DNA of 64,000 nt from an uncultured bacterium (lineage in GTDB: Bacteria > Verrucomicrobiota > Lentisphaeria > Victivallales > UBA1829): the NCBI GenBank assembly GCA_949292215.1, contig CASEYW010000084.1, positions 1-64,000 of the forward strand. The letters run 5' to 3'. Below, piece after piece: positions 1-64,000 of this stretch. Numbering within the stretch: the first letter of the stretch is position 1; every line of letters begins with the position of its first letter. The position numbers and the translations under genes are program-made. Under the pieces are notes generated by a model, which ran no database searches, was not told the DNA's origin, and was given only the letters and a program-made list of their open reading frames with translations.

Positions 1-15
1 GAAAAGAGAATTGTC

Positions 16-105
16 ATGGGAAACCTCAGGAAAAAACGTCGCAGAAAGATTGCTCAGCATAAGCGCAAAAAAATGCTGAAGGCAATGCGTCACAAGAACA
101 AATAA
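16..105 (+). CDS. very small basic protein, AURKAIP1/COX24-domain-like
   Basis: A 29-residue, extremely Lys/Arg-rich protein (starts MGNLRKKRRRK, ends AMRHKNK). Size and composition match the short bacterial AURKAIP1/COX24-domain proteins, relatives of a mitochondrial ribosomal protein family; a ribosome-associated role is inference. The frame is open to the window edge, so a longer N-terminus cannot be excluded, but the ATG at 16 follows an AG-rich stretch (AAAAGAGA) at a usable distance. A strong intrinsic terminator lies 13 bases after the stop, which supports this being a real, separately transcribed gene. It is too short for most gene callers. Confidence 0.65.
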   Translation: MGNLRKKRRRKIAQHKRKKMLKAMRHKNK

Positions 106-118
106 GTTCATGTGAATC

Positions 119-149
119 GGGACGTGATGTTTGTCACGTCCCTTTTTTT
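119..149 (+). terminator. intrinsic terminator after the COX24-like gene
   Basis: A perfect 9-bp stem GGGACGTGA / TCACGTCCC (119-127 with 134-142) with a six-base loop, followed by seven T (143-149). It also rules out the in-frame ATG at 112 as the start of the next gene, since that ATG would lie just before the hairpin. Confidence 0.93.
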
Positions 150-180
150 CTCCGTTCGACAGTCTCTTCGGGAGTGTTTC

Positions 181-1989
181 ATGATCCGGAAGGGTCTCTT
201 TTTTATCCTGTCTGTGTTGCTGCTCCCCCTGTGGGCTACGGATATCCGTCCTGACACGGGGCCGCTCCCCGAGCTTCTGAGAGAAGCATCGCCTCTCTCT
301 GCTGACGACTATCGCAAAGTCGCGGCAATGACGGATTTTGCTCTTTTCATCAATCATGTGTTTCATGCTCCGGATAAAACAACCCTGCCGGATTCCATCA
401 TCGAAAAACTGTATGATGTGCTGGAAAAGGATCCCTCTTCCCGGGAAATCACTGCATTGGTCGCAGCCGATCTCGCGGATTTCATTGCCAGAAAGCAGGA
501 GCGTCTTCAGCGGCTGGCCCGGATTGCAGGAGCGCATCCGGAAAATCTATCGCTGAATCTTCTGACTGCGGGACTTCTCTCCGGAAAATTGAAGGACAAG
601 GCTCTTGTCTTGAAAAATACGCGTCAGGCAGTTGCCCTGCTGAAAAAAGCTCTGGACCATGTGGAAAACCCTTCGTTGGAGGAGCCGAAGGATCTTTGCG
701 GAGCGTATTCCATTCTGGCTGTGCTTCACGCTTCGCTCGGAGAGTTCGATCAGGCGGATGAAGCAATCCACCGCGGACTGAAGAGGGTTCCCGGAGAGAA
801 AAGACCGGAACTGCTCCAGACCGCTATCCGGGTTTATTTCGACGCAATGAACCGTTCTTCCGATCAAAAAATGTTTCTTATCGGCTGGTTCGTGGAAAGC
901 GACAGAGAGAGATTCACCAGAAAGTTCAATGAGGCGTCCAGTGAATTTTCGGAGATTCTTTCCTCTCCGGAGAGCCGTCTGGATTCCGAACGCTTTCTTG
1001 CTGCTGCGGCGATCTTCAGCGACCGCGGCGAGACGGATCTTGCTTTGTTGATCATTGCTGCGCCCCTGTTTGCCGAGCCGGATCATCTCTCCGCGCTGCG
1101 GCGTCTGGCGGCGTTCTATTCTGTTTCCGGAGATTTTGCCAATACCGCCCGCGTCTGGAAACGTGTCCTTCACATCCGGAAAACGCCGACTGCTTTCGAG
1201 AGCTTCATGTATGCTTCTTCGCTTCAACGGAGCGGCGATTACAAGTCTGCTGCGGCTGCATTTGCCGGGCATGTGAAACGTTTTCCGGAGGATTCCGTTG
1301 CTCTGGCACAGTATGCCTTGAGTTGTTATCTGGCGGAGGATTATAAAAATGCAGCGGGAATCGCCGGGAGAATTCCCTCGCCATTGCCGGAGACTCTGTA
1401 TATGAAAGCGCTTGCCGAGGAGCGGCTTGGAGATTATTCCGCCGCGCTGAAAACTCTGCTTCAGTATCTTTCCGTCCGGAAATTCGCGGATGAGGAGGAG
1501 AAGTATCCGGTTTCCATTCAGACCGTGCTGATGGCAGACAAGGCAAAACGTTACGATGTCGCCGCCGCGATTCTGGAGCCGATGATTGATGCAGATCCGG
1601 AAAATGCCGATCTGCTGAATCTGCTCGGATATCTTTATGCCGAAGCGGGAATCAATCTGGGAACCGCAGAAAAACTGCTGCTGGAAGCTCTGGAGCTGGA
1701 ACCGGACAATCCGGCAATTCTGGATAGCGTCGCCTGGATGTATTTTCGTCGGAAAAAATATTGGGAAGCAAAGACTTACATCGAAAGAAGCCTCGCTGCG
1801 ACACCGAAGGGCGAAAGCGTTGATTCTGTGATTCTGGACCATGCCGGTGATATCTACAATGCTCTTGGCGACGGGAAAAAAGCTCTTTCCTGCTGGGAGA
1901 AAGCTCTCTGTATTTACAGCGACGAACTGGACCCGCTGAAGGTTTTGAAGAAAATGGAAGACTCCCGACGCGGAACCTCCCATCCCTGA
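181..1989 (+). CDS. secreted TPR-repeat protein
   Basis: 602 residues from the ATG at 181, which follows a GGGAG and begins a clear signal peptide (MIRKG, then a hydrophobic run FFILSVLLLPLWA). The body is almost entirely alpha-helical with degenerate tetratricopeptide repeats. The best are near the C-terminus (NADLLNLLGYLYAEAGIN..A, then NPAILDSVAWMYFRRKKY, then SVILDHAGDIYNALGDGKKA), a layout seen in many TPR lipoprotein or periplasmic scaffold proteins. There is no catalytic domain. It stands alone between a terminator and the promoter of the next regulator. The function is probably protein-protein interaction in the periplasm; the partner is unknown. The 23 codons upstream in frame (from 112) overlap a terminator and are not likely translated. 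Confidence 0.85.
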   Translation: MIRKGLFFILSVLLLPLWATDIRPDTGPLPELLREASPLSADDYRKVAAMTDFALFINHVFHAPDKTTLPDSIIEKLYDVLEKDPSSREITALVAADLADFIARKQERLQRLARIAGAHPENLSLNLLTAGLLSGKLKDKALVLKNTRQAVALLKKALDHVENPSLEEPKDLCGAYSILAVLHASLGEFDQADEAIHRGLKRVPGEKRPELLQTAIRVYFDAMNRSSDQKMFLIGWFVESDRERFTRKFNEASSEFSEILSSPESRLDSERFLAAAAIFSDRGETDLALLIIAAPLFAEPDHLSALRRLAAFYSVSGDFANTARVWKRVLHIRKTPTAFESFMYASSLQRSGDYKSAAAAFAGHVKRFPEDSVALAQYALSCYLAEDYKNAAGIAGRIPSPLPETLYMKALAEERLGDYSAALKTLLQYLSVRKFADEEEKYPVSIQTVLMADKAKRYDVAAAILEPMIDADPENADLLNLLGYLYAEAGINLGTAEKLLLEALELEPDNPAILDSVAWMYFRRKKYWEAKTYIERSLAATPKGESVDSVILDHAGDIYNALGDGKKALSCWEKALCIYSDELDPLKVLKKMEDSRRGTSHP

Positions 1990-2086
1990 TCATTGTTTGA
2001 AAACCATTTCATTCGTCGGAAGCCCATTCTCCCGGAATTTTTTTCCCTGAAAACTGTTTTTGCGTAAGAATCCTGTTTTTTTGCGA

Positions 2087-2109
2087 TGCACTGTATCTGT
2101 GCACTGTAT
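2087..2109. repeat. 13-bp-spaced direct repeat upstream of the regulator gene
   Basis: TGCACTGTAT occurs at 2087-2096 and again at 2100-2109, separated by CTG. It lies 60-80 bases before the -35 element of the promoter at 2169. It could be an operator of the GntR/LacI-type regulator or chance; there is no second copy in front of the hydrolase to compare with. Confidence 0.35.
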
Positions 2110-2168
2110 TTTATGGAAAAAAAAGGCATTTTAAGTCTGTTTTTTCCCGTTCTTCCCTCCTTGACCTC

Positions 2169-2197
2169 TTGACTTTTTCCTCTTTTTTTGCTAAAAT
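2169..2197 (+). promoter_or_regulatory. sigma-70-type promoter of the GntR/LacI regulator
   Basis: TTGACT (2169-2174), 17-base spacer, TAAAAT (2192-2197). A second TTGACC (2161) lies just upstream. The predicted start would be about 2204, giving a leader of some 45 bases before the ATG at 2248. Confidence 0.7.
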
Positions 2198-2247
2198 GAA
2201 AAAGAGATGTATTCCTGTATAGATGCACCTGTGAAATCGGAGACGGA

Positions 2248-3318
2248 ATGAGAGCTTCAAAATTCGAACATCTGAAAGCGCTTCTGACGGAACAGATCCG
2301 GTCGGGCAAGTTTCCGCCGGGCGCCCAGCTTCCCAGTTACAGAAAGCTGATCCGCGGTTATGGGGTCAGCCAGAGTACCGTGAACAAAGTGTTTACGGAT
2401 CTTGAGCGCAGCGGGCTGGTTTATGTGGAGAGCGGACGCGGCTACTATGTGCGGAATCGGGAATCTGTGGAATGGAAGAGCAATCTTGTGCTGGTGATTC
2501 TTGCCAGTTTTGACAACAGTTATTTCCTGATGCTTCAGAAGGGGATTATTACGGCGCTTCAGGAGAATGGATACCGCCCGGTTGTGATGTCTCTGAATGA
2601 AGTGAGGGATCACGTTCAGGAGGCAACGGAGGGAATCATCGGCATCATCATAACTTCTCCGCAGGATGAGGATGTGCTGTTGTCCATCAGCAACAACGGG
2701 GGAATTCCGCTGGTGATGATTGATTTTGAGCGGGAGACCCTCAAGCAGCAGTTTTCCTCCATCATGAACGATGAATACCAGAGCGGAGTTCTGGCGGCAA
2801 AACAGCTTCTGGCATACGGACATAAAAGGGTTATGCACCTGGCCGGGCCGTTCGGGGTGTCCTGTACAGCGATTCCCCGGGCGAGGGGATTTGCGGATAC
2901 CATCCGTCAGGCTGGACTGGAACCGGTCATTGAGTATGCCGGATGGGATTTCAAAAGCGGATATTATGCGTTCAAAAAACATTATCTGAGATATCGTCCA
3001 ACCGGAATTTTTGCGGTGACGGATCTGGCAGCGCTCGGTGCGATTCGTGCGGCCGGGGAGATGGGACTCAAAGTTCCCGAGGATTTTTCCATTGTCGGAC
3101 ACGGGGATCTGGCCGAGGCAAACAGTTCCACTGTCAGTCTGACCACGATCCGGATGGATGCCTTCCGGCTTGGATATCGCGGTGCAAATCTGCTGAAGGA
3201 TCTGCTCCTGGGAAAACCGCCGGTTCAGATCGTCCAGACCGGTGGAGAGTTGATTGAGCGGGAAACGGTCTCCGTTGTAAAAGAAGAAAATGGATGTTCC
3301 AGTAAAATAACAGCATAA
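2248..3318 (+). CDS. AraR-type transcriptional regulator (GntR wHTH + LacI-like sensor)
   Basis: 356 residues. Residues 1-72 are a GntR-family winged helix-turn-helix ([20 protein letters not shown], then [20 protein letters not shown]). Residues about 75-340 are a periplasmic-binding-protein-like sensor domain of the LacI/GalR type ([58 protein letters not shown]). The same fusion is known from AraR of Bacillus, where the C-terminal domain binds a sugar. The gene leads a three-gene run with a pseudopilin (22-base gap) and a secreted GH71-like enzyme, so it likely controls that module in response to a sugar; the ligand cannot be read from the sequence. Confidence 0.9.
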
Positions 3319-3340
3319 AAATCAGGAAAGGATTCAAACA

Positions 3341-3994
3341 ATGAAGAGGAATTTCACACTGATAGAGCTCCTTGTGGTCATTGCGATTATTGTCATCCTG
3401 GCGGCAATGCTTCTGCCTGCGCTGAATAAGGCCAGGGAAGCGGGACAGTCCACCGCGTGCATCAACAATTTGAAGCAGCTCGGGATCATCGTTTCCAACT
3501 ATACGTCCGATTATGACGACTGGCTGCCTTCTATCGGCGGATACGGCATGGCTGTCTGGACTTACATTCATAAAGATGAACACAATCCGGGATTTCTCCA
3601 GCGCATGATGGGGCCGGGACTCAATAAAAAACTGGTGCTCTGTCCTTCCTATAAACAGCTCTCCTTCGGTGGAAACTACGGCGCAAATATGAATCTCTGC
3701 GCAATGGATGCCGGAAGCTGGAACAAACCGTATAAGAGATTGAATCAGATTAAAATGAAAAGTCGGGCAATGCTGATCTGCGACATTGAGTATGAAGGAA
3801 CCAATACCATGAGTGCCGCGAATTATTCCCTTGCCGGAGATTTGAACAATTACTTTATCCGTTATTCCCACAATGTCGGCGCGAACATCCTTTATCTTGA
3901 CGGTCATGTGGCAAACCGGAAATTCCAGATTCCCGGACAGAATACGAATTACAACATGGAACAGAATATTTTCTGGGTAGGCGACTTCAAATAA
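3341..3994 (+). CDS. pseudopilin-like protein (FTLIE N-terminus, H-x9-DG C-terminus)
   Basis: 217 residues with the prepilin-type N-terminal motif at residues 5-9 (MKRN then FTLIE) followed by a long hydrophobic helix and the usual [18 protein letters not shown] helix. The C-terminal signature is H-x9-DG ([15 protein letters not shown]), typical of the large pseudopilin families of Lentisphaerota and Planctomycetota. The residue before the Phe is Asn, not the Gly usually needed by prepilin peptidase. Ribosome site AGGAAAGG at about 3324. It sits between a sugar-type regulator and a giant secreted hydrolase. Role unproven; anchoring or export of the neighbour is speculation. Confidence 0.88.
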
Positions 3995-4024
3995 TCATCA
4001 GATAAGAAAGAAACAGATCCTGTT

Positions 4025-7000
4025 ATGAAAACGAAACATCTCCTGCACTCATTTTGTGCCGCCGCACTGGCGTTTTCCGCCGGGGCCGTGGAACTGGACG
4101 GAACAAAAGCCGTATGGGCACATTATGTTCCCTGGAATTCTCCTCTGAACAACACCATGCTTCCGACGCTCTTCTACAACTATCCGCTCGGTGCGCAGAT
4201 GGATACCACGCGCGATGCGCTGAATGCGGAGTTCCGGCAGGCAAAGGCTCAGGGAATTGATGGCTTTTTCGTCGATATCGTTTCCTACAAAGACCGTGGA
4301 ACCGCCTTCCTCGGAATCATCAAGGGGATGCTTGACGCGACAGGCGATACCGGATTCATGATCGCGCCATGTCTGGATGGCAGAAACTCGCATGAGGCGA
4401 TCCTCAAGGATCTGAAAACAATTCTGGATGCCTGCGCTTCCCATCCGAACTATCCGCACATGCGGGGACGTCCCGTGATTGCCACCTACTCATGGGGCGC
4501 CCGGACTCCGGCAGAATGGAGCCGCATCAAAAAAGATCTTAAAAAAATGGGACATGACATTTATCTGATTGCCAACCTGAGCAGCGGATATCAGAAGAAG
4601 GAGCCGGCAAAGCTGGCAGCTGCCGCCGAAGCATTTGACATGGCATACAGTTTCATGGAAAACGGTATCGATGGACGTACCGTCAAAGAGAATGTTGCAT
4701 TGATGTGGAATGCTGCAAATTCAAAAAAACGTGATCTTATGGGATCTCTCTGGCCCGGTTATTATGGCGCATGGATTCATGGCAGAAACGATTTCTATCA
4801 GCCGCATATCGGATTTGATCAGCTGCACGAAACCTTTGAAGCGGTGGTGCCCGGCCGCGAAAAATGGATGCACTTCACCACCTGGAACGATCATGACGAA
4901 ACCAGCATCATGCCGATGCTCTTCACCTGGGGCAATGCCGGGATCGCAAAAGCGTATTCCGATACATTCAAAGGAGTTGCTCCTTCCGCAAAAGTTCCGC
5001 AGGTCTATTTCGCTTATCACAGAGAGGAACTTGCCGGAACAGTACTGCGTCTGGAAGCAATGACTGTTCCCTCTGCGCTGAAAGGAAATACGGCAGTTTC
5101 GGGTGTCCTTCGTGGATGGAACGGGAAAATCGTTTACAAACTGCCCGTCCGGAAACTTGATTCCGCCTCCTATTCCCGTGCGGAGTGGCTCATTCCGACG
5201 GCTTCACTGGCGGAATCGCCGGTCCTGATTCCCGACATTACACTTTCCGGTCCCGGGGCTTACCGTGCGGAACGTTCGCTTCCGATGATTCTGCTGAAAA
5301 CCGGCTGGCTCCAGAATGCCGTCACGGTGAAAGTCCCCTTCCAGGGAATGGCTGATTTCAAAAATACGCTTTCCATTGGGGAGAACGGGAATGTCCTCAA
5401 AGCGGAGATCTCCTTCGATTCCCCTGAAATGATCCGGGAAGCAGTTCTGTTCCGCAACGACAAGCCCCTTGCAGCGTTCGGGAAGGATGCCGCAGAAGGA
5501 ATTCTGCTGAACCTGGCAACCGATTTCTCCAAAGGATGTGATTACAAGCTGGTGTTCAGGGATGCAAAACTGCTGCGGAGTCGCAGAATGTTTACGGACC
5601 CGGACGATCCATTGTTTCGGATTACACCGACGGAAGTGGTGTCGAAACGGAATCTGACCTATCATCAGGCGGCATTTCTCTTCGCGGTGCAGCCCTCTTC
5701 CGAGATCCGGTTTGAAGTTACCGGAAAGGCGCCCCTTCTGATTCGTGCGGATCAGTTTCCTGAGCATGGCCAGATCCGGTCCGGTTCCGCGATTTTGTAT
5801 CTGCCGGGGAGTTCCAGCGTGACGGCGCTTTCTCCGGCGCTGAACCGGAAGCGGGGAAAGGAAACGCTGCGTCTCTTTTCACGTGCGGCGCGTCCCGACG
5901 ATCTCTTCTATGTCCGATATGAAACTGCGGATGGAAAGGTCTGCTATTCCGAGCCGGTTCTTCCTTTTGCAAAGGGTGATTCTTTGAAAATGAATCTTTT
6001 GAATACTTCTGTGAATCTGGAGACCTCATCCGGGGCCAGTGGAATGCGAGGTCGATCCGAGTATCTGACGCCGGCTGCCGAGGTTCCTTTCCTGAAGCCG
6101 TCCGTAACGGAGAACCCGGTGCATCCCGCTGTTGTCCGCAAGGGGCGCTGGACCTTTGAACATGGCGGAGAAGATTCCCTTGGGGATATGGATCTCCGGA
6201 CCACCCGTTACGCCTGGTCCGATCCCGGATTTGTCGTCTCCGGCGGGCATAACGGCGGAAAATGTCTCAAATTTAACGGACGCAAGACTTTGCGGATGCA
6301 GATGCGAACCTATCCCCTGACAGCTTTTACACTTGATTTTTACATTTGTCCACAGGGGAAGGGGACAAAGCGGCAGGCGGTGATTTCGCGGCGCGGCTGG
6401 TCCGGCGGAGTCGATGTTTTTCTCCAGCCGGATGGAAAGATCGAGCTGGTGCGCAACGGCGGCGAAAAGACTCCGGTAGAAAAACTGCTGAGCCGGAACT
6501 CCCTTCCGAGAGACCGCTGGACGAATATCCGGATCGTGAATGACGAAACCTCACTGGAATTGTATCTGGATGGAAAACTGGATGCGAAACGGGCAATTGT
6601 TCCTGTCCGCACCTACGGAAACTGCACCTGGTTCCTCGGTGGAGACGGAAAGACCAACTTCATCGGTTTGCTGGATGATGTTACGATGCTGGGAATTCCG
6701 GCGCGTCCCGGTTCTCCTTTCTATCCGCCGCTGTCCTCCCCGGAACAGCGTTCCTCCATTGCCGATCTTTACGGTACGACTCTGAAATCCGTTCCCGTGG
6801 AACGGAGTCATCAATGGACTGCGGATGAGAAGGCGGAAGTCATTCCGGGCGATCCTGCAGCAACGGTTCCCGCTGCCACAGCCGCGTCGAAGGCGAAAGC
6901 GACACTTGCTCCGGACGGCAGAGTGGCTTTGCAGGCCGGCCCCGGCGGAAGTCAGCGCGGCGTTACCGTGGCATCTTCCCTGGTGCTGAACAATCGCGAG

Positions 7001-7369
7001 GAGATCACAATCCCCCTGCTGCGATACGATATTGCTCGCAAGGGCCTCGGCTGGACTGCTGTGATCGTGACTCTGTCCGGAAAGTCGGGACAGGGGTACA
7101 GCTTTAATCTGGGAGCACCGGACCGCATGATGATTACACAGAACAAGCCTGCATGGAAAATTCTTTCCGGAACGAAAAAAGTGGAGCTTCCACTGAAACT
7201 GACTTTCCGCAGGATCAACGGGCTGGTTGTCCTGCTGGCGAATGGAGAAGTCGTGAAGGTCCTGCCGGATGAAGGACTGGACCGGCTGACGCTTCACACG
7301 TCTTTGCAGAATCCGGGGAATGCGGTTGCCGCCGAGTTCGGAAAACCGCAGATCTCCGCCCTGCGCTGA
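4025..7369 (+). CDS. secreted GH71-like glycoside hydrolase with LamG-like domain
   Basis: 1114 residues with a signal peptide (MKTKHLLHSFCAAALAFSAG). Residues about 25-330 resemble GH71/GH99-type TIM barrels (AVWAHYVPWNSPLNN, AQGIDGFFVDIVSYKDRG, MHFTTWNDHDETSIMP), a family known for alpha-1,3-glucanases; the actual substrate is uncertain. A long middle region of beta-rich modules follows. Residues about 740-890 look like a concanavalin A/LamG-type domain (TAFTLDFYICPQGKG, LPRDRWTNIRIVNDETSLEL, LYLDGKL). The C-terminal part (about 950-1110) is another beta-rich module. It follows the pseudopilin by 30 bases and is probably co-transcribed with it and the regulator. Confidence 0.82.
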   Translation: MKTKHLLHSFCAAALAFSAGAVELDGTKAVWAHYVPWNSPLNNTMLPTLFYNYPLGAQMDTTRDALNAEFRQAKAQGIDGFFVDIVSYKDRGTAFLGIIKGMLDATGDTGFMIAPCLDGRNSHEAILKDLKTILDACASHPNYPHMRGRPVIATYSWGARTPAEWSRIKKDLKKMGHDIYLIANLSSGYQKKEPAKLAAAAEAFDMAYSFMENGIDGRTVKENVALMWNAANSKKRDLMGSLWPGYYGAWIHGRNDFYQPHIGFDQLHETFEAVVPGREKWMHFTTWNDHDETSIMPMLFTWGNAGIAKAYSDTFKGVAPSAKVPQVYFAYHREELAGTVLRLEAMTVPSALKGNTAVSGVLRGWNGKIVYKLPVRKLDSASYSRAEWLIPTASLAESPVLIPDITLSGPGAYRAERSLPMILLKTGWLQNAVTVKVPFQGMADFKNTLSIGENGNVLKAEISFDSPEMIREAVLFRNDKPLAAFGKDAAEGILLNLATDFSKGCDYKLVFRDAKLLRSRRMFTDPDDPLFRITPTEVVSKRNLTYHQAAFLFAVQPSSEIRFEVTGKAPLLIRADQFPEHGQIRSGSAILYLPGSSSVTALSPALNRKRGKETLRLFSRAARPDDLFYVRYETADGKVCYSEPVLPFAKGDSLKMNLLNTSVNLETSSGASGMRGRSEYLTPAAEVPFLKPSVTENPVHPAVVRKGRWTFEHGGEDSLGDMDLRTTRYAWSDPGFVVSGGHNGGKCLKFNGRKTLRMQMRTYPLTAFTLDFYICPQGKGTKRQAVISRRGWSGGVDVFLQPDGKIELVRNGGEKTPVEKLLSRNSLPRDRWTNIRIVNDETSLELYLDGKLDAKRAIVPVRTYGNCTWFLGGDGKTNFIGLLDDVTMLGIPARPGSPFYPPLSSPEQRSSIADLYGTTLKSVPVERSHQWTADEKAEVIPGDPAATVPAATAASKAKATLAPDGRVALQAGPGGSQRGVTVASSLVLNNREEITIPLLRYDIARKGLGWTAVIVTLSGKSGQGYSFNLGAPDRMMITQNKPAWKILSGTKKVELPLKLTFRRINGLVVLLANGEVVKVLPDEGLDRLTLHTSLQNPGNAVAAEFGKPQISALR

Positions 7370-7511
7370 TTTCCCGCAGAGTCGGAGAGGCGTTTCTGCT
7401 TCAGGGGCGCTGGTGTCAGTGTTCCGTGTTCTCAGGAGGAATACATTCTCTCTGTTCGATGGAAAATGATCGCCTCCGTGCTATATTACGGCAGAACAGA
7501 GAGGTCAGCGT

Positions 7512-9206
7512 ATGGATTCAATGACTGGACGGCAGCAGGTTTGCGGGAGTATGAAACGGAGGCATCTGGTCTGGCTTACAGTGAATTCTTCGTATTCCCA
7601 TTCTTCGCTGGCGCTTCCGCTGCTTCATGCCGCGTGTGCCGGAATTGAAGGATGGGAGTGGTCTGCTTTGGAAACGACTCTGGAGGCGGACTGTGCGGAA
7701 GTTGCTCTGGAAATCGCGGAAAAATCCTGTGATCTTCTCTGTGCCACTTTATATCTGTTTAACAGAAAGACGGTGACAGAGATTCTGGAACGGGTTCATG
7801 AGCTTCTGCCGGAGTGTCATATCGCGGTTGGCGGACCGGAATGTCTTGGAGAGGGAGCGGAGGAGGTGTTGAAAAGGCATCCGTTCATTGGGACTGTCTT
7901 TCGCGGAGAGGGAGAAGGGGTGTTTCCGGAGTTTCTGAGCCGGTTTTCTTCGGATTGGAAGCGGTCTGTGGTCCCGCTGTCAGGAAATGCGGTTTTCGAG
8001 GAGTGGGAGAGTGTTCCGCCACCTGTTGAAGATTCCTTTTTCCGCGTGGACAAGCCATTTGTGCAGATGGAGACTTCCCGCGGCTGTCCGATGGGATGCT
8101 GTTACTGTACCAGTTGCCACATGAAAGTCCGCTGGAAAACGCTGGAGACTGTCCGCCGGGAGCTGACGCTGCTGCGAGACCGTGGTGTTTCCGAGATTCG
8201 CCTTCTGGACCGGACGTTCAATTTTCCTCCGGAACGCGGAACGGAACTGCTGCGGATGTTCCGTACGGAATTCTCCGACATGCGCTTCCATCTGGAGATT
8301 CATCCATGCTTTCTGGACGGCCCTTTGCGGGAGGAGCTGTTTTCTGCAATGCCGGGACAGCTCCATATCGAGGCAGGAATTCAATCGTTGAGTGAAAAGG
8401 TGCAGAAGGCAATCGGCAGGGGGAAGAGTCCCGGGGAGGCGCTGGAGGGATTGCGCTTTCTTTGCAGGTGTCCCAGTTTCAAAACGCATGCGGATCTTCT
8501 CGCAGGACTGCCGGAACAGACCGCTGAATCTCTTTTCCACGATGCGGCAAGTCTCATGGATGCCGGGCCGGCGGAAATTCAGTTGGAGATTTTGAAAGTT
8601 CTTCCCGGAACTCCCTTGCGAACAAGGGCGGAAGCTCTTGGAATCATTCACGCTTCCTGTCCTCCTTACGATGTGATGAGAACGGAGACCATGTCCGGAA
8701 AGGAGATTCTGCGAATTCGTCTTTTGTCGCGTCTTCTTGATTTGACTTACAACCATTCCGCTCTGCATACGGTTATCCGCTCTGCCAGGAAAGAGATGCC
8801 GGAATTCCTGCCTTGTCTGCTGGATTTTTTCCTCCGGAACGGATTGGATTTGAAACGGCTGTTTGATCTGAAAAAAAGATTCCTGATCCTTTCAGAATTC
8901 TTTGCTCAGGATTGTTTTGAAGAAACCCGGATGGAACTGGCATTCCAATGGATTCTTGCAGGCTATCCGCTGGATTTGGGACCGGGTTCGGCGTCGGAAA
9001 AGAGCGATGGCATTCCGGAGAGTGCGATCCTGCTGTCCGGCAATGCCGCGGCAGGAGGGGAGCGGGATACAAAGTTCCGTCTCCTTCGCAGAACGAAGGA
9101 TACGCTCTATTTTGCATTTAACCGGAAGTATGCGTTCAATCGTCCGGCTGCGGTCTGGTGCGAAGAACGATCGGCATTACCGGTGAAAATGCGGAAAAAC
9201 ACGTGA
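7512..9206 (+). CDS. B12-binding-domain radical SAM protein (DUF4080 type)
   Basis: 564 residues. Residues about 15-150 form a cobalamin-binding-like Rossmann domain (AVGGPECLGEGAEEVL). The radical SAM core has the CxxxCxxC cluster motif at C192, C196 and C199 (GCPMGCCYC), preceded by VQMETSR. The C-terminal third (LLDLTYNHSALHTVI, then FFLRNGLDLKRLFDLKKRF) matches the extra domain of the DUF4080 radical SAM group. The reaction is unknown. The start at 7512 is favoured by AGAGAGGT six bases upstream; a second ATG at 7551 has GGGAG too close to it. It is a single gene, convergent with the PhnP-like gene. Confidence 0.85.
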   Translation: MDSMTGRQQVCGSMKRRHLVWLTVNSSYSHSSLALPLLHAACAGIEGWEWSALETTLEADCAEVALEIAEKSCDLLCATLYLFNRKTVTEILERVHELLPECHIAVGGPECLGEGAEEVLKRHPFIGTVFRGEGEGVFPEFLSRFSSDWKRSVVPLSGNAVFEEWESVPPPVEDSFFRVDKPFVQMETSRGCPMGCCYCTSCHMKVRWKTLETVRRELTLLRDRGVSEIRLLDRTFNFPPERGTELLRMFRTEFSDMRFHLEIHPCFLDGPLREELFSAMPGQLHIEAGIQSLSEKVQKAIGRGKSPGEALEGLRFLCRCPSFKTHADLLAGLPEQTAESLFHDAASLMDAGPAEIQLEILKVLPGTPLRTRAEALGIIHASCPPYDVMRTETMSGKEILRIRLLSRLLDLTYNHSALHTVIRSARKEMPEFLPCLLDFFLRNGLDLKRLFDLKKRFLILSEFFAQDCFEETRMELAFQWILAGYPLDLGPGSASEKSDGIPESAILLSGNAAAGGERDTKFRLLRRTKDTLYFAFNRKYAFNRPAAVWCEERSALPVKMRKNT

Positions 9207-9236
9207 GCAATTTCCTGTTCCTGCCCGGGAAATTGC
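9207..9236. terminator. possible bidirectional hairpin between convergent genes
   Basis: A 9-bp stem GCAATTTCC (9207-9215) / GGAAATTGC (9228-9236) lies right after the radical SAM stop codon. There is no clear T-run on either side, so termination would be weak or factor-assisted. Confidence 0.4.
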
Positions 9237-9285
9237 CCGGATTCTGCGGTTTTCCGCCTTCGAATCTTTTTCCGGTGAAACCGGA

Positions 9286-10125
9286 TTAATAGTTCAGAAT
9301 CATTCCATCGTAGCCGACTTCGATTCCATGAGGATGAAAATAGGCTTCCAGGTCTTTGTGCAATGCGCCGCTGTTGTGAGTGAAGTGATTGACGATGTAC
9401 CATGTTTCCCGATTCACGCGCTTCAGCTCTGTCAGACGGTCTTTGACTGCGAGAATAAAGCGTCCTCCGAGATGTCCGTCGCGGGAATCCCGGGTTCCGA
9501 AAGTTGCGTCGGATATGACGATGTCGAAGTGGATTTTGTGTTCTGCAAGCCAGGTCCATGTTTCTTCCGGATAGTATCCGGTATCGTTTGCGATCAGAAT
9601 CCATGCGCTTCCGTGTCGGATTGCAAAAAAGACAGCTTCATGCGGAGTCTGGTAATGATTTGCCGGCAGAGGATAAAAGGTCATATCCTCTTCCGGAAGC
9701 TCGATGGGATGAAATTCCTCAAGCGGAACCTGATTCAGATTCAACTGGTTCAGAAAGCCCCGTGTCTCTTCCCGGATGCGTTCAAACACGGAAGTCCTTC
9801 CGTAGATATTCAGAGGAATTTCGTATCCATTGGAAAAATGAGGACGGCGCATGCAGAGGGAATTTGCCGCAATATGATCTCCGTGGGCATGGGTGATGAA
9901 CAGATGTTTTAATTTTTCGGAATGCAGTTCAAATCGATATTCCTGGGCGAGACTGTCCGGACCGAAGTCAATGCGGACCCGTTCATTCAAGGCATAGGCG
10001 GTCCGCATCCGGAAATCTTTTCCCTTGTTTTTCCATGCTCCGCGGCAGACGGTGCAGTGACAGAAGATCGCGGGGATTCCTTCCGCCGCAGCACTTCCCA
10101 GCAATGTGATTTTTCCCATAATCAT
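9286..10125 (-). CDS. MBL-fold metallohydrolase, PhnP-like
   Basis: 279 residues of the metallo-beta-lactamase superfamily: HxHxDH at residues 79-84 (THAHGDH), an N-terminal CxCxxC group at C22, C24 and C27 (GIPAIFCHCTVC) like the extra zinc site of PhnP, then NDTGYYPEE and a late VNHFTHN. PhnP is a cyclic phosphodiesterase; this protein is most likely a phosphodiesterase-type hydrolase of unknown substrate. Its ATG at 10125 directly abuts the stop of the upstream MFS gene, with AAGGAG inside that gene's end, so the two are translationally coupled. A second ATG two codons in is equally usable. Confidence 0.85.
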   Translation of the reverse strand: MIMGKITLLGSAAAEGIPAIFCHCTVCRGAWKNKGKDFRMRTAYALNERVRIDFGPDSLAQEYRFELHSEKLKHLFITHAHGDHIAANSLCMRRPHFSNGYEIPLNIYGRTSVFERIREETRGFLNQLNLNQVPLEEFHPIELPEEDMTFYPLPANHYQTPHEAVFFAIRHGSAWILIANDTGYYPEETWTWLAEHKIHFDIVISDATFGTRDSRDGHLGGRFILAVKDRLTELKRVNRETWYIVNHFTHNSGALHKDLEAYFHPHGIEVGYDGMILNY

Positions 10126-11370
10126 TCATCTCCTTTTTCTGTTTGTTCCCGTTCTGTGAAACGGAAAAGGAAGCTGTTTATCTACAAGAAATACGATGAT
10201 GCCAAGAAGCATCATCAGTCCTCCTCCGATCCGGAAAAGCGCACGAGTACCGAACCATGCGCCTGCGCTCATCCCGATTGCTCCTGCGATGATCCAGCCG
10301 ACGGCCCTGCAACTCACCGCATATCCGAAAAACTGTCCCCGGTCTTCCTGGCGAGTTGTCAGCGAAAGCCAGATCTGCATAACCGGACTCAGTCCGCTGA
10401 CGAAAAAGACCATCAGCATCCGTTCCGCAAACAGCATCGGCAGGGAGGTGCAGAACGATTGCAGGATCAGCGCAATTCCGCCACCTGCGGAAATCGCCAT
10501 TGCCACCCGGTTTCCGTGGAAATGATCCGTGCACCAGCCGAATACGAATCCGCCGGCAATGCCTGCTGCCGCTGCTGCTCCGCCAATGATGCCGTTCCAG
10601 TAAAGCGTTGCCGATGTATTGCTTCCGACGATCAGTTTCACAAGAACCGGGAAGAAAGGGGTATCCAGCTGCTGGACATTGCCCATGTAGACCATCAGCA
10701 GCATCAGTCCTGTATAAATGCCGAATTTTGGAATTCCGGGTTTCGGAATTGTGAACTTCTCTCCGGCATGAGGAGGCGGAACATTTTCCCGAATCAGAAA
10801 AATGGAGATCAGAGTTGCCAGAGTCAGCATGCCTCCGCCGGAGAGAAATGCTGTTTGAAGTCCGTATAGCCCGGCGATCAGACCACCCGTTACATTCCCT
10901 GTCAGTGTTCCCGTGAATACCGCTGAACTGACTGCTCCCATCGCAGTCCCCCGGGATTCCTCGGGGGTTGAACATGCGACAAGCGTCATGCTTGCAACGT
11001 TGATTCCACCCATTGCGCCAATCAGAAAACGGACCCCTGCCAGCAAGTCCGGACCGGGTACAAATGCCATCAGCGGCAGCAGCAAAGCTGCACTCAGATT
11101 GGAACGGACAATCATCTTTTTTCGTCCGAAGTAATCCGCTGCTCTTCCCCAGAACGGTGAAAAAATCAAAAATCCGAGGTTCCCTGCAAAAGCGATCATG
11201 CCGATATAGAAATCCCGTGTTTCCGGAGACGACAGCCCGTACCGTTCCTCCAGAAAAAAAGGAATGACAGGATACGTTTGCGAATATCCCGCCATTGCCA
11301 GAAACAGCGAACACCAGACCCAGAAAACATTCCATCGCCAGGAGTACAATTTTCTCTCCTTTGTCCCCAT
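10126..11370 (-). CDS. MFS transporter
   Basis: 414 residues from the ATG at 11370, with twelve predicted membrane segments. The cytoplasmic loop 2-3 motif of the major facilitator superfamily is visible (GRAADYFGRKK), as is the MLMVFFVSGLSPVMQIWLSL stretch typical of sugar or drug transporters. Substrate unknown. The frame continues to a TTG at 11427, but that region carries a leftward promoter (TTGTCA 11427-11422, 17 bases, TACATT), so the ATG at 11370 is preferred; it gives a normal MFS length. It is followed without gap by the PhnP-like hydrolase and is divergent from a PocR-type AraC regulator that probably controls both. Confidence 0.85.
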   Translation of the reverse strand: MGTKERKLYSWRWNVFWVWCSLFLAMAGYSQTYPVIPFFLEERYGLSSPETRDFYIGMIAFAGNLGFLIFSPFWGRAADYFGRKKMIVRSNLSAALLLPLMAFVPGPDLLAGVRFLIGAMGGINVASMTLVACSTPEESRGTAMGAVSSAVFTGTLTGNVTGGLIAGLYGLQTAFLSGGGMLTLATLISIFLIRENVPPPHAGEKFTIPKPGIPKFGIYTGLMLLMVYMGNVQQLDTPFFPVLVKLIVGSNTSATLYWNGIIGGAAAAAGIAGGFVFGWCTDHFHGNRVAMAISAGGGIALILQSFCTSLPMLFAERMLMVFFVSGLSPVMQIWLSLTTRQEDRGQFFGYAVSCRAVGWIIAGAIGMSAGAWFGTRALFRIGGGLMMLLGIIVFLVDKQLPFPFHRTGTNRKRR

Positions 11371-11420
11371 CCTTTGCGGAGTTTCATTTTCGGCAAGGAA
11401 TGTATCCTGCAAGGAGGGCT

Positions 11421-11448
11421 TTGACAATCCATTTTTCAGCTATATATT
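11421..11448 (+). promoter_or_regulatory. promoter of the PocR-type regulator, -35 shared with the divergent MFS promoter
   Basis: Rightward: TTGACA (11421-11426), 16-base spacer, TATATT (11443-11448), then AAAAGGA before the ATG at 11477. The same bases read leftward give TTGTCA (11427-11422), which with a 17-base spacer and TACATT makes a weaker promoter for the MFS gene. The two -35 boxes therefore overlap on opposite strands. Confidence 0.65.
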
Positions 11449-11476
11449 TATAAATTAATGCTGAAAAGGATATTTT

Positions 11477-12394
11477 ATGGAATATTTTGAGGGAATGGAC
11501 CCGGAAAATCCGGGAAAATATCTGCGGGAAACATTGATTGGCATTGAGAAGCATTTTGACGTTGTCATTACGGTTCATGATTGCCGGGGACTTCTTTACA
11601 GCAAGTCCGGTGAGCATATTTTCGAGGACCATCGATGTCATACGCATCCGTTCTGTACGGCTTTGCGCTATTCGATGCCATTCTGGCACACGTACTGCAA
11701 GCGGAATTGTCTGTTTAAAGCGGAATCGCTGGCGCGTGAGACGTTTCGTCCATATCTGCACAAATGCTGGAAAGGGGGGACTGAGCTTATCGTTCCCGGC
11801 GAGCGAAACGGTTCGCTTGTTCTTCTGATGTATGCCGGCGTGTTTCGGGAAGCGGGAGACGTTCCGCCGGAATGTCTCCCGGAGTCGGTCCAAAAAGAAT
11901 TTTACGCTTTGAAAGAACTTCATCGCGAAGATCTGGAGCAGTTGAGCCGAGTATTATTTACATTCGGGCAATCGGTCATTTACTGTTCCACGGAATTATG
12001 CCGGAAGAATGATCATCGCAAAATGAGCTCGCGGCGTCATGAGATTCGTCGATTCCTGACGGAAAACGCTCACAGGGAGATCACCCTGGAAGATCTTGCC
12101 GCGGAGCTCTGTCTCTCTCCTTCGCGGACAAGCCATCTTGTGAAGATGCTGTTCACGGTACCGTTTCGGGATTTGCTTGAGGATGAACGCATGACAAGAG
12201 CAAAAAACATGCTTCTGAATAGCGAAATGCCTCTGAAAACGATTGCCGAAGCGATCGGCTTCCGCAATGAGTTTTATTTCAGTAAAGTCTTCCGCCTGCA
12301 TTACGGGATTCCGCCCGGACGGTTCCGGCGGATGCGGCAGACAGATGATGTCGAAAAAAAATCCCGGCGCCGGGAGGCCGCCGGGAAAACATGA
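11477..12394 (+). CDS. AraC-family regulator with PocR-like sensor domain
   Basis: 305 residues. The N-terminal 150 residues match the PocR sensory domain: conserved Cys/His around residues 55-85 (CHTHPFCTALRYS, HTYCKRNCLFKAE) and LHKCWKGGTELIVPG. The C-terminal 100 residues are a double helix-turn-helix of the AraC type (EITLEDLAAELCLSPSRTSH, then PLKTIAEAIGFRNEFYFSKV, FRLHYGIPPGRFRRM). PocR of enteric bacteria responds to propanediol; here the ligand is unknown. It is divergent from the MFS/PhnP-like pair and shares the -35 region, so it likely controls uptake and breakdown of one compound. Confidence 0.88.
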   Translation: MEYFEGMDPENPGKYLRETLIGIEKHFDVVITVHDCRGLLYSKSGEHIFEDHRCHTHPFCTALRYSMPFWHTYCKRNCLFKAESLARETFRPYLHKCWKGGTELIVPGERNGSLVLLMYAGVFREAGDVPPECLPESVQKEFYALKELHREDLEQLSRVLFTFGQSVIYCSTELCRKNDHRKMSSRRHEIRRFLTENAHREITLEDLAAELCLSPSRTSHLVKMLFTVPFRDLLEDERMTRAKNMLLNSEMPLKTIAEAIGFRNEFYFSKVFRLHYGIPPGRFRRMRQTDDVEKKSRRREAAGKT

Positions 12395-12405
12395 TGGAAA
12401 TGTTA

Positions 12406-12425
12406 GACGGAATCAGTATTCCGTC
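12406..12425. other. hairpin overlapping the 3' end of the RRM gene
   Basis: Perfect inverted repeat GACGGAAT-CAGT-ATTCCGTC between two convergent genes, overlapping the RRM stop codon. It has no following T-run. It may be a weak shared terminator or an RNA-stability structure. Confidence 0.4.
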
Positions 12426-12766
12426 GGTCTTTGCGGACGGTCTCCGCGGGGACGGAATCCGCCGTTTCCACGGGGGCCGTCAAACCGTCTCTGTGGACGA
12501 TCTCCGAAAGAGCGCGGCCGTTCTGTTCGTTCTCTTGCTTCATTCACGCGAAGACGTCTTCCGCCGAACTCCTGTCCGTCAAGAGCCTGAATTGCCTCCT
12601 GTGCCGCGGCGTCGTCCATTTCAACGAATCCGAATCCCTTGGGTCTGTTTGTTTCTCTGTCGATTACGAGTTTTACCAGCTTTACTTCTCCGTAGGAGCC
12701 GAAAAGGTCCCTGACTTCCTGTTCTGTTGCACTGTAAGGCAGATTGCCTACATAAATGCTTTTCAT
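12413..12766 (-). CDS. RNA-binding protein with a single RRM and Arg/Gly-rich tail
   Basis: 117 residues. RNP2 is at residues 4-9 (IYVGNL) and RNP1 near residue 40 (KGFGFVEM), followed by a basic Arg/Gly/Pro tail (GGFRPRGDRPQRP). This is the bacterial Rbp-type single-RRM protein seen in cyanobacteria, Verrucomicrobia relatives and others, and sometimes linked to cold adaptation. The ATG at 12766 is chosen because the protein then begins MKSIYVGN as the family does, with GGAG upstream; the in-frame extension to 12841 has no homology feel. It stands alone on the minus strand. Confidence 0.9.
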   Translation of the reverse strand: MKSIYVGNLPYSATEQEVRDLFGSYGEVKLVKLVIDRETNRPKGFGFVEMDDAAAQEAIQALDGQEFGGRRLRVNEARERTERPRSFGDRPQRRFDGPRGNGGFRPRGDRPQRPTEY

Positions 12767-13359
12767 TTTATGATGTTCTCCGTTAACAGCCAATCGGCAT
12801 CGCCGAACGTCTTTGCCGGACATTTTTTTCAGTCTCGACAAATCAAATCTTTAAATCCTGGCGATCCCTCCCGCCGCCGGATTCCTTCCTCCTCCTCAGT
12901 CTCCGCAGCGATGGACCTTTTCCCTCCCGGAGAAAATTGCCGGTACGCAATCGTTTACTCAGGCTGGAGCAATTTACATGCTCCTTTGAATAACTTATAT
13001 GCGGAAAATACCGATTGCAAAATAAAAATGGATTTGTTCCGTAAAAAAAACGTTTTTTTTGGGGGAAATGTTTCCGGAAAAGCGAATTTAATATTTTTTC
13101 TCATATTTTTTTGGAAAAACGGAGCACTTCTGCGTTGCCAAACGTAATTTTATGGACGGGAGCGTTTTTCATCCCGAAGATTCCGGGAAAAAGGTCTGCA
13201 GATTCTGGTGGCGGGGGCTTCTCTGCCCGGATATTCTGGAAAGGCCGGGAGTACAAGCGTTTGATGTCGGGAGAAGGAAACCTGGCATCCTCCCCCTTGT
13301 GATTGTTTTCCAGTCACCTTGCCGAAATGGGGGAGATTCCGGCAAGGTTCCGGAGTCTG
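12767..13359. other. 593-base stretch without a convincing gene
   Basis: Lies between the RRM gene start and the RND permease end. It contains an inverted repeat GGAGCA-N7-TGCTCC at 12966-12984, an AT-rich section with long A and T runs (13040-13115), and a hairpin CCTTGCCG / CGGCAAGG at 13318-13348 downstream of the RND permease. The leader of the RRM mRNA should start in the first 200 bases. No ORF here has a plausible start and composition. A small RNA cannot be excluded. Confidence 0.5.
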
Positions 13360-16300
13360 TCAGACGGAAGCCGGCGCCGTTTTTTTATTCCTGCGCAGAC
13401 GGGAGATCAAACGGAGGAATGTGTGTTTGCGCGGCTTGGCTGTATCATGCACGAAGATGAAGTAGAGCGCGGGAATGACATACAGAGTCAGAAGGGATGC
13501 GATCGTCAGTCCTCCGACAACACCCATACCGCAGCTTGCCCGCAGTTCGGATCCGAGTCCGGTTCCGAATGCCATCGGCAGCATGCCGGCGACGGATGCG
13601 ATGGAGGTCATCACAATCGGCCGGAACTTTGCCTGGGTTGCCTGCAGCATTGCCTTGTGGGTTGTTACACCCGAGCTGACCAGTGCAGCACATTCGTCCA
13701 TGATCAGGATTGCGTTGTTCACCACGATTCCGATCATCATGACACCGCCGAGAAGTCCCATCATGGACATCGACATCCTTGCGACCCAAAGAGTTGCATA
13801 CATCCCGAGGAATCCGAGCGGGACCGTGAACATGATGAGGAACGGTCTTGTCCAGGATTCCATGATTGCCGCAATCAGCAGATAGGTCAGAACGGTTGCC
13901 AGAAGAATGACATGGATGAACTCCTGAGCCGTTTCGTTCATCAGCTCGACGCTTCCGCTCATGCGGACACCATACCCCGGCGGCAAAGCCTGAAGCGCCA
14001 TGTCGCCGATCGCTTTCGAGACATTTCCAAGCGCCATTCCCGGTGCGGTGTTCGCGTAGAGCCACATGGTACGGACCTTGTCATAACGGTTTACGACGAC
14101 AGGACGGGTGTCTTCCGTGATTTCCGCGAGGACTTCGGTTCCCAGCGGATTGTTGTCCTTGGTTGTCGGCGCATTCTGCCGAAGCTGTTCTTCGCCGTAC
14201 TCTTTCTGGTTTTTGACACGAATGTCAAACGTTCTCGCGCCGGAGCGATAGTCGCCGACTTCGATTCCGTCGAGAGAGCCCAGCAGATATTCATAGACGT
14301 CGTTTGCCGACATGTTCAGATTCTGAAGAACGGTTCGACGCGGAGTGATGTTGATGTTCGGTTTGCGCTCACGACGACTGGAGTCGAGGTCGCGGGTGAT
14401 TCCGAGGGCGGGGAGTTTTTCCATGACCTCCATTTCCGCCGCTTCGAGAACGTCAAGATCAGGTCCGTTGATGACGCAGCGGATTTCCGCACCGCTTCCG
14501 CCGAACGTCGGCGGAATCGAAAGGGTGACGCGGCAGTTGTCCAGATAGGCCAGCTCTTTCCGGAGGAGAGCCTGGAGGTCATAAATGGATTCCTTGCGTT
14601 CAAATTTGTCGGTGGTGCGGAGGTTGATCTGTCCCAGATAGACGGCGGAGCTGACCTGTCCGCTTCCACCGTCGGAGTCTCCGACGGAAATCGACATACC
14701 GCGGATGAAGTCGAACTTTTTCAGATGATCCGCCGCTTCCCGGATCAGCTTATCTGTTGTTTCCAGATTGTAGTTGGTCGGGAATTCGAATTTGATGCGG
14801 ATTTCTCCCTGGTCGCAGAACGGCAGGAAGGAAAGCCCCACCTGGGGAACCACGAAGAAAAAGACAGCAGCGGCAAGTGCCAGAACCACGAGCATGAGAG
14901 TTTTCGGGAAACGGGCGGTCCATTCGATGCTTTTATCGAACTTCCTGCAGAGCCAGTCGTATCCGGTATCCCACGGAATGAACATTTTCTGGAGGAAGGT
15001 TTTTCCTTCCACGGCCTGTTTTTTCTTTTTCTTCAGCAGGACGCATGCAAGAATCGGTGTCAGTGTGAAGCTGATGAAGAGCGAAACGAGTGTTGCTCCG
15101 ACCATGACTCCTGCAAACGGCACCATCATGCTTCCGATTCGAGTGGTCATCATCATGACGGGAACGAACACCACCACGTTGGTCAGCGCACTGGCGGATA
15201 CCGCCGCGATAACTTCGCTGGTTCCGCGCTCCGCCGCTGTTTTGATCGGTTCGCCGCGGTCCAGATGCTTGAAGATGTTTTCAATCACCACGATGGAGTT
15301 GGTTACCAGCACGCCGACGGAACATCCCAGCGACAGCAGCGTCATGATGTTGAAGGAATATTGGAAATAGGCCATCACCGCAAATGTGACTACAACGGAG
15401 ATTGGCATGGATATCATGACAATGAACGTGGATTTCGGTTCATGCAGGAACAGGAACAGTAGAATGGCGGTCAGGATGATACCGGTCAGGATGCTGCTCC
15501 AGGCATCGTCCACGGATGCCTGAATGAAAGCTCCGGAGTCTGTGAACCAGACGAGTTTCATGCCGGTCGGCAGTTCTCCGTTTTTGATCATGGTCTGAAA
15601 GCGCTGGCGGATGCCGTTGATGACCTCGATTGCGTTGGCTTCGCCTTTTTTGACGATACGGAAGCGTGCGGCCGGTTCGCCGTTGACGTAGGCTTTGCTT
15701 CGAACTTCGCGGCTCATGAATTTGACGTCGGCGACATCGCGCAGATAGACGCGTTTGTTTTTGAATTTGCCGACTTCCAGGGCCTTGATCTGTTCAAAAT
15801 CCTTGAAGTCTCCGTCGAAAGTCACGTTCTTTTCCCCTTTGTCGAACTGAATTCGGCCGAGGGGTTTGCGGACGTTGTTCGCTTCGAGTTTTGCGACAAT
15901 GTCGTTGATCGAGAGATTCATCGCAGTCAGTTTTGCGCGGTCCAGCAGAACATGAATCTGCATTTCGTTGGCTCCGTAGACACGGACCTCGCCGACGCCG
16001 GGGACCGAGGAGAAGCGGTCTGCGATAACATCGTCAGCGTAATCATAAAGATCGTCCTGTGTGCGGTCTCCGACCAGGAACGCCTGAACCACGGTTGTTG
16101 CGTTGGTGTCAATTTTCCGGATTGTCGGTTCTTTTGCTCCGTCGGGGAAATCTTCGCGGATACGGTTCAATGCTTCACGGATGTCGGTTGCTGCCACATC
16201 CACGTCGATTCCCATATTGAATTCCAGCTGAATGCGCGCTTCGTCTTCGATGGAGACGCTGGTTACATGCTTGATGCCGTCCAGAGAGGAGACTGCATCC

Positions 16301-16503
16301 TCAATGCGTTTGGCAATTTCGACTTCGATTTCCGTCGGGCTGGCGCCTTCGTATTCACAACGGACCAGCACGGTCGGGATCTCCATGTTGGGCAGGAGGT
16401 CGATGCTGATTTTCGGATAGAGACTGATGCCGATCATGACCAGCACGATGATAAACGCTGTCATCGCGATCGGGCGCTGAACGGACCACTTGCTTAAAAA
16501 CAT
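13360..16503 (-). CDS. RND efflux transporter permease (AcrB/HAE-like)
   Basis: 1047 residues, the normal length for an inner-membrane RND pump. It starts MFLSKWSVQRPIAMTAFIIV and has the two-fold repeat of six TM segments plus large periplasmic loops (EYEGASPTEIEVEIAKRIED; SLPMAFGTG-type ending MLPMAFGTGLGSELR). It exports hydrophobic compounds across the envelope with an adaptor and an outer-membrane channel; no channel gene is in the window. Oddity: the TM4 proton-relay Asp pair of AcrB is replaced (GVLVTNSIVVIEN; T401, N402) and the TM10 Lys position is Asn (GIVVNNAILIMD; N929). It lies 12 bases after the adaptor gene, in one operon. Confidence 0.92.
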   Translation of the reverse strand: MFLSKWSVQRPIAMTAFIIVLVMIGISLYPKISIDLLPNMEIPTVLVRCEYEGASPTEIEVEIAKRIEDAVSSLDGIKHVTSVSIEDEARIQLEFNMGIDVDVAATDIREALNRIREDFPDGAKEPTIRKIDTNATTVVQAFLVGDRTQDDLYDYADDVIADRFSSVPGVGEVRVYGANEMQIHVLLDRAKLTAMNLSINDIVAKLEANNVRKPLGRIQFDKGEKNVTFDGDFKDFEQIKALEVGKFKNKRVYLRDVADVKFMSREVRSKAYVNGEPAARFRIVKKGEANAIEVINGIRQRFQTMIKNGELPTGMKLVWFTDSGAFIQASVDDAWSSILTGIILTAILLFLFLHEPKSTFIVMISMPISVVVTFAVMAYFQYSFNIMTLLSLGCSVGVLVTNSIVVIENIFKHLDRGEPIKTAAERGTSEVIAAVSASALTNVVVFVPVMMMTTRIGSMMVPFAGVMVGATLVSLFISFTLTPILACVLLKKKKKQAVEGKTFLQKMFIPWDTGYDWLCRKFDKSIEWTARFPKTLMLVVLALAAAVFFFVVPQVGLSFLPFCDQGEIRIKFEFPTNYNLETTDKLIREAADHLKKFDFIRGMSISVGDSDGGSGQVSSAVYLGQINLRTTDKFERKESIYDLQALLRKELAYLDNCRVTLSIPPTFGGSGAEIRCVINGPDLDVLEAAEMEVMEKLPALGITRDLDSSRRERKPNINITPRRTVLQNLNMSANDVYEYLLGSLDGIEVGDYRSGARTFDIRVKNQKEYGEEQLRQNAPTTKDNNPLGTEVLAEITEDTRPVVVNRYDKVRTMWLYANTAPGMALGNVSKAIGDMALQALPPGYGVRMSGSVELMNETAQEFIHVILLATVLTYLLIAAIMESWTRPFLIMFTVPLGFLGMYATLWVARMSMSMMGLLGGVMMIGIVVNNAILIMDECAALVSSGVTTHKAMLQATQAKFRPIVMTSIASVAGMLPMAFGTGLGSELRASCGMGVVGGLTIASLLTLYVIPALYFIFVHDTAKPRKHTFLRLISRLRRNKKTAPASV

Positions 16504-16515
16504 GAACGACCTCCG

Positions 16516-17688
16516 TTATTTCTGGTTGATCGCCCGCAGAAGCGAACCGTTGTTGACGAAGGTCTGTCCTGTCACGACAAAACGTTCCTTCAGCAGTTCC
16601 GCTGCGTTCACCACTTCACAGTACTTGCCATCCACAATGCCGCGGATGACATTGAAACTTTTTGCACGGTTGTTCGGGTCCACCGCATAGACGATATAAC
16701 GATCGTTCGCACGGAGCAGGAGGGCGTCGGCAGGAAGTCCGTATGCCTCTTTCTCCTGAAGGACTATGCTCAGGTCACAGAGCATTCCGCTGACGAGAGG
16801 CACTTTTTCGGGAACCAGAATTTTCAGCTTGAACGTTCTGCTTTCCGGATCAATGCTCGGGGCTTTATAAGTGACGGGACCTCTTCCCTTCTCCTCCCCC
16901 GCGATCAGAAAACGCACCTGGGTCTTTCCGGGAACCACCTGATCGTAATAAACTGCGCTGATGTAACAGATGACTTCCAGCACCTTCTGGTTTTCCAGTT
17001 TCATGATGTTCTGCCCGGTGCTGACGTATTCGTTTTCCTCAATATACTTGTCTGTGACGATACAGTCGAACGGTGCCGTAATGACGGAATCGGCAAGATT
17101 CTTGCGCGCAATGACCAGATTGCTTTCCGCCTGCTTGAGCTGAGCTTCCGCATTGATGATGGCGGCCTTGGCGTTCTGAATGTCCATTTCCGCTTTTTTG
17201 AAATTTGTTTCGTAGGTTTCGAATTCCGACTGACTGGTCGCTTTGGACTGCCAGAGACGGAGGAAGCGTTCATAATCCAGTTCCGCTTTTCGTTTTGTGA
17301 TTTCGGCGGTCTTCAGAGCAATTTTCGAGCTTTCCAGCTCAGCTTTTTTGACCTTGATCGCATCTTCCTGCACAGTAACCTGGTTTTTCAGGATCTGACG
17401 GTCGATGCCGAAGAGCGTATCGCCTTTTTTCCGGACATCTCCTTCATCGACTTTCAGAAGTTCCAGCGTGCCGCTGATTTTCGCGGAGATCGTTGCATAC
17501 TCCACCGGCCAGACCGTTCCCTGAACCGGAATCTGCTGACGGAACACACGTTTCTGCAACGGCTCAAGCGTTACGCGCACTTCGCGTTCCGCCACCTTCT
17601 TATCCTCTTTTTGATTGCGGCATCCGACAAGCCCGGAAACAACTCCGGCAACAGCAAGCAATGCCAGCAATTTTGAAAATCTGCCCAT
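16516..17688 (-). CDS. RND efflux periplasmic adaptor lipoprotein
   Basis: 390 residues of the membrane fusion protein family. The N-terminus is a lipoprotein signal (MGRFSKLLALLAVAG, then GLVGC). It is followed by barrel and lipoyl halves (GTVWPVEYATISAKISGTLE, DEGDVRKKGDTLFGIDRQIL), a long coiled-coil hairpin (about residues 95-185), and LADSVITAPFDCIVTDKYI. The start at 17688 is fixed by GGAAGGAG five bases upstream; the in-frame ATG at 17703 would lie before that site. It links the RND permease to an outer-membrane channel. Its promoter region carries a tandem 11-bp repeat that may bind the upstream response regulator. Confidence 0.92.
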   Translation of the reverse strand: MGRFSKLLALLAVAGVVSGLVGCRNQKEDKKVAEREVRVTLEPLQKRVFRQQIPVQGTVWPVEYATISAKISGTLELLKVDEGDVRKKGDTLFGIDRQILKNQVTVQEDAIKVKKAELESSKIALKTAEITKRKAELDYERFLRLWQSKATSQSEFETYETNFKKAEMDIQNAKAAIINAEAQLKQAESNLVIARKNLADSVITAPFDCIVTDKYIEENEYVSTGQNIMKLENQKVLEVICYISAVYYDQVVPGKTQVRFLIAGEEKGRGPVTYKAPSIDPESRTFKLKILVPEKVPLVSGMLCDLSIVLQEKEAYGLPADALLLRANDRYIVYAVDPNNRAKSFNVIRGIVDGKYCEVVNAAELLKERFVVTGQTFVNNGSLLRAINQK

Positions 17689-17739
17689 GATCGCTCCTTC
17701 CATACTATGATAAAAACAATGTTATGAATTTTTTTCCAT

Positions 17740-17767
17740 ACAGTAGCCCGTTCCTGCCGACTTGCAA
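17740..17767 (-). promoter_or_regulatory. promoter of the RND operon
   Basis: Reading leftward: TTGCAA (17767-17762), 16-base spacer, TACTGT (17745-17740). It sits immediately downstream of the tandem repeats at 17773-17798, the position expected for an activator site. Confidence 0.5.
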
Positions 17768-17772
17768 CATCC

Positions 17773-17798
17773 TTGACAAAATATTGACAAAATATTGA
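17773..17798. promoter_or_regulatory. tandem 11-bp repeat, candidate response-regulator site
   Basis: TTGACAAAATA at 17773-17783 and again at 17784-17794, then a partial third (TTGA). OmpR/PhoB-type regulators bind direct repeats with an 11-bp period, and Bacillus PhoP boxes are TT(A/T)ACA repeats with five-base spacing, which this resembles. A PhoB-like regulator gene lies 1.8 kb upstream on the same strand. Binding is inference. Confidence 0.5.
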
Positions 17799-17850
17799 TT
17801 TCAGGCAGACAAACAAAGTTGCGGAAACGAAAAGCTGCTCTCAATCAGAA

Positions 17851-19623
17851 TCAGGGATCGCCTGTTCCGTCTGATTCGAGAGGGAGAAACAGATGAAACT
17901 CCGATCCTCCGCCTTCGCCGGAACAGACTCTGACAGTTCCGTGATGGTGGAATGCAATGTGTTTGACAATTGCCAGTCCGATTCCGCTTCCGCTCTGCTT
18001 TTTCCCGGTGGAAGGAACCCGGTAGAACCGTTTGAAGATGCGTTCCCTGTGTTCCTCCGGGATGCCGCAGCCGAAGTCTTTCACACAGAAATCAATCCGG
18101 TTTTCCACCCGGTGTGCGGAAAGTTCGATGCGTCTGGTTCCGCTGTGAATGATTGCGTTGGTGATCAGATTGTTCAACGCCTGCAGGAGAAGCTGGGAGT
18201 CGCCCTGCACTTCTTCCGGATCGCAGGAGGTGATCGCCAGTTCGATTCCTGCCGCTTCCGCAGCCGGGCGACAGACCTCCATTGCACCGCGAAGTACGGC
18301 GAGAGGCTGAACCGGAAGAAAGTCGTTTTCGGTTTTGTGTCCGACATTTTCCAGAGAGGTCAGGGTCAGAAAATTCAGCAGGAGTGTGTGCAGGCGTTCC
18401 GACTGGGTTGTCAAGGTGTCAATGCAGCGTTTTTTGTACTCTTCGTTGTCGAGTGCTCCGTTGCCGATCGCGTCGACTGCACCGACAATGCCTGTCAGCG
18501 GGGTTTTCATTTCATGGGAGATTGCTGCGATGAACTCCCGCTGGGAGGCTTCCAGCTTGCTCAGATCCGTCAGGTCCGTCGCGGAAATCAGGAAAAAGCG
18601 CTTCTCCGCACGAGTAAAGGAGACCGCCTTGACCAGAAGCTGAAATGTTCTGCCGCTGCGTTCCAGTGTGCATTTTTCCGTATAAACGGAACTGCCGGTT
18701 TTAATGAGACAGTTCCGGAGTTCCACAGGACAGTCGGGCATTCCTGCCTCCTTCCCATTCCGGTCCGGGTAGAACAGGTTTTTGGCTGTTTCATTCCAGC
18801 GGATAACATTTCCTTCTTCGTCAATGAGAAGAATGGCTTCGGAGAGGGCATTCAGAATCACTTCCCGTTCATTGGCTCCGTCCCGGAGGGAAAGAATCTG
18901 TTTTTTCAGCTGTTCCGTTAAAGTTTGCAGGCAGAGGGCGATTTCGTGGATCAACCCGCTGCGCGGAACATAAATCGGGCTTTCCAGCTCTCCTGCCGCA
19001 ATTCTGGACATGCTCGCAAACAGCCGGTTCAGCGGCGATCGAATCCAGATGAAGAAATAGGAAATGAGCGCCAGAGTGGAGAGAACACCGAGAATCGTAA
19101 GAATGAGAATTCCGCGCCTGGTCTGCTGCATCAGAAGGGTCATGCTGTTGCACTTGGACGCCATGACGAGAACATAGTCCTGATTGCCGACTCGGAATCG
19201 GGTGGAGTGATAGACCATAAAGGAGCTCAGGGTGCGGTCAAATTTGACCAGAACGTCTTCATCATGATTTTTTTTGAACAGTCCTTTGATTTCAGGTTCC
19301 CGGATATGTTCGACAAGATATTTCGGGACTCCTTCGGTTTCCATGATCACGCCTTTCCCGCGTGCGATAATCTTGACAATCATTGGATTGGGTCCATGAT
19401 TCTTATTCAGCATCCGGTGCATTTTGTCAAGCTGTTTGGATTCCAGCAGGTCACGGAATGCGCGAACCAGAAAGAAATTGTTGCGTTTGGTTTCCTCCGC
19501 CACTTCCTGAAAATAGGCTTTTTGGAAGTCTGCAAGCTGAAGATCCAGCAGAAGGATCGCAAGAATGATGATGGTTCCGATGATCGCCGGGACAAAAAGA
19601 AGCGCGGTGTCTTTTTTTGCCAT
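17851..19623 (-). CDS. sensor histidine kinase, PhoR-like
   Basis: 590 residues. TM1 is at about 9-27, followed by a periplasmic sensor region with FFLVRAFRDLLESKQLDKMH, then TM2 (ILTILGVLSTLALISYFFIW), a HAMP-like linker, a PAS domain (VILNALSEAILLIDEEGNVI), HisKA with phospho-acceptor H370 (AAISHEMKTPLTG) and a HATPase domain (NNLITNAIIHSG, DFGCGIPEEHRERIF, GSGIGLAIVKHIAF). The architecture is that of PhoR-type kinases. The ATG at 19623 is preferred over a frame that runs 71 codons into the response regulator; it follows GGGAGA and lies four bases after the regulator stop. It pairs with the regulator at 19628. Confidence 0.9.
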   Translation of the reverse strand: MAKKDTALLFVPAIIGTIIILAILLLDLQLADFQKAYFQEVAEETKRNNFFLVRAFRDLLESKQLDKMHRMLNKNHGPNPMIVKIIARGKGVIMETEGVPKYLVEHIREPEIKGLFKKNHDEDVLVKFDRTLSSFMVYHSTRFRVGNQDYVLVMASKCNSMTLLMQQTRRGILILTILGVLSTLALISYFFIWIRSPLNRLFASMSRIAAGELESPIYVPRSGLIHEIALCLQTLTEQLKKQILSLRDGANEREVILNALSEAILLIDEEGNVIRWNETAKNLFYPDRNGKEAGMPDCPVELRNCLIKTGSSVYTEKCTLERSGRTFQLLVKAVSFTRAEKRFFLISATDLTDLSKLEASQREFIAAISHEMKTPLTGIVGAVDAIGNGALDNEEYKKRCIDTLTTQSERLHTLLLNFLTLTSLENVGHKTENDFLPVQPLAVLRGAMEVCRPAAEAAGIELAITSCDPEEVQGDSQLLLQALNNLITNAIIHSGTRRIELSAHRVENRIDFCVKDFGCGIPEEHRERIFKRFYRVPSTGKKQSGSGIGLAIVKHIAFHHHGTVRVCSGEGGGSEFHLFLPLESDGTGDP

Positions 19624-19627
19624 GAGC

Positions 19628-20320
19628 CTATTCTCCCGCGATCCGGTAACCGACTCCGCGGATGGTCTCAATGTGATCCGCCCAGTCTCCGAGTTTTCGG
19701 CGCAGGTTGACGATGTGCATGTCAATGGCGCGTGCCGTGACGGGATAATTGTCTCCTTTGACTTCCCGGATGATCTGATTGCGGGTGAAGACGCGTCTCG
19801 GATTGGATGCCAGCAGGACGAGAGTCTTGAATTCATCCGCAGTCAGTGGAAGGGGGGTTCCGTTCAAGGTCGCACTGTGGGTGATCAGGTCGATTGCCAG
19901 CGGACCGTGCAGGATGCTCCGGAGTTCCTCCTCTTTCCGGACCGTGTGCTTTTTCCGAAGCTGAACTGCGATCCGTGCCGCGAGAACTTTGCTGCTGTAA
20001 GGTTTGGTGACGTAATCATCGGCTCCCATTTCCAGGCCGAGAACGATATCGTTTTCCTCGCCTTTTGCGGTCAGCATGATGATCGGGATGTCTGCCAGAG
20101 CGGGATTGTTTTTCAGATTCCGGCAGACGGTCAATCCGTCGATTCCCGGCAGCATGATGTCGAGCAGAATCAAATCAGGAAGCTGCTGTGCCGCAGCGGC
20201 GAGTCCTTCCTCCCCTGACGATGCGCAGGAAACCTGTGAAAAACCGTTCATGTTGAGATTCATCTTTGTCATGTCGCAGATGGAGGTGTCATCTTCGATC
20301 AGCAGTATTTTCGGACTCAT
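19628..20320 (-). CDS. response regulator, OmpR/PhoB family
   Basis: 230 residues. The receiver domain has acidic pocket residues D10/D11 and phospho-acceptor D54 (LILLDIMLPGIDG) with MLTAKGEE later. The C-terminal winged helix of the PhoB type includes LPLTADEFKTLVLLASNPRR, VFTRNQIIREV and HIVNLRRKLGDWADHIETIR. It is the partner of the kinase directly downstream. The physiological signal is unknown; phosphate or envelope stress would be guesses from the PhoR/PhoB-like build. The next operon downstream is the RND pump. Confidence 0.92.
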   Translation of the reverse strand: MSPKILLIEDDTSICDMTKMNLNMNGFSQVSCASSGEEGLAAAAQQLPDLILLDIMLPGIDGLTVCRNLKNNPALADIPIIMLTAKGEENDIVLGLEMGADDYVTKPYSSKVLAARIAVQLRKKHTVRKEEELRSILHGPLAIDLITHSATLNGTPLPLTADEFKTLVLLASNPRRVFTRNQIIREVKGDNYPVTARAIDMHIVNLRRKLGDWADHIETIRGVGYRIAGE

Positions 20321-20371
20321 TGTGGCGGTTTCCCTTTCATAAAATCGTCGGAGATTTCGTGAATAAATGAA

Positions 20372-20400
20372 AAAATATCACGGAAAGGACGGTTTGTCAA
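20372..20400 (-). promoter_or_regulatory. promoter of the two-component operon, inside the upstream terminator
   Basis: Leftward TTGACA (20400-20395), 17-base spacer, TATTTT (20377-20372). The -35 box lies in the loop of the hairpin at 20384-20412. Confidence 0.65.
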
Positions 20401-20412
20401 GTCCGTCCTTTT
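20384..20412. terminator. hairpin terminator after lolD-like gene
   Basis: GGACGG (20387-20392) pairs with CCGTCC (20403-20408), extended by AAA/TTT on each side, so it can work in both directions. It separates the proC-lol operon from the two-component operon. Confidence 0.55.
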
Positions 20413-20491
20413 CCGGGAGGGGAAGCGGATCCCTTCCGATGTCGTTCCGGAACAGTCCTGTTTTTCTCTGAGCAGGAAGAACTGGGATGAA

Positions 20492-21202
20492 TCAGTTGAA
20501 AATCAGTCCGTCGCGCAGTTCGATGGCGCGGTCCGCAAGGGATGCGACCGTTTTATCGTGTGTTACCATGATGATCGTTGCCCGTCCGGAATTGTGAATT
20601 TCATGGAAGATGTCCAGAATTCCTTTTCCAGTGACGGAATCCAGATTACCGGTTGGTTCATCTGCCAGAAGCAGTTCCGGCGCATTCAGCAGAGCGCGGG
20701 CGATTGCCGCTCGCTGCTGCTCTCCGCCGGAGAGTTCATTCGGACGGTGCAGAATCCGATGGGAAAGCCCCACCTGGTTCAGCAGTTCCTTTGCGCGTTC
20801 CCGGCAGACTCTGGCGCTTTTTCCGTCGAGCAGTCCCGGCAGCATGACATTTTCAAGAATGTTCAACTCCGGAAGAATGTGGTACGCCTGAAATACAAAA
20901 CCGATTTTCCGACGACGGAACATCACCGTTTTTCTCTGGGAAAGAGAGGAGATGTCGGTTCCGTCGATGATCAGCCTTCCGGTGTTCGGGCGCGAGATTG
21001 TGCCGACGATGTCCAGAAGGGTTGTTTTTCCGCTGCCGGAAGCGCCTGTCAGTGCGAGCCATTCTCCGCGTTTTGCTGAAAGGGTGACGCCTTTGAGCAC
21101 ATCGATTCGGGTCGGGCCGATCTGAAACGATTTCGTGATCATCTGTGCGGAAACAAATGGTTCCGGCACGGACGCATGGATGTTTACGGATTCTTCATTC
21201 AT
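20492..21202 (-). CDS. lolD: LolD-like ABC transporter ATP-binding protein
   Basis: 236 residues. Walker A is at 53-61 (GASGSGKTT), the Q-loop at [14 protein letters not shown], the ABC signature at 157-164 (LSGGEQQR) and Walker B at 176-182 ([13 protein letters not shown]). This is the MacB/LolD class. It overlaps the permease gene by eight bases, as lolC-lolD pairs often do. Together they would release lipoproteins from the inner membrane for transfer to the outer membrane; lolA and lolB are not in the window. Confidence 0.9.
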
Positions 21203-22451
21203 ATCTCAACGCTCCTGCCGGATCAAGTTTGGCGGCCCTGAATGCGGGAATCACTCCGCCGAAGGTGCACAGAACAATGGAAATGACAGCGATCCAGAGA
21301 ACATCCGTTACAACAATATGCGCGGGAAGTTCGCTGAAGACGTAGATCTCTTTCGGGAAAATTTCCTGTCCGGTGATGAATCGAAGCCCGTGCAGAATCG
21401 CCATCCGGTAGCGGACCACCAGAACCCCGAGCGCAATTCCGAACAGCGTTCCGATGAAGCCGACGAAAAACCCCTGCAAAATGAAAATTCTCATCACGGT
21501 TCCAGAGGACGCCCCCATGGATTTCAACGCGCCGATCTCGCGGGTTTTCTGGATCACGGTTGTGATCAGCGTGTTCGTGATGCTGAACGCCGCTACCAGA
21601 ACAATGAATGCCAGCAGAAAAAACTGCATGTTTTTTTCCACATTCAGCACTCCCAGAAGACGGCTGTTCAATTCCTGCCAGGAATAGACGCGATAGTTGG
21701 GAAGATTTTCTTTGACTTTCTGCATGAAACCATCCATGCGGAACGGATCGGCGGTCCAGAGATAGACGCTTGTCGCGGCGCCGAGAGGCAGGCCGAAGAG
21801 TTCATCTGCATCCTCCAGATTCAGGAAAATGACATCACGGTCAAAATCATATTTCCCGAATGAAAAGATGCCGGTAACCTTGTATTCGCCCGGCAGATAG
21901 GCTTCGGAACTGAGTTCGAGCTTGCCGTTTTTGTCTCGTTTGACCAGTCCGGCAAGATGAGACGGGGAGTGCAGAAGAATCTTGTCTCCGACTCCGACAT
22001 TCAAATCCCGCGCGGTCAGATAGCTGATGACGATTTCATTGCGTCCGAGTTTGAGCCCCGTCCCGTCCAGGAGCGCCTCTTCCAGTTTGACGTTGCCCTG
22101 ATCCTGTTCCGGATCAAACGCAACCAGCTGTTTCGGGATGAACTTTTCCCCTACCTGAAGAAGAACGGGGGATGCGACAATCGGAACAGCGCTTCCCCCG
22201 AGTTCCCCGACTTTCTTCACAACCTCCTCCGGGTTGGCGATCGCTCCCGTATAACCATAAACCTGTGCATGGGAAGTGGTATCCACAAGTTTTTCCTTCA
22301 TTTTATCGGTAAAACCTGTCATGACCGCCAGCACCACGATGAGGACTCCGACTCCAAGTGCAACTCCGATCACCGAGATCAGTGTAATCACGGAAACTGC
22401 ACTGCGTTTCGGCTTGAAATATTTCCAGGCTAAAAAAAGATCAGCTGACAT
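21195..22451 (-). CDS. lipoprotein-releasing ABC permease (LolC/LolE family)
   Basis: 418 residues with the LolC/E layout: N-terminal MSADLFLAWKYFKPKRSA, TM1 (VITLISVIGVALGVGVLIVV), a periplasmic domain of about 220 residues, then three TM segments of the FtsX type (FFLLAFIVLVAAFSITNTLI, REIGALKSMGASSGTVMRIF) and a C-terminal [16 protein letters not shown]. Only one permease gene is present, so it may act as a homodimer (as the single LolCE-like proteins of some phyla do). It is 11 bases downstream of proC. Confidence 0.9.
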   Translation of the reverse strand: MSADLFLAWKYFKPKRSAVSVITLISVIGVALGVGVLIVVLAVMTGFTDKMKEKLVDTTSHAQVYGYTGAIANPEEVVKKVGELGGSAVPIVASPVLLQVGEKFIPKQLVAFDPEQDQGNVKLEEALLDGTGLKLGRNEIVISYLTARDLNVGVGDKILLHSPSHLAGLVKRDKNGKLELSSEAYLPGEYKVTGIFSFGKYDFDRDVIFLNLEDADELFGLPLGAATSVYLWTADPFRMDGFMQKVKENLPNYRVYSWQELNSRLLGVLNVEKNMQFFLLAFIVLVAAFSITNTLITTVIQKTREIGALKSMGASSGTVMRIFILQGFFVGFIGTLFGIALGVLVVRYRMAILHGLRFITGQEIFPKEIYVFSELPAHIVVTDVLWIAVISIVLCTFGGVIPAFRAAKLDPAGALRYE

Positions 22452-22462
22452 ACATTCCCTGC

Positions 22463-23269
22463 TTATTTCTTTGCGGCAAGAGCACCGAGTTCAGCGGACC
22501 GTTCCGCTGCGGAAACAACTGCGGAAACCACAGTCGCGGCAAATGCACCCTTCGCCAGTTCCATGACTCCGCGCGAGGTGGTCCCGGCGGGAGAGATGAC
22601 CGCATCGCGCAGTTCGCCGACCGGCGTTCCGGATTCCCGGGCGAGTTTTGCACTGCCGAGGACAGTCTGGATTGCAAGTTCCAGTGCGGCATCGCGGGAG
22701 AGTCCCGCATAAACGCCCCCGTCTGCGAGCGCCATAATGAATTCCAATACGAAAGCCGGACCGCTTCCGCTGAGTCCGGTGACTGCATCCAGTTGCTTTT
22801 CTTCCACTCTCCGGCAAAGACCGACTGAGGAAAGAAGCGTTTCCACGGCAGAGAGGTCCTCTTCGGCAACTCCGGATGCCGCCGCGATACAGCTCATACC
22901 TTCCCCGACCAGCGCCGGCGTATTCGGCATGACCCGGACAATGCGTTTTGTCCCGGTCAGGTTTTCCAGGCTTGCGATGGTCGCTCCTGCAACGATGGAA
23001 ACCACCAGACGGTCTCCGATCTCATCCCGGAACGCATTCACTGCTTCTGCCAGGTACTGCGGCTTGACCGCAAGCAGAATGATACCGGTTCCCTCCAGAG
23101 CCTCTTTGGGCGAGGGATATGCGGTTCCTCCGGTCTTCCGGCAGAACTGTTCCGCGGCCTTGACCGCCGGATCATAAGTATGAATTTGCGCGCCGATCTT
23201 CTTCCGGACGAGTCCGGTGGCAATGGCGGTGGCCATTTTTCCGGCTCCGATGAAACAGATTCCCTGCAT
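22463..23269 (-). CDS. proC: pyrroline-5-carboxylate reductase
   Basis: 268 residues. N-terminal Rossmann motif ICFIGAGKMATAIATGL, then IILLAVKPQ, VRVMPNTPALVGEG (the family signature) and the conserved C-terminal dimer region DAVTGLSGSGPAFVLEFI followed by VISPAGTTSRGVMEL. It reduces pyrroline-5-carboxylate to proline with NAD(P)H in the cytoplasm. The ATG at 23269 is chosen because AAGGAG lies eight bases before it; the GTG three codons upstream overlaps that site. First gene of an operon with lolC and lolD-like genes. Confidence 0.95.
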   Translation of the reverse strand: MQGICFIGAGKMATAIATGLVRKKIGAQIHTYDPAVKAAEQFCRKTGGTAYPSPKEALEGTGIILLAVKPQYLAEAVNAFRDEIGDRLVVSIVAGATIASLENLTGTKRIVRVMPNTPALVGEGMSCIAAASGVAEEDLSAVETLLSSVGLCRRVEEKQLDAVTGLSGSGPAFVLEFIMALADGGVYAGLSRDAALELAIQTVLGSAKLARESGTPVGELRDAVISPAGTTSRGVMELAKGAFAATVVSAVVSAAERSAELGALAAKK

Positions 23270-23392
23270 GATGCACACTCCTTAGGACAAGTTGTCAATC
23301 ATAAAAATATAGCACGCTTTCCGGGGAAGAAAAACGGGAAACACGATTATTTCAGGATTTTTATCGATCCCGTACTGAAATACGGGAGTACG

Positions 23393-24343
23393 TTACGGGT
23401 TCATTCGATTGACAGGTCGTGTTTTTTGTCTCTCCGGAGTTCGGCTGATGCCGGGCAGACGGTTTTTCCTGCGTCGGCAGAAGGCAATGAAATCCTCTGC
23501 GAATTTCAGGTTTTCCGTTGCGGTGTAGATGAAGTTCATTTGCCGGAAAATTCTGCCTTCTGTGAAGCGTCCTGCATCCAGAAGTCCTGAAGCCAGCTCG
23601 TCCATGACCGCGAGAGTGGAAATGACGCTGATGCCGAGTCCGCGGCGGACAAACCGTTTCAGTGCGTCGAAACTGTTTACCTCCACAATGGAATCCGAAT
23701 GCGGGCGCGGCAATTTATTTTCTTCCAGAAAGCGGTCGAAATAATACCGGGTGCCGGAACCTGCTTCCCGGAGAACAAGGCGATTCCCCGTTTCCAGATA
23801 GTGCTGTAACGGGAATCTTGTTTCGCAGAAGCCGGGAGAGAATACTGGAACGAGTTCATCTTCAAGGAATGGTTCCGCAAAAAAACGGTTCCGGTCGAAA
23901 GGCCCTTCCACAAGTGCGGCATCCAGACGATGCGTATTCAGCAGCTCCTCAATTTCACGGGTGTTTCCCACATGCAGTTCCAGGCTGCAGTATGGATGCG
24001 ATTCCATGTACGCGGCAATGCAGTCCGGCAGAAGAAATCCTCCGGCGGTAAGCGTTCCTCCGATCCGGTAATGACGGATTCCCTCCGCTGCGCAGCGGAC
24101 TGTTTTCCGCAGATGTTCCGCATCTGCCAGAAGGCGCTCCGTTTCTTTCAGAAGGGCGATCCCCGCGGGAGTCGGATACACCCTGCGTCCGTCGCGTTCA
24201 AAAAGCGGTGTCTCCAGTTCCTGTTCCAGGAGAAAAATCTGCCGTGTTACATTTGGCTGGGTCATGCCAAGAACGGCGGCGGCTTCCGTGAAATTGTTCA
24301 GGGTCGCTGCCGTGTGGAATATCTTCAGTTTTTTATCAATCAT
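23393..24343 (-). CDS. LysR-family transcriptional regulator
   Basis: 316 residues. N-terminal winged helix-turn-helix (LKIFHTAATLNNFTEAAAVL, GMTQPNVTRQIFLLEQELET, PLFERDGRRVYPTPAG), then the substrate-binding-like effector domain (YRIGGTLTAGGFLLPDCIAA, ELHVGNTREIEELLNTHRLD). The ATG at 24343 follows AGGAGAGGA; the 21-codon extension upstream lies in AT-rich promoter DNA. It is divergent from a YeiH-type exporter, the same pairing as yeiE-yeiH of enteric bacteria, so regulation of that gene is likely. Confidence 0.92.
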   Translation of the reverse strand: MIDKKLKIFHTAATLNNFTEAAAVLGMTQPNVTRQIFLLEQELETPLFERDGRRVYPTPAGIALLKETERLLADAEHLRKTVRCAAEGIRHYRIGGTLTAGGFLLPDCIAAYMESHPYCSLELHVGNTREIEELLNTHRLDAALVEGPFDRNRFFAEPFLEDELVPVFSPGFCETRFPLQHYLETGNRLVLREAGSGTRYYFDRFLEENKLPRPHSDSIVEVNSFDALKRFVRRGLGISVISTLAVMDELASGLLDAGRFTEGRIFRQMNFIYTATENLKFAEDFIAFCRRRKNRLPGISRTPERQKTRPVNRMNP

Positions 24344-24387
24344 CTTCCGTGTCCTCTCCTGAAATGAAGGATAGAGATACTTTATAT

Positions 24388-24404
24388 GATAAATTTTATT
24401 TATC
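24388..24404. promoter_or_regulatory. candidate LysR-type operator
   Basis: A 17-base palindrome GATAAATTTTATTTATC containing the T-N11-A pattern (T at 24390, A at 24402) typical of LysR binding sites, in the divergent region between the LysR gene and its probable target. Confidence 0.5.
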
Positions 24405-24500
24405 AATCTATAAATGTAAATAATTTTTAATTTTGTTTTTCGGAATTATAGTACGTCTCCATTCCACAAAAAAACTCAAAAGCAGGAAGGAGATGAGTTT

Positions 24501-25490
24501 ATGAATTGGAAAGATGGAGTTCACAAAGGGACGTTTTTGATGATTGCTGCGGCATTTTTTCTTCTGCCGTGGCTGTGTTCCCCGGTCCGGGACTATGCGC
24601 CGGGCGTTGCGGTGATTGCCGGAGTGATCTTTGCTGTTGTCTGGGGGAATCCGTTTGCGGAGATTACGGGACGGCTGACTTCGACGCTTCTGGGAGCCTC
24701 CATCGTCGGGATGGGATTCGGCATGAACCTGATTGATGTTCTGCGTGCGGGAGCCAACGGAATGGTATATACTTTTCTTGGAATAGCTGCCGGGATCGGA
24801 CTCGGAATTCTGCTCGGCAAACGGATGGGACTGGCAAAAGATACGATGTACCTGATCAGTGTCGGGACATCGATCTGCGGAGGCAGTGCGATTGCCGCTG
24901 CCGCTCCGGTTCTCAAAGCGAAGGCTCATGATGTTGCGATTGCTTCCGCAACGGTATTTACGCTGAATGCGGTGGCTCTGCTGGTGTTTCCGGCAATCGG
25001 GCGCGCACTCGGAATGGACGAGGTTCAGTTCGGATACTGGTCCGCTCTGGGGATTCACGATACCAGTTCAGTTGTCGGTGCATCCATGCAGTATGGTTCC
25101 ACGGCGCTGGAGGTGGGGACAACCGTGAAGCTGGCGCGTGCACTGTGGATTGTTCCGGTCACTCTGTTTCTTTCCTGCTTTGCTGTTGTGCCTGCTGAGG
25201 GGGAAAAACGGAAGATTCGAATTCGGATTCCATGGTTCATTCCCGGATTTCTTGCTGCGGCTGCATTGGTCACATGGATTCCCGCAACAGCGGATGGTGG
25301 ACATTTCCTGAAAGAAATTTCCAAATATCTGATGATTGTCACTCTGTTTTTGATTGGTGCGAATCTGAGCCGGGAAAAATTGAAGGAACTTGGTTTTACC
25401 CCGGTGATTCACGGCGTGATTCTCTGGATTATTCTGGCAGGGGTCTGGTGTGCTGCGATTTATTTTCATCTGGTTCGCTGTGTCCGCTGA
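24501..25490 (+). CDS. YeiH/YadS-family putative exporter (UPF0324)
   Basis: 329 residues with about ten membrane segments. Family motifs are clear: LTSTLLGASIVGMGFGMNL, LISVGTSICGGSAIAAAAPV and ALGIHDTSSVVGASMQYG. The family has been proposed to export sulfate or sulfonates, but the substrate is not firmly known. AGGAAGGAG precedes the ATG at 24501. Divergent LysR gene upstream; the next gene is a symporter 134 bases downstream with its own promoter. Confidence 0.9.
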   Translation: MNWKDGVHKGTFLMIAAAFFLLPWLCSPVRDYAPGVAVIAGVIFAVVWGNPFAEITGRLTSTLLGASIVGMGFGMNLIDVLRAGANGMVYTFLGIAAGIGLGILLGKRMGLAKDTMYLISVGTSICGGSAIAAAAPVLKAKAHDVAIASATVFTLNAVALLVFPAIGRALGMDEVQFGYWSALGIHDTSSVVGASMQYGSTALEVGTTVKLARALWIVPVTLFLSCFAVVPAEGEKRKIRIRIPWFIPGFLAAAALVTWIPATADGGHFLKEISKYLMIVTLFLIGANLSREKLKELGFTPVIHGVILWIILAGVWCAAIYFHLVRCVR

Positions 25491-25555
25491 GAGGAGTTTT
25501 GCGGGAAGGCCGCCTGCGGATTCCGGTCTGCGGGAAAAAGAATCCTCAAAGCCTG

Positions 25556-25583
25556 TTGCAATCGACAGTCGGAACGATATATT
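25556..25583 (+). promoter_or_regulatory. promoter of the symporter gene
   Basis: TTGCAA (25556-25561), 16-base spacer, TATATT (25578-25583), 42 bases before the ATG at 25625. Confidence 0.5.
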
Positions 25584-25624
25584 AATTGAAACTGCAGCAA
25601 AAATCAAACCGGGAAGAATGACTC

Positions 25625-26947
25625 ATGTGGAAAAAAATGATATCGGGATATTTTGCAGTACCATTGATTTATCGCATTGTAACTGCGTTTGCTCTTGGAA
25701 TTGCGGCGGGAATTCTCTGTTCCCGCCTTTCGGCAATGTACGGAGAGGGCGTTGCAAGCGGAGTGACAACCGTTCTTGCGCCGTTTGGAACGGTGCTGAT
25801 TGCAATGTTGAAAATGGTGGTGATCCCGATCATTTTCTTTTCTCTTGTCACAGGTGCGGCCAGTCTGCCTCTGAAACAGTTTGGAAAACTGGGGCTGATG
25901 GTGGTGGTCTGGTATTTTCTGACCTCGTTTTTTGCAGCAGCGTTCGGAACAGGCCTCGCGTATCTGATGAATCCTGCGATGGAAAATGCAAATGCTCTTT
26001 CCGGTTCGTTGTTGGCTCAGGCGGGAAATATGAAAGCGGGAGCATCGGGCGGACCTTCTTTTCTTCAGTTTCTGAATGATCTTTTCATGAATCCGTTTCA
26101 GGCGCTTGCCGAAGGAAAGTTTCTGCCGATCATTGTGTTTTCCATTCTTTTTGGTCTTGCCGCAAGAACTGTAATTGAGCGATATCATGCGAAACAGCCG
26201 ATGTCCGGAGCTGTGGAAAAACTGCTGGAAATCCTGGATGCCGCGCTTCATGTATCCTATCAGATCATCGACTGGGTCATGGAATATTTTCCGGTGGGTG
26301 TGTTTGCGTTGACAACGGTCAATTTCACTCTGTACGGACCGGAACTTTTCGGTCCGTATCTTCAGATCGCAGGGTGTGTGATCTTTGGGGTGCTGCTGAT
26401 GATTTTCCTGATCTATCCTCTGCTGGTGCTGATCCTATGCCGGGAGAATCCGTATCGTCTGCTGAACAAACTCAAGGAACCAATTCTTACGGCGTTTCTG
26501 ACGCGTTCCAGTGCGGCAACTCTGCCGATTTCTCTCCGGACTGCAGGGGAACTGCGGATTCGTTCCGAGCTTTCCGGATTCGCTCTTCCGCTGGGGGCGA
26601 CAGTCAATATGGATGGCGCGTGCATTCATTTACCGGTTTTTGCGGTTCTTGCGGTGAATCTGTTTGGACTTCCGTTCGGGATTTTTCAGATTTTATTTCT
26701 GATCTTTTCTGTTGTTCTGGCATCCATCGGTGCGGGTGGAATTCCGGGAGGAAGTATTTTTCTTCTCTTTCTGGTGTTGACGAATCTCGGATTGCCGGAT
26801 GCGCAGGTGGCAATGGTCGTGGCACTTGCAATCGGAATCAACCCGCTGCTGGATATGTTTGAAACAGCGTGCAATGTCACGGGCGACAACATCTGCAATT
26901 ACATTGTCGCGCGACGGGGCGGGATGATGGAATCTTCGGAAGACTAA
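25625..26947 (+). CDS. dicarboxylate/amino acid:cation symporter (DAACS family)
   Basis: 440 residues. The family marks are LKMVVIPIIFFSLVTGAASL, the re-entrant loop serine-rich stretch AFLTRSSAATLPISL, and NMDGACIHLPVFAVL followed by GAGGIPGGSIF and ALAIGINPLLDMFETACNVT. It would import glutamate, aspartate or C4-dicarboxylates with Na+ or H+. GGGAAG lies upstream of the ATG. It is followed by the structured repeat. Confidence 0.92.
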   Translation: MWKKMISGYFAVPLIYRIVTAFALGIAAGILCSRLSAMYGEGVASGVTTVLAPFGTVLIAMLKMVVIPIIFFSLVTGAASLPLKQFGKLGLMVVVWYFLTSFFAAAFGTGLAYLMNPAMENANALSGSLLAQAGNMKAGASGGPSFLQFLNDLFMNPFQALAEGKFLPIIVFSILFGLAARTVIERYHAKQPMSGAVEKLLEILDAALHVSYQIIDWVMEYFPVGVFALTTVNFTLYGPELFGPYLQIAGCVIFGVLLMIFLIYPLLVLILCRENPYRLLNKLKEPILTAFLTRSSAATLPISLRTAGELRIRSELSGFALPLGATVNMDGACIHLPVFAVLAVNLFGLPFGIFQILFLIFSVVLASIGAGGIPGGSIFLLFLVLTNLGLPDAQVAMVVALAIGINPLLDMFETACNVTGDNICNYIVARRGGMMESSED

Positions 26948-26956
26948 GTCAAAAAC

Positions 26957-27200
26957 ATACGGAAAAATGCGAGAGCATTTTTCTCGGGTCAAGGACGTTG
27001 TCCTTGTCGCGGTCCAGCGGCGAAACGCTGGTCGTGCGGAGCACGAAATCTTCTTGAAAATTCATTTTAACATGAACTTCAGCATTAACGTTAATATTAC
27101 TTTTTATATGGAGTTTTGCCCTTTGGGCGCCCAGCTTGTTCAGCTGGACCGAAGCAGGTCACGGACCTGCACCTGCCCTTCGGCTCCTGTCCTTCGGGCA
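26957..27200. repeat. dispersed structured repeat, copy 1
   Basis: About 240 bases, matched closely by 59855-60090 (roughly 85-90% by eye, not computed). It is a chain of short palindromes: AAAAATGC-gaga-GCATTTTT (26963-26982), CAAGGAC-gtt-GTCCTTG (26990-27006), CCAGCG-N6-CGCTGG, GTGC-gga-GCAC, ATTAACGTTAAT, CCAGCT-N5-AGCTGG and GCAGGTC-acg-GACCTGC (27154-27170). It fills the gap between the convergent symporter and fucosidase genes and ends a few bases from the fucosidase stop. No transposase or target duplication was seen. It looks like a non-autonomous element or a 3'-UTR RNA structure. Confidence 0.85.
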
Positions 27201-27205
27201 TTTAT

Positions 27206-29149
27206 TTAATCGGTGATGATCTCCATCCGGAAGACGGAAGTATAGCGGCGTCCGCTGGCATTTGCCGTTGCCCGGAAACGATAGTATCTGGCCCTGGTGC
27301 TTTTTTCAAAGCGGACGACCTGCTGAATCGGCATATTCAGGATGTCGCCGAAAGAACCGCTGCCCAGAAATGTGTTGACATTATCGGGAGTGTCACCGAC
27401 ATAGAATTCATATTTGAGTATGTGTCCCGGCTGCCACGCAGGGGTGTAGATGAATCCGCGAACATCGTATGGACGTTTCATGTCAACAATGAATTCATGG
27501 GGCAGATCGGCCGTTTTTCCACTGATCCACGGATAGATGTTGTTCTGGAGGATATTTTCCTTTCGATTCTGTTCATCATATTCGCTGTCGGCAGAAAGGA
27601 CTTCCCAGTCGGTATCGGCAATGCCGAAATGGAGTTCCGCCACCGAATTTGTTTTCAGTTCCGGGAAGGCCGGATCAAATCCGGCAAGAGGAATTGTGGC
27701 AGCTCGGATAAATCCGGGGCGATCCACCTTGAACGGACCGGTATAAAGAGAGGAATCAACCGTGGGAAGAGTTCCGTCGAGGGTGTAACGGACTTCGGAT
27801 TCGTCCTGAACAGAAATTGTGATGATGCCATCTTTGTCGCGTCTGATCTCGGGAGCTTCGACGATAGGGGCGCGAAGATAGGCGGAAAACTCTTCAATCA
27901 ACGGAGTCCCTGCGGAATGGAGAATCTCCAGACGCAGTTTTTCAGCATGGAGTTTCGGGAAATTGAGAAGTCGTTTGTGACCAATTCCTTCTCCCTTGAG
28001 GAGAGGTTTCCAGCAGGTCCCGTCGAAAGCGTCAATCCGGTATTCACGGACCCGTTCTCCCCGGGTGAAATCCTCCCGCAGAAGGAGTTCGGAGACTTCC
28101 TGATTCCGCTTGATGTCAAGTTCCAGAATGTTGCCTGTTCCGGAAACGGTGTCACGCGGCAGGCTGTTGATGCGGCGGATGACATTTCCGAATTCCCGGA
28201 AAACCGTCCGGTCTGTTTCGGGAACCAGACCCCGGTTGTCAATGACCATGCCGATCAGAAAATTGGAGTTCCTGCCAACGGATTTGTAGTATCGGTCCAC
28301 GAGGGTTGCGACAGGATGAACGGCATCGTCCTGTCCCTCATGCCAGAACCAGCCGCCCTGAAAGGAGCGAACCGGATTGCGATTTGGCAGATCGCATTCA
28401 ATAGGCATGTATTCATCTCCATCCGGATTGCCCGAGCGGGTTGGATGGATGGAATCGACCGTCCCCCAGGCGGGGAGTACAGCTGTACCGTCTTCCGCAC
28501 CGGAATGGCGGATACGGTGCGGACAGCCCAGAGGTCCTCCGAACACAATGGCATCCGGCTGGAGTTTTCTCTGGAGTTCTGCAACGGGGGGGCCTCCTTG
28601 CTCCACGGGCAGGACCCCGCCGTCAAACCAAAGCTCGAACAGCGGACCATAGTTGCTCCAGAGTTCCGTAAGTTGCTGAATGACAATTTCATTGTATTTC
28701 CGGTTGTCCTCGGCTGTGCCTCCGACAACAGTTCCGGGATTGTCCACTCGCAGATAAGCATTGGCGGACGCGCTGCAATAGATTCCCGGTTTGAGTCCAT
28801 ATTTCCGACAGGATGCGATGAAATCCGCTACAATGTCGCCTTTTCCTTCTCTCCAGGGAGAACTCGCAACACTGTAGGAGTGTGCTTTGGTCGGCCAGAG
28901 AGAAAATCCGCTGCAATGTTTCGCTACGAGAATGGCATATTTTGCACCGGCTTCTGCCGCCGTGGAAATCCATTGATCCGTATTCAGTTCCGTCGGCCGG
29001 AAAATTTCAGGGCTGGGCGTGTAACCCCACTGGTCACGGAAATTGTAAGTGTTTTCAAAAACTTGAAGATCAAGATGAATAATGACCCCGATTTCAGAAC
29101 GGAGCCATTCCGTCTGTTTTGAGGTCGGCAGAACGGGCGTGTTTGACAT
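27206..29149 (-). CDS. alpha-L-fucosidase (GH29) with C-terminal F5/8-type module
   Basis: 647 residues, no signal peptide. The catalytic TIM barrel (about 1-340) has QWISTAAEAGAKYAILVAKH, CSGFSLWPTKAHSYSVASS, GLKPGIYCS and the nucleophile motif LWFDGG (D176). Residues about 420-500 resemble a chitobiase C-terminal-like domain (DESEVRYTLDGTLPTVDSSL, YTGPFKV). Residues about 530-647 resemble a discoidin/CBM32-type domain (PHEFIVDMKRPYDVRGFIYT). It would remove alpha-L-fucose from glycans in the cytoplasm, or be exported by a route not visible. AAGGAG lies eight bases before the ATG. It is a single gene. Confidence 0.9.
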   Translation of the reverse strand: MSNTPVLPTSKQTEWLRSEIGVIIHLDLQVFENTYNFRDQWGYTPSPEIFRPTELNTDQWISTAAEAGAKYAILVAKHCSGFSLWPTKAHSYSVASSPWREGKGDIVADFIASCRKYGLKPGIYCSASANAYLRVDNPGTVVGGTAEDNRKYNEIVIQQLTELWSNYGPLFELWFDGGVLPVEQGGPPVAELQRKLQPDAIVFGGPLGCPHRIRHSGAEDGTAVLPAWGTVDSIHPTRSGNPDGDEYMPIECDLPNRNPVRSFQGGWFWHEGQDDAVHPVATLVDRYYKSVGRNSNFLIGMVIDNRGLVPETDRTVFREFGNVIRRINSLPRDTVSGTGNILELDIKRNQEVSELLLREDFTRGERVREYRIDAFDGTCWKPLLKGEGIGHKRLLNFPKLHAEKLRLEILHSAGTPLIEEFSAYLRAPIVEAPEIRRDKDGIITISVQDESEVRYTLDGTLPTVDSSLYTGPFKVDRPGFIRAATIPLAGFDPAFPELKTNSVAELHFGIADTDWEVLSADSEYDEQNRKENILQNNIYPWISGKTADLPHEFIVDMKRPYDVRGFIYTPAWQPGHILKYEFYVGDTPDNVNTFLGSGSFGDILNMPIQQVVRFEKSTRARYYRFRATANASGRRYTSVFRMEIITD

Positions 29150-29378
29150 GTCGGATTCTCCTTCTGTAAATAGTCCTCCTCATTACTGATAGCTTCTCTT
29201 TCCCTATTTTCAATCCCATGAAAAGGAAATGATAAAAAATAATTTGAATCATGAATAAGAGCCGAAGATTCGATGCGGGTCCGGGAGCTGTTTCAGTTCT
29301 GCTGAACAACAGGTCGTCCGGAAGGCGAAATCCCAAAAATAGAATAAACGGAGATATTCGGAAGATGACGGAAAAGAC

Positions 29379-29414
29379 AAAAAAGCCGCACCTGCCGGAA
29401 TAGGCAGATGCGGC
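29379..29414 (-). terminator. intrinsic terminator after phosphomannomutase gene
   Basis: Stem GCCGCA-c-CTGCC / GGCAG-a-TGCGGC at 29385-29414; on the minus strand it is followed by six T (29384-29379). The loop is six bases. One A/C mismatch interrupts the stem. Confidence 0.88.
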
Positions 29415-29438
29415 AAGTTGAGATTAAAGAAAAAGAAA

Positions 29439-30764
29439 TTATCCGCGAATCAAAGCGAGCAGTTCGTCGCGTTTCGCCTCCATTGTGGCCTTGTCCTTGG
29501 CTTCGACGATGAGGCGGAGGAAGGGTTCCGTGTTGGAAGCGCGGACATTGAACCACCAGTCGGAGTATTCCACGGAAATGCCGTCGAGCTCGAACATGTG
29601 ACCGTCGGAATATTTTTTCCGGATCTTGTCGAGAATGATTTTTGTATCGGCGACTTTGGAATTAATTTCACCGGAAGCAAAGTATTTCCGCAGCGGTTTG
29701 ACCAGTTCACTGACCTTCTTTCCGGTTTTGCAGACAAGATTTGCCAGTTTAATCAGAGCCAGTCCCTGAGATTCCGCGACGTAGTTTTCCGAGAAATAGT
29801 AGTGTCCGGAAAGCTCTCCGGCGAATACCGCATTGTTTTCGCGCATCTGCTGCTTGATGAACGCGTGTCCGACACGGGACATCATCGGGCGTCCGCCGTT
29901 TTCCTTGATGCACTCCCGGACCGCCCAGCTGCTTCTGAGATCATACAGAATGGTGACAGTTCCATTTTCGCGGTCGCTGAGAATATCCTGTGCGATGAGA
30001 GCCGTGAAGAGATCCATCGGGATGATATTGCCCTGATCATCGACAAATCCGCAGCGGTCGGCATCTCCGTCGAAAGCGGCACCGAATTCGGCTCCGGTTT
30101 CTTTGACTTTGGCCCGGATGGCGTCGAGCGTTTCTGTGTGAAGCGGATTCGCCTCATGATTCGGGAAATTGCCGTCGAGAGGTTCATACATGGGAATGAT
30201 ATCGAAGAGGTCGCGGATTCCGGCAATTTCGTAGGAGCCCATTGCATTGGCAAAATCGACAACAATTTTGAGTTTGCGGTCCATTTTTGCAAATTTGCGG
30301 AGGAATTTGCCGTATTCCGCCGCGATGTCGTAGGTGGAGATGGTTCCCGGTTTGTCGGCCGCTTTGAAGTTGTTTTCTTCCACGAGTTTCTGGATATCGG
30401 CAATTCCGGTTGCTCCGCTGATGGGGACATCGTCTTTCCGGCAGAGTTTGAATCCGTTCCACTCCTTGGTGTTGTGAGATGCCGTGATCATGACGCTGCC
30501 GTCTGCTTTCAGAAAGCCGTTCGCATGATACGTCATGGGCGTTGAGCAGAGGCCAAGATCAATGACATCGCAACCCTGCTCCGTGATTCCCTTGGCAAGC
30601 GCCTTGAACAGCGGTTCAGAGTGGGGACGCATATCCCTTCCGATCACAATTTTCTTCGCACCGAGAAACTCGACAAACGCCCTGCCGATTTTTTCGGCGA
30701 TTTCCTCGTTCAGCTGTTCGGGATAAATTCCGCGAATATCGTACGCCTTGAAGATTCCTGACAT
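29439..30764 (-). CDS. phosphomannomutase/phosphoglucomutase
   Basis: 441 residues of the alpha-D-phosphohexomutase family. Substrate-loop KAYDIRGIYPEQLNEE at the N-terminus, phosphoserine loop MITASHN (S96), the metal loop DGDADRC, and the C-terminal phosphate-binding RASNTEPFLRL. It interconverts hexose 1- and 6-phosphates for sugar nucleotide synthesis; ManB/AlgC-type enzymes have this length. The ATG at 30764 is fixed by AAAGGAG six bases upstream; the frame extension to 30800 lies before that site. Single gene with its own terminator. Confidence 0.93.
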   Translation of the reverse strand: MSGIFKAYDIRGIYPEQLNEEIAEKIGRAFVEFLGAKKIVIGRDMRPHSEPLFKALAKGITEQGCDVIDLGLCSTPMTYHANGFLKADGSVMITASHNTKEWNGFKLCRKDDVPISGATGIADIQKLVEENNFKAADKPGTISTYDIAAEYGKFLRKFAKMDRKLKIVVDFANAMGSYEIAGIRDLFDIIPMYEPLDGNFPNHEANPLHTETLDAIRAKVKETGAEFGAAFDGDADRCGFVDDQGNIIPMDLFTALIAQDILSDRENGTVTILYDLRSSWAVRECIKENGGRPMMSRVGHAFIKQQMRENNAVFAGELSGHYYFSENYVAESQGLALIKLANLVCKTGKKVSELVKPLRKYFASGEINSKVADTKIILDKIRKKYSDGHMFELDGISVEYSDWWFNVRASNTEPFLRLIVEAKDKATMEAKRDELLALIRG

Positions 30765-30941
30765 AACAAACTCCTTTCTGTATTCCTGATAAGGTATCAC
30801 TGTTTTATTTTTTTTTCAACGAAATCCTGTAGAAAAAACAGAATTCTGACAAAAAAAAGAAAAAATTTTTCTCTTTTGATTTGTTCGCGGAGCAACATGA
30901 TCAGGCAGAAAATTCGAAAGATCATCTCTTTTCTGGGGAAT

Positions 30942-31787
30942 CTACACGTTTTTTCCGGTTCCGGTATTTCGTCTGTATTCATTCGGCGTCATGCCGTAAT
31001 ACCTGCGGAACTGGCGGCTGAAATAGAAAATGTTTCTGAGATTGACTTTCTGTGCGATTTCTGAAATGGGAAGCGCTGTTTCCAGCAGCAGTTCCGCCGC
31101 GTGACGGATCCGCAGCTCACAGAGATAATTCGCGGGACCCGAGGAGTGTGTTCTCTGCCAGTAGCGGAAAAAAGTGCGCCGGGAAAAACCGTTCCGCAGA
31201 ATCAGTTGGTCCAGATGAATCTCTTCCATGAAGTGCAGATGAAAATAGGTGGTGATTCTGCCGATCCGTTCCGCAATCTCCTCCGGAACCGGATTTCGGA
31301 CCGGGTCCTGCACGATCAGATGTTCGAAGAGAGACATTGCGGCAAGATCAATCTGTTCAATCACTCCCGGCGTTGCGGGAGTCTGAAGCATCCGATGGAG
31401 ATTGTAAATCTGCGTATAGATTTCCGGTGTGAGAACTACCGGCCAGACACGCGGCGTGTTAAGCAGTTCTGCCGCGCGCATGGCTTCTTCAAGTTCCGGT
31501 GCATATTGCAGATAAACGGCTTCACGCGGAGAATCAATCTCATAGGTATGAACGGAGCCGGGCAGTTTCAAAATCACATGAGGAAAGGTCGTCCGGTATT
31601 CGACTCCGTCGATTTCATCAAGGGCATGCGGCGCATCCGAGGCAAGACGCAGGCACAGTTCCAGCTTGTTGGTGAATGTCATACGCGCCTGAGTGCGGAT
31701 TGGAAACAGAAAACCGATTCGTCGGAGCGGAAAGACTGCATGGCTTCCGCGGGGAATCTGGTTGAGATTCATGATGAGTGTCTGCAT
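30942..31787 (-). CDS. AraC-family transcriptional regulator
   Basis: 281 residues from the ATG at 31787. The N-terminal half is a cupin-like sensor region with EYRTTFPHVILKLPGSVHTY. The C-terminal 100 residues are an AraC double helix-turn-helix (EEIHLDQLILRNGFSRRTFF, LPISEIAQKVNLRNIFYFSR, YYGMTPNEYRRNTG). GGGAG lies upstream of the start; the frame extends much farther upstream but across the divergent promoter region and over the start of the next gene, so that part is rejected. Divergent from the secreted GH at 31958, which it likely controls. Confidence 0.87.
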   Translation of the reverse strand: MQTLIMNLNQIPRGSHAVFPLRRIGFLFPIRTQARMTFTNKLELCLRLASDAPHALDEIDGVEYRTTFPHVILKLPGSVHTYEIDSPREAVYLQYAPELEEAMRAAELLNTPRVWPVVLTPEIYTQIYNLHRMLQTPATPGVIEQIDLAAMSLFEHLIVQDPVRNPVPEEIAERIGRITTYFHLHFMEEIHLDQLILRNGFSRRTFFRYWQRTHSSGPANYLCELRIRHAAELLLETALPISEIAQKVNLRNIFYFSRQFRRYYGMTPNEYRRNTGTGKNV

Positions 31788-31957
31788 TCGCGCTTTCTCC
31801 CTTTCTCCTTGTCCCGGAATACCAATATCACAGAAGAAACAGATTGCAAGAATATGGCACAAAAATGCAATAAGATTGACACGAATTTGATTGCGGAAAG
31901 ATTTTCTCCATGATAGATTGTTGCCGGAAATCCAAAACTGCGGAAGGAGAATCGGAT

Positions 31958-34627
31958 ATGAAAGGACATTGTTTTGCGGCAGGGATTCTGATGATTGCCG
32001 GAATGATTCTGTCTGCCGGGGAAAATCTGCTGAAAAACGGAGATTTTTCCAGAGGAACCCGTTTCTGGAATGCAAATTTTACGATGGATGCCAAAGAAAA
32101 TGCTCTCCTTCTCCGTCTTCCTTCCGGAAATGCCGGTGGAAAACGGTTGATGAATCAGGTCTTGGATCTGAAGGATCAGACATGGTACCGTCTTTCCTTC
32201 CGGCTTCGATGCGGGAAAAAGGGAATCTTCCGGACGGTCTACCAGATGCGCCGTGCACCGTATTCGATTCTGGGACTGGAACGGGATTTTCCCGTACAAC
32301 CCGGTTCGCACGAGTTGTCCGTTCTCTTCCGGGTGACGCGCAACATGGATCAGAAAGGGCATCTGCTGTTCAATCTGACCCGTCTTTCGGGGGATGTCCT
32401 TCTCTCCGATGTTCGTCTGGAAGAGCTTGAGGGTGTTCAGAAGCTGACCCATGCGGATCTCAACAGGGAATGGATTGCTTTCCCGAATCCGAAACGCGAA
32501 GAGTCGCGGGCAAAACGCATTTCTTTCAACAACAATGAGGTCAATCTGGAAAAGGTGTTTCCGGGATCATTCCGTCCGAACCGTTCCCGGGCTCTTCTGA
32601 TCAACCGCTTCCGGGCAAACTACTACGGGACTCTGCGGATGACGGTTTCCGGCGACTGGTTTTTTGACGTTTTCCTGAATGGCAGGCATGTTTATACCGG
32701 AACCAACGCGAACCGTTTTTCTCCGGATGCAGATTTGAAGCTGGAAGTGAAACCGGGGGAGAACACTCTGGAAATTGTTGTCCGCGCCGGCGCCGACGGC
32801 TGGGTGTGCAGACTCGAACATCCCCGGGAGCCGATTCTCTTCCGTGCGGATCGCGAATGGGCTCCGTACCGTTTTGATTCGCTGGAGATCCTTCCCGGAA
32901 GTGCGCTGGATCTTTCGGGACAGGTCGAGCGTCCGGCGGGAAAACTGGGACGCCTTGTGATTTCTCCGGAAGGAAATCTGGTCTTTGAAAAAGCCCCGGA
33001 CCGTCCTGTCAGACTCCTCGGAACAAATGGAATCGATGTTTTCCCGGTTTCCGGAGAGAAAATAACGCGAGAGGAATTCCGCCGGAAGATCCGTTACTTT
33101 GCACAGCAGGCGCGCCGTCAGGGATATCGCATCGTTCGCACGCATGGTTATCTGGATAAGATGTGCGAGAATTCCGGCAGTGACCGCCGGATTTCACCCG
33201 ATGTTCTGGATCGCTGGGATATTCTGATGGATGAATTCAAAAAAGAGGGAATCTATCTGCATTTGACTCTCCTTTCCTTTTCGCTGTATACGGATCAATA
33301 TCAGAACACTTTTCCGCACCGTCGTTTTCACAAGCTCATGATGTATCTCGACGGGGAATGGGAGTATGCAGCACTCCGGTTTGCGGCGGAGACATTGTTC
33401 CGGCATGTGAATCCCTATACCGGTATTGCATGGAAGGATGATCCGGTGATCGCATTCGTGGAATATTACAATGAACAGTCGCTTGGCCTGAATTATCTGC
33501 GGCGGACCCTTGACGAGTATCCGGAAGCGCGGGCGCGGGCCAAAGCGCTGTTTGCTGAATGGCAGAAAAAAGAGTACGGAAAGGTGGAGTGTGAACTGCC
33601 GGTCGGCCTGAAAGGAATCTATGCGGAGCGGGAAACGCTTTTCTGGCAGGAACGGGCACGCCTCAGCGCAAAACGGAGCGGAGCGATTGTACGCAGCGCG
33701 GGATATCCCGGACTGGTTGTGCCGTACAGCTTTTCGAAGATGCTCGGACACGGAGCCGCGCGCTGGGAACAGGCACAGGTCGGTGACTGCCATGCGTATT
33801 ACAATCATCCGTCGAATTGGAGTCGTCGCGGTTCCGTGGTCGGTTCGAACAGTTCGATCGGGGAAGGCGCGGACTACTGGCGCTCCAGTTTCGGGACGCG
33901 ACTGGCGGGCCGCCCATTCATCGTCAGTGAATACAATCACTGTTTCTGGAATCCCTTCCGCTATGAGCTTGGGATTCTTTTCGGTGCTTATTCCGCCTTC
34001 CAGGGGTGCGGTGCACTGATGATTCATTCCGGTGCGGTGCAGGGAAACCCCGGATTTGGACGACTCTCCTGTTTCTGCGTTGGTTCTTCGCCGCTGATGC
34101 GGGCTGGACAATTCCTGACCGCGCAGCTGTTTCAGAGAGGGGATGTCCGGACCTCACCGCATCAGGTTGTTGTATCCGTTACACGCGATTTCCTGCGTAG
34201 AAACGGCAATTCCCTGCACGCTCTGGATCATTCGCAGACACTTCTGACGCTTATGACCGGATTCGGGCTCGAATATCCGGAATTTTCTGCTGCTCCGGGA
34301 ACCGTCCTGCCGAAAGCCGATCTGCGTCTGAAACCGGCGGGTGTATCGCATATCTTCGCCCAGGGATGGTATTCCAAAGTCATTGCGAACCGGAACGATT
34401 CTTTTTCTCTGGAGGAAACCGTGCAACGCATGAAGAAAACGGGCATCCTCTCCCCCGGCAACCGAAGCAACGTAAAACGGCGGATCTTTGAAAGCGATAC
34501 CGGTGAACTGCGGATGGATTCTCCGGAAAAAACTCTTCTGGTTATAACTCCGCGGACGGAAGCGGCTGCCGTTCCGGCAGGAAAGAGCGTTTCCCTGAAT
34601 AGAAAGCATCGCTCCGCAGTTCTGTAA
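31958..34627 (+). CDS. secreted clan GH-A glycoside hydrolase, frameshifted near the 3' end
   Basis: 889 residues in frame, signal peptide MKGHCFAAGILMIAGMILSA, start fixed by GGAAGGAG eight bases upstream. Residues 20-160 look like a CBM4/9-type carbohydrate-binding module (NLLKNGDFSRGTRFWN). A jelly-roll with NRFRANYYGTLRMTVSGDWF follows, then a TIM barrel with the acid/base motif YYNEQS (E506) and probable nucleophile FIVSEYNH (E658). It is a paralogue of the gene at 49227. After SLN near 34600 the frame runs into a stop while the expected C-terminal domain continues in another frame to 34998, so about 130 residues are cut off. It may fold without them or be inactive. Substrate unknown, mannan or galactan likely from the neighbours. 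Confidence 0.8.
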   Translation: MKGHCFAAGILMIAGMILSAGENLLKNGDFSRGTRFWNANFTMDAKENALLLRLPSGNAGGKRLMNQVLDLKDQTWYRLSFRLRCGKKGIFRTVYQMRRAPYSILGLERDFPVQPGSHELSVLFRVTRNMDQKGHLLFNLTRLSGDVLLSDVRLEELEGVQKLTHADLNREWIAFPNPKREESRAKRISFNNNEVNLEKVFPGSFRPNRSRALLINRFRANYYGTLRMTVSGDWFFDVFLNGRHVYTGTNANRFSPDADLKLEVKPGENTLEIVVRAGADGWVCRLEHPREPILFRADREWAPYRFDSLEILPGSALDLSGQVERPAGKLGRLVISPEGNLVFEKAPDRPVRLLGTNGIDVFPVSGEKITREEFRRKIRYFAQQARRQGYRIVRTHGYLDKMCENSGSDRRISPDVLDRWDILMDEFKKEGIYLHLTLLSFSLYTDQYQNTFPHRRFHKLMMYLDGEWEYAALRFAAETLFRHVNPYTGIAWKDDPVIAFVEYYNEQSLGLNYLRRTLDEYPEARARAKALFAEWQKKEYGKVECELPVGLKGIYAERETLFWQERARLSAKRSGAIVRSAGYPGLVVPYSFSKMLGHGAARWEQAQVGDCHAYYNHPSNWSRRGSVVGSNSSIGEGADYWRSSFGTRLAGRPFIVSEYNHCFWNPFRYELGILFGAYSAFQGCGALMIHSGAVQGNPGFGRLSCFCVGSSPLMRAGQFLTAQLFQRGDVRTSPHQVVVSVTRDFLRRNGNSLHALDHSQTLLTLMTGFGLEYPEFSAAPGTVLPKADLRLKPAGVSHIFAQGWYSKVIANRNDSFSLEETVQRMKKTGILSPGNRSNVKRRIFESDTGELRMDSPEKTLLVITPRTEAAAVPAGKSVSLNRKHRSAVL

Positions 34628-34998
34628 ACGGCTGTGTCGCTCTGACATCCGTGGATGGAGAGAGCACGCTTTCCGACTCCAGGCGTCTGGTTCTGCTCTA
34701 CCAAACGGAAGAAGCCAATACCGGTATGCGTCTGGGGGCGGACCGGGAAACCCTGCATTTCCTCGGACACAATCCTTCTCTCTGCCGGACAGGGGAACTG
34801 CAATTGTCGTTGAAGCTTCCTCCTGCGGACTGGACATTGTACGCACTCGGTCTTGACGGCAAACGCCGGGAGGAGATACCGGTGTCCTTCCGGAACGGTT
34901 TGCTGTTCATCCATTTTCATACAGGGAAGTTAAAATCCGGTCCGACAACTTTTTTTGAGCTGACGACCGGGAATCAGAAGAAAGGAGTTGCTCCATGA
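34603..34998 (+). pseudogene. C-terminal fragment of the frameshifted GH-A hydrolase
   Basis: This frame encodes SDSRRLVLLYQTEEANTGMR, then YALGLDGKRREEIPVSF and a final GPTTFFELT. It aligns with the C-terminus of the paralogue at 49227 (DSRRILLIAATMAVSEHTVF, YALNLDGTRERKLDASF, TPFFEIVYP). The loss of one base near 34601 explains the break. The fragment's stop overlaps the next gene's ATG by four bases (ATGA), the layout expected for an intact operon. Confidence 0.85.
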
Positions 34999-35735
34999 AG
35001 AAAAGTCGTATGTTCACTTTGATTGAACTGCTGGTCACGGTGGCGATCATCGCCATTCTCGCAGGCATTCTTCTGCCGGCGTTGAATTCAGCAAGAAACA
35101 AAGCGCTGGCAATTCAATGTGTCAGTAACATGAAGCAGGTGGGCTTGCAGATCATCCTGTATGCGGATGCGAACAAAGGGTTCTGGCCAATTTCAAAAGC
35201 GTCTGTGATTCAGAGCGGAAACTGGAGCAAGGAGGTGTTGCAGCAGTTGCCGTTGTCTGCACCGCTGCCGAAGTTTTTTTTCTGTCCGTCTCCCCGTTTC
35301 AATCCATCAGCGACCGCCAATCCCGATCGGTATTCGGGGGTTTACACCTACGGCATCCGCGGATACCGCTGGGCAATGGACCTCGGAATTGAATCGAATC
35401 TTCCCTTTGTCGATGCTTCCGGAACGGGCGTGAATGGAACCAGCGGAGTGGTTGCATTCAATCCTGCAAAAGTGAAACGTCCTTCTGCGTATCAGATGAT
35501 CGCGGATTCCGTGAATTATTCTACCTCTTCCGAGTACTATGGGATGCCCTACTATTTCCTGAAGGATTCGAACAGCGGCGGATATCATTTGATTCATCAG
35601 GGAAGGGCGACTGTCCTGCTGGTCGACGGACATGTGGAAAGCTGGGACGCTGCCCGGTGCGTGGACTGGGTTGTCCGTAAAGGGGGACGTACCATCGAGT
35701 GTATTCGCAGAGAAAATTTTCAGGCATCGCTTTAA
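34995..35735 (+). CDS. pseudopilin-like protein (FTLIE, H-x9-DG)
   Basis: 246 residues. Prepilin-type start MKKSRM then [29 protein letters not shown], and VSNMKQVGLQ. The C-terminal H-x9-DG signature is HQGRATVLLVDGHV. Met precedes the FTLIE motif instead of Gly. Start site within AAAGGAGTTGCTCC before the ATG. It overlaps the end of the frameshifted hydrolase and is followed 12 bases later by the GH28-like gene, so it belongs to the polysaccharide operon. Confidence 0.88.
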   Translation: MKKSRMFTLIELLVTVAIIAILAGILLPALNSARNKALAIQCVSNMKQVGLQIILYADANKGFWPISKASVIQSGNWSKEVLQQLPLSAPLPKFFFCPSPRFNPSATANPDRYSGVYTYGIRGYRWAMDLGIESNLPFVDASGTGVNGTSGVVAFNPAKVKRPSAYQMIADSVNYSTSSEYYGMPYYFLKDSNSGGYHLIHQGRATVLLVDGHVESWDAARCVDWVVRKGGRTIECIRRENFQASL

Positions 35736-35747
35736 GGAGATCTGTAA

Positions 35748-36896
35748 ATGAATCATGAAATTCCAGTCCGGCCGGGAGAACCCGTTCAGCCGGCAATCGA
35801 CCGGGCTTCCGGAGAGGGCGGCGGAAAAGTTGTTCTTCTGCCCGGAACCCATCTCAGCGGAACAATTTATCTGAAGAGCAACGTGGAATTGAACTTTGCC
35901 TGCGGTGCGGTCCTGGAGGGCGCCGATTCGCAGGATGGATACGACATCCTTCCGGATGCTCTTTTCGGCGAGTGTCACACCGACGCACACAACCGCGCAT
36001 TCCTTGCCGCGGAAAACGCCGAAAACATCGCCATTACCGGATTCGGCCTGATTGAGGGGCATGGACCCGCATTTTATGACCGTTCCGATCCCGATGCGTT
36101 CTTCTATCGGAAACGCCCGGTTGAACGTCCCCGGATGCTCCACTTTGCAAACTGCCGGAATCTCCGGATTGAAAACGTGCGTTTTCATGATTCGCCGCGC
36201 TGGACATTGTGGTTTATCAAATGCGAGAACATCGTGATTCGCGGAGTGGATATTTCCGGCGATCGGCGCATGATCAACAACGACGGCATCCACTTTTTCG
36301 GCGGACGGAATATTCGGATTTCCGATTGTCATGTTTCCACCGGTGATGATGCGCTGGTTGCAAGATCAAGCCACGCATGGCATGCCGATACCGGACGAGT
36401 CGTACTGGAAGATTTGACCGTTTCGAACTGCATTCTCGAAAGTTCCTGTCAGGCGATCCGAATCGGGTGTCCCGGAGACGATCTCATCTGCAACTGCCGT
36501 TTTTCCAATCTGATCCTCAAAGGCAGAAACGGTATCTATTTCAACAATCCGCTCCATTACTGGAAATCGGAGATGGGAACCCCGTTCCGTCAGACGCCTC
36601 ACGAGATCCGGAATCTCGTATTTTCCGATATTACGATTCAGGTTGCCGCTCTCCCGATCGGGATCAGCGTGGAGGAAGGCGTGGAAATCGGGCGTTTCGA
36701 TCATATTCTTTTTTCGGACATCCTGCTGGAAGGCGGGGAACCGCTTCGTTTCCGTGGACGTGATGTCATGCCGCTCGGACGTATCGTGCTGAACAACGTC
36801 CGGGGAACCATTCATGCAAAGGAGCCGCTGATCTGCTGTAATGTCGCGTCGCTTTCCCTGAACAACGTCGAGCTGAAAACTGACTTCACCGGTTGA
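35748..36896 (+). CDS. GH28-like right-handed beta-helix enzyme
   Basis: 382 residues, no signal peptide. N-terminal PAIDRASGEGGGKVVLLPGT and LKSNVELNFACGAVLEG are standard for the polygalacturonase (GH28) fold. The catalytic region has INNDGIHFFGG (replacing NTD) and STGDDALVARS (DD pair). The His motif (usually GHG) is replaced by SSCQAIRIG and no RIK motif is visible, so it may act on a different uronic acid or rhamnose linkage, or be a lyase-like relative. AAGGAG lies upstream of the ATG. Part of the operon with pseudopilin and hydrolase genes. Confidence 0.82.
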   Translation: MNHEIPVRPGEPVQPAIDRASGEGGGKVVLLPGTHLSGTIYLKSNVELNFACGAVLEGADSQDGYDILPDALFGECHTDAHNRAFLAAENAENIAITGFGLIEGHGPAFYDRSDPDAFFYRKRPVERPRMLHFANCRNLRIENVRFHDSPRWTLWFIKCENIVIRGVDISGDRRMINNDGIHFFGGRNIRISDCHVSTGDDALVARSSHAWHADTGRVVLEDLTVSNCILESSCQAIRIGCPGDDLICNCRFSNLILKGRNGIYFNNPLHYWKSEMGTPFRQTPHEIRNLVFSDITIQVAALPIGISVEEGVEIGRFDHILFSDILLEGGEPLRFRGRDVMPLGRIVLNNVRGTIHAKEPLICCNVASLSLNNVELKTDFTG

Positions 36897-36973
36897 ACCT
36901 TCCGCATTTCCGGCATTCCCGAGGGAGGTTCTTCATTCTTGCCGGAAATTTAAGACGGATTTCTTTTTTTTTG

Positions 36974-37058
36974 TTGCATTATTTGCATTATTAGGCTATT
37001 TTGTTGCATGGAAACCTTTCTTTCTTCTCTTGTTTTTGCCGGGGAGATTCAGTATAAT
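36974..37058 (+). promoter_or_regulatory. probable promoter and repeats before the GH130 gene
   Basis: A perfect -10 box TATAAT (37053-37058) with a weak TTGTTT 17 bases upstream. Two direct repeats TTGCATTAT (36974-36982, 36983-36991) and a third partial TTGCAT near 37003 precede it and may be an operator. The -10 lies downstream of the in-frame ATG at 37008, which supports the later start at 37098. Confidence 0.5.
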
Positions 37059-37097
37059 AAGAAAAAAGCAAAACAAGAGGAGGATGGTTTCGTTGCA

Positions 37098-38060
37098 ATG
37101 AGTGAAATCAAATACAAATCCATGTTGAAGCGTTTTGAGGGGAATCCGCTGTTTTGTCCGGAGGAGTTTCCATTCGGGGCGGCGGATCAGGTGTTTAATC
37201 CCGGGCAGGTGAGAACTCCGGACGGTCGGACGATTCTTCTGCTTTCGGTCATCATGCGCAACGAGCGCCATGCGCGCTGTCATGTGGCGGAAAGTTCTGA
37301 CGGAATCCATTTTGAGATACAGGAAAAGCCGCTGTTTTCCGTCGATCCGGAAAAGCCGTTCGGTAGTCTTGATTTTCATCCGATCGACTGCCGCGTGACC
37401 TGGTTTCCGGAAGACGGGTGCTACTACATTATGCGTCCCGCGAATTCCGAATGGGGATGCTGCGCCCTGCTTTACAGGACCATGGATTTCCGGACGGTGG
37501 AACCAGTGGAGGTGATTGCGCTGCCGCACAACCGTGTGCCATGTCTTTTTCCGGAAAAAATCGGGGGAAAATATGTGCGTCTGGACCGACCGTACAGCGT
37601 CGGGGCTCCCTACGAGAAGTCATTTGCGAATATCTGGATCTCATACTCGCCTGATCTGATCCACTGGGGAGAGCACCGTCCGCTGCTGCAACGGAATTTC
37701 ATGCCGTGGAACGGGCTTAAGGTCGGTCCTGCGGTTCCCGTTCGAACGGAGGAAGGATGGCTCGAACTGATTCATGGCGTGCAGAATACGTTTATCGGCT
37801 GGCGGTACAGTCTTGGCGCGGTGCTGTTGGATCTGGAGCATCCCGACCGCATCATTGGTCGGATGAACCGTTACCTGCTCACGCCGGAAACGCCCTTTGA
37901 GCGGCAGGGCGTGATTCCCGAGGTTGTGTTTGCCACCGGTGCAATTGTCGATCCCGAAACGCGGGAACTTCGTGTCTACTACGGCGGTGCTGACACCACT
38001 GTCAATCTTGCAACGGGAAATCTGGATGAAATCATCGAAGGATGCCTGAAAGGAATTTGA
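37098..38060 (+). CDS. GH130 glycoside phosphorylase
   Basis: 320 residues, the usual size of GH130 enzymes. Family features are FEGNPLF, QVFNPGQVRTPDGRTILLLS, CHVAESSDGIHFE, GSLDFHPIDCRVTWFPEDG, VRLDRPYSVGAPYEKSFANI and GLKVGPAVPVRTEEGWLELI. GH130 enzymes phosphorolyse beta-mannosides or hydrolyse some, in the cytoplasm. The ATG at 37098 lies 14 bases after GAGGAGG, longer than usual. It is followed two bases after its stop by the alpha-galactosidase ATG, so the pair fits intracellular breakdown of galactomannan fragments (inference). Confidence 0.88.
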   Translation: MSEIKYKSMLKRFEGNPLFCPEEFPFGAADQVFNPGQVRTPDGRTILLLSVIMRNERHARCHVAESSDGIHFEIQEKPLFSVDPEKPFGSLDFHPIDCRVTWFPEDGCYYIMRPANSEWGCCALLYRTMDFRTVEPVEVIALPHNRVPCLFPEKIGGKYVRLDRPYSVGAPYEKSFANIWISYSPDLIHWGEHRPLLQRNFMPWNGLKVGPAVPVRTEEGWLELIHGVQNTFIGWRYSLGAVLLDLEHPDRIIGRMNRYLLTPETPFERQGVIPEVVFATGAIVDPETRELRVYYGGADTTVNLATGNLDEIIEGCLKGI

Positions 38061-38062
38061 AT

Positions 38063-40216
38063 ATGAACATTCAATCGGATCGGAACGGACGGCGGTTTCT
38101 GCTGAGTGCCGGGAACATGTCGTATGCACTGGAACTGGACGCGGAGGACCGTCCTGTCAATCTTTACTGGGGAAGAAAGCTCGATCGGATGGAGGATCTG
38201 CCCTCGCTGGATGACCGCCGGCAGAATCGTCACCGTTCGCCGCGGCAGAGCGGCGCAGTCTGTCAGGAGTATCCCGCATTTTATGGGGAGTTCTACGACG
38301 AATGTGCCTTGAAAATCACCTGGTCTGATGGAATCCGTGCAACTCGTTTCCGTTTTCTCGAAGCCGTCAGAGAGGCGGACTGTCTGGTCCTTTCCTTTGA
38401 GGAGAACCTCCACGCGCTGACTTTGAAACTCTTCTACCGTCTTCTGCCGGATTTGAACCTGATGGAGCGATGGAGCGAGCTTCACAATGCGACAGGCTCC
38501 GGAGTTCTGCTGGAAAACTATGCCTCCGCCGCGTGGCAGCTGCCCGGACCCGTTGCGGACTGGCGACTGACTCATCTTGCCGGTCGCTGGGGCCGGGAAG
38601 CAAAACCGGAGCGGCTCATGGTCACGCAGGGAAAGTTCGTGCTGGAGAGCCGGACCGGTCTTTCGGGTCCGTTCCATGTACCGTTCTTCGCGCTTGACGA
38701 CGGCTCCGCGGATGAACTCTCCGGCGAGGTCTTTTTCGGTGCGGTCGAATGGAGCGGAAACTGGAAGATCACAGTCGAACGCGATGCGTTCGATCACACG
38801 GCGGTCATCGGCGGCATCAACGACTTCGATTCCCGTCCCGTGCTGGAGAATGGCGAAACGTTCCGCACCCCCGTCTTCTGCGGGGGCTGGTCCGAGGAAG
38901 GGTTCAGCGGCATGAGCCGGATTCTCCATCGTTATCAGCTTCATCATCTTCTGCCGAAGGAGATTGCGGAAAAACCGATGCCGGTCGTCTTCAACTCCTG
39001 GGGCTGCATCAACATTCATGTAAACGAGGAAAATATTCTCAACGCGGCGCGCAAAGCGCATCGGATCGGTGCGGAACTCTTCGTGATCGACGACGGCTGG
39101 CAGACCTTTCTCGGCGACTGGACTCCCGATCCGGAAAAATTCCCGAACGGCCTGAAGCCCGTCATCGAGGAGGTCCGGAAACTCGGCATGGAGTTCGGGC
39201 TCTGGGTCGAACCCGAATCATTCGAGCTGAAAAGCGGACTCTATCGACAGCATCCGGAGTGGGCAATGGCGTATCCGGGATGTCCGCCGTTCCGGAAGCG
39301 GCGCGACGATGTGGACCGCGATTCCGTCATGCTGAATCTTGCCCGGCGCGATGTCGCAGAGTATCTCTACGCTTCGCTTCACGCTCTGGTAGCGGAGACG
39401 GGAATCCGGTATCTGAAACTGGATATGAACTGTTTCGTAAGCTCGCCCGGGTGGGGGGATCGACCCGGATGGTTCTGGATCGATTACGTCCGCAATCTGC
39501 ATTGGACCTTCGAAACGCTGAGTTCCGATTTCCCCGGGCTCCTGATGGAAAACTGTGCGGCGGGAGCGGGACGTGCCGATCTCTCCATGCAGCGCTGTTT
39601 CGGGCGCATGAACCGTTCCGACAATCAGGATGCGCTCGACATGCTCAAACTCCATGAGAATTTTTCCTATGTGAACCATCCCCGTCTGGCGGGCGGAGCC
39701 TGTCATATCAGCGACTCCATGTTCGGAATCAATCTGCGCCGGACTCCGATGAAATTTCAGGCGTATTGCGGAATGCTCGGTTCACTCGCCTGCGGAAAGG
39801 ACCTGATGCACTGTTCCGAGGAGGAACTCGACGAAATCCGGTCCTATACGGATCTTTACAAGAAGATCCGGCATGTGACGAATTTCGGGGACTTCTGCCG
39901 TCTGGCGAGCAATTATACGCATCCGTATGCGATTTACGAGTATCTTCTGCCTGACCGGACGGAGGCGGTTGTCTTTGTGCTTGGCGCTTCGATCCAGTTC
40001 AGTGACAAAATTCCGCCGATCCGTGTGCCGGGACTTCTGCCTGATGCGGTCTATACGGTCACTTGTTACGGGAACCGGGTTCAGACGAACGATTACTCCG
40101 CAAGCATCCGGGAGTACCGCGATCTCTCCGGACTCGGTGCTGCCAATGCTGGAATCCGGGTAGAACTCCTGGGCGACTACGACTGCCGGATTCTCCATTT
40201 CCAGCTCCGGAAGTGA
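38063..40216 (+). CDS. alpha-galactosidase (GH36)
   Basis: 717 residues, no signal peptide. An N-terminal beta-sandwich is followed by the TIM barrel with VFNSWGCINIHVNEENI, DDGWQTFLGDWTPDPEKFP, GLWVEPESFELKSGLYRQHP, the nucleophile motif LKLDMNC and the acid/base motif RSDNQD. Together with family length this is a secure GH36 call. It would remove alpha-galactosyl side chains from oligosaccharides in the cytoplasm. AAAGGA precedes the ATG at 38063; an ATG at 38042 overlapping GH130 is less likely. It ends the operon. Confidence 0.92.
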   Translation: MNIQSDRNGRRFLLSAGNMSYALELDAEDRPVNLYWGRKLDRMEDLPSLDDRRQNRHRSPRQSGAVCQEYPAFYGEFYDECALKITWSDGIRATRFRFLEAVREADCLVLSFEENLHALTLKLFYRLLPDLNLMERWSELHNATGSGVLLENYASAAWQLPGPVADWRLTHLAGRWGREAKPERLMVTQGKFVLESRTGLSGPFHVPFFALDDGSADELSGEVFFGAVEWSGNWKITVERDAFDHTAVIGGINDFDSRPVLENGETFRTPVFCGGWSEEGFSGMSRILHRYQLHHLLPKEIAEKPMPVVFNSWGCINIHVNEENILNAARKAHRIGAELFVIDDGWQTFLGDWTPDPEKFPNGLKPVIEEVRKLGMEFGLWVEPESFELKSGLYRQHPEWAMAYPGCPPFRKRRDDVDRDSVMLNLARRDVAEYLYASLHALVAETGIRYLKLDMNCFVSSPGWGDRPGWFWIDYVRNLHWTFETLSSDFPGLLMENCAAGAGRADLSMQRCFGRMNRSDNQDALDMLKLHENFSYVNHPRLAGGACHISDSMFGINLRRTPMKFQAYCGMLGSLACGKDLMHCSEEELDEIRSYTDLYKKIRHVTNFGDFCRLASNYTHPYAIYEYLLPDRTEAVVFVLGASIQFSDKIPPIRVPGLLPDAVYTVTCYGNRVQTNDYSASIREYRDLSGLGAANAGIRVELLGDYDCRILHFQLRK

Positions 40217-40429
40217 GTTCCGGCTGCTTACCGGGCATGAGTTTTCCGCGTTCAGGGGCCGGGAAACGCGACTGTCATCGCCGGTCCCGTTTTCCGGCAG
40301 TCTTCCTTCCGGACCTTCCAGACCACAGAATCTGCGGCTGCCGCCATCATCTGCGGCAGAAGAATTCACAGGAGAAAGAGCAGAGTCCTGTATACAAATA
40401 AAAAAGTCTGTCTTATTTTTTCCTTCCGT

Positions 40430-40798
40430 TCAACGGTTTCTGGCGAGTTCCCGGGCGGCCTGTTCCGCCGTGATTTCTCCCTGTTCCAGTTTCCGGATGA
40501 TTTCCATGCGGGCATTCCGCTGTTTTTCATCCAGAGCGCGCAGGTTGGCAATGACCCGGTCGAGACGTGCCCGCACGGTCGGATAAGATAGCTTCAGCGC
40601 CTTGCCCACCTCTTTCAGCGAACCGGCGGAGAGTACGAACAATTCGATGAATTCGCGATCCTCAGGACTCAGGCGCGCAAGACGAGGCAGGGCGATCCGT
40701 CCTTCGATGGTCAGGCGGCATTCTCCACAGACCAGTCGTTCAATATCCAGTTCTCCGCCGCAATTCCGGCACCGGGTGGAAAAATGATCTTTCAGCAT
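40430..40798 (-). CDS. DUF2089 family small regulator
   Basis: 122 residues. N-terminal zinc-ribbon-like CxxC pair (CRNCGGELDIERLVCGEC), a linker, then a helix-turn-helix like sigma region 4 (LSPEDREFIELFVLSAGSLK, EVGKALKLSYPTVRARLDRV). The ATG at 40798 follows GGAG at the right spacing; the upstream ATG at 40810 has no ribosome site. The promoter region carries a long inverted repeat. DUF2089 proteins are thought to be transcriptional regulators, targets unknown. The gene is alone on the minus strand. Confidence 0.88.
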   Translation of the reverse strand: MLKDHFSTRCRNCGGELDIERLVCGECRLTIEGRIALPRLARLSPEDREFIELFVLSAGSLKEVGKALKLSYPTVRARLDRVIANLRALDEKQRNARMEIIRKLEQGEITAEQAARELARNR

Positions 40799-40817
40799 GA
40801 TTTTCTCCATTTTTTAT

Positions 40818-40846
40818 ATTATACTGTATTTTTTTAATAAAATCAA
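40818..40846 (-). promoter_or_regulatory. promoter of the DUF2089 gene
   Basis: Leftward TTGATT (40846-40841), 17-base spacer, perfect TATAAT (40823-40818), 20 bases before the ATG. Confidence 0.75.
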
Positions 40847-40871
40847 TATTGTTATAAATAAAATTGATTTT
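40839..40871. promoter_or_regulatory. 9-bp inverted repeat over the DUF2089 -35 box
   Basis: AAAATCAAT (40839-40847) and ATTGATTTT (40863-40871), perfect arms with a 15-base centre. The left arm contains the -35 box, an ideal place for a repressor. Autoregulation by the DUF2089 protein is a guess. Confidence 0.5.
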
Positions 40872-40977
40872 TTATTGAATAAAATTTTAATGATCCGGTG
40901 ATTTTGCGCTTTTGATTCAAGAGGGAAGAAGAAAAAAAAAGTGCCGGAATGGATGAAAAAAAAAGTCATTTTCAGGG

Positions 40978-41006
40978 TTGAAAAATAGGGGAAAATGCGA
41001 TAAAGT
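40978..41006 (+). promoter_or_regulatory. probable promoter of the phosphatase gene
   Basis: TTGAAA (40978-40983), 17-base spacer, TAAAGT (41001-41006), about 35 bases before the GTG start. Confidence 0.4.
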
Positions 41007-41041
41007 GTAAGCATATCCATATTTTAACGCGAGGAACGATT

Positions 41042-42466
41042 GTGACAGTAACTTTTTGGCTGATTCTTCTGGCAGCTCTGGTGGTGTGTCTTGCAATTTA
41101 CTGCACCCACATGCGCATCAGGATCCTGATCCTGAGGAGAAAACTCGCGGATTCCTATCACAAGCGGGCGGAAACGACCCGGTTTCTGGATATTTTTGCC
41201 CAGAACATCCGGACAACGGATGAAATTGAAAACTGGATGAATGTGACTGCCCGATATGTGGGCGACCTGGTGGAGGCGCAGTCGGTATGCGTGTTTACTC
41301 TGGAAGGCGATTTTCTCCGTGCGGTCGGAGTTTTTGGCGCGTTTCCGCCGCTTTCCAACCGCCGTGCCGCCGATTACATCCTGACCAAACCGAAATACGT
41401 TCTTGAAACACTGAAGCGGGACCGGTTCAAAGTCGGAGAAGGGTTCATCGGAGAGGTCGCACAGAATCGCGAGGATGTCTATTTGACCGATCCATCGACC
41501 GATGCGCGGATCGCCGATCTTGGAAATTCCGTCGTGCCGATTCATACGCTTATGGCGGTACCCCTTGTGAATGAGGGGAAAGTGACCGGAGTCATCTGTG
41601 CGGTCAACAGCAAGCGGATGGACAGTCCATTCACCACGGAGCAGTTCGGGCGTTTCAAGTTCATTGCTTCGCAGGTGGTGCTTGCGCAGAACATCATTCA
41701 GGTGTACTCCAACCTCAGTGAACAGCAGCGGATCAATCAGGAGTTGAGTTTTGCGCGCAACCTTCAACTCTCGATGATGCCGAAAAAGTTCCCGATGTGG
41801 GGACGGTTTGTGATTCACGCCTTTACACGCGCGTCGAAGGAGGTCAGCGGCGACTTCTACGATTTTGTTCAGATTGATGATAACCGTCTGCTTGTCGTTA
41901 TCGGCGACGCCTGCGGGAAAGGGATTCCCGCCTGCATGATCATGGCGATGACCCGTTCGTTCATTCGCTCGAATATCAACCATTTTGTTTCGCTGAAGGA
42001 GCTGCTGCGGGAACTGAACGAGAACCTCTATCGAGATACTGTCGATGAACGTTATATCACGCTCGGCTGCTGTCTGATCAACAAAAAGGAATCTACTGTG
42101 GAGTATGCGCGTGCGGGGCATACGCCGCTGCTGCTCTACCTGCGCGAGCACATCCGGTCCATCAATCCTGAAGGTTCGGGGCTCGGGCTTCTGCCGAGCG
42201 AGCTGGCGGATTTCGACACCCTCTGCACCGAGATCACTCCCCATACCACCATGCTGATGTTCACGGACGGGATCAACGAAACCACCAATGAACAGGATGA
42301 ATTTTACGGAATTCCCCGTTTGACGGAAATCTACAAACAAAGTTGCGCGCGCGGAGATTCCCTGGAGGATACGATCAAGACAATCATGGAGTCCGTGGAC
42401 AAATTCTCCGAAGTGCATAAAGAACAGGAAGACGATCAGACCATGGTGCTGATCAAGCATATTTAA
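41042..42466 (+). CDS. GAF-SpoIIE PP2C-type serine phosphatase
   Basis: 474 residues starting at GTG (41042), with GAGGAA five bases upstream. An N-terminal membrane helix (FWLILLAALVVCLAIYC) is followed by a GAF domain (about 60-215; GEGFIGEVAQNREDVYLTDP, TLMAVPLVNEGKVTGVICAV) and the SpoIIE phosphatase (ARNLQLSMMPKKFPMWGRF, KEVSGDFYDFVQIDDNRLLV, IGDACGKGIPACMIMAMTRS, ARAGHTPLLLYLREH, LMFTDGINETTNEQDEFYGI). These enzymes dephosphorylate anti-anti-sigma factors in partner switching; no STAS or anti-sigma gene is nearby. Confidence 0.92.
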   Translation: MTVTFWLILLAALVVCLAIYCTHMRIRILILRRKLADSYHKRAETTRFLDIFAQNIRTTDEIENWMNVTARYVGDLVEAQSVCVFTLEGDFLRAVGVFGAFPPLSNRRAADYILTKPKYVLETLKRDRFKVGEGFIGEVAQNREDVYLTDPSTDARIADLGNSVVPIHTLMAVPLVNEGKVTGVICAVNSKRMDSPFTTEQFGRFKFIASQVVLAQNIIQVYSNLSEQQRINQELSFARNLQLSMMPKKFPMWGRFVIHAFTRASKEVSGDFYDFVQIDDNRLLVVIGDACGKGIPACMIMAMTRSFIRSNINHFVSLKELLRELNENLYRDTVDERYITLGCCLINKKESTVEYARAGHTPLLLYLREHIRSINPEGSGLGLLPSELADFDTLCTEITPHTTMLMFTDGINETTNEQDEFYGIPRLTEIYKQSCARGDSLEDTIKTIMESVDKFSEVHKEQEDDQTMVLIKHI

Positions 42467-42489
42467 GAAAAGTAGAGAAAGGAAGACGT

Positions 42490-42807
42490 ATGTTTGCAAA
42501 ACGACTGCTTCTGTTTCCGGGACTTCTCCTTTGCGCTGCGCTCTTCCTCTGTTCCTGTTCTTCTACGAAAGACGGGAAGAAAGAGGAGGCCCCGAAATCG
42601 GCTGAACAGGAAAATCCAGCAATCAGGAAAGCCCGGGAGGAATGGAAAAAATTTGTGGCGGAACGCGAAGCGGAAGAGCAGCGCCGTCATGATATGACCT
42701 CAATGCAGAATGACAATATGAAGGTTTTTCCGTGGAGAAGCGGTTCCGGACGCCGCAGCGAACAGCTGCATGAACAAAGTGACAACAGTGTATTTAAATT
42801 GTGGTGA
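42490..42807 (+). CDS. small lipoprotein of unknown function
   Basis: 105 residues. Lipoprotein signal MFAKRLLLFPGLLLCAALFL then lipobox CSC. The mature part is highly charged and helical (KAREEWKKFVAEREAEEQRR), perhaps a short coiled coil, ending FKLW. AAGGAAG precedes the ATG. It lies 24 bases after the phosphatase and six bases before hldD, so they may be one transcript. No family recognised. Confidence 0.75.
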   Translation: MFAKRLLLFPGLLLCAALFLCSCSSTKDGKKEEAPKSAEQENPAIRKAREEWKKFVAEREAEEQRRHDMTSMQNDNMKVFPWRSGSGRRSEQLHEQSDNSVFKLW

Positions 42808-42812
42808 GGTGA

Positions 42813-43784
42813 ATGATGAAATATATTGTAACCGGAGCCGCCGGACTTATCGGTGGTGCTGTGGTGTCTGCCCTGAACCAGCAGGGGGAAACCGATATCC
42901 TTGCTGTGGATCATCTTGGATCTTCCGAAAAGTGGATGAATTTGCGGCCGTTGAAATTCAGCGATTATCTGGAGAAGGATCTTTTCCGTCGCCGTCTGAA
43001 TGAGGGAGCCTTCCGGGATTGCGGCATTGAAGCGATCATCCACATGGGGGCCTGTTCCTCCACTACGGAACGCGATGCCTCCTACCTGGCCGACAACAAC
43101 TTTAATGTGACCAAGGAACTGGCTGAATTTGCCGTCCGGAACAGTATCCGCTTTCTTTATGCTTCCAGTGCAGCAACTTACGGCGGCGGTGAGCACGGAT
43201 ATGTTGATGACGAAGATGCCATGGATCAGCTCCGTCCCCTGAACATGTACGGGTATTCAAAGCTGATGTTCGATCTCTGGGCGAAACGCTGCGGAATTCT
43301 TGATTCCATTACCGGAATGAAGTTTACCAACGTATTCGGCCCGAACGAGAAGCACAAGGGGGGAATGCGCAGTATGGTCCTTCGTGCGTTTGAACAGATT
43401 ACGGAGACCGGAAAAGTCAAGCTCTTCAAGTCTGATCGTCCCGAGTATGCCGATGGGGAACAGAAACGCGATTTCATCTATGTAAAGGATGTCGCGCAGA
43501 TGATCCTTGCGCTGATGCGCATCAACGCCAAAGGCATCTACAACATCGGCAGCGGAAGAGCGGAAACCTGGAATGAACTTGTGACGGAGGTTTTCCGCGC
43601 CCTCGGGAGAACGCCGGAAATTGAATATATCGACATGCCGGAGACCCTGAAAGGCAAATATCAGTATTACACTTGCGCGGATATGACGAAGTTCAATGCG
43701 TTGAACACCGGTTTTGCCGCGCGTCCCCTTTCCGTCACGGTTGGCGACTATGTCCGGAACCATTTGATCCCGGAGAACAGCTGA
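42813..43784 (+). CDS. hldD: ADP-L-glycero-D-manno-heptose-6-epimerase
   Basis: 323 residues of the extended SDR family. NAD(P) motif GAAGLIGG (residues 8-15), IIHMGACSSTTERDASYLAD, YASSAATYGGGEHGY, catalytic YGYSK (Y146, K150), and GMKFTNVFGPNEKHKGGMRS, matching HldD (RfaD). It makes the last step of ADP-L,D-heptose, needed for the lipopolysaccharide inner core. Two ATG codons in a row at 42813. It points to a heptose-containing outer membrane. Confidence 0.93.
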   Translation: MMKYIVTGAAGLIGGAVVSALNQQGETDILAVDHLGSSEKWMNLRPLKFSDYLEKDLFRRRLNEGAFRDCGIEAIIHMGACSSTTERDASYLADNNFNVTKELAEFAVRNSIRFLYASSAATYGGGEHGYVDDEDAMDQLRPLNMYGYSKLMFDLWAKRCGILDSITGMKFTNVFGPNEKHKGGMRSMVLRAFEQITETGKVKLFKSDRPEYADGEQKRDFIYVKDVAQMILALMRINAKGIYNIGSGRAETWNELVTEVFRALGRTPEIEYIDMPETLKGKYQYYTCADMTKFNALNTGFAARPLSVTVGDYVRNHLIPENS

Positions 43785-43785
43785 G

Positions 43786-44271
43786 ATGCGGAATCTGCTG
43801 ACATTGCTTCCGGCTGTTCCGGTGCTTCTGCTCTGTGCATCCTGTGCCATGTTCTCTCCGGAACCGATCGTTCTGACGGAAAAGGATTCCGGGTCCGTCA
43901 TTGAAGTGAAAACGGGCGATACCATCGCCATCCGCCTTGAGGCGAATCCCACGACAGGATATCTCTGGATGAGAAGCGTTCCCAATGACATGGTTGTCCG
44001 GGAGGTGGACAATCAGTACGTTCCGCTGAAAGGGCGGACGGCAAAGCCTGTCGCCGGAGCTCCCGCGGCAAAGTTGTTCACCTATGTGGTCACGGGACCC
44101 GGAGAAGCGGGAATCAAAATGGAGTATCGGCGTCCGTGGGAAAGCGGAAAGGCTCCGCTGAAGACGTTCGACATCATGCTCCGGGCTACGGGGGAATCCA
44201 TGTTTGAACAGGAGAACGGACGCGACGGAACAAGGCGTGTCGGTTCCAAAGGACAGGTGGAATACCGCTGA
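43786..44271 (+). CDS. inhibitor I42 (chagasin-like) lipoprotein
   Basis: 161 residues. Lipoprotein signal MRNLLTLLPAVPVLLLCASC, then the I42 fold with the loop motifs ANPTTGYLW (first loop), a central Gly-rich loop, and EYRRPWESG (last loop). Chagasin-type proteins inhibit papain-like cysteine proteases. It starts one base after hldD ends and precedes a glycosyltransferase gene, so it is in an envelope operon. Its role could be protection from host or competitor proteases or control of an own protease; this is inference. Confidence 0.85.
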   Translation: MRNLLTLLPAVPVLLLCASCAMFSPEPIVLTEKDSGSVIEVKTGDTIAIRLEANPTTGYLWMRSVPNDMVVREVDNQYVPLKGRTAKPVAGAPAAKLFTYVVTGPGEAGIKMEYRRPWESGKAPLKTFDIMLRATGESMFEQENGRDGTRRVGSKGQVEYR

Positions 44272-44320
44272 CGGCAGCTTCCGTTTTCCGCAGCGGAAAT
44301 GGCAGGAATCGAAAAACGAC

Positions 44321-45952
44321 ATGATCTATGAAGAGAAAAAAAACAGCGGTTTTTCCACGGTGCTGTTTCTTGCCGCGGTATTTCTGCTGACGGTTTCTCC
44401 GTGGGCGCTGGAACTCCGTTCCCTCTACTGGAACGAGGGAACATTCGCTGCAATTGTCCGGGAGATTGCTTCGTTTCCTCCGCTTCTGACCCTGCACGGA
44501 GAAAACGCATCGGGAGTTTTTCCGCTGTATCCGCTGATTGTGAAGGTCATTCATTCCTGCGGCGCCGGAATGGAGTTCAGTCTTCGGATTGTTCCGGTAA
44601 TTGCTCTGGCGATTCTCGTCATGATTGTCTGGCTCTGCTGTTACAGGGCGTCGGGGTGGCAGGCTGCAGCCGCCGGAACCGCGGTGATGATTTCCAGCAT
44701 GATCGTCATCGATAAAGGATTGGAAGGCAATCCGGTCATGCTGACGGCTCTCGGGATTTTTGCCTGCTGGCTGATCTGGTTTGATCTCGGGGCATGGCGA
44801 GGCGATTGGGGGGCAGCTTGGCTCGCCAGTGGACTCGTCGCCGGTTTGTTGTTTTATACCGCCGGCTGGCAGGGACTTTTCATGACGGTTGTACCGCTGC
44901 TGTTTCTGCGCCGTCCGCTGACACTTTGGACGAAACCCCGCGGACCCGGATTCGTCTTTGCCGTTGGATTGATTCTCATCTTCATCCTTGCGTGGGGACT
45001 GCCGCGGTGGCATGCCGGATTCGCAGGTGCCTTCCGGCCGGATTATACTTCTCCGGAAGGAACGGGAACCTATCTGATCCAGCTTGTAGTGTTTCCGTTT
45101 GAAGCAGCATTCCGTCTTCTGCCATGGAGTATTTTCGCCTGGGCGCCGTTCTGTCCGGCGATCATCCAGCTGGATAAGAATCCTCTGCTCGGGAAGTATC
45201 TCCGGACCCTCTTTGTTGTCCTGTTCTGCATCCTCTGGTTTTCCCCGGAGACGGAAGGACGGGACATCGTGTGCCTGGTTCCTCCTCTGGCGGTTCTGAT
45301 CGGCTTGAATTACTGGATCGCTGTGAGACGGTACGGCATGCGTTATCTGCTGCTCTTCAAGATTGCCGGGGTTGCCGCACTGATCTGCGGAATTGGTGCT
45401 CTGCTTTTCTGCCTGCTTCCGGCGGAGCTTGTGGGAAAACTGCCGCTGTCCCGTGATCTTTCTTATCGGCAGGACCCGTTTCTGTTTCTCTTTGGTACGA
45501 TTTACTGTTCGGCGTCGGTCCTGCTTTCTCTGCTTTCGCTTTTTATGGCGCGGAAAGGAGTCCCGATCTGGAAGATGGGACTCCTGGTCTTTTCCGCGTT
45601 TATACTGCTGTACTGGGGTGCGGTAGTGCCTTACAAGGCAGCTCTCCATACAAGACGGGATATGGGGTTCGAACTCCGGAAGGCTCTTGGCGGAAAGACG
45701 GACGGGCTGACGGTCTACAAATACAACACTCTTGCAGGATTGTATCCAGAGTGCCATTACATGGGCGGGAAAATCGTGACAGTGAAAAATGCTTTGGAGC
45801 TCCCCGCAAATGAAAAAGTAATTTATGTGCTTGCTCCGGAGGTGCCGTCGGTACCGGACCGGGCATGGAGAAGCCTCATCAACAGGGAATACAGAAATCA
45901 ACGCCTCGCATTATGGAGAGGCGAACTCAGGGACAATGAAAATGACGAATAA
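44321..45952 (+). CDS. GT39/ArnT-like membrane glycosyltransferase
   Basis: 543 residues with about eleven membrane segments. The N-terminal part shows the first-loop catalytic acid of the PMT/ArnT group (LRSLYWNEGTFAAIVREI) and PLYPLIVKVIHSCG. It transfers a sugar from a polyprenyl-phosphate donor on the periplasmic side, perhaps onto lipid A or protein. The ATG at 44321 has AGGAA about eleven bases upstream; the in-frame extension from 44204 overlaps the I42 gene and has no hydrophobic character. Confidence 0.82.
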   Translation: MIYEEKKNSGFSTVLFLAAVFLLTVSPWALELRSLYWNEGTFAAIVREIASFPPLLTLHGENASGVFPLYPLIVKVIHSCGAGMEFSLRIVPVIALAILVMIVWLCCYRASGWQAAAAGTAVMISSMIVIDKGLEGNPVMLTALGIFACWLIWFDLGAWRGDWGAAWLASGLVAGLLFYTAGWQGLFMTVVPLLFLRRPLTLWTKPRGPGFVFAVGLILIFILAWGLPRWHAGFAGAFRPDYTSPEGTGTYLIQLVVFPFEAAFRLLPWSIFAWAPFCPAIIQLDKNPLLGKYLRTLFVVLFCILWFSPETEGRDIVCLVPPLAVLIGLNYWIAVRRYGMRYLLLFKIAGVAALICGIGALLFCLLPAELVGKLPLSRDLSYRQDPFLFLFGTIYCSASVLLSLLSLFMARKGVPIWKMGLLVFSAFILLYWGAVVPYKAALHTRRDMGFELRKALGGKTDGLTVYKYNTLAGLYPECHYMGGKIVTVKNALELPANEKVIYVLAPEVPSVPDRAWRSLINREYRNQRLALWRGELRDNENDE

Positions 45953-47012
45953 AGAACCAAAACCGCAGAACCCGTATCTCTGCATGGCATCCGTTGACGA
46001 ACTGACACGTTTTGCCAAAGAGAGTGGCATCGAGTCCTACCGGGCAAAACAGATCGAACGCTGGATCTCCAAGCGATGGACCGTCAATCCGGAAGAAATG
46101 ACGGATCTTTCCAAAAAAGCACAGGCTGCTTTGCGTGAATCCTTTCTCTGTGATTCCGTCAAAGTCGAGAACGTGTTTGAATCTGCAGATGGTGCAAGGA
46201 AACTTCTTCTGGCGCTTCATGACGGGGAACTGATTGAATGTGCTGTCATTCCGGCAAATGACGGACGAATGACATTCTGTCTCAGCACTCAGGTTGGTTG
46301 CCCGGTCCGCTGCGCCTTCTGTTCCAGTGGAGCCAACGGGTTTACCCGGAACCTGGACGCAGGCGAAATTGTCGAACAGTTTTTCGCTGCCTGCCGGAAC
46401 ATCGGTTCTCTTCCGGACAACGTGGTTATCATGGGAATCGGCGAGCCGTTGTTGAATCTTGACAATCTGATTGCTGCTCTTGAGCGTATTTGTGATCCGG
46501 ACCGGGTTGCTCTTGCCGCCCGCCGTGTTACGATTTCCACCAGCGGGTGGACTCCCGGAATCAAACAGCTTGCTCTCCATGGACGCCAGTGGAATCTTGC
46601 TGTTTCCCTCCATGCTCCTGATGATAAGACCCGCGCCCTGCTGATTCCGACCAAGTTCCGCCGCGACATCCGCGACATTCTCCAGGCATGCAAAATGCAC
46701 AGAGAGGCAACCACTCGTCTGCTGACATTCGAATATGTTCTGCTGGATTCCATCAACGATTCCGTGGAGCAGGCGGTCAAATTGGCAAAACTGGCGAAAG
46801 AGGCCGATGCCAAAATCAATCTGATTCCTTACAACAAAGCCAACGGCGCGTTCACTCGACCGTCCAAAGAAACCATCAAACGATTTGAAAACGCGTTGAA
46901 GGCAGCTAGAGCCAAAGTTACGATCCGCGTGGAAAAAGGTGCGGATTCCTCCGCCGCCTGCGGGCAACTTCGGGCGACCGTCATAAAGGAGAAAAAATCA
47001 TGCTCAGACTGA
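45942..47012 (+). CDS. rlmN: 23S rRNA (adenine-2503)-C2 methyltransferase, RlmN
   Basis: 356 residues. Radical SAM CxxxCxxC at C120, C124 and C127 (VGCPVRCAFCSSGANGF), IMGIGEPLLNLDNL, VTISTSGWTPGIKQLA and the C-terminal catalytic Cys region SSAACGQLR. It methylates 23S rRNA A2503 and some tRNAs. The ATG at 45942 has AGGGA eight bases upstream; an ATG at 45936 is possible but too close to it. It overlaps the preceding gene and the ankyrin gene. Confidence 0.92.
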   Translation: MTNKEPKPQNPYLCMASVDELTRFAKESGIESYRAKQIERWISKRWTVNPEEMTDLSKKAQAALRESFLCDSVKVENVFESADGARKLLLALHDGELIECAVIPANDGRMTFCLSTQVGCPVRCAFCSSGANGFTRNLDAGEIVEQFFAACRNIGSLPDNVVIMGIGEPLLNLDNLIAALERICDPDRVALAARRVTISTSGWTPGIKQLALHGRQWNLAVSLHAPDDKTRALLIPTKFRRDIRDILQACKMHREATTRLLTFEYVLLDSINDSVEQAVKLAKLAKEADAKINLIPYNKANGAFTRPSKETIKRFENALKAARAKVTIRVEKGADSSAACGQLRATVIKEKKSCSD

Positions 47013-48073
47013 TCCCCGTTCTGGGTTCTCTGCTGCTCCTGGCTTCGTGTGCAGCGCCACCGGAACCGAAACAGCCGGGCCGAGAGGATATCCGGCTTGA
47101 ATTTGCCGTCAAACATTCCAACCTCGGCATGGTGAACAGCGCCCTGTCCAGAAAGGCCGATCCGGATACCGCGGGACGGAATGGAACCCCCGTTCTGCTT
47201 GTCGCCGCAATGCTCCAGCGGGCGGATATTCTTGAGGCTCTGCTCAGCCACGGCGCAAATGTGAATATCACCGATGCTTACGGGGATACAGCACTTCACG
47301 CGGCTGTGGCATCCAAAAAGACCGATGTGGTGGAACTGCTTCTGAAGCACCATGCGAATCCGAATGCGGTCGGAAAATATCTGCGCACACCGGTTCTGGA
47401 GGCGGCGCGTCTCGGCAGGATTGAGAATGTCAGACTTCTGCTGGCCGCGAACGCGGACCCGGCTGTTATGGATGAATTCGGACGGGGGATTCTCTGCTAT
47501 GCCGCCGTCGCACCTGTCAATGCGATTCCTCTGTTGGAGCTCTGTGAGAAAAGAGGGATTCCTCTCGTGGAGCCGGAGGAGATTGACTTGATGCGTTCCC
47601 CTCTCCTTGCCTCCATGAAGCAGGGACAGCCGGAAACGGTTGAATACATCATGAAACGGATCGGCGATTTTTCCCCTGCAAACCGTCAGGCACTCGGACA
47701 GATCGCCATGCGTGTCGCCATTGAAGGCAACAAGCTCGACTGGGTGAAATACCTGACTGCGCACGGGGTCCAGCTCAATCAAACTCTTCCGATGGCGTTC
47801 CGGGCAACGAAGATGGTCAATGTTGAGGGCGTGTACAAATTCCTCGCCCGCAACGGTGCGATCGACAAGGGATATACTCCGCTGATCTGGGCGGCAATTA
47901 ACAAACGTCCGGAGATCGCTGCCTATCTTGTGGAAAACGGTGCCGATGTGAATGTCATCAGCAATGAAGGCAAGAATGCTCTGCATTATGCTAACGATAC
48001 CAGAACGAGAAGAGCTATCACGGGCGCTCTTAAACGGGTGAACCGGCAGAAAGCGGTTTCCGGAAAACATTGA
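47000..48073 (+). CDS. ankyrin-repeat lipoprotein
   Basis: 357 residues. Lipoprotein signal MLRLIPVLGSLLLLASC. It has about eight ankyrin repeats (GTPVLLVAAMLQRADILEAL, YGDTALHAAVASKKTDVVEL, LRTPVLEAARLGRIENVRLL, GYTPLIWAAINKRPEIAAYL, EGKNALHYANDTRTR). A protein-interaction role at the outer membrane or periplasm is likely. The ATG overlaps the rlmN 3' end by 13 bases with AAGGAG eight bases upstream. Confidence 0.9.
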   Translation: MLRLIPVLGSLLLLASCAAPPEPKQPGREDIRLEFAVKHSNLGMVNSALSRKADPDTAGRNGTPVLLVAAMLQRADILEALLSHGANVNITDAYGDTALHAAVASKKTDVVELLLKHHANPNAVGKYLRTPVLEAARLGRIENVRLLLAANADPAVMDEFGRGILCYAAVAPVNAIPLLELCEKRGIPLVEPEEIDLMRSPLLASMKQGQPETVEYIMKRIGDFSPANRQALGQIAMRVAIEGNKLDWVKYLTAHGVQLNQTLPMAFRATKMVNVEGVYKFLARNGAIDKGYTPLIWAAINKRPEIAAYLVENGADVNVISNEGKNALHYANDTRTRRAITGALKRVNRQKAVSGKH

Positions 48074-48110
48074 TCCTGTTTAAGTCGCGCAAGGAGAAGG
48101 AGATTCGAAA

Positions 48111-49187
48111 GTGAAATGGAACTGGAAAGAAATGGGGTCGCGTCTTCAAACCTTGCTGGACTGTGCGGTGGAATCCGGCGAAGAGTGCGGTTGCCAGCTG
48201 GCTGTGTACTGGAACGGTGAACCGGTTCTTTCTCTCGTCTCGGGGTATACTACGCCGGAACGGACGGAAACAATCCGTGAGCAGAGTCTTTTTCCAATCT
48301 TTTCCGTCGGCAAAGGTGTTATGGCGACGGCATTCCACAGACTCGTGGAGAAGGGAATCGTTTCTTATGATACACGGGTGGCGGATCTCTGGCCGGAATT
48401 CGGGTGCCGGGGAAAGGAAGGAATTCTGGTCCGGGACATTCTGACTCATCGCGAAGCGCTGTTCGAATTGCCGCCCTATCGCGATATCGCGGAGCTTGCC
48501 GACTGGAAGCTGATGTGCCGACGGATGGAAGCAATGGTCCCGGCATGGGCGCCCGGCGGTAAATGCCAGTATCATCCGATCACTTACGCATGGCTTCTCG
48601 GAGAAACGGCGCATCGCGCGGACGGGCGTCCTTTCGCAGAGATTGTCCGGGAGGAAGTCCTGGAACCTCTGCATCTGGATTCCTTTTTCTTCGGAACGAC
48701 GGAAGAAGCAGATTCGCGTTTTGTCCCGGTCGATGTTTCCTCTGTAAAAGAAGGGAGATCCTGGCATACGGAGTTCATGCACAATCCGGTGATCCGTCAT
48801 GCTTTTATTCCATCCGCAAACGGATGCGCGAATGCTCTTTCCATTGCCCGGCACTATGCTGCACTTCTTGGAGAAGTTGATGGAATCCGCCTGCTCAAGC
48901 CGGAGACGGTGACGAATGCGACGGTTCTGCGGCGCGCCCCGGACGATCCTGTTCCTCCGAAGGGCACCTGGCAGCGTTTCGGACTCGGTTATGCCTTGTA
49001 TGGTCCGGAGAATGACCTCGGCTCCCTGTTCGGACACGGCGGTGCGCTCGGGGCGGAGGGGTTCGCCGACAGAGCACACGGCCTTGCCGTCGGATTTACG
49101 AAAAACAAGGTGACACTCTCCCATCCGGAGCATGTGGTCCGCGACCGGATTTCGGAAGTTCTCGGTCTTCCGCCGCGTCACTGGTAA
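48111..49187 (+). CDS. serine hydrolase, class C beta-lactamase/esterase family
   Basis: 358 residues from GTG at 48111 (AAGGAG eight bases upstream). The SxxK motif is at S65-V-G-K68 (FPIFSVGKGVMATAF), a Tyr motif near YHPITYAWLLGE, and a C-terminal GHGGALG, the KTG-like triad position of EstB-type esterases. No signal peptide, so it is probably an intracellular esterase or peptidase-like enzyme, not a resistance beta-lactamase. Follows the ankyrin gene by 37 bases and is convergent with the next hydrolase. Confidence 0.85.
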   Translation: MKWNWKEMGSRLQTLLDCAVESGEECGCQLAVYWNGEPVLSLVSGYTTPERTETIREQSLFPIFSVGKGVMATAFHRLVEKGIVSYDTRVADLWPEFGCRGKEGILVRDILTHREALFELPPYRDIAELADWKLMCRRMEAMVPAWAPGGKCQYHPITYAWLLGETAHRADGRPFAEIVREEVLEPLHLDSFFFGTTEEADSRFVPVDVSSVKEGRSWHTEFMHNPVIRHAFIPSANGCANALSIARHYAALLGEVDGIRLLKPETVTNATVLRRAPDDPVPPKGTWQRFGLGYALYGPENDLGSLFGHGGALGAEGFADRAHGLAVGFTKNKVTLSHPEHVVRDRISEVLGLPPRHW

Positions 49188-49226
49188 AGACCAATTTCCG
49201 GGAACCGCAGTTTTCAGTCTCCTGTT

Positions 49227-52200
49227 TTATGGATAGACAATTTCGAAGAAGGGTGTCCCATATTCAAATTTTGAGGTATCAAACGCCAGGGACAGGGTTC
49301 CCTTTTGGAAAGATGCGTCCAGTTTCCGTTCCCGGGTACCATCCAGATTCAGGGCATAGACGGCTGGTGCTTTCACGGAACGGGTTGCCAGACTCAATGC
49401 AAATCGTCCGCTGCGGTAAAGGAGCGGGAAGGTTCCGAAGTCGATTTCCACATCGAACCTCTCGTTGTTGAAAACAGTGTGTTCGCTGACTGCCATTGTG
49501 GCGGCAATCAGGAGAATCCGTCGGCTGTCGCGCAGAGATGCTGCGGAATCCAGAGCAATTGCAGTCAGGGAGGCTGGAACAGAACATTCGGAGATGGTCA
49601 TTGCATCCAGTCTGACGGATTCTTTTCCCTTGAGGATGGCACCCTCCAGTTTCGGTGTTACGACGGTAAGAGTTTTCTGCGGAATGTTTGTTGTGATTTC
49701 GCCGGTTTCACTTTGATAAATTCCTCTGTCCGGGTCTGTCGGATTCCCGGGGGTGATCACATGTTTTGAACGCAGAAGCTGAACCAGATCCCGGGCAAGG
49801 GAGTCACCCCCAAGAGATTCTCGGATTTCAGCGAACATTCCGCCGCCGTAAGTGCGGGCGAATCGTTCAGGAGAAACTTTGATACTGTCACGGACCGATG
49901 CCTTGCCGTCGTACGAACAGCCGACTTTTGTCACCATGAAAAGACGGCTGTATTCTCCGCCAATCGCATTCATGAAATCGGGGGACCGCATGGAGTGCTT
50001 CGGAATTGCGACTTCCAGTTTATGCTTGGCTTCTGCGACATCACCACGCTGCCAGGCAAACGCAGTGATGATTTCATTCACTCTCGCCATCGGGCTCAGA
50101 CTGCCCTCGAAGACTCTTCCGTTCAGAGGCGTGTGCCAGAGAGCGACCGTGTTTCCGTGCTGTGTCAGCATATCCCATCCCTGGAGTGCGGCATAGGCTC
50201 CCCACATCAGACCGGCTTCGTGCACATACCGGTTGTACGGGGAGTGGGAATATTCGGTCATCAGAAACGGCCGGTCAAAGAACCGGTTGATCCCCGCCCT
50301 GCCGATATAAGAATTCCGGTCTGTAATGGAACTTTCCTGTCCGGTCATGATTCCCTCTCCGCGGAACCAGCGCAGATTGTAGAGCTTCTGACGGTAGTTG
50401 CGAACAGGAAGGGGAACTTGATTCGGATGAGAAAAATAGGTGTGCATAGCGACCGCGGTCAGGGGCAGACGCGGGGGAATATCCATCAAACGCATGTACA
50501 TGTCCCAGTTCGTGACAATTCCCTTGAAGCCGATTTTCCGTACCTCCTCCATGTAGAAAACCGACATCTCCGTCAGTACGTTCCCGACCCATTTCCGTGC
50601 TTCCTGTGATTTGAGAAGGAGTTCTGTATTCAGATCCGGCGGTGTGCTTCCGGGATGCGCAGCGAGAAACTGTTTTTTCCACTCCCGGTTCAGTTCTCCC
50701 CAGTAGTTTTTCTGATTGTCCTGTTCATTGAGGAGCGTAATGCCGACAATCATCGGATCATCCAGCATCCGGGTGCCTGTATAGGGATTGACATGTTTCA
50801 TCATATAATGGAATCCCGCGCGCCAGTTGTTCCGGTAGTCATTCCGGAAAAGCATTCCTGTCTTGAAGTCGAAATCAATGGTTGCTGCTGTCCATGCGGT
50901 TCGTGCGGAGACAATATCCGGGAGCAGATAGATGTTCCGATTCCGGAGACAGGCGACAAAATAATCCCAGCGGTCTTCAAACAGTTTGTCAATCGGGAGT
51001 TCTTCCATTGTTTGCGGCAGCGGGACCCTGTCAATGCCGACCGGTTTTTTCGGGTATCCGTTTTTCCCTGTCAGAGAACCATCCGGATAATGGACCCGGA
51101 TCAGATTGAATCCCCGCAGGCGGACGGCTTCTGCAAATTCTTCGATTTCCTTCTTGTTCATGGCATAGAGACGATGCTGCCAGGAACCGGGCGACATGGT
51201 GAAACTGCGGAAACGAATCGTTCTGGACGGCTCCTTCTCATACGCCAGCTTCCCATCCCTGTTGACAATAATCCGTCCCAGTTTTCCGATGTCCGGTTCC
51301 CGCGAAAGAAAACCGGAAAGATCCAGCGCAGTGCCGGCTTTCACCTCCAGCATCGGGATCCGCTTCGGCTGGACATAGACCCATTCCACAGGATCCATTT
51401 TGATCGGCCGCCATTCCGGGGAACGGACTATTGTTACAATGGCATCGGTTTTTTCCCGAAAGGGGACCTCTCCGCAGAAAAGTTTCCAGCCGTCGCTTCC
51501 GCTTTTCACAAACAGGGCGATCAGATTGTTTCCTTTTTCGACAGGAAAGTTGAAAACATGATTGTCCACCCGGAAGGGTTTCACCATGTTTCCAGTCTTC
51601 AGCGTGTCATAGACGGACCTGCCGTTGATGAGAAAATGGAACCACCAGTCCGCTCCGATTCCGATCTGCATGAAACCATCCGCTTTCGACTCGAAGAGGT
51701 TCAGAAGAAGAGCTGTTTTCCCGTTCGCGGCCTTTCCCGCAACTGTTTCCAGATCCAGCGATTTTTCTGCGAGAGTGACCGGAATGCCTTTGACTCCGTT
51801 GATTTCCGTCGGAAGAACGGTGTGCGTTTTCCATGTTTTCCAGTCAACAGAGCGCGGGTCCGCTCCGGGATATAACATCCATTCCGGATTCAGTGCCAGC
51901 GGAAGATGATTGCGGATTTTCTCCATCCGGACCGGTCCCAGATGCAATGCTGCATTTTGTGGATATTTTCCCAGCATGAACATTGGAATGCGGATGGTTC
52001 CCCGGAGATTCCGGTCCACGGTAAATTCGTGTATGATTTTGGCCCATGTCTTTTGAACTTTGAATGTCTTGATGCTCTGTTTTGAGATTCCTTTCCACGG
52101 TTTTGCGTCCTGAATGACATTCAGGCTGATTTCTCCGAATTCCGAACCCTTGATCCAGAAGGAGAGACGCAGTCGATCCCCTTTTTTCAAAACGGCGTCT

Positions 52201-52439
52201 TTTCGCAGATTAAGCTGTGCGTTATGGGAGATGTCATCCGGTTTTGCAATGATCTTCAGTGCGAGTGCCCTTTCTTCGTCGGGAGTCCGTTCCCGGGAAT
52301 CCACTTGACGAATGCGGCTTTTCGTCAGAAGGACTTCTTTTCCGGAAAAAGAAGAATCCCATCTCTGTTCGTGAATGAGTTCCGCATGCAGAGCAAGACA
52401 GCTCAGCAGAAGCAGCAGTGGAATCACTCGTTTCAGCAT
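49227..52439 (-). CDS. large secreted clan GH-A glycoside hydrolase
   Basis: 1070 residues from the ATG at 52439, which follows GGAGG by four bases. Signal peptide MLKRVIPLLLLLSCLALHA. The first 200 residues look like a carbohydrate-binding module, then a jelly-roll (GFMQIGIGADWWFHFLINGR), then a TIM barrel with VRLRGFNLIRVHYPDG, acid/base ITLLNEQDNQ and probable nucleophile FLMTEYSHSPYN. The C-terminal beta domain is intact (ATRSVKAPAVYALNLDG). It is a paralogue of the frameshifted gene at 31958. It follows a pseudopilin gene by 21 bases. Confidence 0.85.
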   Translation of the reverse strand: MLKRVIPLLLLLSCLALHAELIHEQRWDSSFSGKEVLLTKSRIRQVDSRERTPDEERALALKIIAKPDDISHNAQLNLRKDAVLKKGDRLRLSFWIKGSEFGEISLNVIQDAKPWKGISKQSIKTFKVQKTWAKIIHEFTVDRNLRGTIRIPMFMLGKYPQNAALHLGPVRMEKIRNHLPLALNPEWMLYPGADPRSVDWKTWKTHTVLPTEINGVKGIPVTLAEKSLDLETVAGKAANGKTALLLNLFESKADGFMQIGIGADWWFHFLINGRSVYDTLKTGNMVKPFRVDNHVFNFPVEKGNNLIALFVKSGSDGWKLFCGEVPFREKTDAIVTIVRSPEWRPIKMDPVEWVYVQPKRIPMLEVKAGTALDLSGFLSREPDIGKLGRIIVNRDGKLAYEKEPSRTIRFRSFTMSPGSWQHRLYAMNKKEIEEFAEAVRLRGFNLIRVHYPDGSLTGKNGYPKKPVGIDRVPLPQTMEELPIDKLFEDRWDYFVACLRNRNIYLLPDIVSARTAWTAATIDFDFKTGMLFRNDYRNNWRAGFHYMMKHVNPYTGTRMLDDPMIVGITLLNEQDNQKNYWGELNREWKKQFLAAHPGSTPPDLNTELLLKSQEARKWVGNVLTEMSVFYMEEVRKIGFKGIVTNWDMYMRLMDIPPRLPLTAVAMHTYFSHPNQVPLPVRNYRQKLYNLRWFRGEGIMTGQESSITDRNSYIGRAGINRFFDRPFLMTEYSHSPYNRYVHEAGLMWGAYAALQGWDMLTQHGNTVALWHTPLNGRVFEGSLSPMARVNEIITAFAWQRGDVAEAKHKLEVAIPKHSMRSPDFMNAIGGEYSRLFMVTKVGCSYDGKASVRDSIKVSPERFARTYGGGMFAEIRESLGGDSLARDLVQLLRSKHVITPGNPTDPDRGIYQSETGEITTNIPQKTLTVVTPKLEGAILKGKESVRLDAMTISECSVPASLTAIALDSAASLRDSRRILLIAATMAVSEHTVFNNERFDVEIDFGTFPLLYRSGRFALSLATRSVKAPAVYALNLDGTRERKLDASFQKGTLSLAFDTSKFEYGTPFFEIVYP

Positions 52440-52460
52440 AAAACCTCCGTGATTGAACAA

Positions 52461-53255
52461 TTATTCCCACCAGCGGTTGTGGCGCCGGGTATTCATGGTT
52501 AGAGAAGACATGAACGGTTCGCAGGAGTAGGGGTCCAGCGGATTGAAGAGCCGGAAACTGCCGACGTGCATATCGCTGAACAATACGTTGCAGTTTTTTG
52601 CATGCCGGCCGGCTGGACGTCCCCGGAAACGGCTGGTATCTCCCGGAGAGGAAACCGAAAAACGGTACTGTCCTTCTTCCAAATTCAAAGGAGGATCGCC
52701 TCCGCCGTTCTGACGCCAGGTTTCCGCAATCAGAATTTTGGAAGACGGGTTTTTCATCGCTGTGATTTTCATTGCTTCATCTTCCGGGATGCCCTTTCCG
52801 TCGATCCAGGCAGCGAGGAGATATCCATTGGCGCCATAGTGAGGGGTGTCCTGCCAGAACGTGCTGCTGTCCGGTGTCGGCATGGATGGACACCGGAAAA
52901 CAGTACTGGTCAGATATCCTTTCCCTTTGATTTCTTTCCAGTACTCATTCATTCCCATCAGGCGCATTCCCCAGTGCGGAGTTCCGAGACTTCCATTGTT
53001 GTTTGTCAGGATGGGATTCATGAAATCATTGTTGTCTGCGATATAAGAGGCATACGCAATCCCAATCTGCTTCAGATTCGATATGCAGGATGCAGACCGT
53101 CCCTTCTCCCGTGCCGCGTTCAGGGCGGGAAGAAGCATGCCTGCCAGGATGGCGATGATCGCAATTACAACGAGGAGCTCTATCAAAGTAAAACGATACA
53201 CTCTTTCCCTCTCACGATCGGTACACAGGAATCGTCGGTGTTGTGATTGTTTCAT
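52461..53255 (-). CDS. pseudopilin-like protein (FTLIE, H-x9-D)
   Basis: 264 residues from ATG 53255. A longer than usual basic leader ([20 protein letters not shown]) ends in R, then [30 protein letters not shown] and [14 protein letters not shown]. The C-terminal signature is H-x9-D ([15 protein letters not shown]), with Met instead of Gly after Asp. AGAAGGA is placed for this ATG rather than the one three codons earlier. Directly upstream of the secreted GH-A gene and divergent-adjacent to a broken AraC gene. Confidence 0.86.
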
Positions 53256-53381
53256 TTGGATCATTCCTTCTGTTTACGGTTGGTTCTCGCGATCATTATA
53301 CACTTTTTTTTCAAACTGAAATTGTCCAGCCGGCAGCTGATGAGAGGATAATGAAAAAATCTTAATACAGTCCAATATGGA

Positions 53382-54268
53382 TCATGAGAAGATTGCGAAT
53401 TTTTTCCGGAATTCTCCGGGAGAGCGTCCGGTTTCTTTTTTAAAAGCCCGGTAAAAATAACTCAGGTCATTGAATCCGCAGAGCGTACAGATTTCAATGA
53501 CCGGCTCTGAGTTTCCAGGAGGAGACGTTTGCTGTTTTTGAGCCGGATGCGGAAGAGAGTCTGTCCGATGCTTTCTCCATATTCCTTCCGGTAACGATTG
53601 CAGAGATGAATGTGGGTGATGCCGAGTTCGGAGGCCGCCTTGCGATAATCGAAAGGGTTCATATAATTCTGTTCAATGCGTGAGAGAACATAAGTGACCA
53701 TGGAACTCCGGCGTTTCCTGGAGAAGGTTTTGGAACTGAGGCGTGTCATTCGGATCAGAAGTTCGGTCAGATAGAGTTTGAGCATCATGCCGGAATTTGG
53801 ATCGTTGCGGAGGTATTCGCGCCTCATTTCCCGGACAAGCGTCTGGATTTTCCGATTCGAATCAATCAGATAGAGCTGATCGCGGATGATGTGTCTGGTT
53901 TCCTGATGCGGTATTTCGAAAATAGAGAAGAAATCATTGTCATCCTTCAGTTCGGCAAGCCAGTCGGCAATGACCTTTTTCCGGAAAAGAATATTGCTGA
54001 TGGTAATATCGGTTTCCAGTTCGAAGGTGGTCAGATCGTCCGGATGGATCAGGCAGATGAAGCCGGGACCGAACGGGTACCGTTTGCCGTTGATGACCAG
54101 AATTCCTTTCCCGGAATAGATATAGAAAATCTTCCAGAAATCGCGCCTGTACAGAACATGTGTTTCTGAATTGTACATGGCTTTTGTGTTTTTCCCCCGG
54201 AAAACCGCGATGGGCAGGTCCGGTGGAAAAAAATCTTTTGCTTTCAGCTGAACACAGGTTTCTTCCAT
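53382..54268 (-). pseudogene. AraC-family regulator, frameshifted in the second helix-turn-helix
   Basis: The first 268 residues (54268-53462) give a cupin-type sensor region (VINGKRYPFGPGFICLIHPD) and the first helix-turn-helix (ASELGITHIHLCNRYRKEYG), then the frame breaks after LLLE and ends in a nonsense tail. In another frame the expected end follows exactly: EPVIEICTLCGFNDLSYFYR, AFKKETGRSPGEFRKK, stop at 53382. Loss of one base near 53508-53514 restores it. It is either a real pseudogene or a sequence error. It sits between the pseudopilin/GH-A pair and the GH99-like gene and would have controlled one or both. Confidence 0.88.
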
Positions 54269-54413
54269 TTACCGTTTTCTCTCCCGGATTTGTTTGACCG
54301 GAACTCTATCATGAAAACAGGCGTTTTACAAAAAAAAAGAATTGGACTGTATTAATATTTTTTCGGAGAACTCTTCACGGGTAGGGGAAAACAAAGCTAT
54401 TTTTCTTTTTTTA

Positions 54414-54422
54414 TGGTATACT
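54414..54422 (+). promoter_or_regulatory. extended -10 promoter of the GH99/WbsX-like gene
   Basis: TGGTATACT: an extended -10 (TGn) followed by TATACT (54417-54422), with no good -35. Predicted start about 54429, 25 bases before the ATG. Confidence 0.55.
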
Positions 54423-54453
54423 TTTGGAAACAAACCTGCAATGGAGTCCCGAA

Positions 54454-55578
54454 ATGAAAAAAAGACCGATTGTATCCACCTTTTATTTCCCGAATTGGCA
54501 TGTCGATCCCCGCAATGAAAAGTATCATGGGCACGGATGGACCGAATGGCGTGTGACGCAGTATGCCACTCCGCGTTTTCCCGGACATGAACAGCCGAAA
54601 GTCCCGTTGTGGGGTTACGGCGATGAGTCCGATCCCGTTGTCATGGAGACGAAGATCAAAACCGCAGCGGAATACGGAATTGACAATTTCACATTCGATT
54701 TCTATTTTTTTGAAGATGGTCCCTACCGGGAACGCTGTCTGAATGAAGGATTCCTGAAAGCTGCCAACCGGAATGACATTACCTTTTCCATCATGTGGGC
54801 GAACCACGATCATATCTATGCACATCCGGGCAGTTATTGGAAGCCGGCGGAATCCGTATGGAAAGGGACCGTGAACGTGGAAACATTCCGGAAATGTACC
54901 GATTACTGCATCAAACACTATTTTCCGCAGCCGAATTATCTGAGGATCAATGGGGCATTGCATTTTGGAATTTACCGTCCGTGGAACATCATCCGGGAGA
55001 TGGGGGGCATCCCGATTTTCAAACAGGAATTAGAGGATTTCCGTGTTCGCGTAGAGAAAGCCGGACTCGGGAAACTCCACCTCGATATGCCCGCTTCCGG
55101 ATTCGCCGAATGGGATCATATTGAAGATGCAAGCCGGATTCTGATGGAACTCGGTGCGGATTCCACTTTTGAATACGGATGGGGATATAAAGAGGAGTTT
55201 CCCGCGTATCAATATGAGAAATGGGCGGAAAAAAATGTATGGAACCAGAACCGTTTTCTGGAAAAACTTGAAGTACCGTACAATCCGGTCGTGATGCCGG
55301 GGTGGGACAGTTCGCCCCGGACAGTTCAGTCGGATCTGTTTGAAAATGTCGGATATCCTTTCTGCCCGGTGATTACGGATTCCTCTCCGGAAAAGTTCGA
55401 ACAGGTTTTGCGACGTGTTGCCGGTCTGATGCAATGTGGAAATTCCGGTCCCATGCTGAATCTTTCCTGCTGGAATGAATGGACCGAGGGCGCTTACCTG
55501 GAACCGGATACCAAATATGGATACGGCTATCTTGAAGCCGTCCGGAATGTCTTCGGTTGTTCCGGAAAGACTCCGTAA
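54454..55578 (+). CDS. GH99-like / WbsX-type protein
   Basis: 374 residues, no signal peptide. Family features: STFYFPNWHVDP, HGHGWTEWRVTQYATPRFPG, YGIDNFTFDFYFFEDGPYRE and the C-terminal SCWNEWTEGAYLEPDTKYGY. The WbsX/GH99-like group contains proteins of polysaccharide clusters; some may be endo-mannosidases but activity is rarely shown. The ATG at 54454 has TGGAG seven bases upstream. It has its own promoter and diverges from the broken AraC gene. Confidence 0.85.
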   Translation: MKKRPIVSTFYFPNWHVDPRNEKYHGHGWTEWRVTQYATPRFPGHEQPKVPLWGYGDESDPVVMETKIKTAAEYGIDNFTFDFYFFEDGPYRERCLNEGFLKAANRNDITFSIMWANHDHIYAHPGSYWKPAESVWKGTVNVETFRKCTDYCIKHYFPQPNYLRINGALHFGIYRPWNIIREMGGIPIFKQELEDFRVRVEKAGLGKLHLDMPASGFAEWDHIEDASRILMELGADSTFEYGWGYKEEFPAYQYEKWAEKNVWNQNRFLEKLEVPYNPVVMPGWDSSPRTVQSDLFENVGYPFCPVITDSSPEKFEQVLRRVAGLMQCGNSGPMLNLSCWNEWTEGAYLEPDTKYGYGYLEAVRNVFGCSGKTP

Positions 55579-55649
55579 ATGCCTGCGGAACATCCGGTGC
55601 GTTTGCTCTATTCTGGAGAGAAGAGATTCTTTTTCTGTACCCGTGCCCG

Positions 55650-56282
55650 CTAGAGGGTTTCCGGATGGAGAAAATTTTCTTCCGTGAATTTCAGAAAGTG
55701 GCCGACATGAATGCCGTCGACAAGTGCGTGATTGACTTGAAGCGAGATCGGTATCCTGGAATGCTCATCCATTTTTCCCCATGCAAGGATTACAATGCTC
55801 TGTTTCAGTGACAGCGCAGCCTGCGACAGAGCGGAAAACCCGTACCACGGTACGCAGCTGGCGCAGATGTAGTCATTGCGTTTGCGGACATCCGGATCGA
55901 ATTTTCCCGTTTTTGCTTCTTCAACCGCGGATGCCGCTTGTATCCGAAAGTCGTGAAAGCAATCGGCGTATTCGGTCAGAGCCATATTGAATTCTCCGTC
56001 CTGAGTCATGATGGTGGTCAGTGCTGCGACATGTTCAAATTCGATGACTCGTTCCTCTTCCGTGATTCTCTGGCGCATCTGCGGAACCCGGTTCAACGCT
56101 TTCAGAATGGCGAAAAGAGTCATGAGAAAAAATGACTGGCGGTTCTGCCTGGCATAATCGTAAAGTGGACCCGCATCCGCCTGAAGCGTGATGTTGAAAA
56201 GCTGGTTTTCGAACTGGCGATAGTATCGGAACTTTGAAAGACGGTTCCAGTGATTCAGGTCAATTTCATGGGAGGCATTCAT
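55650..56282 (-). CDS. chloramphenicol acetyltransferase-like acyltransferase
   Basis: 210 residues, the size of CatA proteins. It has the catalytic motif VNHALVDGIHVGHF (H185, D189), the counterpart of HHAVCDG, with the first His changed to Asn and the catalytic His kept. RLSKFRYYRQFENQLFNITL at the N-terminus and FFLMTLFAILKALNRVPQMR are typical. Many chromosomal members are not resistance enzymes, so no phenotype is claimed. Its ATG overlaps the stop of the upstream MORN-type gene by four bases. Confidence 0.88.
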   Translation of the reverse strand: MNASHEIDLNHWNRLSKFRYYRQFENQLFNITLQADAGPLYDYARQNRQSFFLMTLFAILKALNRVPQMRQRITEEERVIEFEHVAALTTIMTQDGEFNMALTEYADCFHDFRIQAASAVEEAKTGKFDPDVRKRNDYICASCVPWYGFSALSQAALSLKQSIVILAWGKMDEHSRIPISLQVNHALVDGIHVGHFLKFTEENFLHPETL

Positions 56283-56914
56283 TTTTTCTTTTTGGGCTGA
56301 GTTGTGACTGTGATATTGTTGTCTAGCCGGACTTCCTTGATGAGTCTGCCGTCCGGAGCGAAACGCCGCATGACGCCGAAGTTGACGCCGTCCTGATACT
56401 CCGCCGTGAAAAACGGATTGCCGTTCGGATGGTAGGAGATGAACTTGCCGTGTGCTTTTCCCATCCGGTTGAACTCCTGTTCGACTTTCAGAGTGTTGTC
56501 CTGAAAGATGCGGCGCAGAAATCCGCCGTTTTTCTGGAGGGAAATGATGAGGCAGGTGTCGTGCTCATCGTTGGCTTTGACACGGACGGAGTGGAACATC
56601 CCGTTCCGGAGTTCCAGAAGCATTGATTCCTTCTTGAAGGGAACTGCAGTGAGCTGTTTGTAGAAAAACGCGGGAAACACCTTTTCCAGCGGACGGATAT
56701 CCGTTTCCTTGAGGGATTTCAGAGAGAGCAGTCCCTGGAACGGTCTTTTATTGCGGAAGACAACGGAATCCTTGACTTCGATCTCTTTCAGATCGGTCAG
56801 CAGTTCCGCTGCCGCTGTTTCCAGTGTGACCGCTTGTTTTTCCTCCGCACCGGAGAAAGCAAACGGGACAGGAAGCATAACGGCCAGCAGGATTGTTTTT
56901 GAACAGAGAGCCAT
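56279..56914 (-). CDS. secreted MORN/YwqK-like repeat protein
   Basis: 211 residues. Signal peptide MALCSKTILLAVMLPVPFAFSG. The C-terminal part has MORN-like repeats (GKAHGKFISYHPNGNPFFTA, GVNFGVMRRFAPDGRLIKEV), as in YwqK-type proteins. The ATG at 56914 has AAGGA seven bases upstream; the frame extension to 57190 lies across the promoter of the divergent two-component gene and is rejected. Function unknown. Confidence 0.82.
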   Translation of the reverse strand: MALCSKTILLAVMLPVPFAFSGAEEKQAVTLETAAAELLTDLKEIEVKDSVVFRNKRPFQGLLSLKSLKETDIRPLEKVFPAFFYKQLTAVPFKKESMLLELRNGMFHSVRVKANDEHDTCLIISLQKNGGFLRRIFQDNTLKVEQEFNRMGKAHGKFISYHPNGNPFFTAEYQDGVNFGVMRRFAPDGRLIKEVRLDNNITVTTQPKKKK

Positions 56915-57036
56915 GTCCGTTTCCTTTGATTCTTTCAGTTGTTTTGTTCGTGCTTGAATATAATTCCGGAGAGCGGAGTTTTCAAACGGGAAACGGCTCC
57001 TTCGTCTTTCCGGAAGGAAGAAGGCGTTTTCCCGAT

Positions 57037-57064
57037 TTGCAAAATGGCGGATCGCGTCTAAATT
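57037..57064 (+). promoter_or_regulatory. probable promoter of the second two-component operon
   Basis: TTGCAA (57037-57042), 16-base spacer, TAAATT (57059-57064), about 46 bases before the ATG at 57111. Confidence 0.4.
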
Positions 57065-57110
57065 AAAAAGGAACCGAAAAAATGCAGCTTTACAGGAAAT
57101 GGACGGTCCA

Positions 57111-57779
57111 ATGAACATCATCATCATCGAAGACGATAAAAAAACAGCCGCTTTCATTATGAAAGGTTTGGAACAGGCGGGGTTCAACACGGTTCATGCC
57201 GCCGACGGGAAAGACGGTTTATTTAAAATGAAAACCGGAGAGTTCGATGTCGCCGTCATTGACATCATGCTGCCGGAAATGGACGGCTTCACCGTGATTC
57301 AGAAACTTCGCGAAGCCAAGATCAAGACCCCGGTTCTTGTGCTGAGCGCAAAGAATTCCGTGGAGGATAAAGTGCGCGGACTTCAGGCGGGGGGCGATGA
57401 TTATCTTGCCAAACCCTTCGCCTTTGCGGAACTTCTCGCCCGGATTCAGGCGCTTCTGCGACGGGCAAGCAACGTGGTGGAACCTACGACTCTTACCGTG
57501 GGGGATCTGACCATCGATCTGCTGAGTCACAAGGTGCATCGCGGCGGGCTCCGGATCGATATTCAGCCGCAGGAGTATGTCCTTCTTGAATACCTGATGC
57601 GGAATGCGGGGAGAATCGTTTCCAAAACCATGATCATTGAGCACGTCTGGGAATACAATTTTGATCCGCAGACGAATATCGTGGAGACAAGAATGTGCCG
57701 TCTGCGGGAGAAAATAGACAAACCGTTCGAAAAAAAGCTGATTCATACGGTGCGCGGATTCGGCTATGTCATGGAATAA
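57111..57779 (+). CDS. response regulator, OmpR/CusR family
   Basis: 222 residues from ATG 57111 (MNIIIIEDD). Receiver domain with D51 (VAVIDIMLPEMDG), VLSAKN, GADDYLAKPF-type GGDDYLAKPFAF, then an OmpR-type winged helix (LTVGDLTIDLLSHKVHRGG, LQPQEY-like IQPQEYVLLEYLMRNAGRIV, VDTRMCRL-like VETRMCRLREKIDK). Related to CusR/CopR regulators, often metal-linked. An ATG at 57099 is less likely because the AGGAA would be too close. Overlaps the kinase gene by 14 bases. Confidence 0.92.
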   Translation: MNIIIIEDDKKTAAFIMKGLEQAGFNTVHAADGKDGLFKMKTGEFDVAVIDIMLPEMDGFTVIQKLREAKIKTPVLVLSAKNSVEDKVRGLQAGGDDYLAKPFAFAELLARIQALLRRASNVVEPTTLTVGDLTIDLLSHKVHRGGLRIDIQPQEYVLLEYLMRNAGRIVSKTMIIEHVWEYNFDPQTNIVETRMCRLREKIDKPFEKKLIHTVRGFGYVME

Positions 57780-59373
57780 GCTGAAAATTTTCAATACCGT
57801 AAAGTTCAAAGTTGCTTTATGGTATGCTCTCCTGTTCATCCTTTCGTCGATGATCTGCTTCTACTTCATGTTTGCCAATCTCCGGGACAATCTTTTGAGC
57901 AAGGAGAATGCGCGGCTGGAGGCGCTTGCGGGACGGGTTGCCAGCGAGTTCCTGACGGGAAACCGGTATAAACGTCTGGGGCGGAGCATCCCGCTCTCCC
58001 GGATACCGTCCTATCATTACGCTATTTTCCAGAGGCGTTTCCCTGATCTGAAACCGCTTCTTGCATTTGAGAATCCTTCTACGGATCAGATGCACTATAA
58101 TCTGGTCGCGGAATCCGGCGGGCACATCTATATTCTCCGGCTTGATTCCAGCGATAAGATCTATTCCCAGCAGGTGGGGCAGGATGCGACTCTTCCTTTT
58201 GTCCGGAAAACGTTTGTGGAGGTTACTTCCAGCCTCGGCGGACAGAATGTATTTTTCTGTCTGTTCAACAAGGATGGTTCCATTCTGATGGATTCTCCGA
58301 ATTTTGCGGTCCTGAATCCTCCGGTCAAGGGAAAACCGGTGGAAGAGAATATCCTCTCCGACATCGGGATTGGAGATTCGACGTTTCGGATCATCCGTTT
58401 TCCCCTCCGGGATGGTGTAACGGGAGTGATCGGCTATAATCTGTCCAATCTCTATGAGAGTCTTTCGCTCTTCATTCTGATTTCTTTTACTGTGATGTCT
58501 GCGGTGCTGCTGCCGGGAACGCTGGCCGGTTGGCTCATTGCCGGAAAATTCGTATCGGGGATTCGTCGGGTCAGCAACGCCGCTCTTCAGATCGCTCAGG
58601 GCGATTTTTCCCAGCGGGTCGCACCCGGAAATGAAGGCGAGGAGATCGATAATCTTGTTTCCACTTTCAACAAAATGAGTGAAAATACGGAAAATCTGCT
58701 GACGGAACTCAAAAATGTTTCGGACAATGTCGCTCATGATTTGCGTACTCCGCTGACTCGAATCCGTACCATTGCGGAAATTACCATCAGCGGTCCGCAG
58801 AATCTGGAAGCATATCGGGAGGCCATTATCGATGTCGCGGAAGACTGCAACGATATGATCGGCATGATTAACGCCATGCTGGAAATTACGCGCATCGAAA
58901 CAAACATCGCTCCCTTGAGAACGGAATCGTTCGACTTCAGCGAACAGTTGCGGCAGGCTCATGAACTGTTCCAGTTTCAGGCAGAGGACAAGCAGATCTC
59001 GCTGGTGCTTCATCTGCCGGAGGCTCCGGTGTTCCTGAACGGCGACAAGCTGAAGATTCAGCGTCTCACTTCGAATCTGCTGGACAATGCCATCAAGTTT
59101 ACTCCTGAAAACGGCACAGTGTCCATGACTCTTGAAAAAAATCCGAAAGAAGTCCGGCTGATTGTCAGTGATACCGGCTGTGGAATTCCGGATGAAGCGA
59201 AAGAACTCGTCTTCAAACGATTCTATCGGACTGACAAGAGCCGGACCATGCCCGGCAATGGACTCGGACTTTCCATGGTGCAGGCGATTGTCCAGGTCCA
59301 TAAAGGACGGATTGAGATCCGGGATACCGAGGGTGGCGGAACGACGTTCATCGTAACATTTCCCGCTGTTTGA
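57766..59373 (+). CDS. sensor histidine kinase, CusS/OmpR-type
   Basis: 535 residues. TM1 (VALWYALLFILSSMICFYFM), periplasmic sensor of about 190 residues, TM2 (VMSAVLLPGTLAGWLIAGKF), HAMP (SGIRRVSNAALQIAQGDFSQ), HisKA with H324 (NVAHDLRTPLTRI) and HATPase (LDNAIKFTPENGTVSM, DTGCGIPDEAKELVFKRF, MPGNGLGLSMVQAIV). CusS-like order; the signal is unknown. Starts inside the end of its regulator gene. Downstream lies a Cys-rich secreted peptide with tandem repeats at its promoter. Confidence 0.92.
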   Translation: MSWNKLKIFNTVKFKVALWYALLFILSSMICFYFMFANLRDNLLSKENARLEALAGRVASEFLTGNRYKRLGRSIPLSRIPSYHYAIFQRRFPDLKPLLAFENPSTDQMHYNLVAESGGHIYILRLDSSDKIYSQQVGQDATLPFVRKTFVEVTSSLGGQNVFFCLFNKDGSILMDSPNFAVLNPPVKGKPVEENILSDIGIGDSTFRIIRFPLRDGVTGVIGYNLSNLYESLSLFILISFTVMSAVLLPGTLAGWLIAGKFVSGIRRVSNAALQIAQGDFSQRVAPGNEGEEIDNLVSTFNKMSENTENLLTELKNVSDNVAHDLRTPLTRIRTIAEITISGPQNLEAYREAIIDVAEDCNDMIGMINAMLEITRIETNIAPLRTESFDFSEQLRQAHELFQFQAEDKQISLVLHLPEAPVFLNGDKLKIQRLTSNLLDNAIKFTPENGTVSMTLEKNPKEVRLIVSDTGCGIPDEAKELVFKRFYRTDKSRTMPGNGLGLSMVQAIVQVHKGRIEIRDTEGGGTTFIVTFPAV

Positions 59374-59407
59374 CCGCTTTTTGAAAAACAGGAAAAAAGA
59401 TTGATTT

Positions 59408-59447
59408 GCAATCTTCCGGCAATCTTCCGGCAATCTTTCCGTACTAT
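59408..59447 (+). promoter_or_regulatory. three tandem 11-bp repeats plus -10 box, candidate response-regulator target
   Basis: GCAATCTTCCG at 59408-59418 and 59419-59429, and GCAATCTTTCCG at 59430-59441, an exact 11-base period. A -10-like TACTAT (59442-59447) follows directly, so the repeats cover the -35 position. This is the arrangement used by OmpR-family activators. The adjacent response regulator is the natural candidate. Confidence 0.6.
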
Positions 59448-59527
59448 CGTATTTCCCGCAGTTTGGACAGCAGTACGATTTCGAAGCAGTCTGTCCGGAA
59501 GTAACGTAACCCAAGGAGTAGACGAGG

Positions 59528-59758
59528 ATGAAAAAGCTTTTTCTGACAGCGGTCATCGTCTTTGCCGCAACAGCCGTTGTTTACGCAGGCAATAATTGTG
59601 CTGCGAAAAAAGACTGTGCCAAAAAGACGTGCGCAAAAGTGGAAAAATGCACCCCCCAGTGCACCAAGCAGGCTTGTGCTAAAGACTGCAAATGCAGCAA
59701 GTGCGTGAAAAAAGACGCTAAAGCTGCAAAAAAAGCAGTCAAAGACGCAAAAAAATAA
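59528..59758 (+). CDS. small secreted Cys/Lys-rich peptide, metallothionein-like
   Basis: 76 residues. Signal peptide MKKLFLTAVIVFAATAVVYA, predicted cleavage before GNNC. The mature part (about 56 residues) has nine Cys in repeated CAKK/CAKD/CSKC contexts (CAAKKDCAKKTCAK, CTPQCTKQAC, CKCSKC), then a Lys/Ala tail. A metal-binding or disulphide-rich role is suggested by composition and by the CusRS-like system upstream; no named family recognised. AAGGAG lies nine bases before the ATG. Followed by a hairpin and a strong terminator. Confidence 0.8.
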   Translation: MKKLFLTAVIVFAATAVVYAGNNCAAKKDCAKKTCAKVEKCTPQCTKQACAKDCKCSKCVKKDAKAAKKAVKDAKK

Positions 59759-59765
59759 GCGTCTG

Positions 59766-59838
59766 AACCTGTAAAATACACAGGTTTGCTTCCACCAAGT
59801 TTCTATTTGTGAAGGCGGTTCGAAAGGACCGCTTTTTT
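59766..59838 (+). terminator. hairpin and terminator after the Cys-rich peptide gene
   Basis: A hairpin AACCTGT / ACAGGTT (59766-59786) is followed by the terminator GCGGTTC-gaaa-GGACCGC (59815-59832) with six T (59833-59838). Confidence 0.85.
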
Positions 59839-59854
59839 ATATTTAAACATTGAA

Positions 59855-60090
59855 ATACGGAAAATGCGTAAGTATTTTTTCGGGTCAAGGACTGTGTCCT
59901 TGTCGCGGTCCGGCGGCGGGAAGCTGGTCGTGCGGAGCACAAAATCTTATTGAAAATTCATTTTAATACGAACTTCAGCATTAACGTTAATATTATTTCT
60001 TATATGGAGTTTCGCCCTTTGGACGCCCTGCTTGTTCAGCTGGACCGGAGCAGGTCACTGACCTGCTCCGAGCCTTCGGTTCCTGTTTTT
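59855..60090. repeat. dispersed structured repeat, copy 2
   Basis: Second copy of 26957-27200 in the same orientation. Palindromes are kept: AAAATGC-gtaa-GTATTTT (with a G-T pair), CAAGGAC-tgt-GTCCTTG (59886-59902), GTGC-gga-GCAC, ATTAACGTTAAT, and GGAGCAGGTC-act-GACCTGCTCC (60047-60069), longer than in copy 1. It lies between the convergent Cys-peptide and epmA genes and ends about 13 bases from the epmA stop, mirroring copy 1. Confidence 0.85.
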
Positions 60091-60102
60091 CAGGAGAGCG
60101 GA

Positions 60103-61026
60103 TCAGCGGGGAAATGTGATTTCTGCAAGAGAATGTGCCCCGAAGAGGAGCATAACAATGCGGTCAAAGCCGAGCGCACATCCGGCAGAATCCGGAATGC
60201 CGTAGCGAATTGCTTCCAGAAATTCGGTCGCTTCTGGATATTCCGATAGACCGTTTTCCCGGCGTTTGCGGTTATATTTCCGGAAACGCGCTTCCTGTTC
60301 AACGGGATCGACGAGTTCGCCGTAAGCATTTGCCACTTCGACGCCATGAATGTAAATTTCCCATCGTTCCGCCAGAGTCGGATCTTCTGGTTTTGGACGT
60401 GCGAATGCTCCGAAGCGGATCGGATAGTCAATGAGGACACACGGACGATCCTTCGGCAGTTTCGGTTCCACCTGTTCAACGAGCACGGTTTCAAAAAGAG
60501 CTTCCTCTTCAGCACATTGATCGGCATCGGCACCGGCAAACTCTCGGAATGCTTTCCGGACAGGAATGATGTCCCAGTCGCAAGCGACATCGCAAATATC
60601 GGCGGGTACGTGCAATTCTTTCGCGAGAAAGCGGATCAGGCCGATGGTAAAATCCAGCAGCTCGCGATAGTCTGCTCCAGCCATATACCATTCCAGCATC
60701 GTGAATTCCTGACGATGGAGGCGACCGTTTTCACCGAGACGGAAACAGGGGGCAAGTTCATAGATTCGCTTCATTCCGGCCGCAAGCAGACGTTTCATTT
60801 CAAGTTCCGGTGAGGAACGCAGAAAGAGACCGTCTTTTGTCTGCGGAGCTTCAATGTACTCCTCTGCGGCTGGTGCGCGGATGGCGATTGGCGTTTCAAC
60901 CTCCAGGAATTGGTTTCTGCGGAAGTAATCCCTGGTAAGAGAAAGGGCATTCGATCGAAATTCGAATGCCCCTGCAAGACGGCTCAGTTCAGAGAGCGAG
61001 TCAGGCTTTATTGACGCGTTCGGCAT
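60103..61026 (-). CDS. epmA: EF-P lysine aminoacylase EpmA (lysyl-tRNA synthetase-like)
   Basis: 307 residues, a class II synthetase catalytic domain without an anticodon-binding domain, which is the mark of EpmA (PoxA/GenX). Motifs: FLEVETPIAIRAPAAEEYIE, LRSSPELEMKRLLAAGMKRI, LAPCFRLGENGRLHRQEFTM, EVANAYGELVDPVEQEARF and the motif 3 region GCALGFDRIVMLLFGAHSL. It attaches (R)-beta-lysine to EF-P. The start overlaps the efp 3' end by 26 bases, so they are one unit. EpmB, which makes beta-lysine, is not in the window. Confidence 0.93.
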   Translation of the reverse strand: MPNASIKPDSLSELSRLAGAFEFRSNALSLTRDYFRRNQFLEVETPIAIRAPAAEEYIEAPQTKDGLFLRSSPELEMKRLLAAGMKRIYELAPCFRLGENGRLHRQEFTMLEWYMAGADYRELLDFTIGLIRFLAKELHVPADICDVACDWDIIPVRKAFREFAGADADQCAEEEALFETVLVEQVEPKLPKDRPCVLIDYPIRFGAFARPKPEDPTLAERWEIYIHGVEVANAYGELVDPVEQEARFRKYNRKRRENGLSEYPEATEFLEAIRYGIPDSAGCALGFDRIVMLLFGAHSLAEITFPR

Positions 61027-61576
61027 ACTCGCCTGTCCGGGTGTCGATTTTGATGGTGTCGCCTTGATTAATGAAGAGGGGAACCATGAGTTCGTAGCCG
61101 TTCTCGATTTTCGCGGGCTTCATGACATTGGAAGAGGCGGTATCGCCGCGTGCGCCCGGTTCCGTTTCAGAGATGACTGCGATGTACCAGGTGGGAAGCG
61201 TGATGTCGATCGGATTGCCATTGAAGAAGACTGCCTGGCAAAGAGCGTCTTCGACCAGGAATTTCGCCTTGTTGCCAAGAATTTCCTTCGGAATGCGGAC
61301 TTCATCATAGGTTTCGGAATCGGAGAAAACACAGTTGTCGCCTTCGTCGTAGATGAAGTGCATTTCGCGCTCTTCGAGGTCCGGTTTGCCGACCTTGTCA
61401 ACCGGACGGAACGTGCGGTCCATGGAAGCTCCGGTCATCAGGTTTTTAAGTTTGCAGCGATAAAGAGCCGTGCCTTTGCCGGGTTTGCAGAAATCAAAGT
61501 CGGTAATGACCCACGGATAGCCGTCGATTTCGATTTTCAGTCCTTTTTTCAGATCGGATGCGCTGTACATTTCCAT
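61001..61576 (-). CDS. efp: elongation factor P
   Basis: 191 residues, family length. Start MEMYSASDLKKGLKIEIDG; the modification site is K34 in KPGKGTALYR, consistent with EpmA modification. C-terminal GDTIKIDTRTGEYAERV matches the family end. It eases ribosome stalling at polyproline. GAGG lies eight bases before the ATG. Encoded directly before epmA. Confidence 0.95.
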   Translation of the reverse strand: MEMYSASDLKKGLKIEIDGYPWVITDFDFCKPGKGTALYRCKLKNLMTGASMDRTFRPVDKVGKPDLEEREMHFIYDEGDNCVFSDSETYDEVRIPKEILGNKAKFLVEDALCQAVFFNGNPIDITLPTWYIAVISETEPGARGDTASSNVMKPAKIENGYELMVPLFINQGDTIKIDTRTGEYAERVNKA

Positions 61577-61626
61577 AAAGATAACCTCGTTTGTTGTAAT
61601 TTGAAATTCCGTTATTTAAACTCTGT

Positions 61627-61655
61627 AATATAGCATCTTTTCCTGAAAAAAGCAA
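61627..61655 (-). promoter_or_regulatory. probable promoter of efp-epmA
   Basis: Leftward TTGCTT (61655-61650), 17-base spacer, TATATT (61632-61627). Overlaps the T-run of the terminator of the upstream GH gene. Confidence 0.45.
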
Positions 61656-61678
61656 GTGCCGGGAGAGCTTCCCGGCAC
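61646..61678 (-). terminator. intrinsic terminator after the partial GH gene
   Basis: Nine-bp stem GTGCCGGGA (61656-61664) / TCCCGGCAC (61670-61678), five-base loop, and a T-run on the minus strand (61651-61646). Confidence 0.9.
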
Positions 61679-61684
61679 CTGGTG

Positions 61685-64000
61685 TTATTTTGTGAGGACA
61701 AGAATTCCGAATTCCTGCGGTTTTTTCAGGGGGAAGGCTTCCAGGGAGATGCGCGATCCTTTTGCCTTGTCACGGTCGTTGATGCTGATGGACCAGCCGA
61801 TGCGACTCCCGGCAGAAGGCGCGGACGGCATGTTCAGAAATTTCCACGGAACAGAAACTTCATATTGCAGGCGCACACTGCCATCGGACTGTTGTGTTTT
61901 GACGACTTTCAATGGCGCATCCTTCAGGGCAATTTGTGCAATGGGGAAGCGAGTTCCGTCGAATGTGACTGTCCGGTAAACCTCAGGACCGTTTTTTGTC
62001 AGAGCAAAATCAATTTCGCTGTATGCGACATTCATCTTGTCCTGAAGCATGTTTGCGCTTTCCTTGTAGCGGACGGTTCTGGTGAATCCCATCTGGAGGC
62101 AGTCGCCGTCCCAGGTTTTCCAGCCTGTGTGCGGCTGGAAGAAAATATTGTCGCGAACATCAACCAGGAAGAAAAGTCCGAATTCGTTCCAGGCAAAGGA
62201 GATGGAGGCCTCAAGATCATTTTTCCCCTGATAGATCTTCGATTCATCAAGAATCATTTCCGGGTCAAATGGATAGGACGGGAGATCCTTCCAGTCGGAG
62301 AAATCTCCGTCAATCCGGATGCCGGGGCGGTATGCGGCAGAAAGAAAGTTCATCCGATCTTTCCGTTTGAAGCGGAATCCGGAATCGGTTGTGACACGCA
62401 GTTCCACATCATCGTTTTTCAGCGGATTGACGTCCAGATCGTCATAGACACAGAGGAGTTCCGCGGTCCCGCCGCCATTGATTCGGAAGCGAAGACGTTT
62501 ACGTCCGTCTGGATTGCCGACAATCCTGGTCTCCAGAGTTCCTGTGGTTTCTCTGCCGCTGAGTTCCCGCATTTTGACTTTCAGACATTTTTTCCCGCTG
62601 GGGAAATCCGGGAGGATTTCATCGATCGCGATGGGCGGTTTGATCTGAAGCAGAAGAGTGCTTGCGGAGATTCGTTTTTGCCCGGACAGAAAATTCAGCG
62701 TCAGAGGCAGATTCCCCTCGGGCAGATTTTTCGGCAGAGTAAGCCGGAAAGAATAGGCAGCGGATTCCCCTGCCTTGATCTGAAACTCCTGTTTCATTGA
62801 CGGCAGTTTCCATTTCGGGTCTGCGGAGAGCTGAAGCGTTCCGTTCAGGGGGACTTTTTTCGCGTTGAGAGTTCCGGCAAGAGTGACTGTTCCGCCGGAA
62901 ATGGCGCTGACCTTAGTTCGTTCCGGAGAGATGGTCCTGACCGCTCCCCGGCCCCAGAGTTCCGGATCGACGTCAATGACATAGACGGGATCTTCGGTCA
63001 GAGTCAGTTTCAGGGAGCCATCGTTTGTTTTTGCCTTGCGGGTGTTTCCCATCATGTCTCCGAGTTCGATTTCCGCCCGTCCGACGGGTATTTCCACTTC
63101 TCCGGGATTTCCGCTGTAATCCCAGAGGGCAAGGGTTGTGAAGCCGTCTTTGCGCTGATAAGCGTATCCCCAGGCGGTGTTGCCGAGAGATTCGATCGCG
63201 CCTGCGCTGGTATGACCGTTCAGAAAATACGCCGCTGCACCGATTGCCGGAACCAGCGGTTTTGGTGCGACTTTATCCGTTCCGAACTCCCGTTTCGGAT
63301 TCAGGTTGTAGGTGTAGCCGTAGCCTGGCTCGTACCAGTAGTCATGGGCGTAGAAAACCATGTTCGATTTGAATCCCTCGCCGAGAAGGATCAGATTGCT
63401 GCGGACGATTCCGTACATCTGAGTGTTTTCCCGTTCGGGCAGCTCATGTGTGGGGAACCCCGCTTCATTGCCATGAATGTCGAGGTCGCGTCCCGCGTAC
63501 TTTCGAATCAGCGCTTTGAAAGCGCGGACCTTTTCCACCATTCCGTTCTGTTCCGGCGGAAATGGAAAATACGGATGGATGGAGATGGCATCCACATATT
63601 TGAGCAGTCCGGCTTCAAAGAGTTCCTGGTGCCAGTCCAGTGTATCAAGTCCGGCGGAAGTCGGTCCGATCACCCATGCGTCCTGCGTGCCCGCATGAAT
63701 CGCCTGATATGCGTTCCTGTGAATGCGAACAATGTCCTCCGCCGTACCGCTGAAGTTCCAGGGAAAATGCGGTTCCCACATAATCTGGATGAATGCCCGC
63801 GGCTGATGCTGTTTGATCTGTTTCGCATAATTTGCCGCAAAGGTTTTCAGGTATTCCGCATAGTATTTTTCCCCTTCCGGAGTGAAACGTGCCCATTTCC
63901 CGTTTTTGGTGATTCGATACCGGGGATCTTCCATCCATTTCGGGATTGGATTCTGATTGGTCTGATAATATTCCTTCCATTTCGGAACTTCTCCCAGGAG
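61685..64000 (-). CDS. clan GH-A-like glycoside hydrolase with C-terminal CBM9-like domain (5' end outside the window)
   Basis: At least 771 residues are visible; the frame is open through 64000, so the start lies outside. The visible N-terminus reads GEVPKWKEYYQTNQNPIPKW before MEDPRYRITKNG. The catalytic barrel shows IQIMWEPHFPWNFSG (probable acid/base Glu), VIGPTSAGLDTLDWHQELFE, DIHGNEAGFPTHELPE (probable nucleophile) and SLGNTAWGYAYQR. A beta-domain follows. The last 190 residues (RPGIRIDGDFSDWKDLPSYP, SFAWNEFGLFFLVDVRDNIF, WKTWDGDCLQMGF) are a CBM9-type sugar-binding domain. The substrate is unknown. Confidence 0.85.
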   Translation of the reverse strand, partial: LLGEVPKWKEYYQTNQNPIPKWMEDPRYRITKNGKWARFTPEGEKYYAEYLKTFAANYAKQIKQHQPRAFIQIMWEPHFPWNFSGTAEDIVRIHRNAYQAIHAGTQDAWVIGPTSAGLDTLDWHQELFEAGLLKYVDAISIHPYFPFPPEQNGMVEKVRAFKALIRKYAGRDLDIHGNEAGFPTHELPERENTQMYGIVRSNLILLGEGFKSNMVFYAHDYWYEPGYGYTYNLNPKREFGTDKVAPKPLVPAIGAAAYFLNGHTSAGAIESLGNTAWGYAYQRKDGFTTLALWDYSGNPGEVEIPVGRAEIELGDMMGNTRKAKTNDGSLKLTLTEDPVYVIDVDPELWGRGAVRTISPERTKVSAISGGTVTLAGTLNAKKVPLNGTLQLSADPKWKLPSMKQEFQIKAGESAAYSFRLTLPKNLPEGNLPLTLNFLSGQKRISASTLLLQIKPPIAIDEILPDFPSGKKCLKVKMRELSGRETTGTLETRIVGNPDGRKRLRFRINGGGTAELLCVYDDLDVNPLKNDDVELRVTTDSGFRFKRKDRMNFLSAAYRPGIRIDGDFSDWKDLPSYPFDPEMILDESKIYQGKNDLEASISFAWNEFGLFFLVDVRDNIFFQPHTGWKTWDGDCLQMGFTRTVRYKESANMLQDKMNVAYSEIDFALTKNGPEVYRTVTFDGTRFPIAQIALKDAPLKVVKTQQSDGSVRLQYEVSVPWKFLNMPSAPSAGSRIGWSISINDRDKAKGSRISLEAFPLKKPQEFGILVLTK

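Follow-up and report, generated by a model that had tools for sequence, protein, structure and literature searches.

A dispersed family of multi-hairpin, REP/BIME-like repeats in Victivallales, probably non-autonomous and recognised as folded DNA

The segment of about 240 bp that is repeated in the window (the whole stretch of 64,000 nucleotides that was analysed) belongs to a dispersed, non-coding, REP/BIME-like repeat family of Victivallales, which is probably non-autonomous: its chain of hairpins would act as folded DNA, and the core of this chain would be recognised by a putative mover working in trans. The sequence-only reading had offered two explanations for the repeat, a non-autonomous mobile element or an RNA structure shared by 3'-UTRs. 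The former is favoured by the occurrence of copies at unrelated sites, by orthologous sites that differ in the presence and number of modules, by the decay of copies and by the lack of a recurrent neighbour gene, while the latter is disfavoured by the mixed strand of the copies, by their wobble pairs and by the silence of Rfam.

A sequence search of the window's own genome aligned 26959-27187 with 59857-60084 at 88% identity (E 2e-80), hence the repeat described earlier is real and its coordinates were right to a few bases. The count of two copies was too low, since no fewer than 43 places of the same genome match and the window itself contains a decayed third copy of the right-hand module. 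Aligned with copies of its own and of related genomes, the segment divides into three parts. The covariance model of the left-hand module A (R1) matches the right-hand module B of both copies on the minus strand, and by these matches the segment is a composite of module A, an AT-rich spacer and an inverted, diverged relative of A; this inverted doublet is present in both window copies. The modules and their neighbours are the following.

26959..27048, plus strand: module A of copy 1 (R1 103.2 bits, E 1.6e-18; 30/30 counted pairs Watson-Crick), with stems H1 CGGAAAAATGC/GCATTTTTCtCG, H2 CAAGGAC/GTCCTTG, H3 CCAGCG/CGCTGG and H4 TCGTGC/GCACGA, and ends ACGG...CGAAA
27049..27113, no strand: AT-rich spacer of copy 1, common to copy 2 and not to the other composites seen
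27114..27187, minus strand: module B of copy 1, inverted and diverged, A-like (nhmmer 71.5 bits; R1 match 27114-27185, E 0.0024)
27188..27200, plus strand: small additional hairpin TGTCCTTCGGGCA, right end of copy 1, which also gave a terminator-like match
59857..59944, plus strand: module A of copy 2, partly decayed (R1 70.9 bits, E 3.1e-12)
59945..60009, no strand: AT-rich spacer of copy 2
60010..60084, minus strand: module B of copy 2 with the extended stem GGAGCAGGTC/GACCTGCTCC (nhmmer 67.1 bits; R1 E 0.004)
29259..29330, plus strand: third B-like copy, decayed, with broken stems (nhmmer 38.4 bits)
25625..26947, plus strand: sodium:dicarboxylate symporter, left neighbour of copy 1 (PF00375, E 2e-100)
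27206..29149, minus strand: alpha-L-fucosidase, right neighbour of copy 1 (PF01120, E 7e-31)
59528..59758, plus strand: small Cys/Lys-rich protein, left neighbour of copy 2 (no Pfam match)
60103..61026, minus strand: class II (Lys-type) synthetase-like protein, right neighbour of copy 2 (PF00152, E 2e-50)

The third B-like copy lies in the gap that separates the fucosidase gene from the following gene on the minus strand. The right neighbour of copy 2 is probably EpmA, as its size and similarity suggest. Positions 27091-27100 in the spacer of copy 1 read TTAATATTAC, resembling the nonanucleotide of some rolling-circle origins, and copy 2 has TTAATATTAT; the resemblance is probably due to chance.

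The earlier description of the segment as a chain of short palindromes was borne out: module A comprises four hairpins (H1-H4) in about 90 nt and has sharp ends (ACGG...CGAAA) with unrelated flanks. When folded as single-stranded DNA and compared with dinucleotide shuffles, copy 1 had z = -6.4 and copy 2 z = -3.1. The 30 counted pairs of module A, all Watson-Crick in copy 1, are represented in copy 2 by 24 Watson-Crick, 3 G-T and 3 broken pairs with 0 compensatory changes; module A of copy 2 is simply decaying, and there is no compensatory change between the window copies. The proposal that differences between these two copies preserve pairing was therefore weak for module A, and it holds for the B stem GGAGCAGGTC alone, which is better in copy 2.

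Compensatory evolution was found among more distant copies. A set of 137 distinct copies was collected with sequence-only nhmmer because structural bias was to be avoided, and in this set pair 38-46 is Watson-Crick in 122 copies (62 expected), pair 80-88 in 131 (87 expected) and pair 7-22 in 135 (109 expected). Across families both-sided changes occurred in 25 of 31 pairs, and the covariation score was 0.339 as compared with 0.098 for shuffles and at most 0.05 for slid controls, in an alignment that leans towards the structure because it was fitted to it. The core GGTCCAGC..GCTGGTCG..CGAAA is kept across families; H1 and H2 have wholly changed and are still palindromic. Judged from these alignments, compensatory change between subfamilies and between families is real.

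Gene context was derived from rough ORF-based gene calls for the 127 copies with both neighbours. Convergent gaps held 41 of them, co-directional gaps 62 and divergent gaps 24, and the respective numbers among 132 element-free gaps were 23, 70 and 39, so that copies are enriched between convergent genes (41/127 vs 23/132, Fisher p 0.006). The convergent setting noticed at first is thus valid for both window copies, but it is not a rule. In the co-directional gaps 23 copies lie on the gene strand and 39 on the opposite one; the strand relative to the upstream gene is not fixed, which does not fit a 3'-UTR element of fixed strand. The same placement has been reported for REPs (PMC3733652). Inspection of the 127 contexts by eye gave no recurrent neighbour gene, pseudopilin-like and AraC-like genes alone being seen repeatedly.

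Modules A and B stand alone, in tandem, or adjoining a third hairpin module, C, which consists of a long and a short hairpin and often follows A in the window's genus. Together with a 20-bp tandem unit they build BIME-like intergenic mosaics, in varied combinations and with variable copy number. The 20-bp arrays are partial copies of hairpin H4, and some modules join H1-H2 of the A type to H3-H4 of the B type (L095:1579-1666), which indicates that halves have been exchanged. Units of TTATGCGAAGCACGAAATCT, which look like H4 repeats, adjoin module A at two loci (L207 and L206, in G000:C136 and G002:C15, where G000 is the window's own genome), and their number differs between genomes. A large three-way-junction palindrome, CGCCCGGAGC...GCTCCGGGCG, was observed between modules at loci L088-L096 of genus g3 and was not seen in the window's genus. 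The ends of module A are not inverted repeats, and no obvious target-site duplication was noticed by eye in its flanks.

Seven genomes, four of the window's genus and three of the sister genus, have from 23 to at least 31 strong A copies each. No such copy was found in most of the remaining genera of the family; a second Victivallales family has them in a few of its members. A scan of 85,000 species' genomes with the core pattern returned 97 stretches, nearly all in Lentisphaerota and mainly in Victivallales, including the complete genome CP071032.1; two matches outside Lentisphaerota (Sandaracinus, Planctomycetaceae) do not have the rest of the structure and were taken as chance. The core pattern was found in no viral contig, and a phage origin was rejected. 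Many copies are found no more than about 250 bases from the end of a contig (C136, C193 and C132 of G000; C21, C173 and C239 of G025); assemblies are therefore probably interrupted by the repeats, and the copy numbers are underestimated. The window's genome is a MAG with an estimated contamination of 7.8%, therefore some near-duplicate loci, on C84 (the window's contig) and C136, may represent two strains. Two EpmA-like genes of this MAG, 89% identical, each stand beside a composite (C84 60103-61026, C136 491-1411), and these two loci are probably two strains binned together.

Comparison of sister species revealed how the modules come and go. The flanks of G000 copies mostly met different gene neighbourhoods in G001 and G002, and it was the sister species G003 that proved useful here, with about half of the sites tested being common to G003 and G000. 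At several sites A is missing in G000 and C, or part of it, is usually still there; one site has A-C-A in G003 and a single decayed A in G000, and another has A and B in G003 and a decayed A, with no B, in G000. A site on the groEL side is devoid of modules in G002 and contains C alone in G000 and C-A-part of C in G003, and at a further site G002 and G003 have an A that G000 lacks. The search for empty sites suggested by the sequence-only reading thus yielded presence/absence differences at orthologous sites, though not a clean single-step pair of empty and filled site, and at most sites insertion and deletion are inseparable. Both gain and loss of modules occur, and gain may be transposition, duplication or conversion; in the case that could be polarised, additional C sequence came along with the gained A, so recombination may also account for it. 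Since many sites are common to the sister species, movement is slow or old, and it may be gene conversion, and not transposition, that keeps the copies similar. Broken stems, which had been named in advance as an argument against the element, do occur, in old copies; such decay speaks against a site-specific function and not against mobility.

None of the candidate movers could be connected with the modules. Y1_Tnp (PF01797) was not found in the copy-rich but incomplete MAGs G000, G002 and G025, and neither A nor B was seen beside any of the Y1 loci that were fetched, so a link to a RAYT/IS200-type transposase was rejected. TnpB, IS110 and reverse transcriptase were rejected as movers because their presence does not track the element. 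A single reverse transcriptase gene is present per genome (G000:C59:116403-116966, G001:C2, G003:C436, G005:C18); these genes are similar in length and possibly belong to a diversity-generating retroelement. Rfam gave no match at the gathering score; its U2 and miRNA matches were considered chance, and a likeness to the hammerhead ribozyme (GUC...GAAA, by eye) was dismissed since the module lacks the CUGANGA core and had no Rfam match. A composite transposon, imagined from inverted A-B-B pairs 15 kb apart (G000:C136, G002:C15), was dropped because both genomes have the segment in synteny and its genes look ordinary.

In the mechanism that we propose, the hairpin chain would act as folded DNA, most likely as single strands exposed at replication. 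A putative mobilising enzyme, provided in trans, would recognise the core GGTCC-H3-GGTCG-H4-CGAAA, and the outer hairpins H1 and H2 would need palindromy alone. After insertion the copies may be reshaped via tandem duplication and via slippage or recombination between short repeats, and would then decay neutrally. A more far-reaching version, that the family represents a distinct class of mobile DNA whose fixed core is read on the folded strand by a putative Victivallales enzyme other than HUH-Y1, the outer hairpins varying and remaining palindromic, is put forward only tentatively and has a rather small chance of being correct.

Alternatively, the modules could be structured RNAs (3'-UTR elements, bidirectional terminators or small RNAs) that are multicopy by chance and whose stems are kept as transcript folds. 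The strong covariation over four stems, the conserved loops and linkers, the enrichment in convergent and lower share of divergent gaps, and the terminator-like scores of H1 and the terminal hairpin in copy 1 would agree with this, as would the 12 G-T vs 5 A-C wobbles in the small, structure-fitted cross-family alignment. However, in the larger sequence-only set of 137 copies the wobbles have no strand preference (58 G-T vs 62 A-C), a result at odds with selection acting on a single RNA strand, and together with the unfixed gene orientation this makes DNA hairpins fit better than a 3'-UTR RNA. Considering also the absence of an Rfam match, the T-run of H1 that is interrupted in the sister genus (GCATTCTTC) and the numerous decayed copies, we regard the transcript explanation as quite unlikely.

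Recombination or protein-binding sites for chromosome organisation, as proposed for BIMEs, might in turn be spread by gene conversion and duplication and have no dedicated transposase. The tandem and inverted arrays, the spacers common to nearby sites of one genome (copies 1 and 2 of the window, and the pairs on G000:C136 and G002:C15), the frequent duplication and loss and the failure to find a mover are all in line with such sites, but the patchy distribution, with most genera of the same family devoid of modules, and the decay of single copies make this role unlikely. It is improbable as well that we deal with ordinary REPs whose RAYT was missed because the MAGs are incomplete: the mosaic, inverted-dimer, intergenic anatomy matches, CGTC-type REPs are also known without transposase (PMC3733652) and G001 has one Y1_Tnp gene, yet this domain is absent in the three copy-rich genomes G000, G002 and G025, the Y1 loci fetched have no A or B beside them, the consensus has no GTAG tag, and the unit is far from a 20-40 nt palindrome. 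Non-autonomous DNA hairpins recognised in trans thus remain the reading that we prefer.

It should be emphasized that the literature search returned no paper on such repeats for this bacterial group; the present family adds a large, order-specific multi-hairpin repeat with clear compensatory evolution, apparently at the level of DNA. MITEs and miniature elements derived from IS200-IS605 are non-coding, have structured ends and are mobile in trans. Our modules are likewise non-coding and structured, but A has no terminal inverted repeats, no target duplication was seen and no Y1 transposase was found in the genome. BOX elements are modular, gene-free interspersed repeats in which the number of internal units varies, and in all these respects the modules resemble them. 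The BOX elements of Streptococcus pneumoniae (PMC3049150) differ, however, in lineage and sequence, and are not a four-hairpin chain with a shared core.

The closest likeness is to the RAYT-associated REP sequences, REPINs and BIMEs (PMC3116915, PMC2817692), with which the modules share that they are short, extragenic and palindromic, exist in tens of copies, form inverted doublets with a spacer and mosaics with other motifs, are enriched in convergent gaps and fall into lineage-specific subfamilies. Unlike REPs, which are palindromes of 20-40 nt with a GTAG (or CGTC) tag at one end, module A has about 90 nt and four hairpins, with neither GTAG nor CTAC in its consensus; several copy-rich genomes, all incomplete MAGs, have no RAYT, and whole hairpins change compensatorily around a conserved core across an order. 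The CGTC-tagged REPs are also palindromic, intergenic and devoid of a dedicated transposase, but they are described as a single stem of 8-9 bp that bears CGTC at one of its ends and AT in positions 1-2, together with a CCA tail (PMC3733652), which the stems of module A do not fit. In anatomy and behaviour the family appears REP/BIME-like, and the criteria applied here place it outside the tagged REPs. It raises the same question as do the CGTC REPs, namely how a palindromic repeat can spread without a recognisable transposase.
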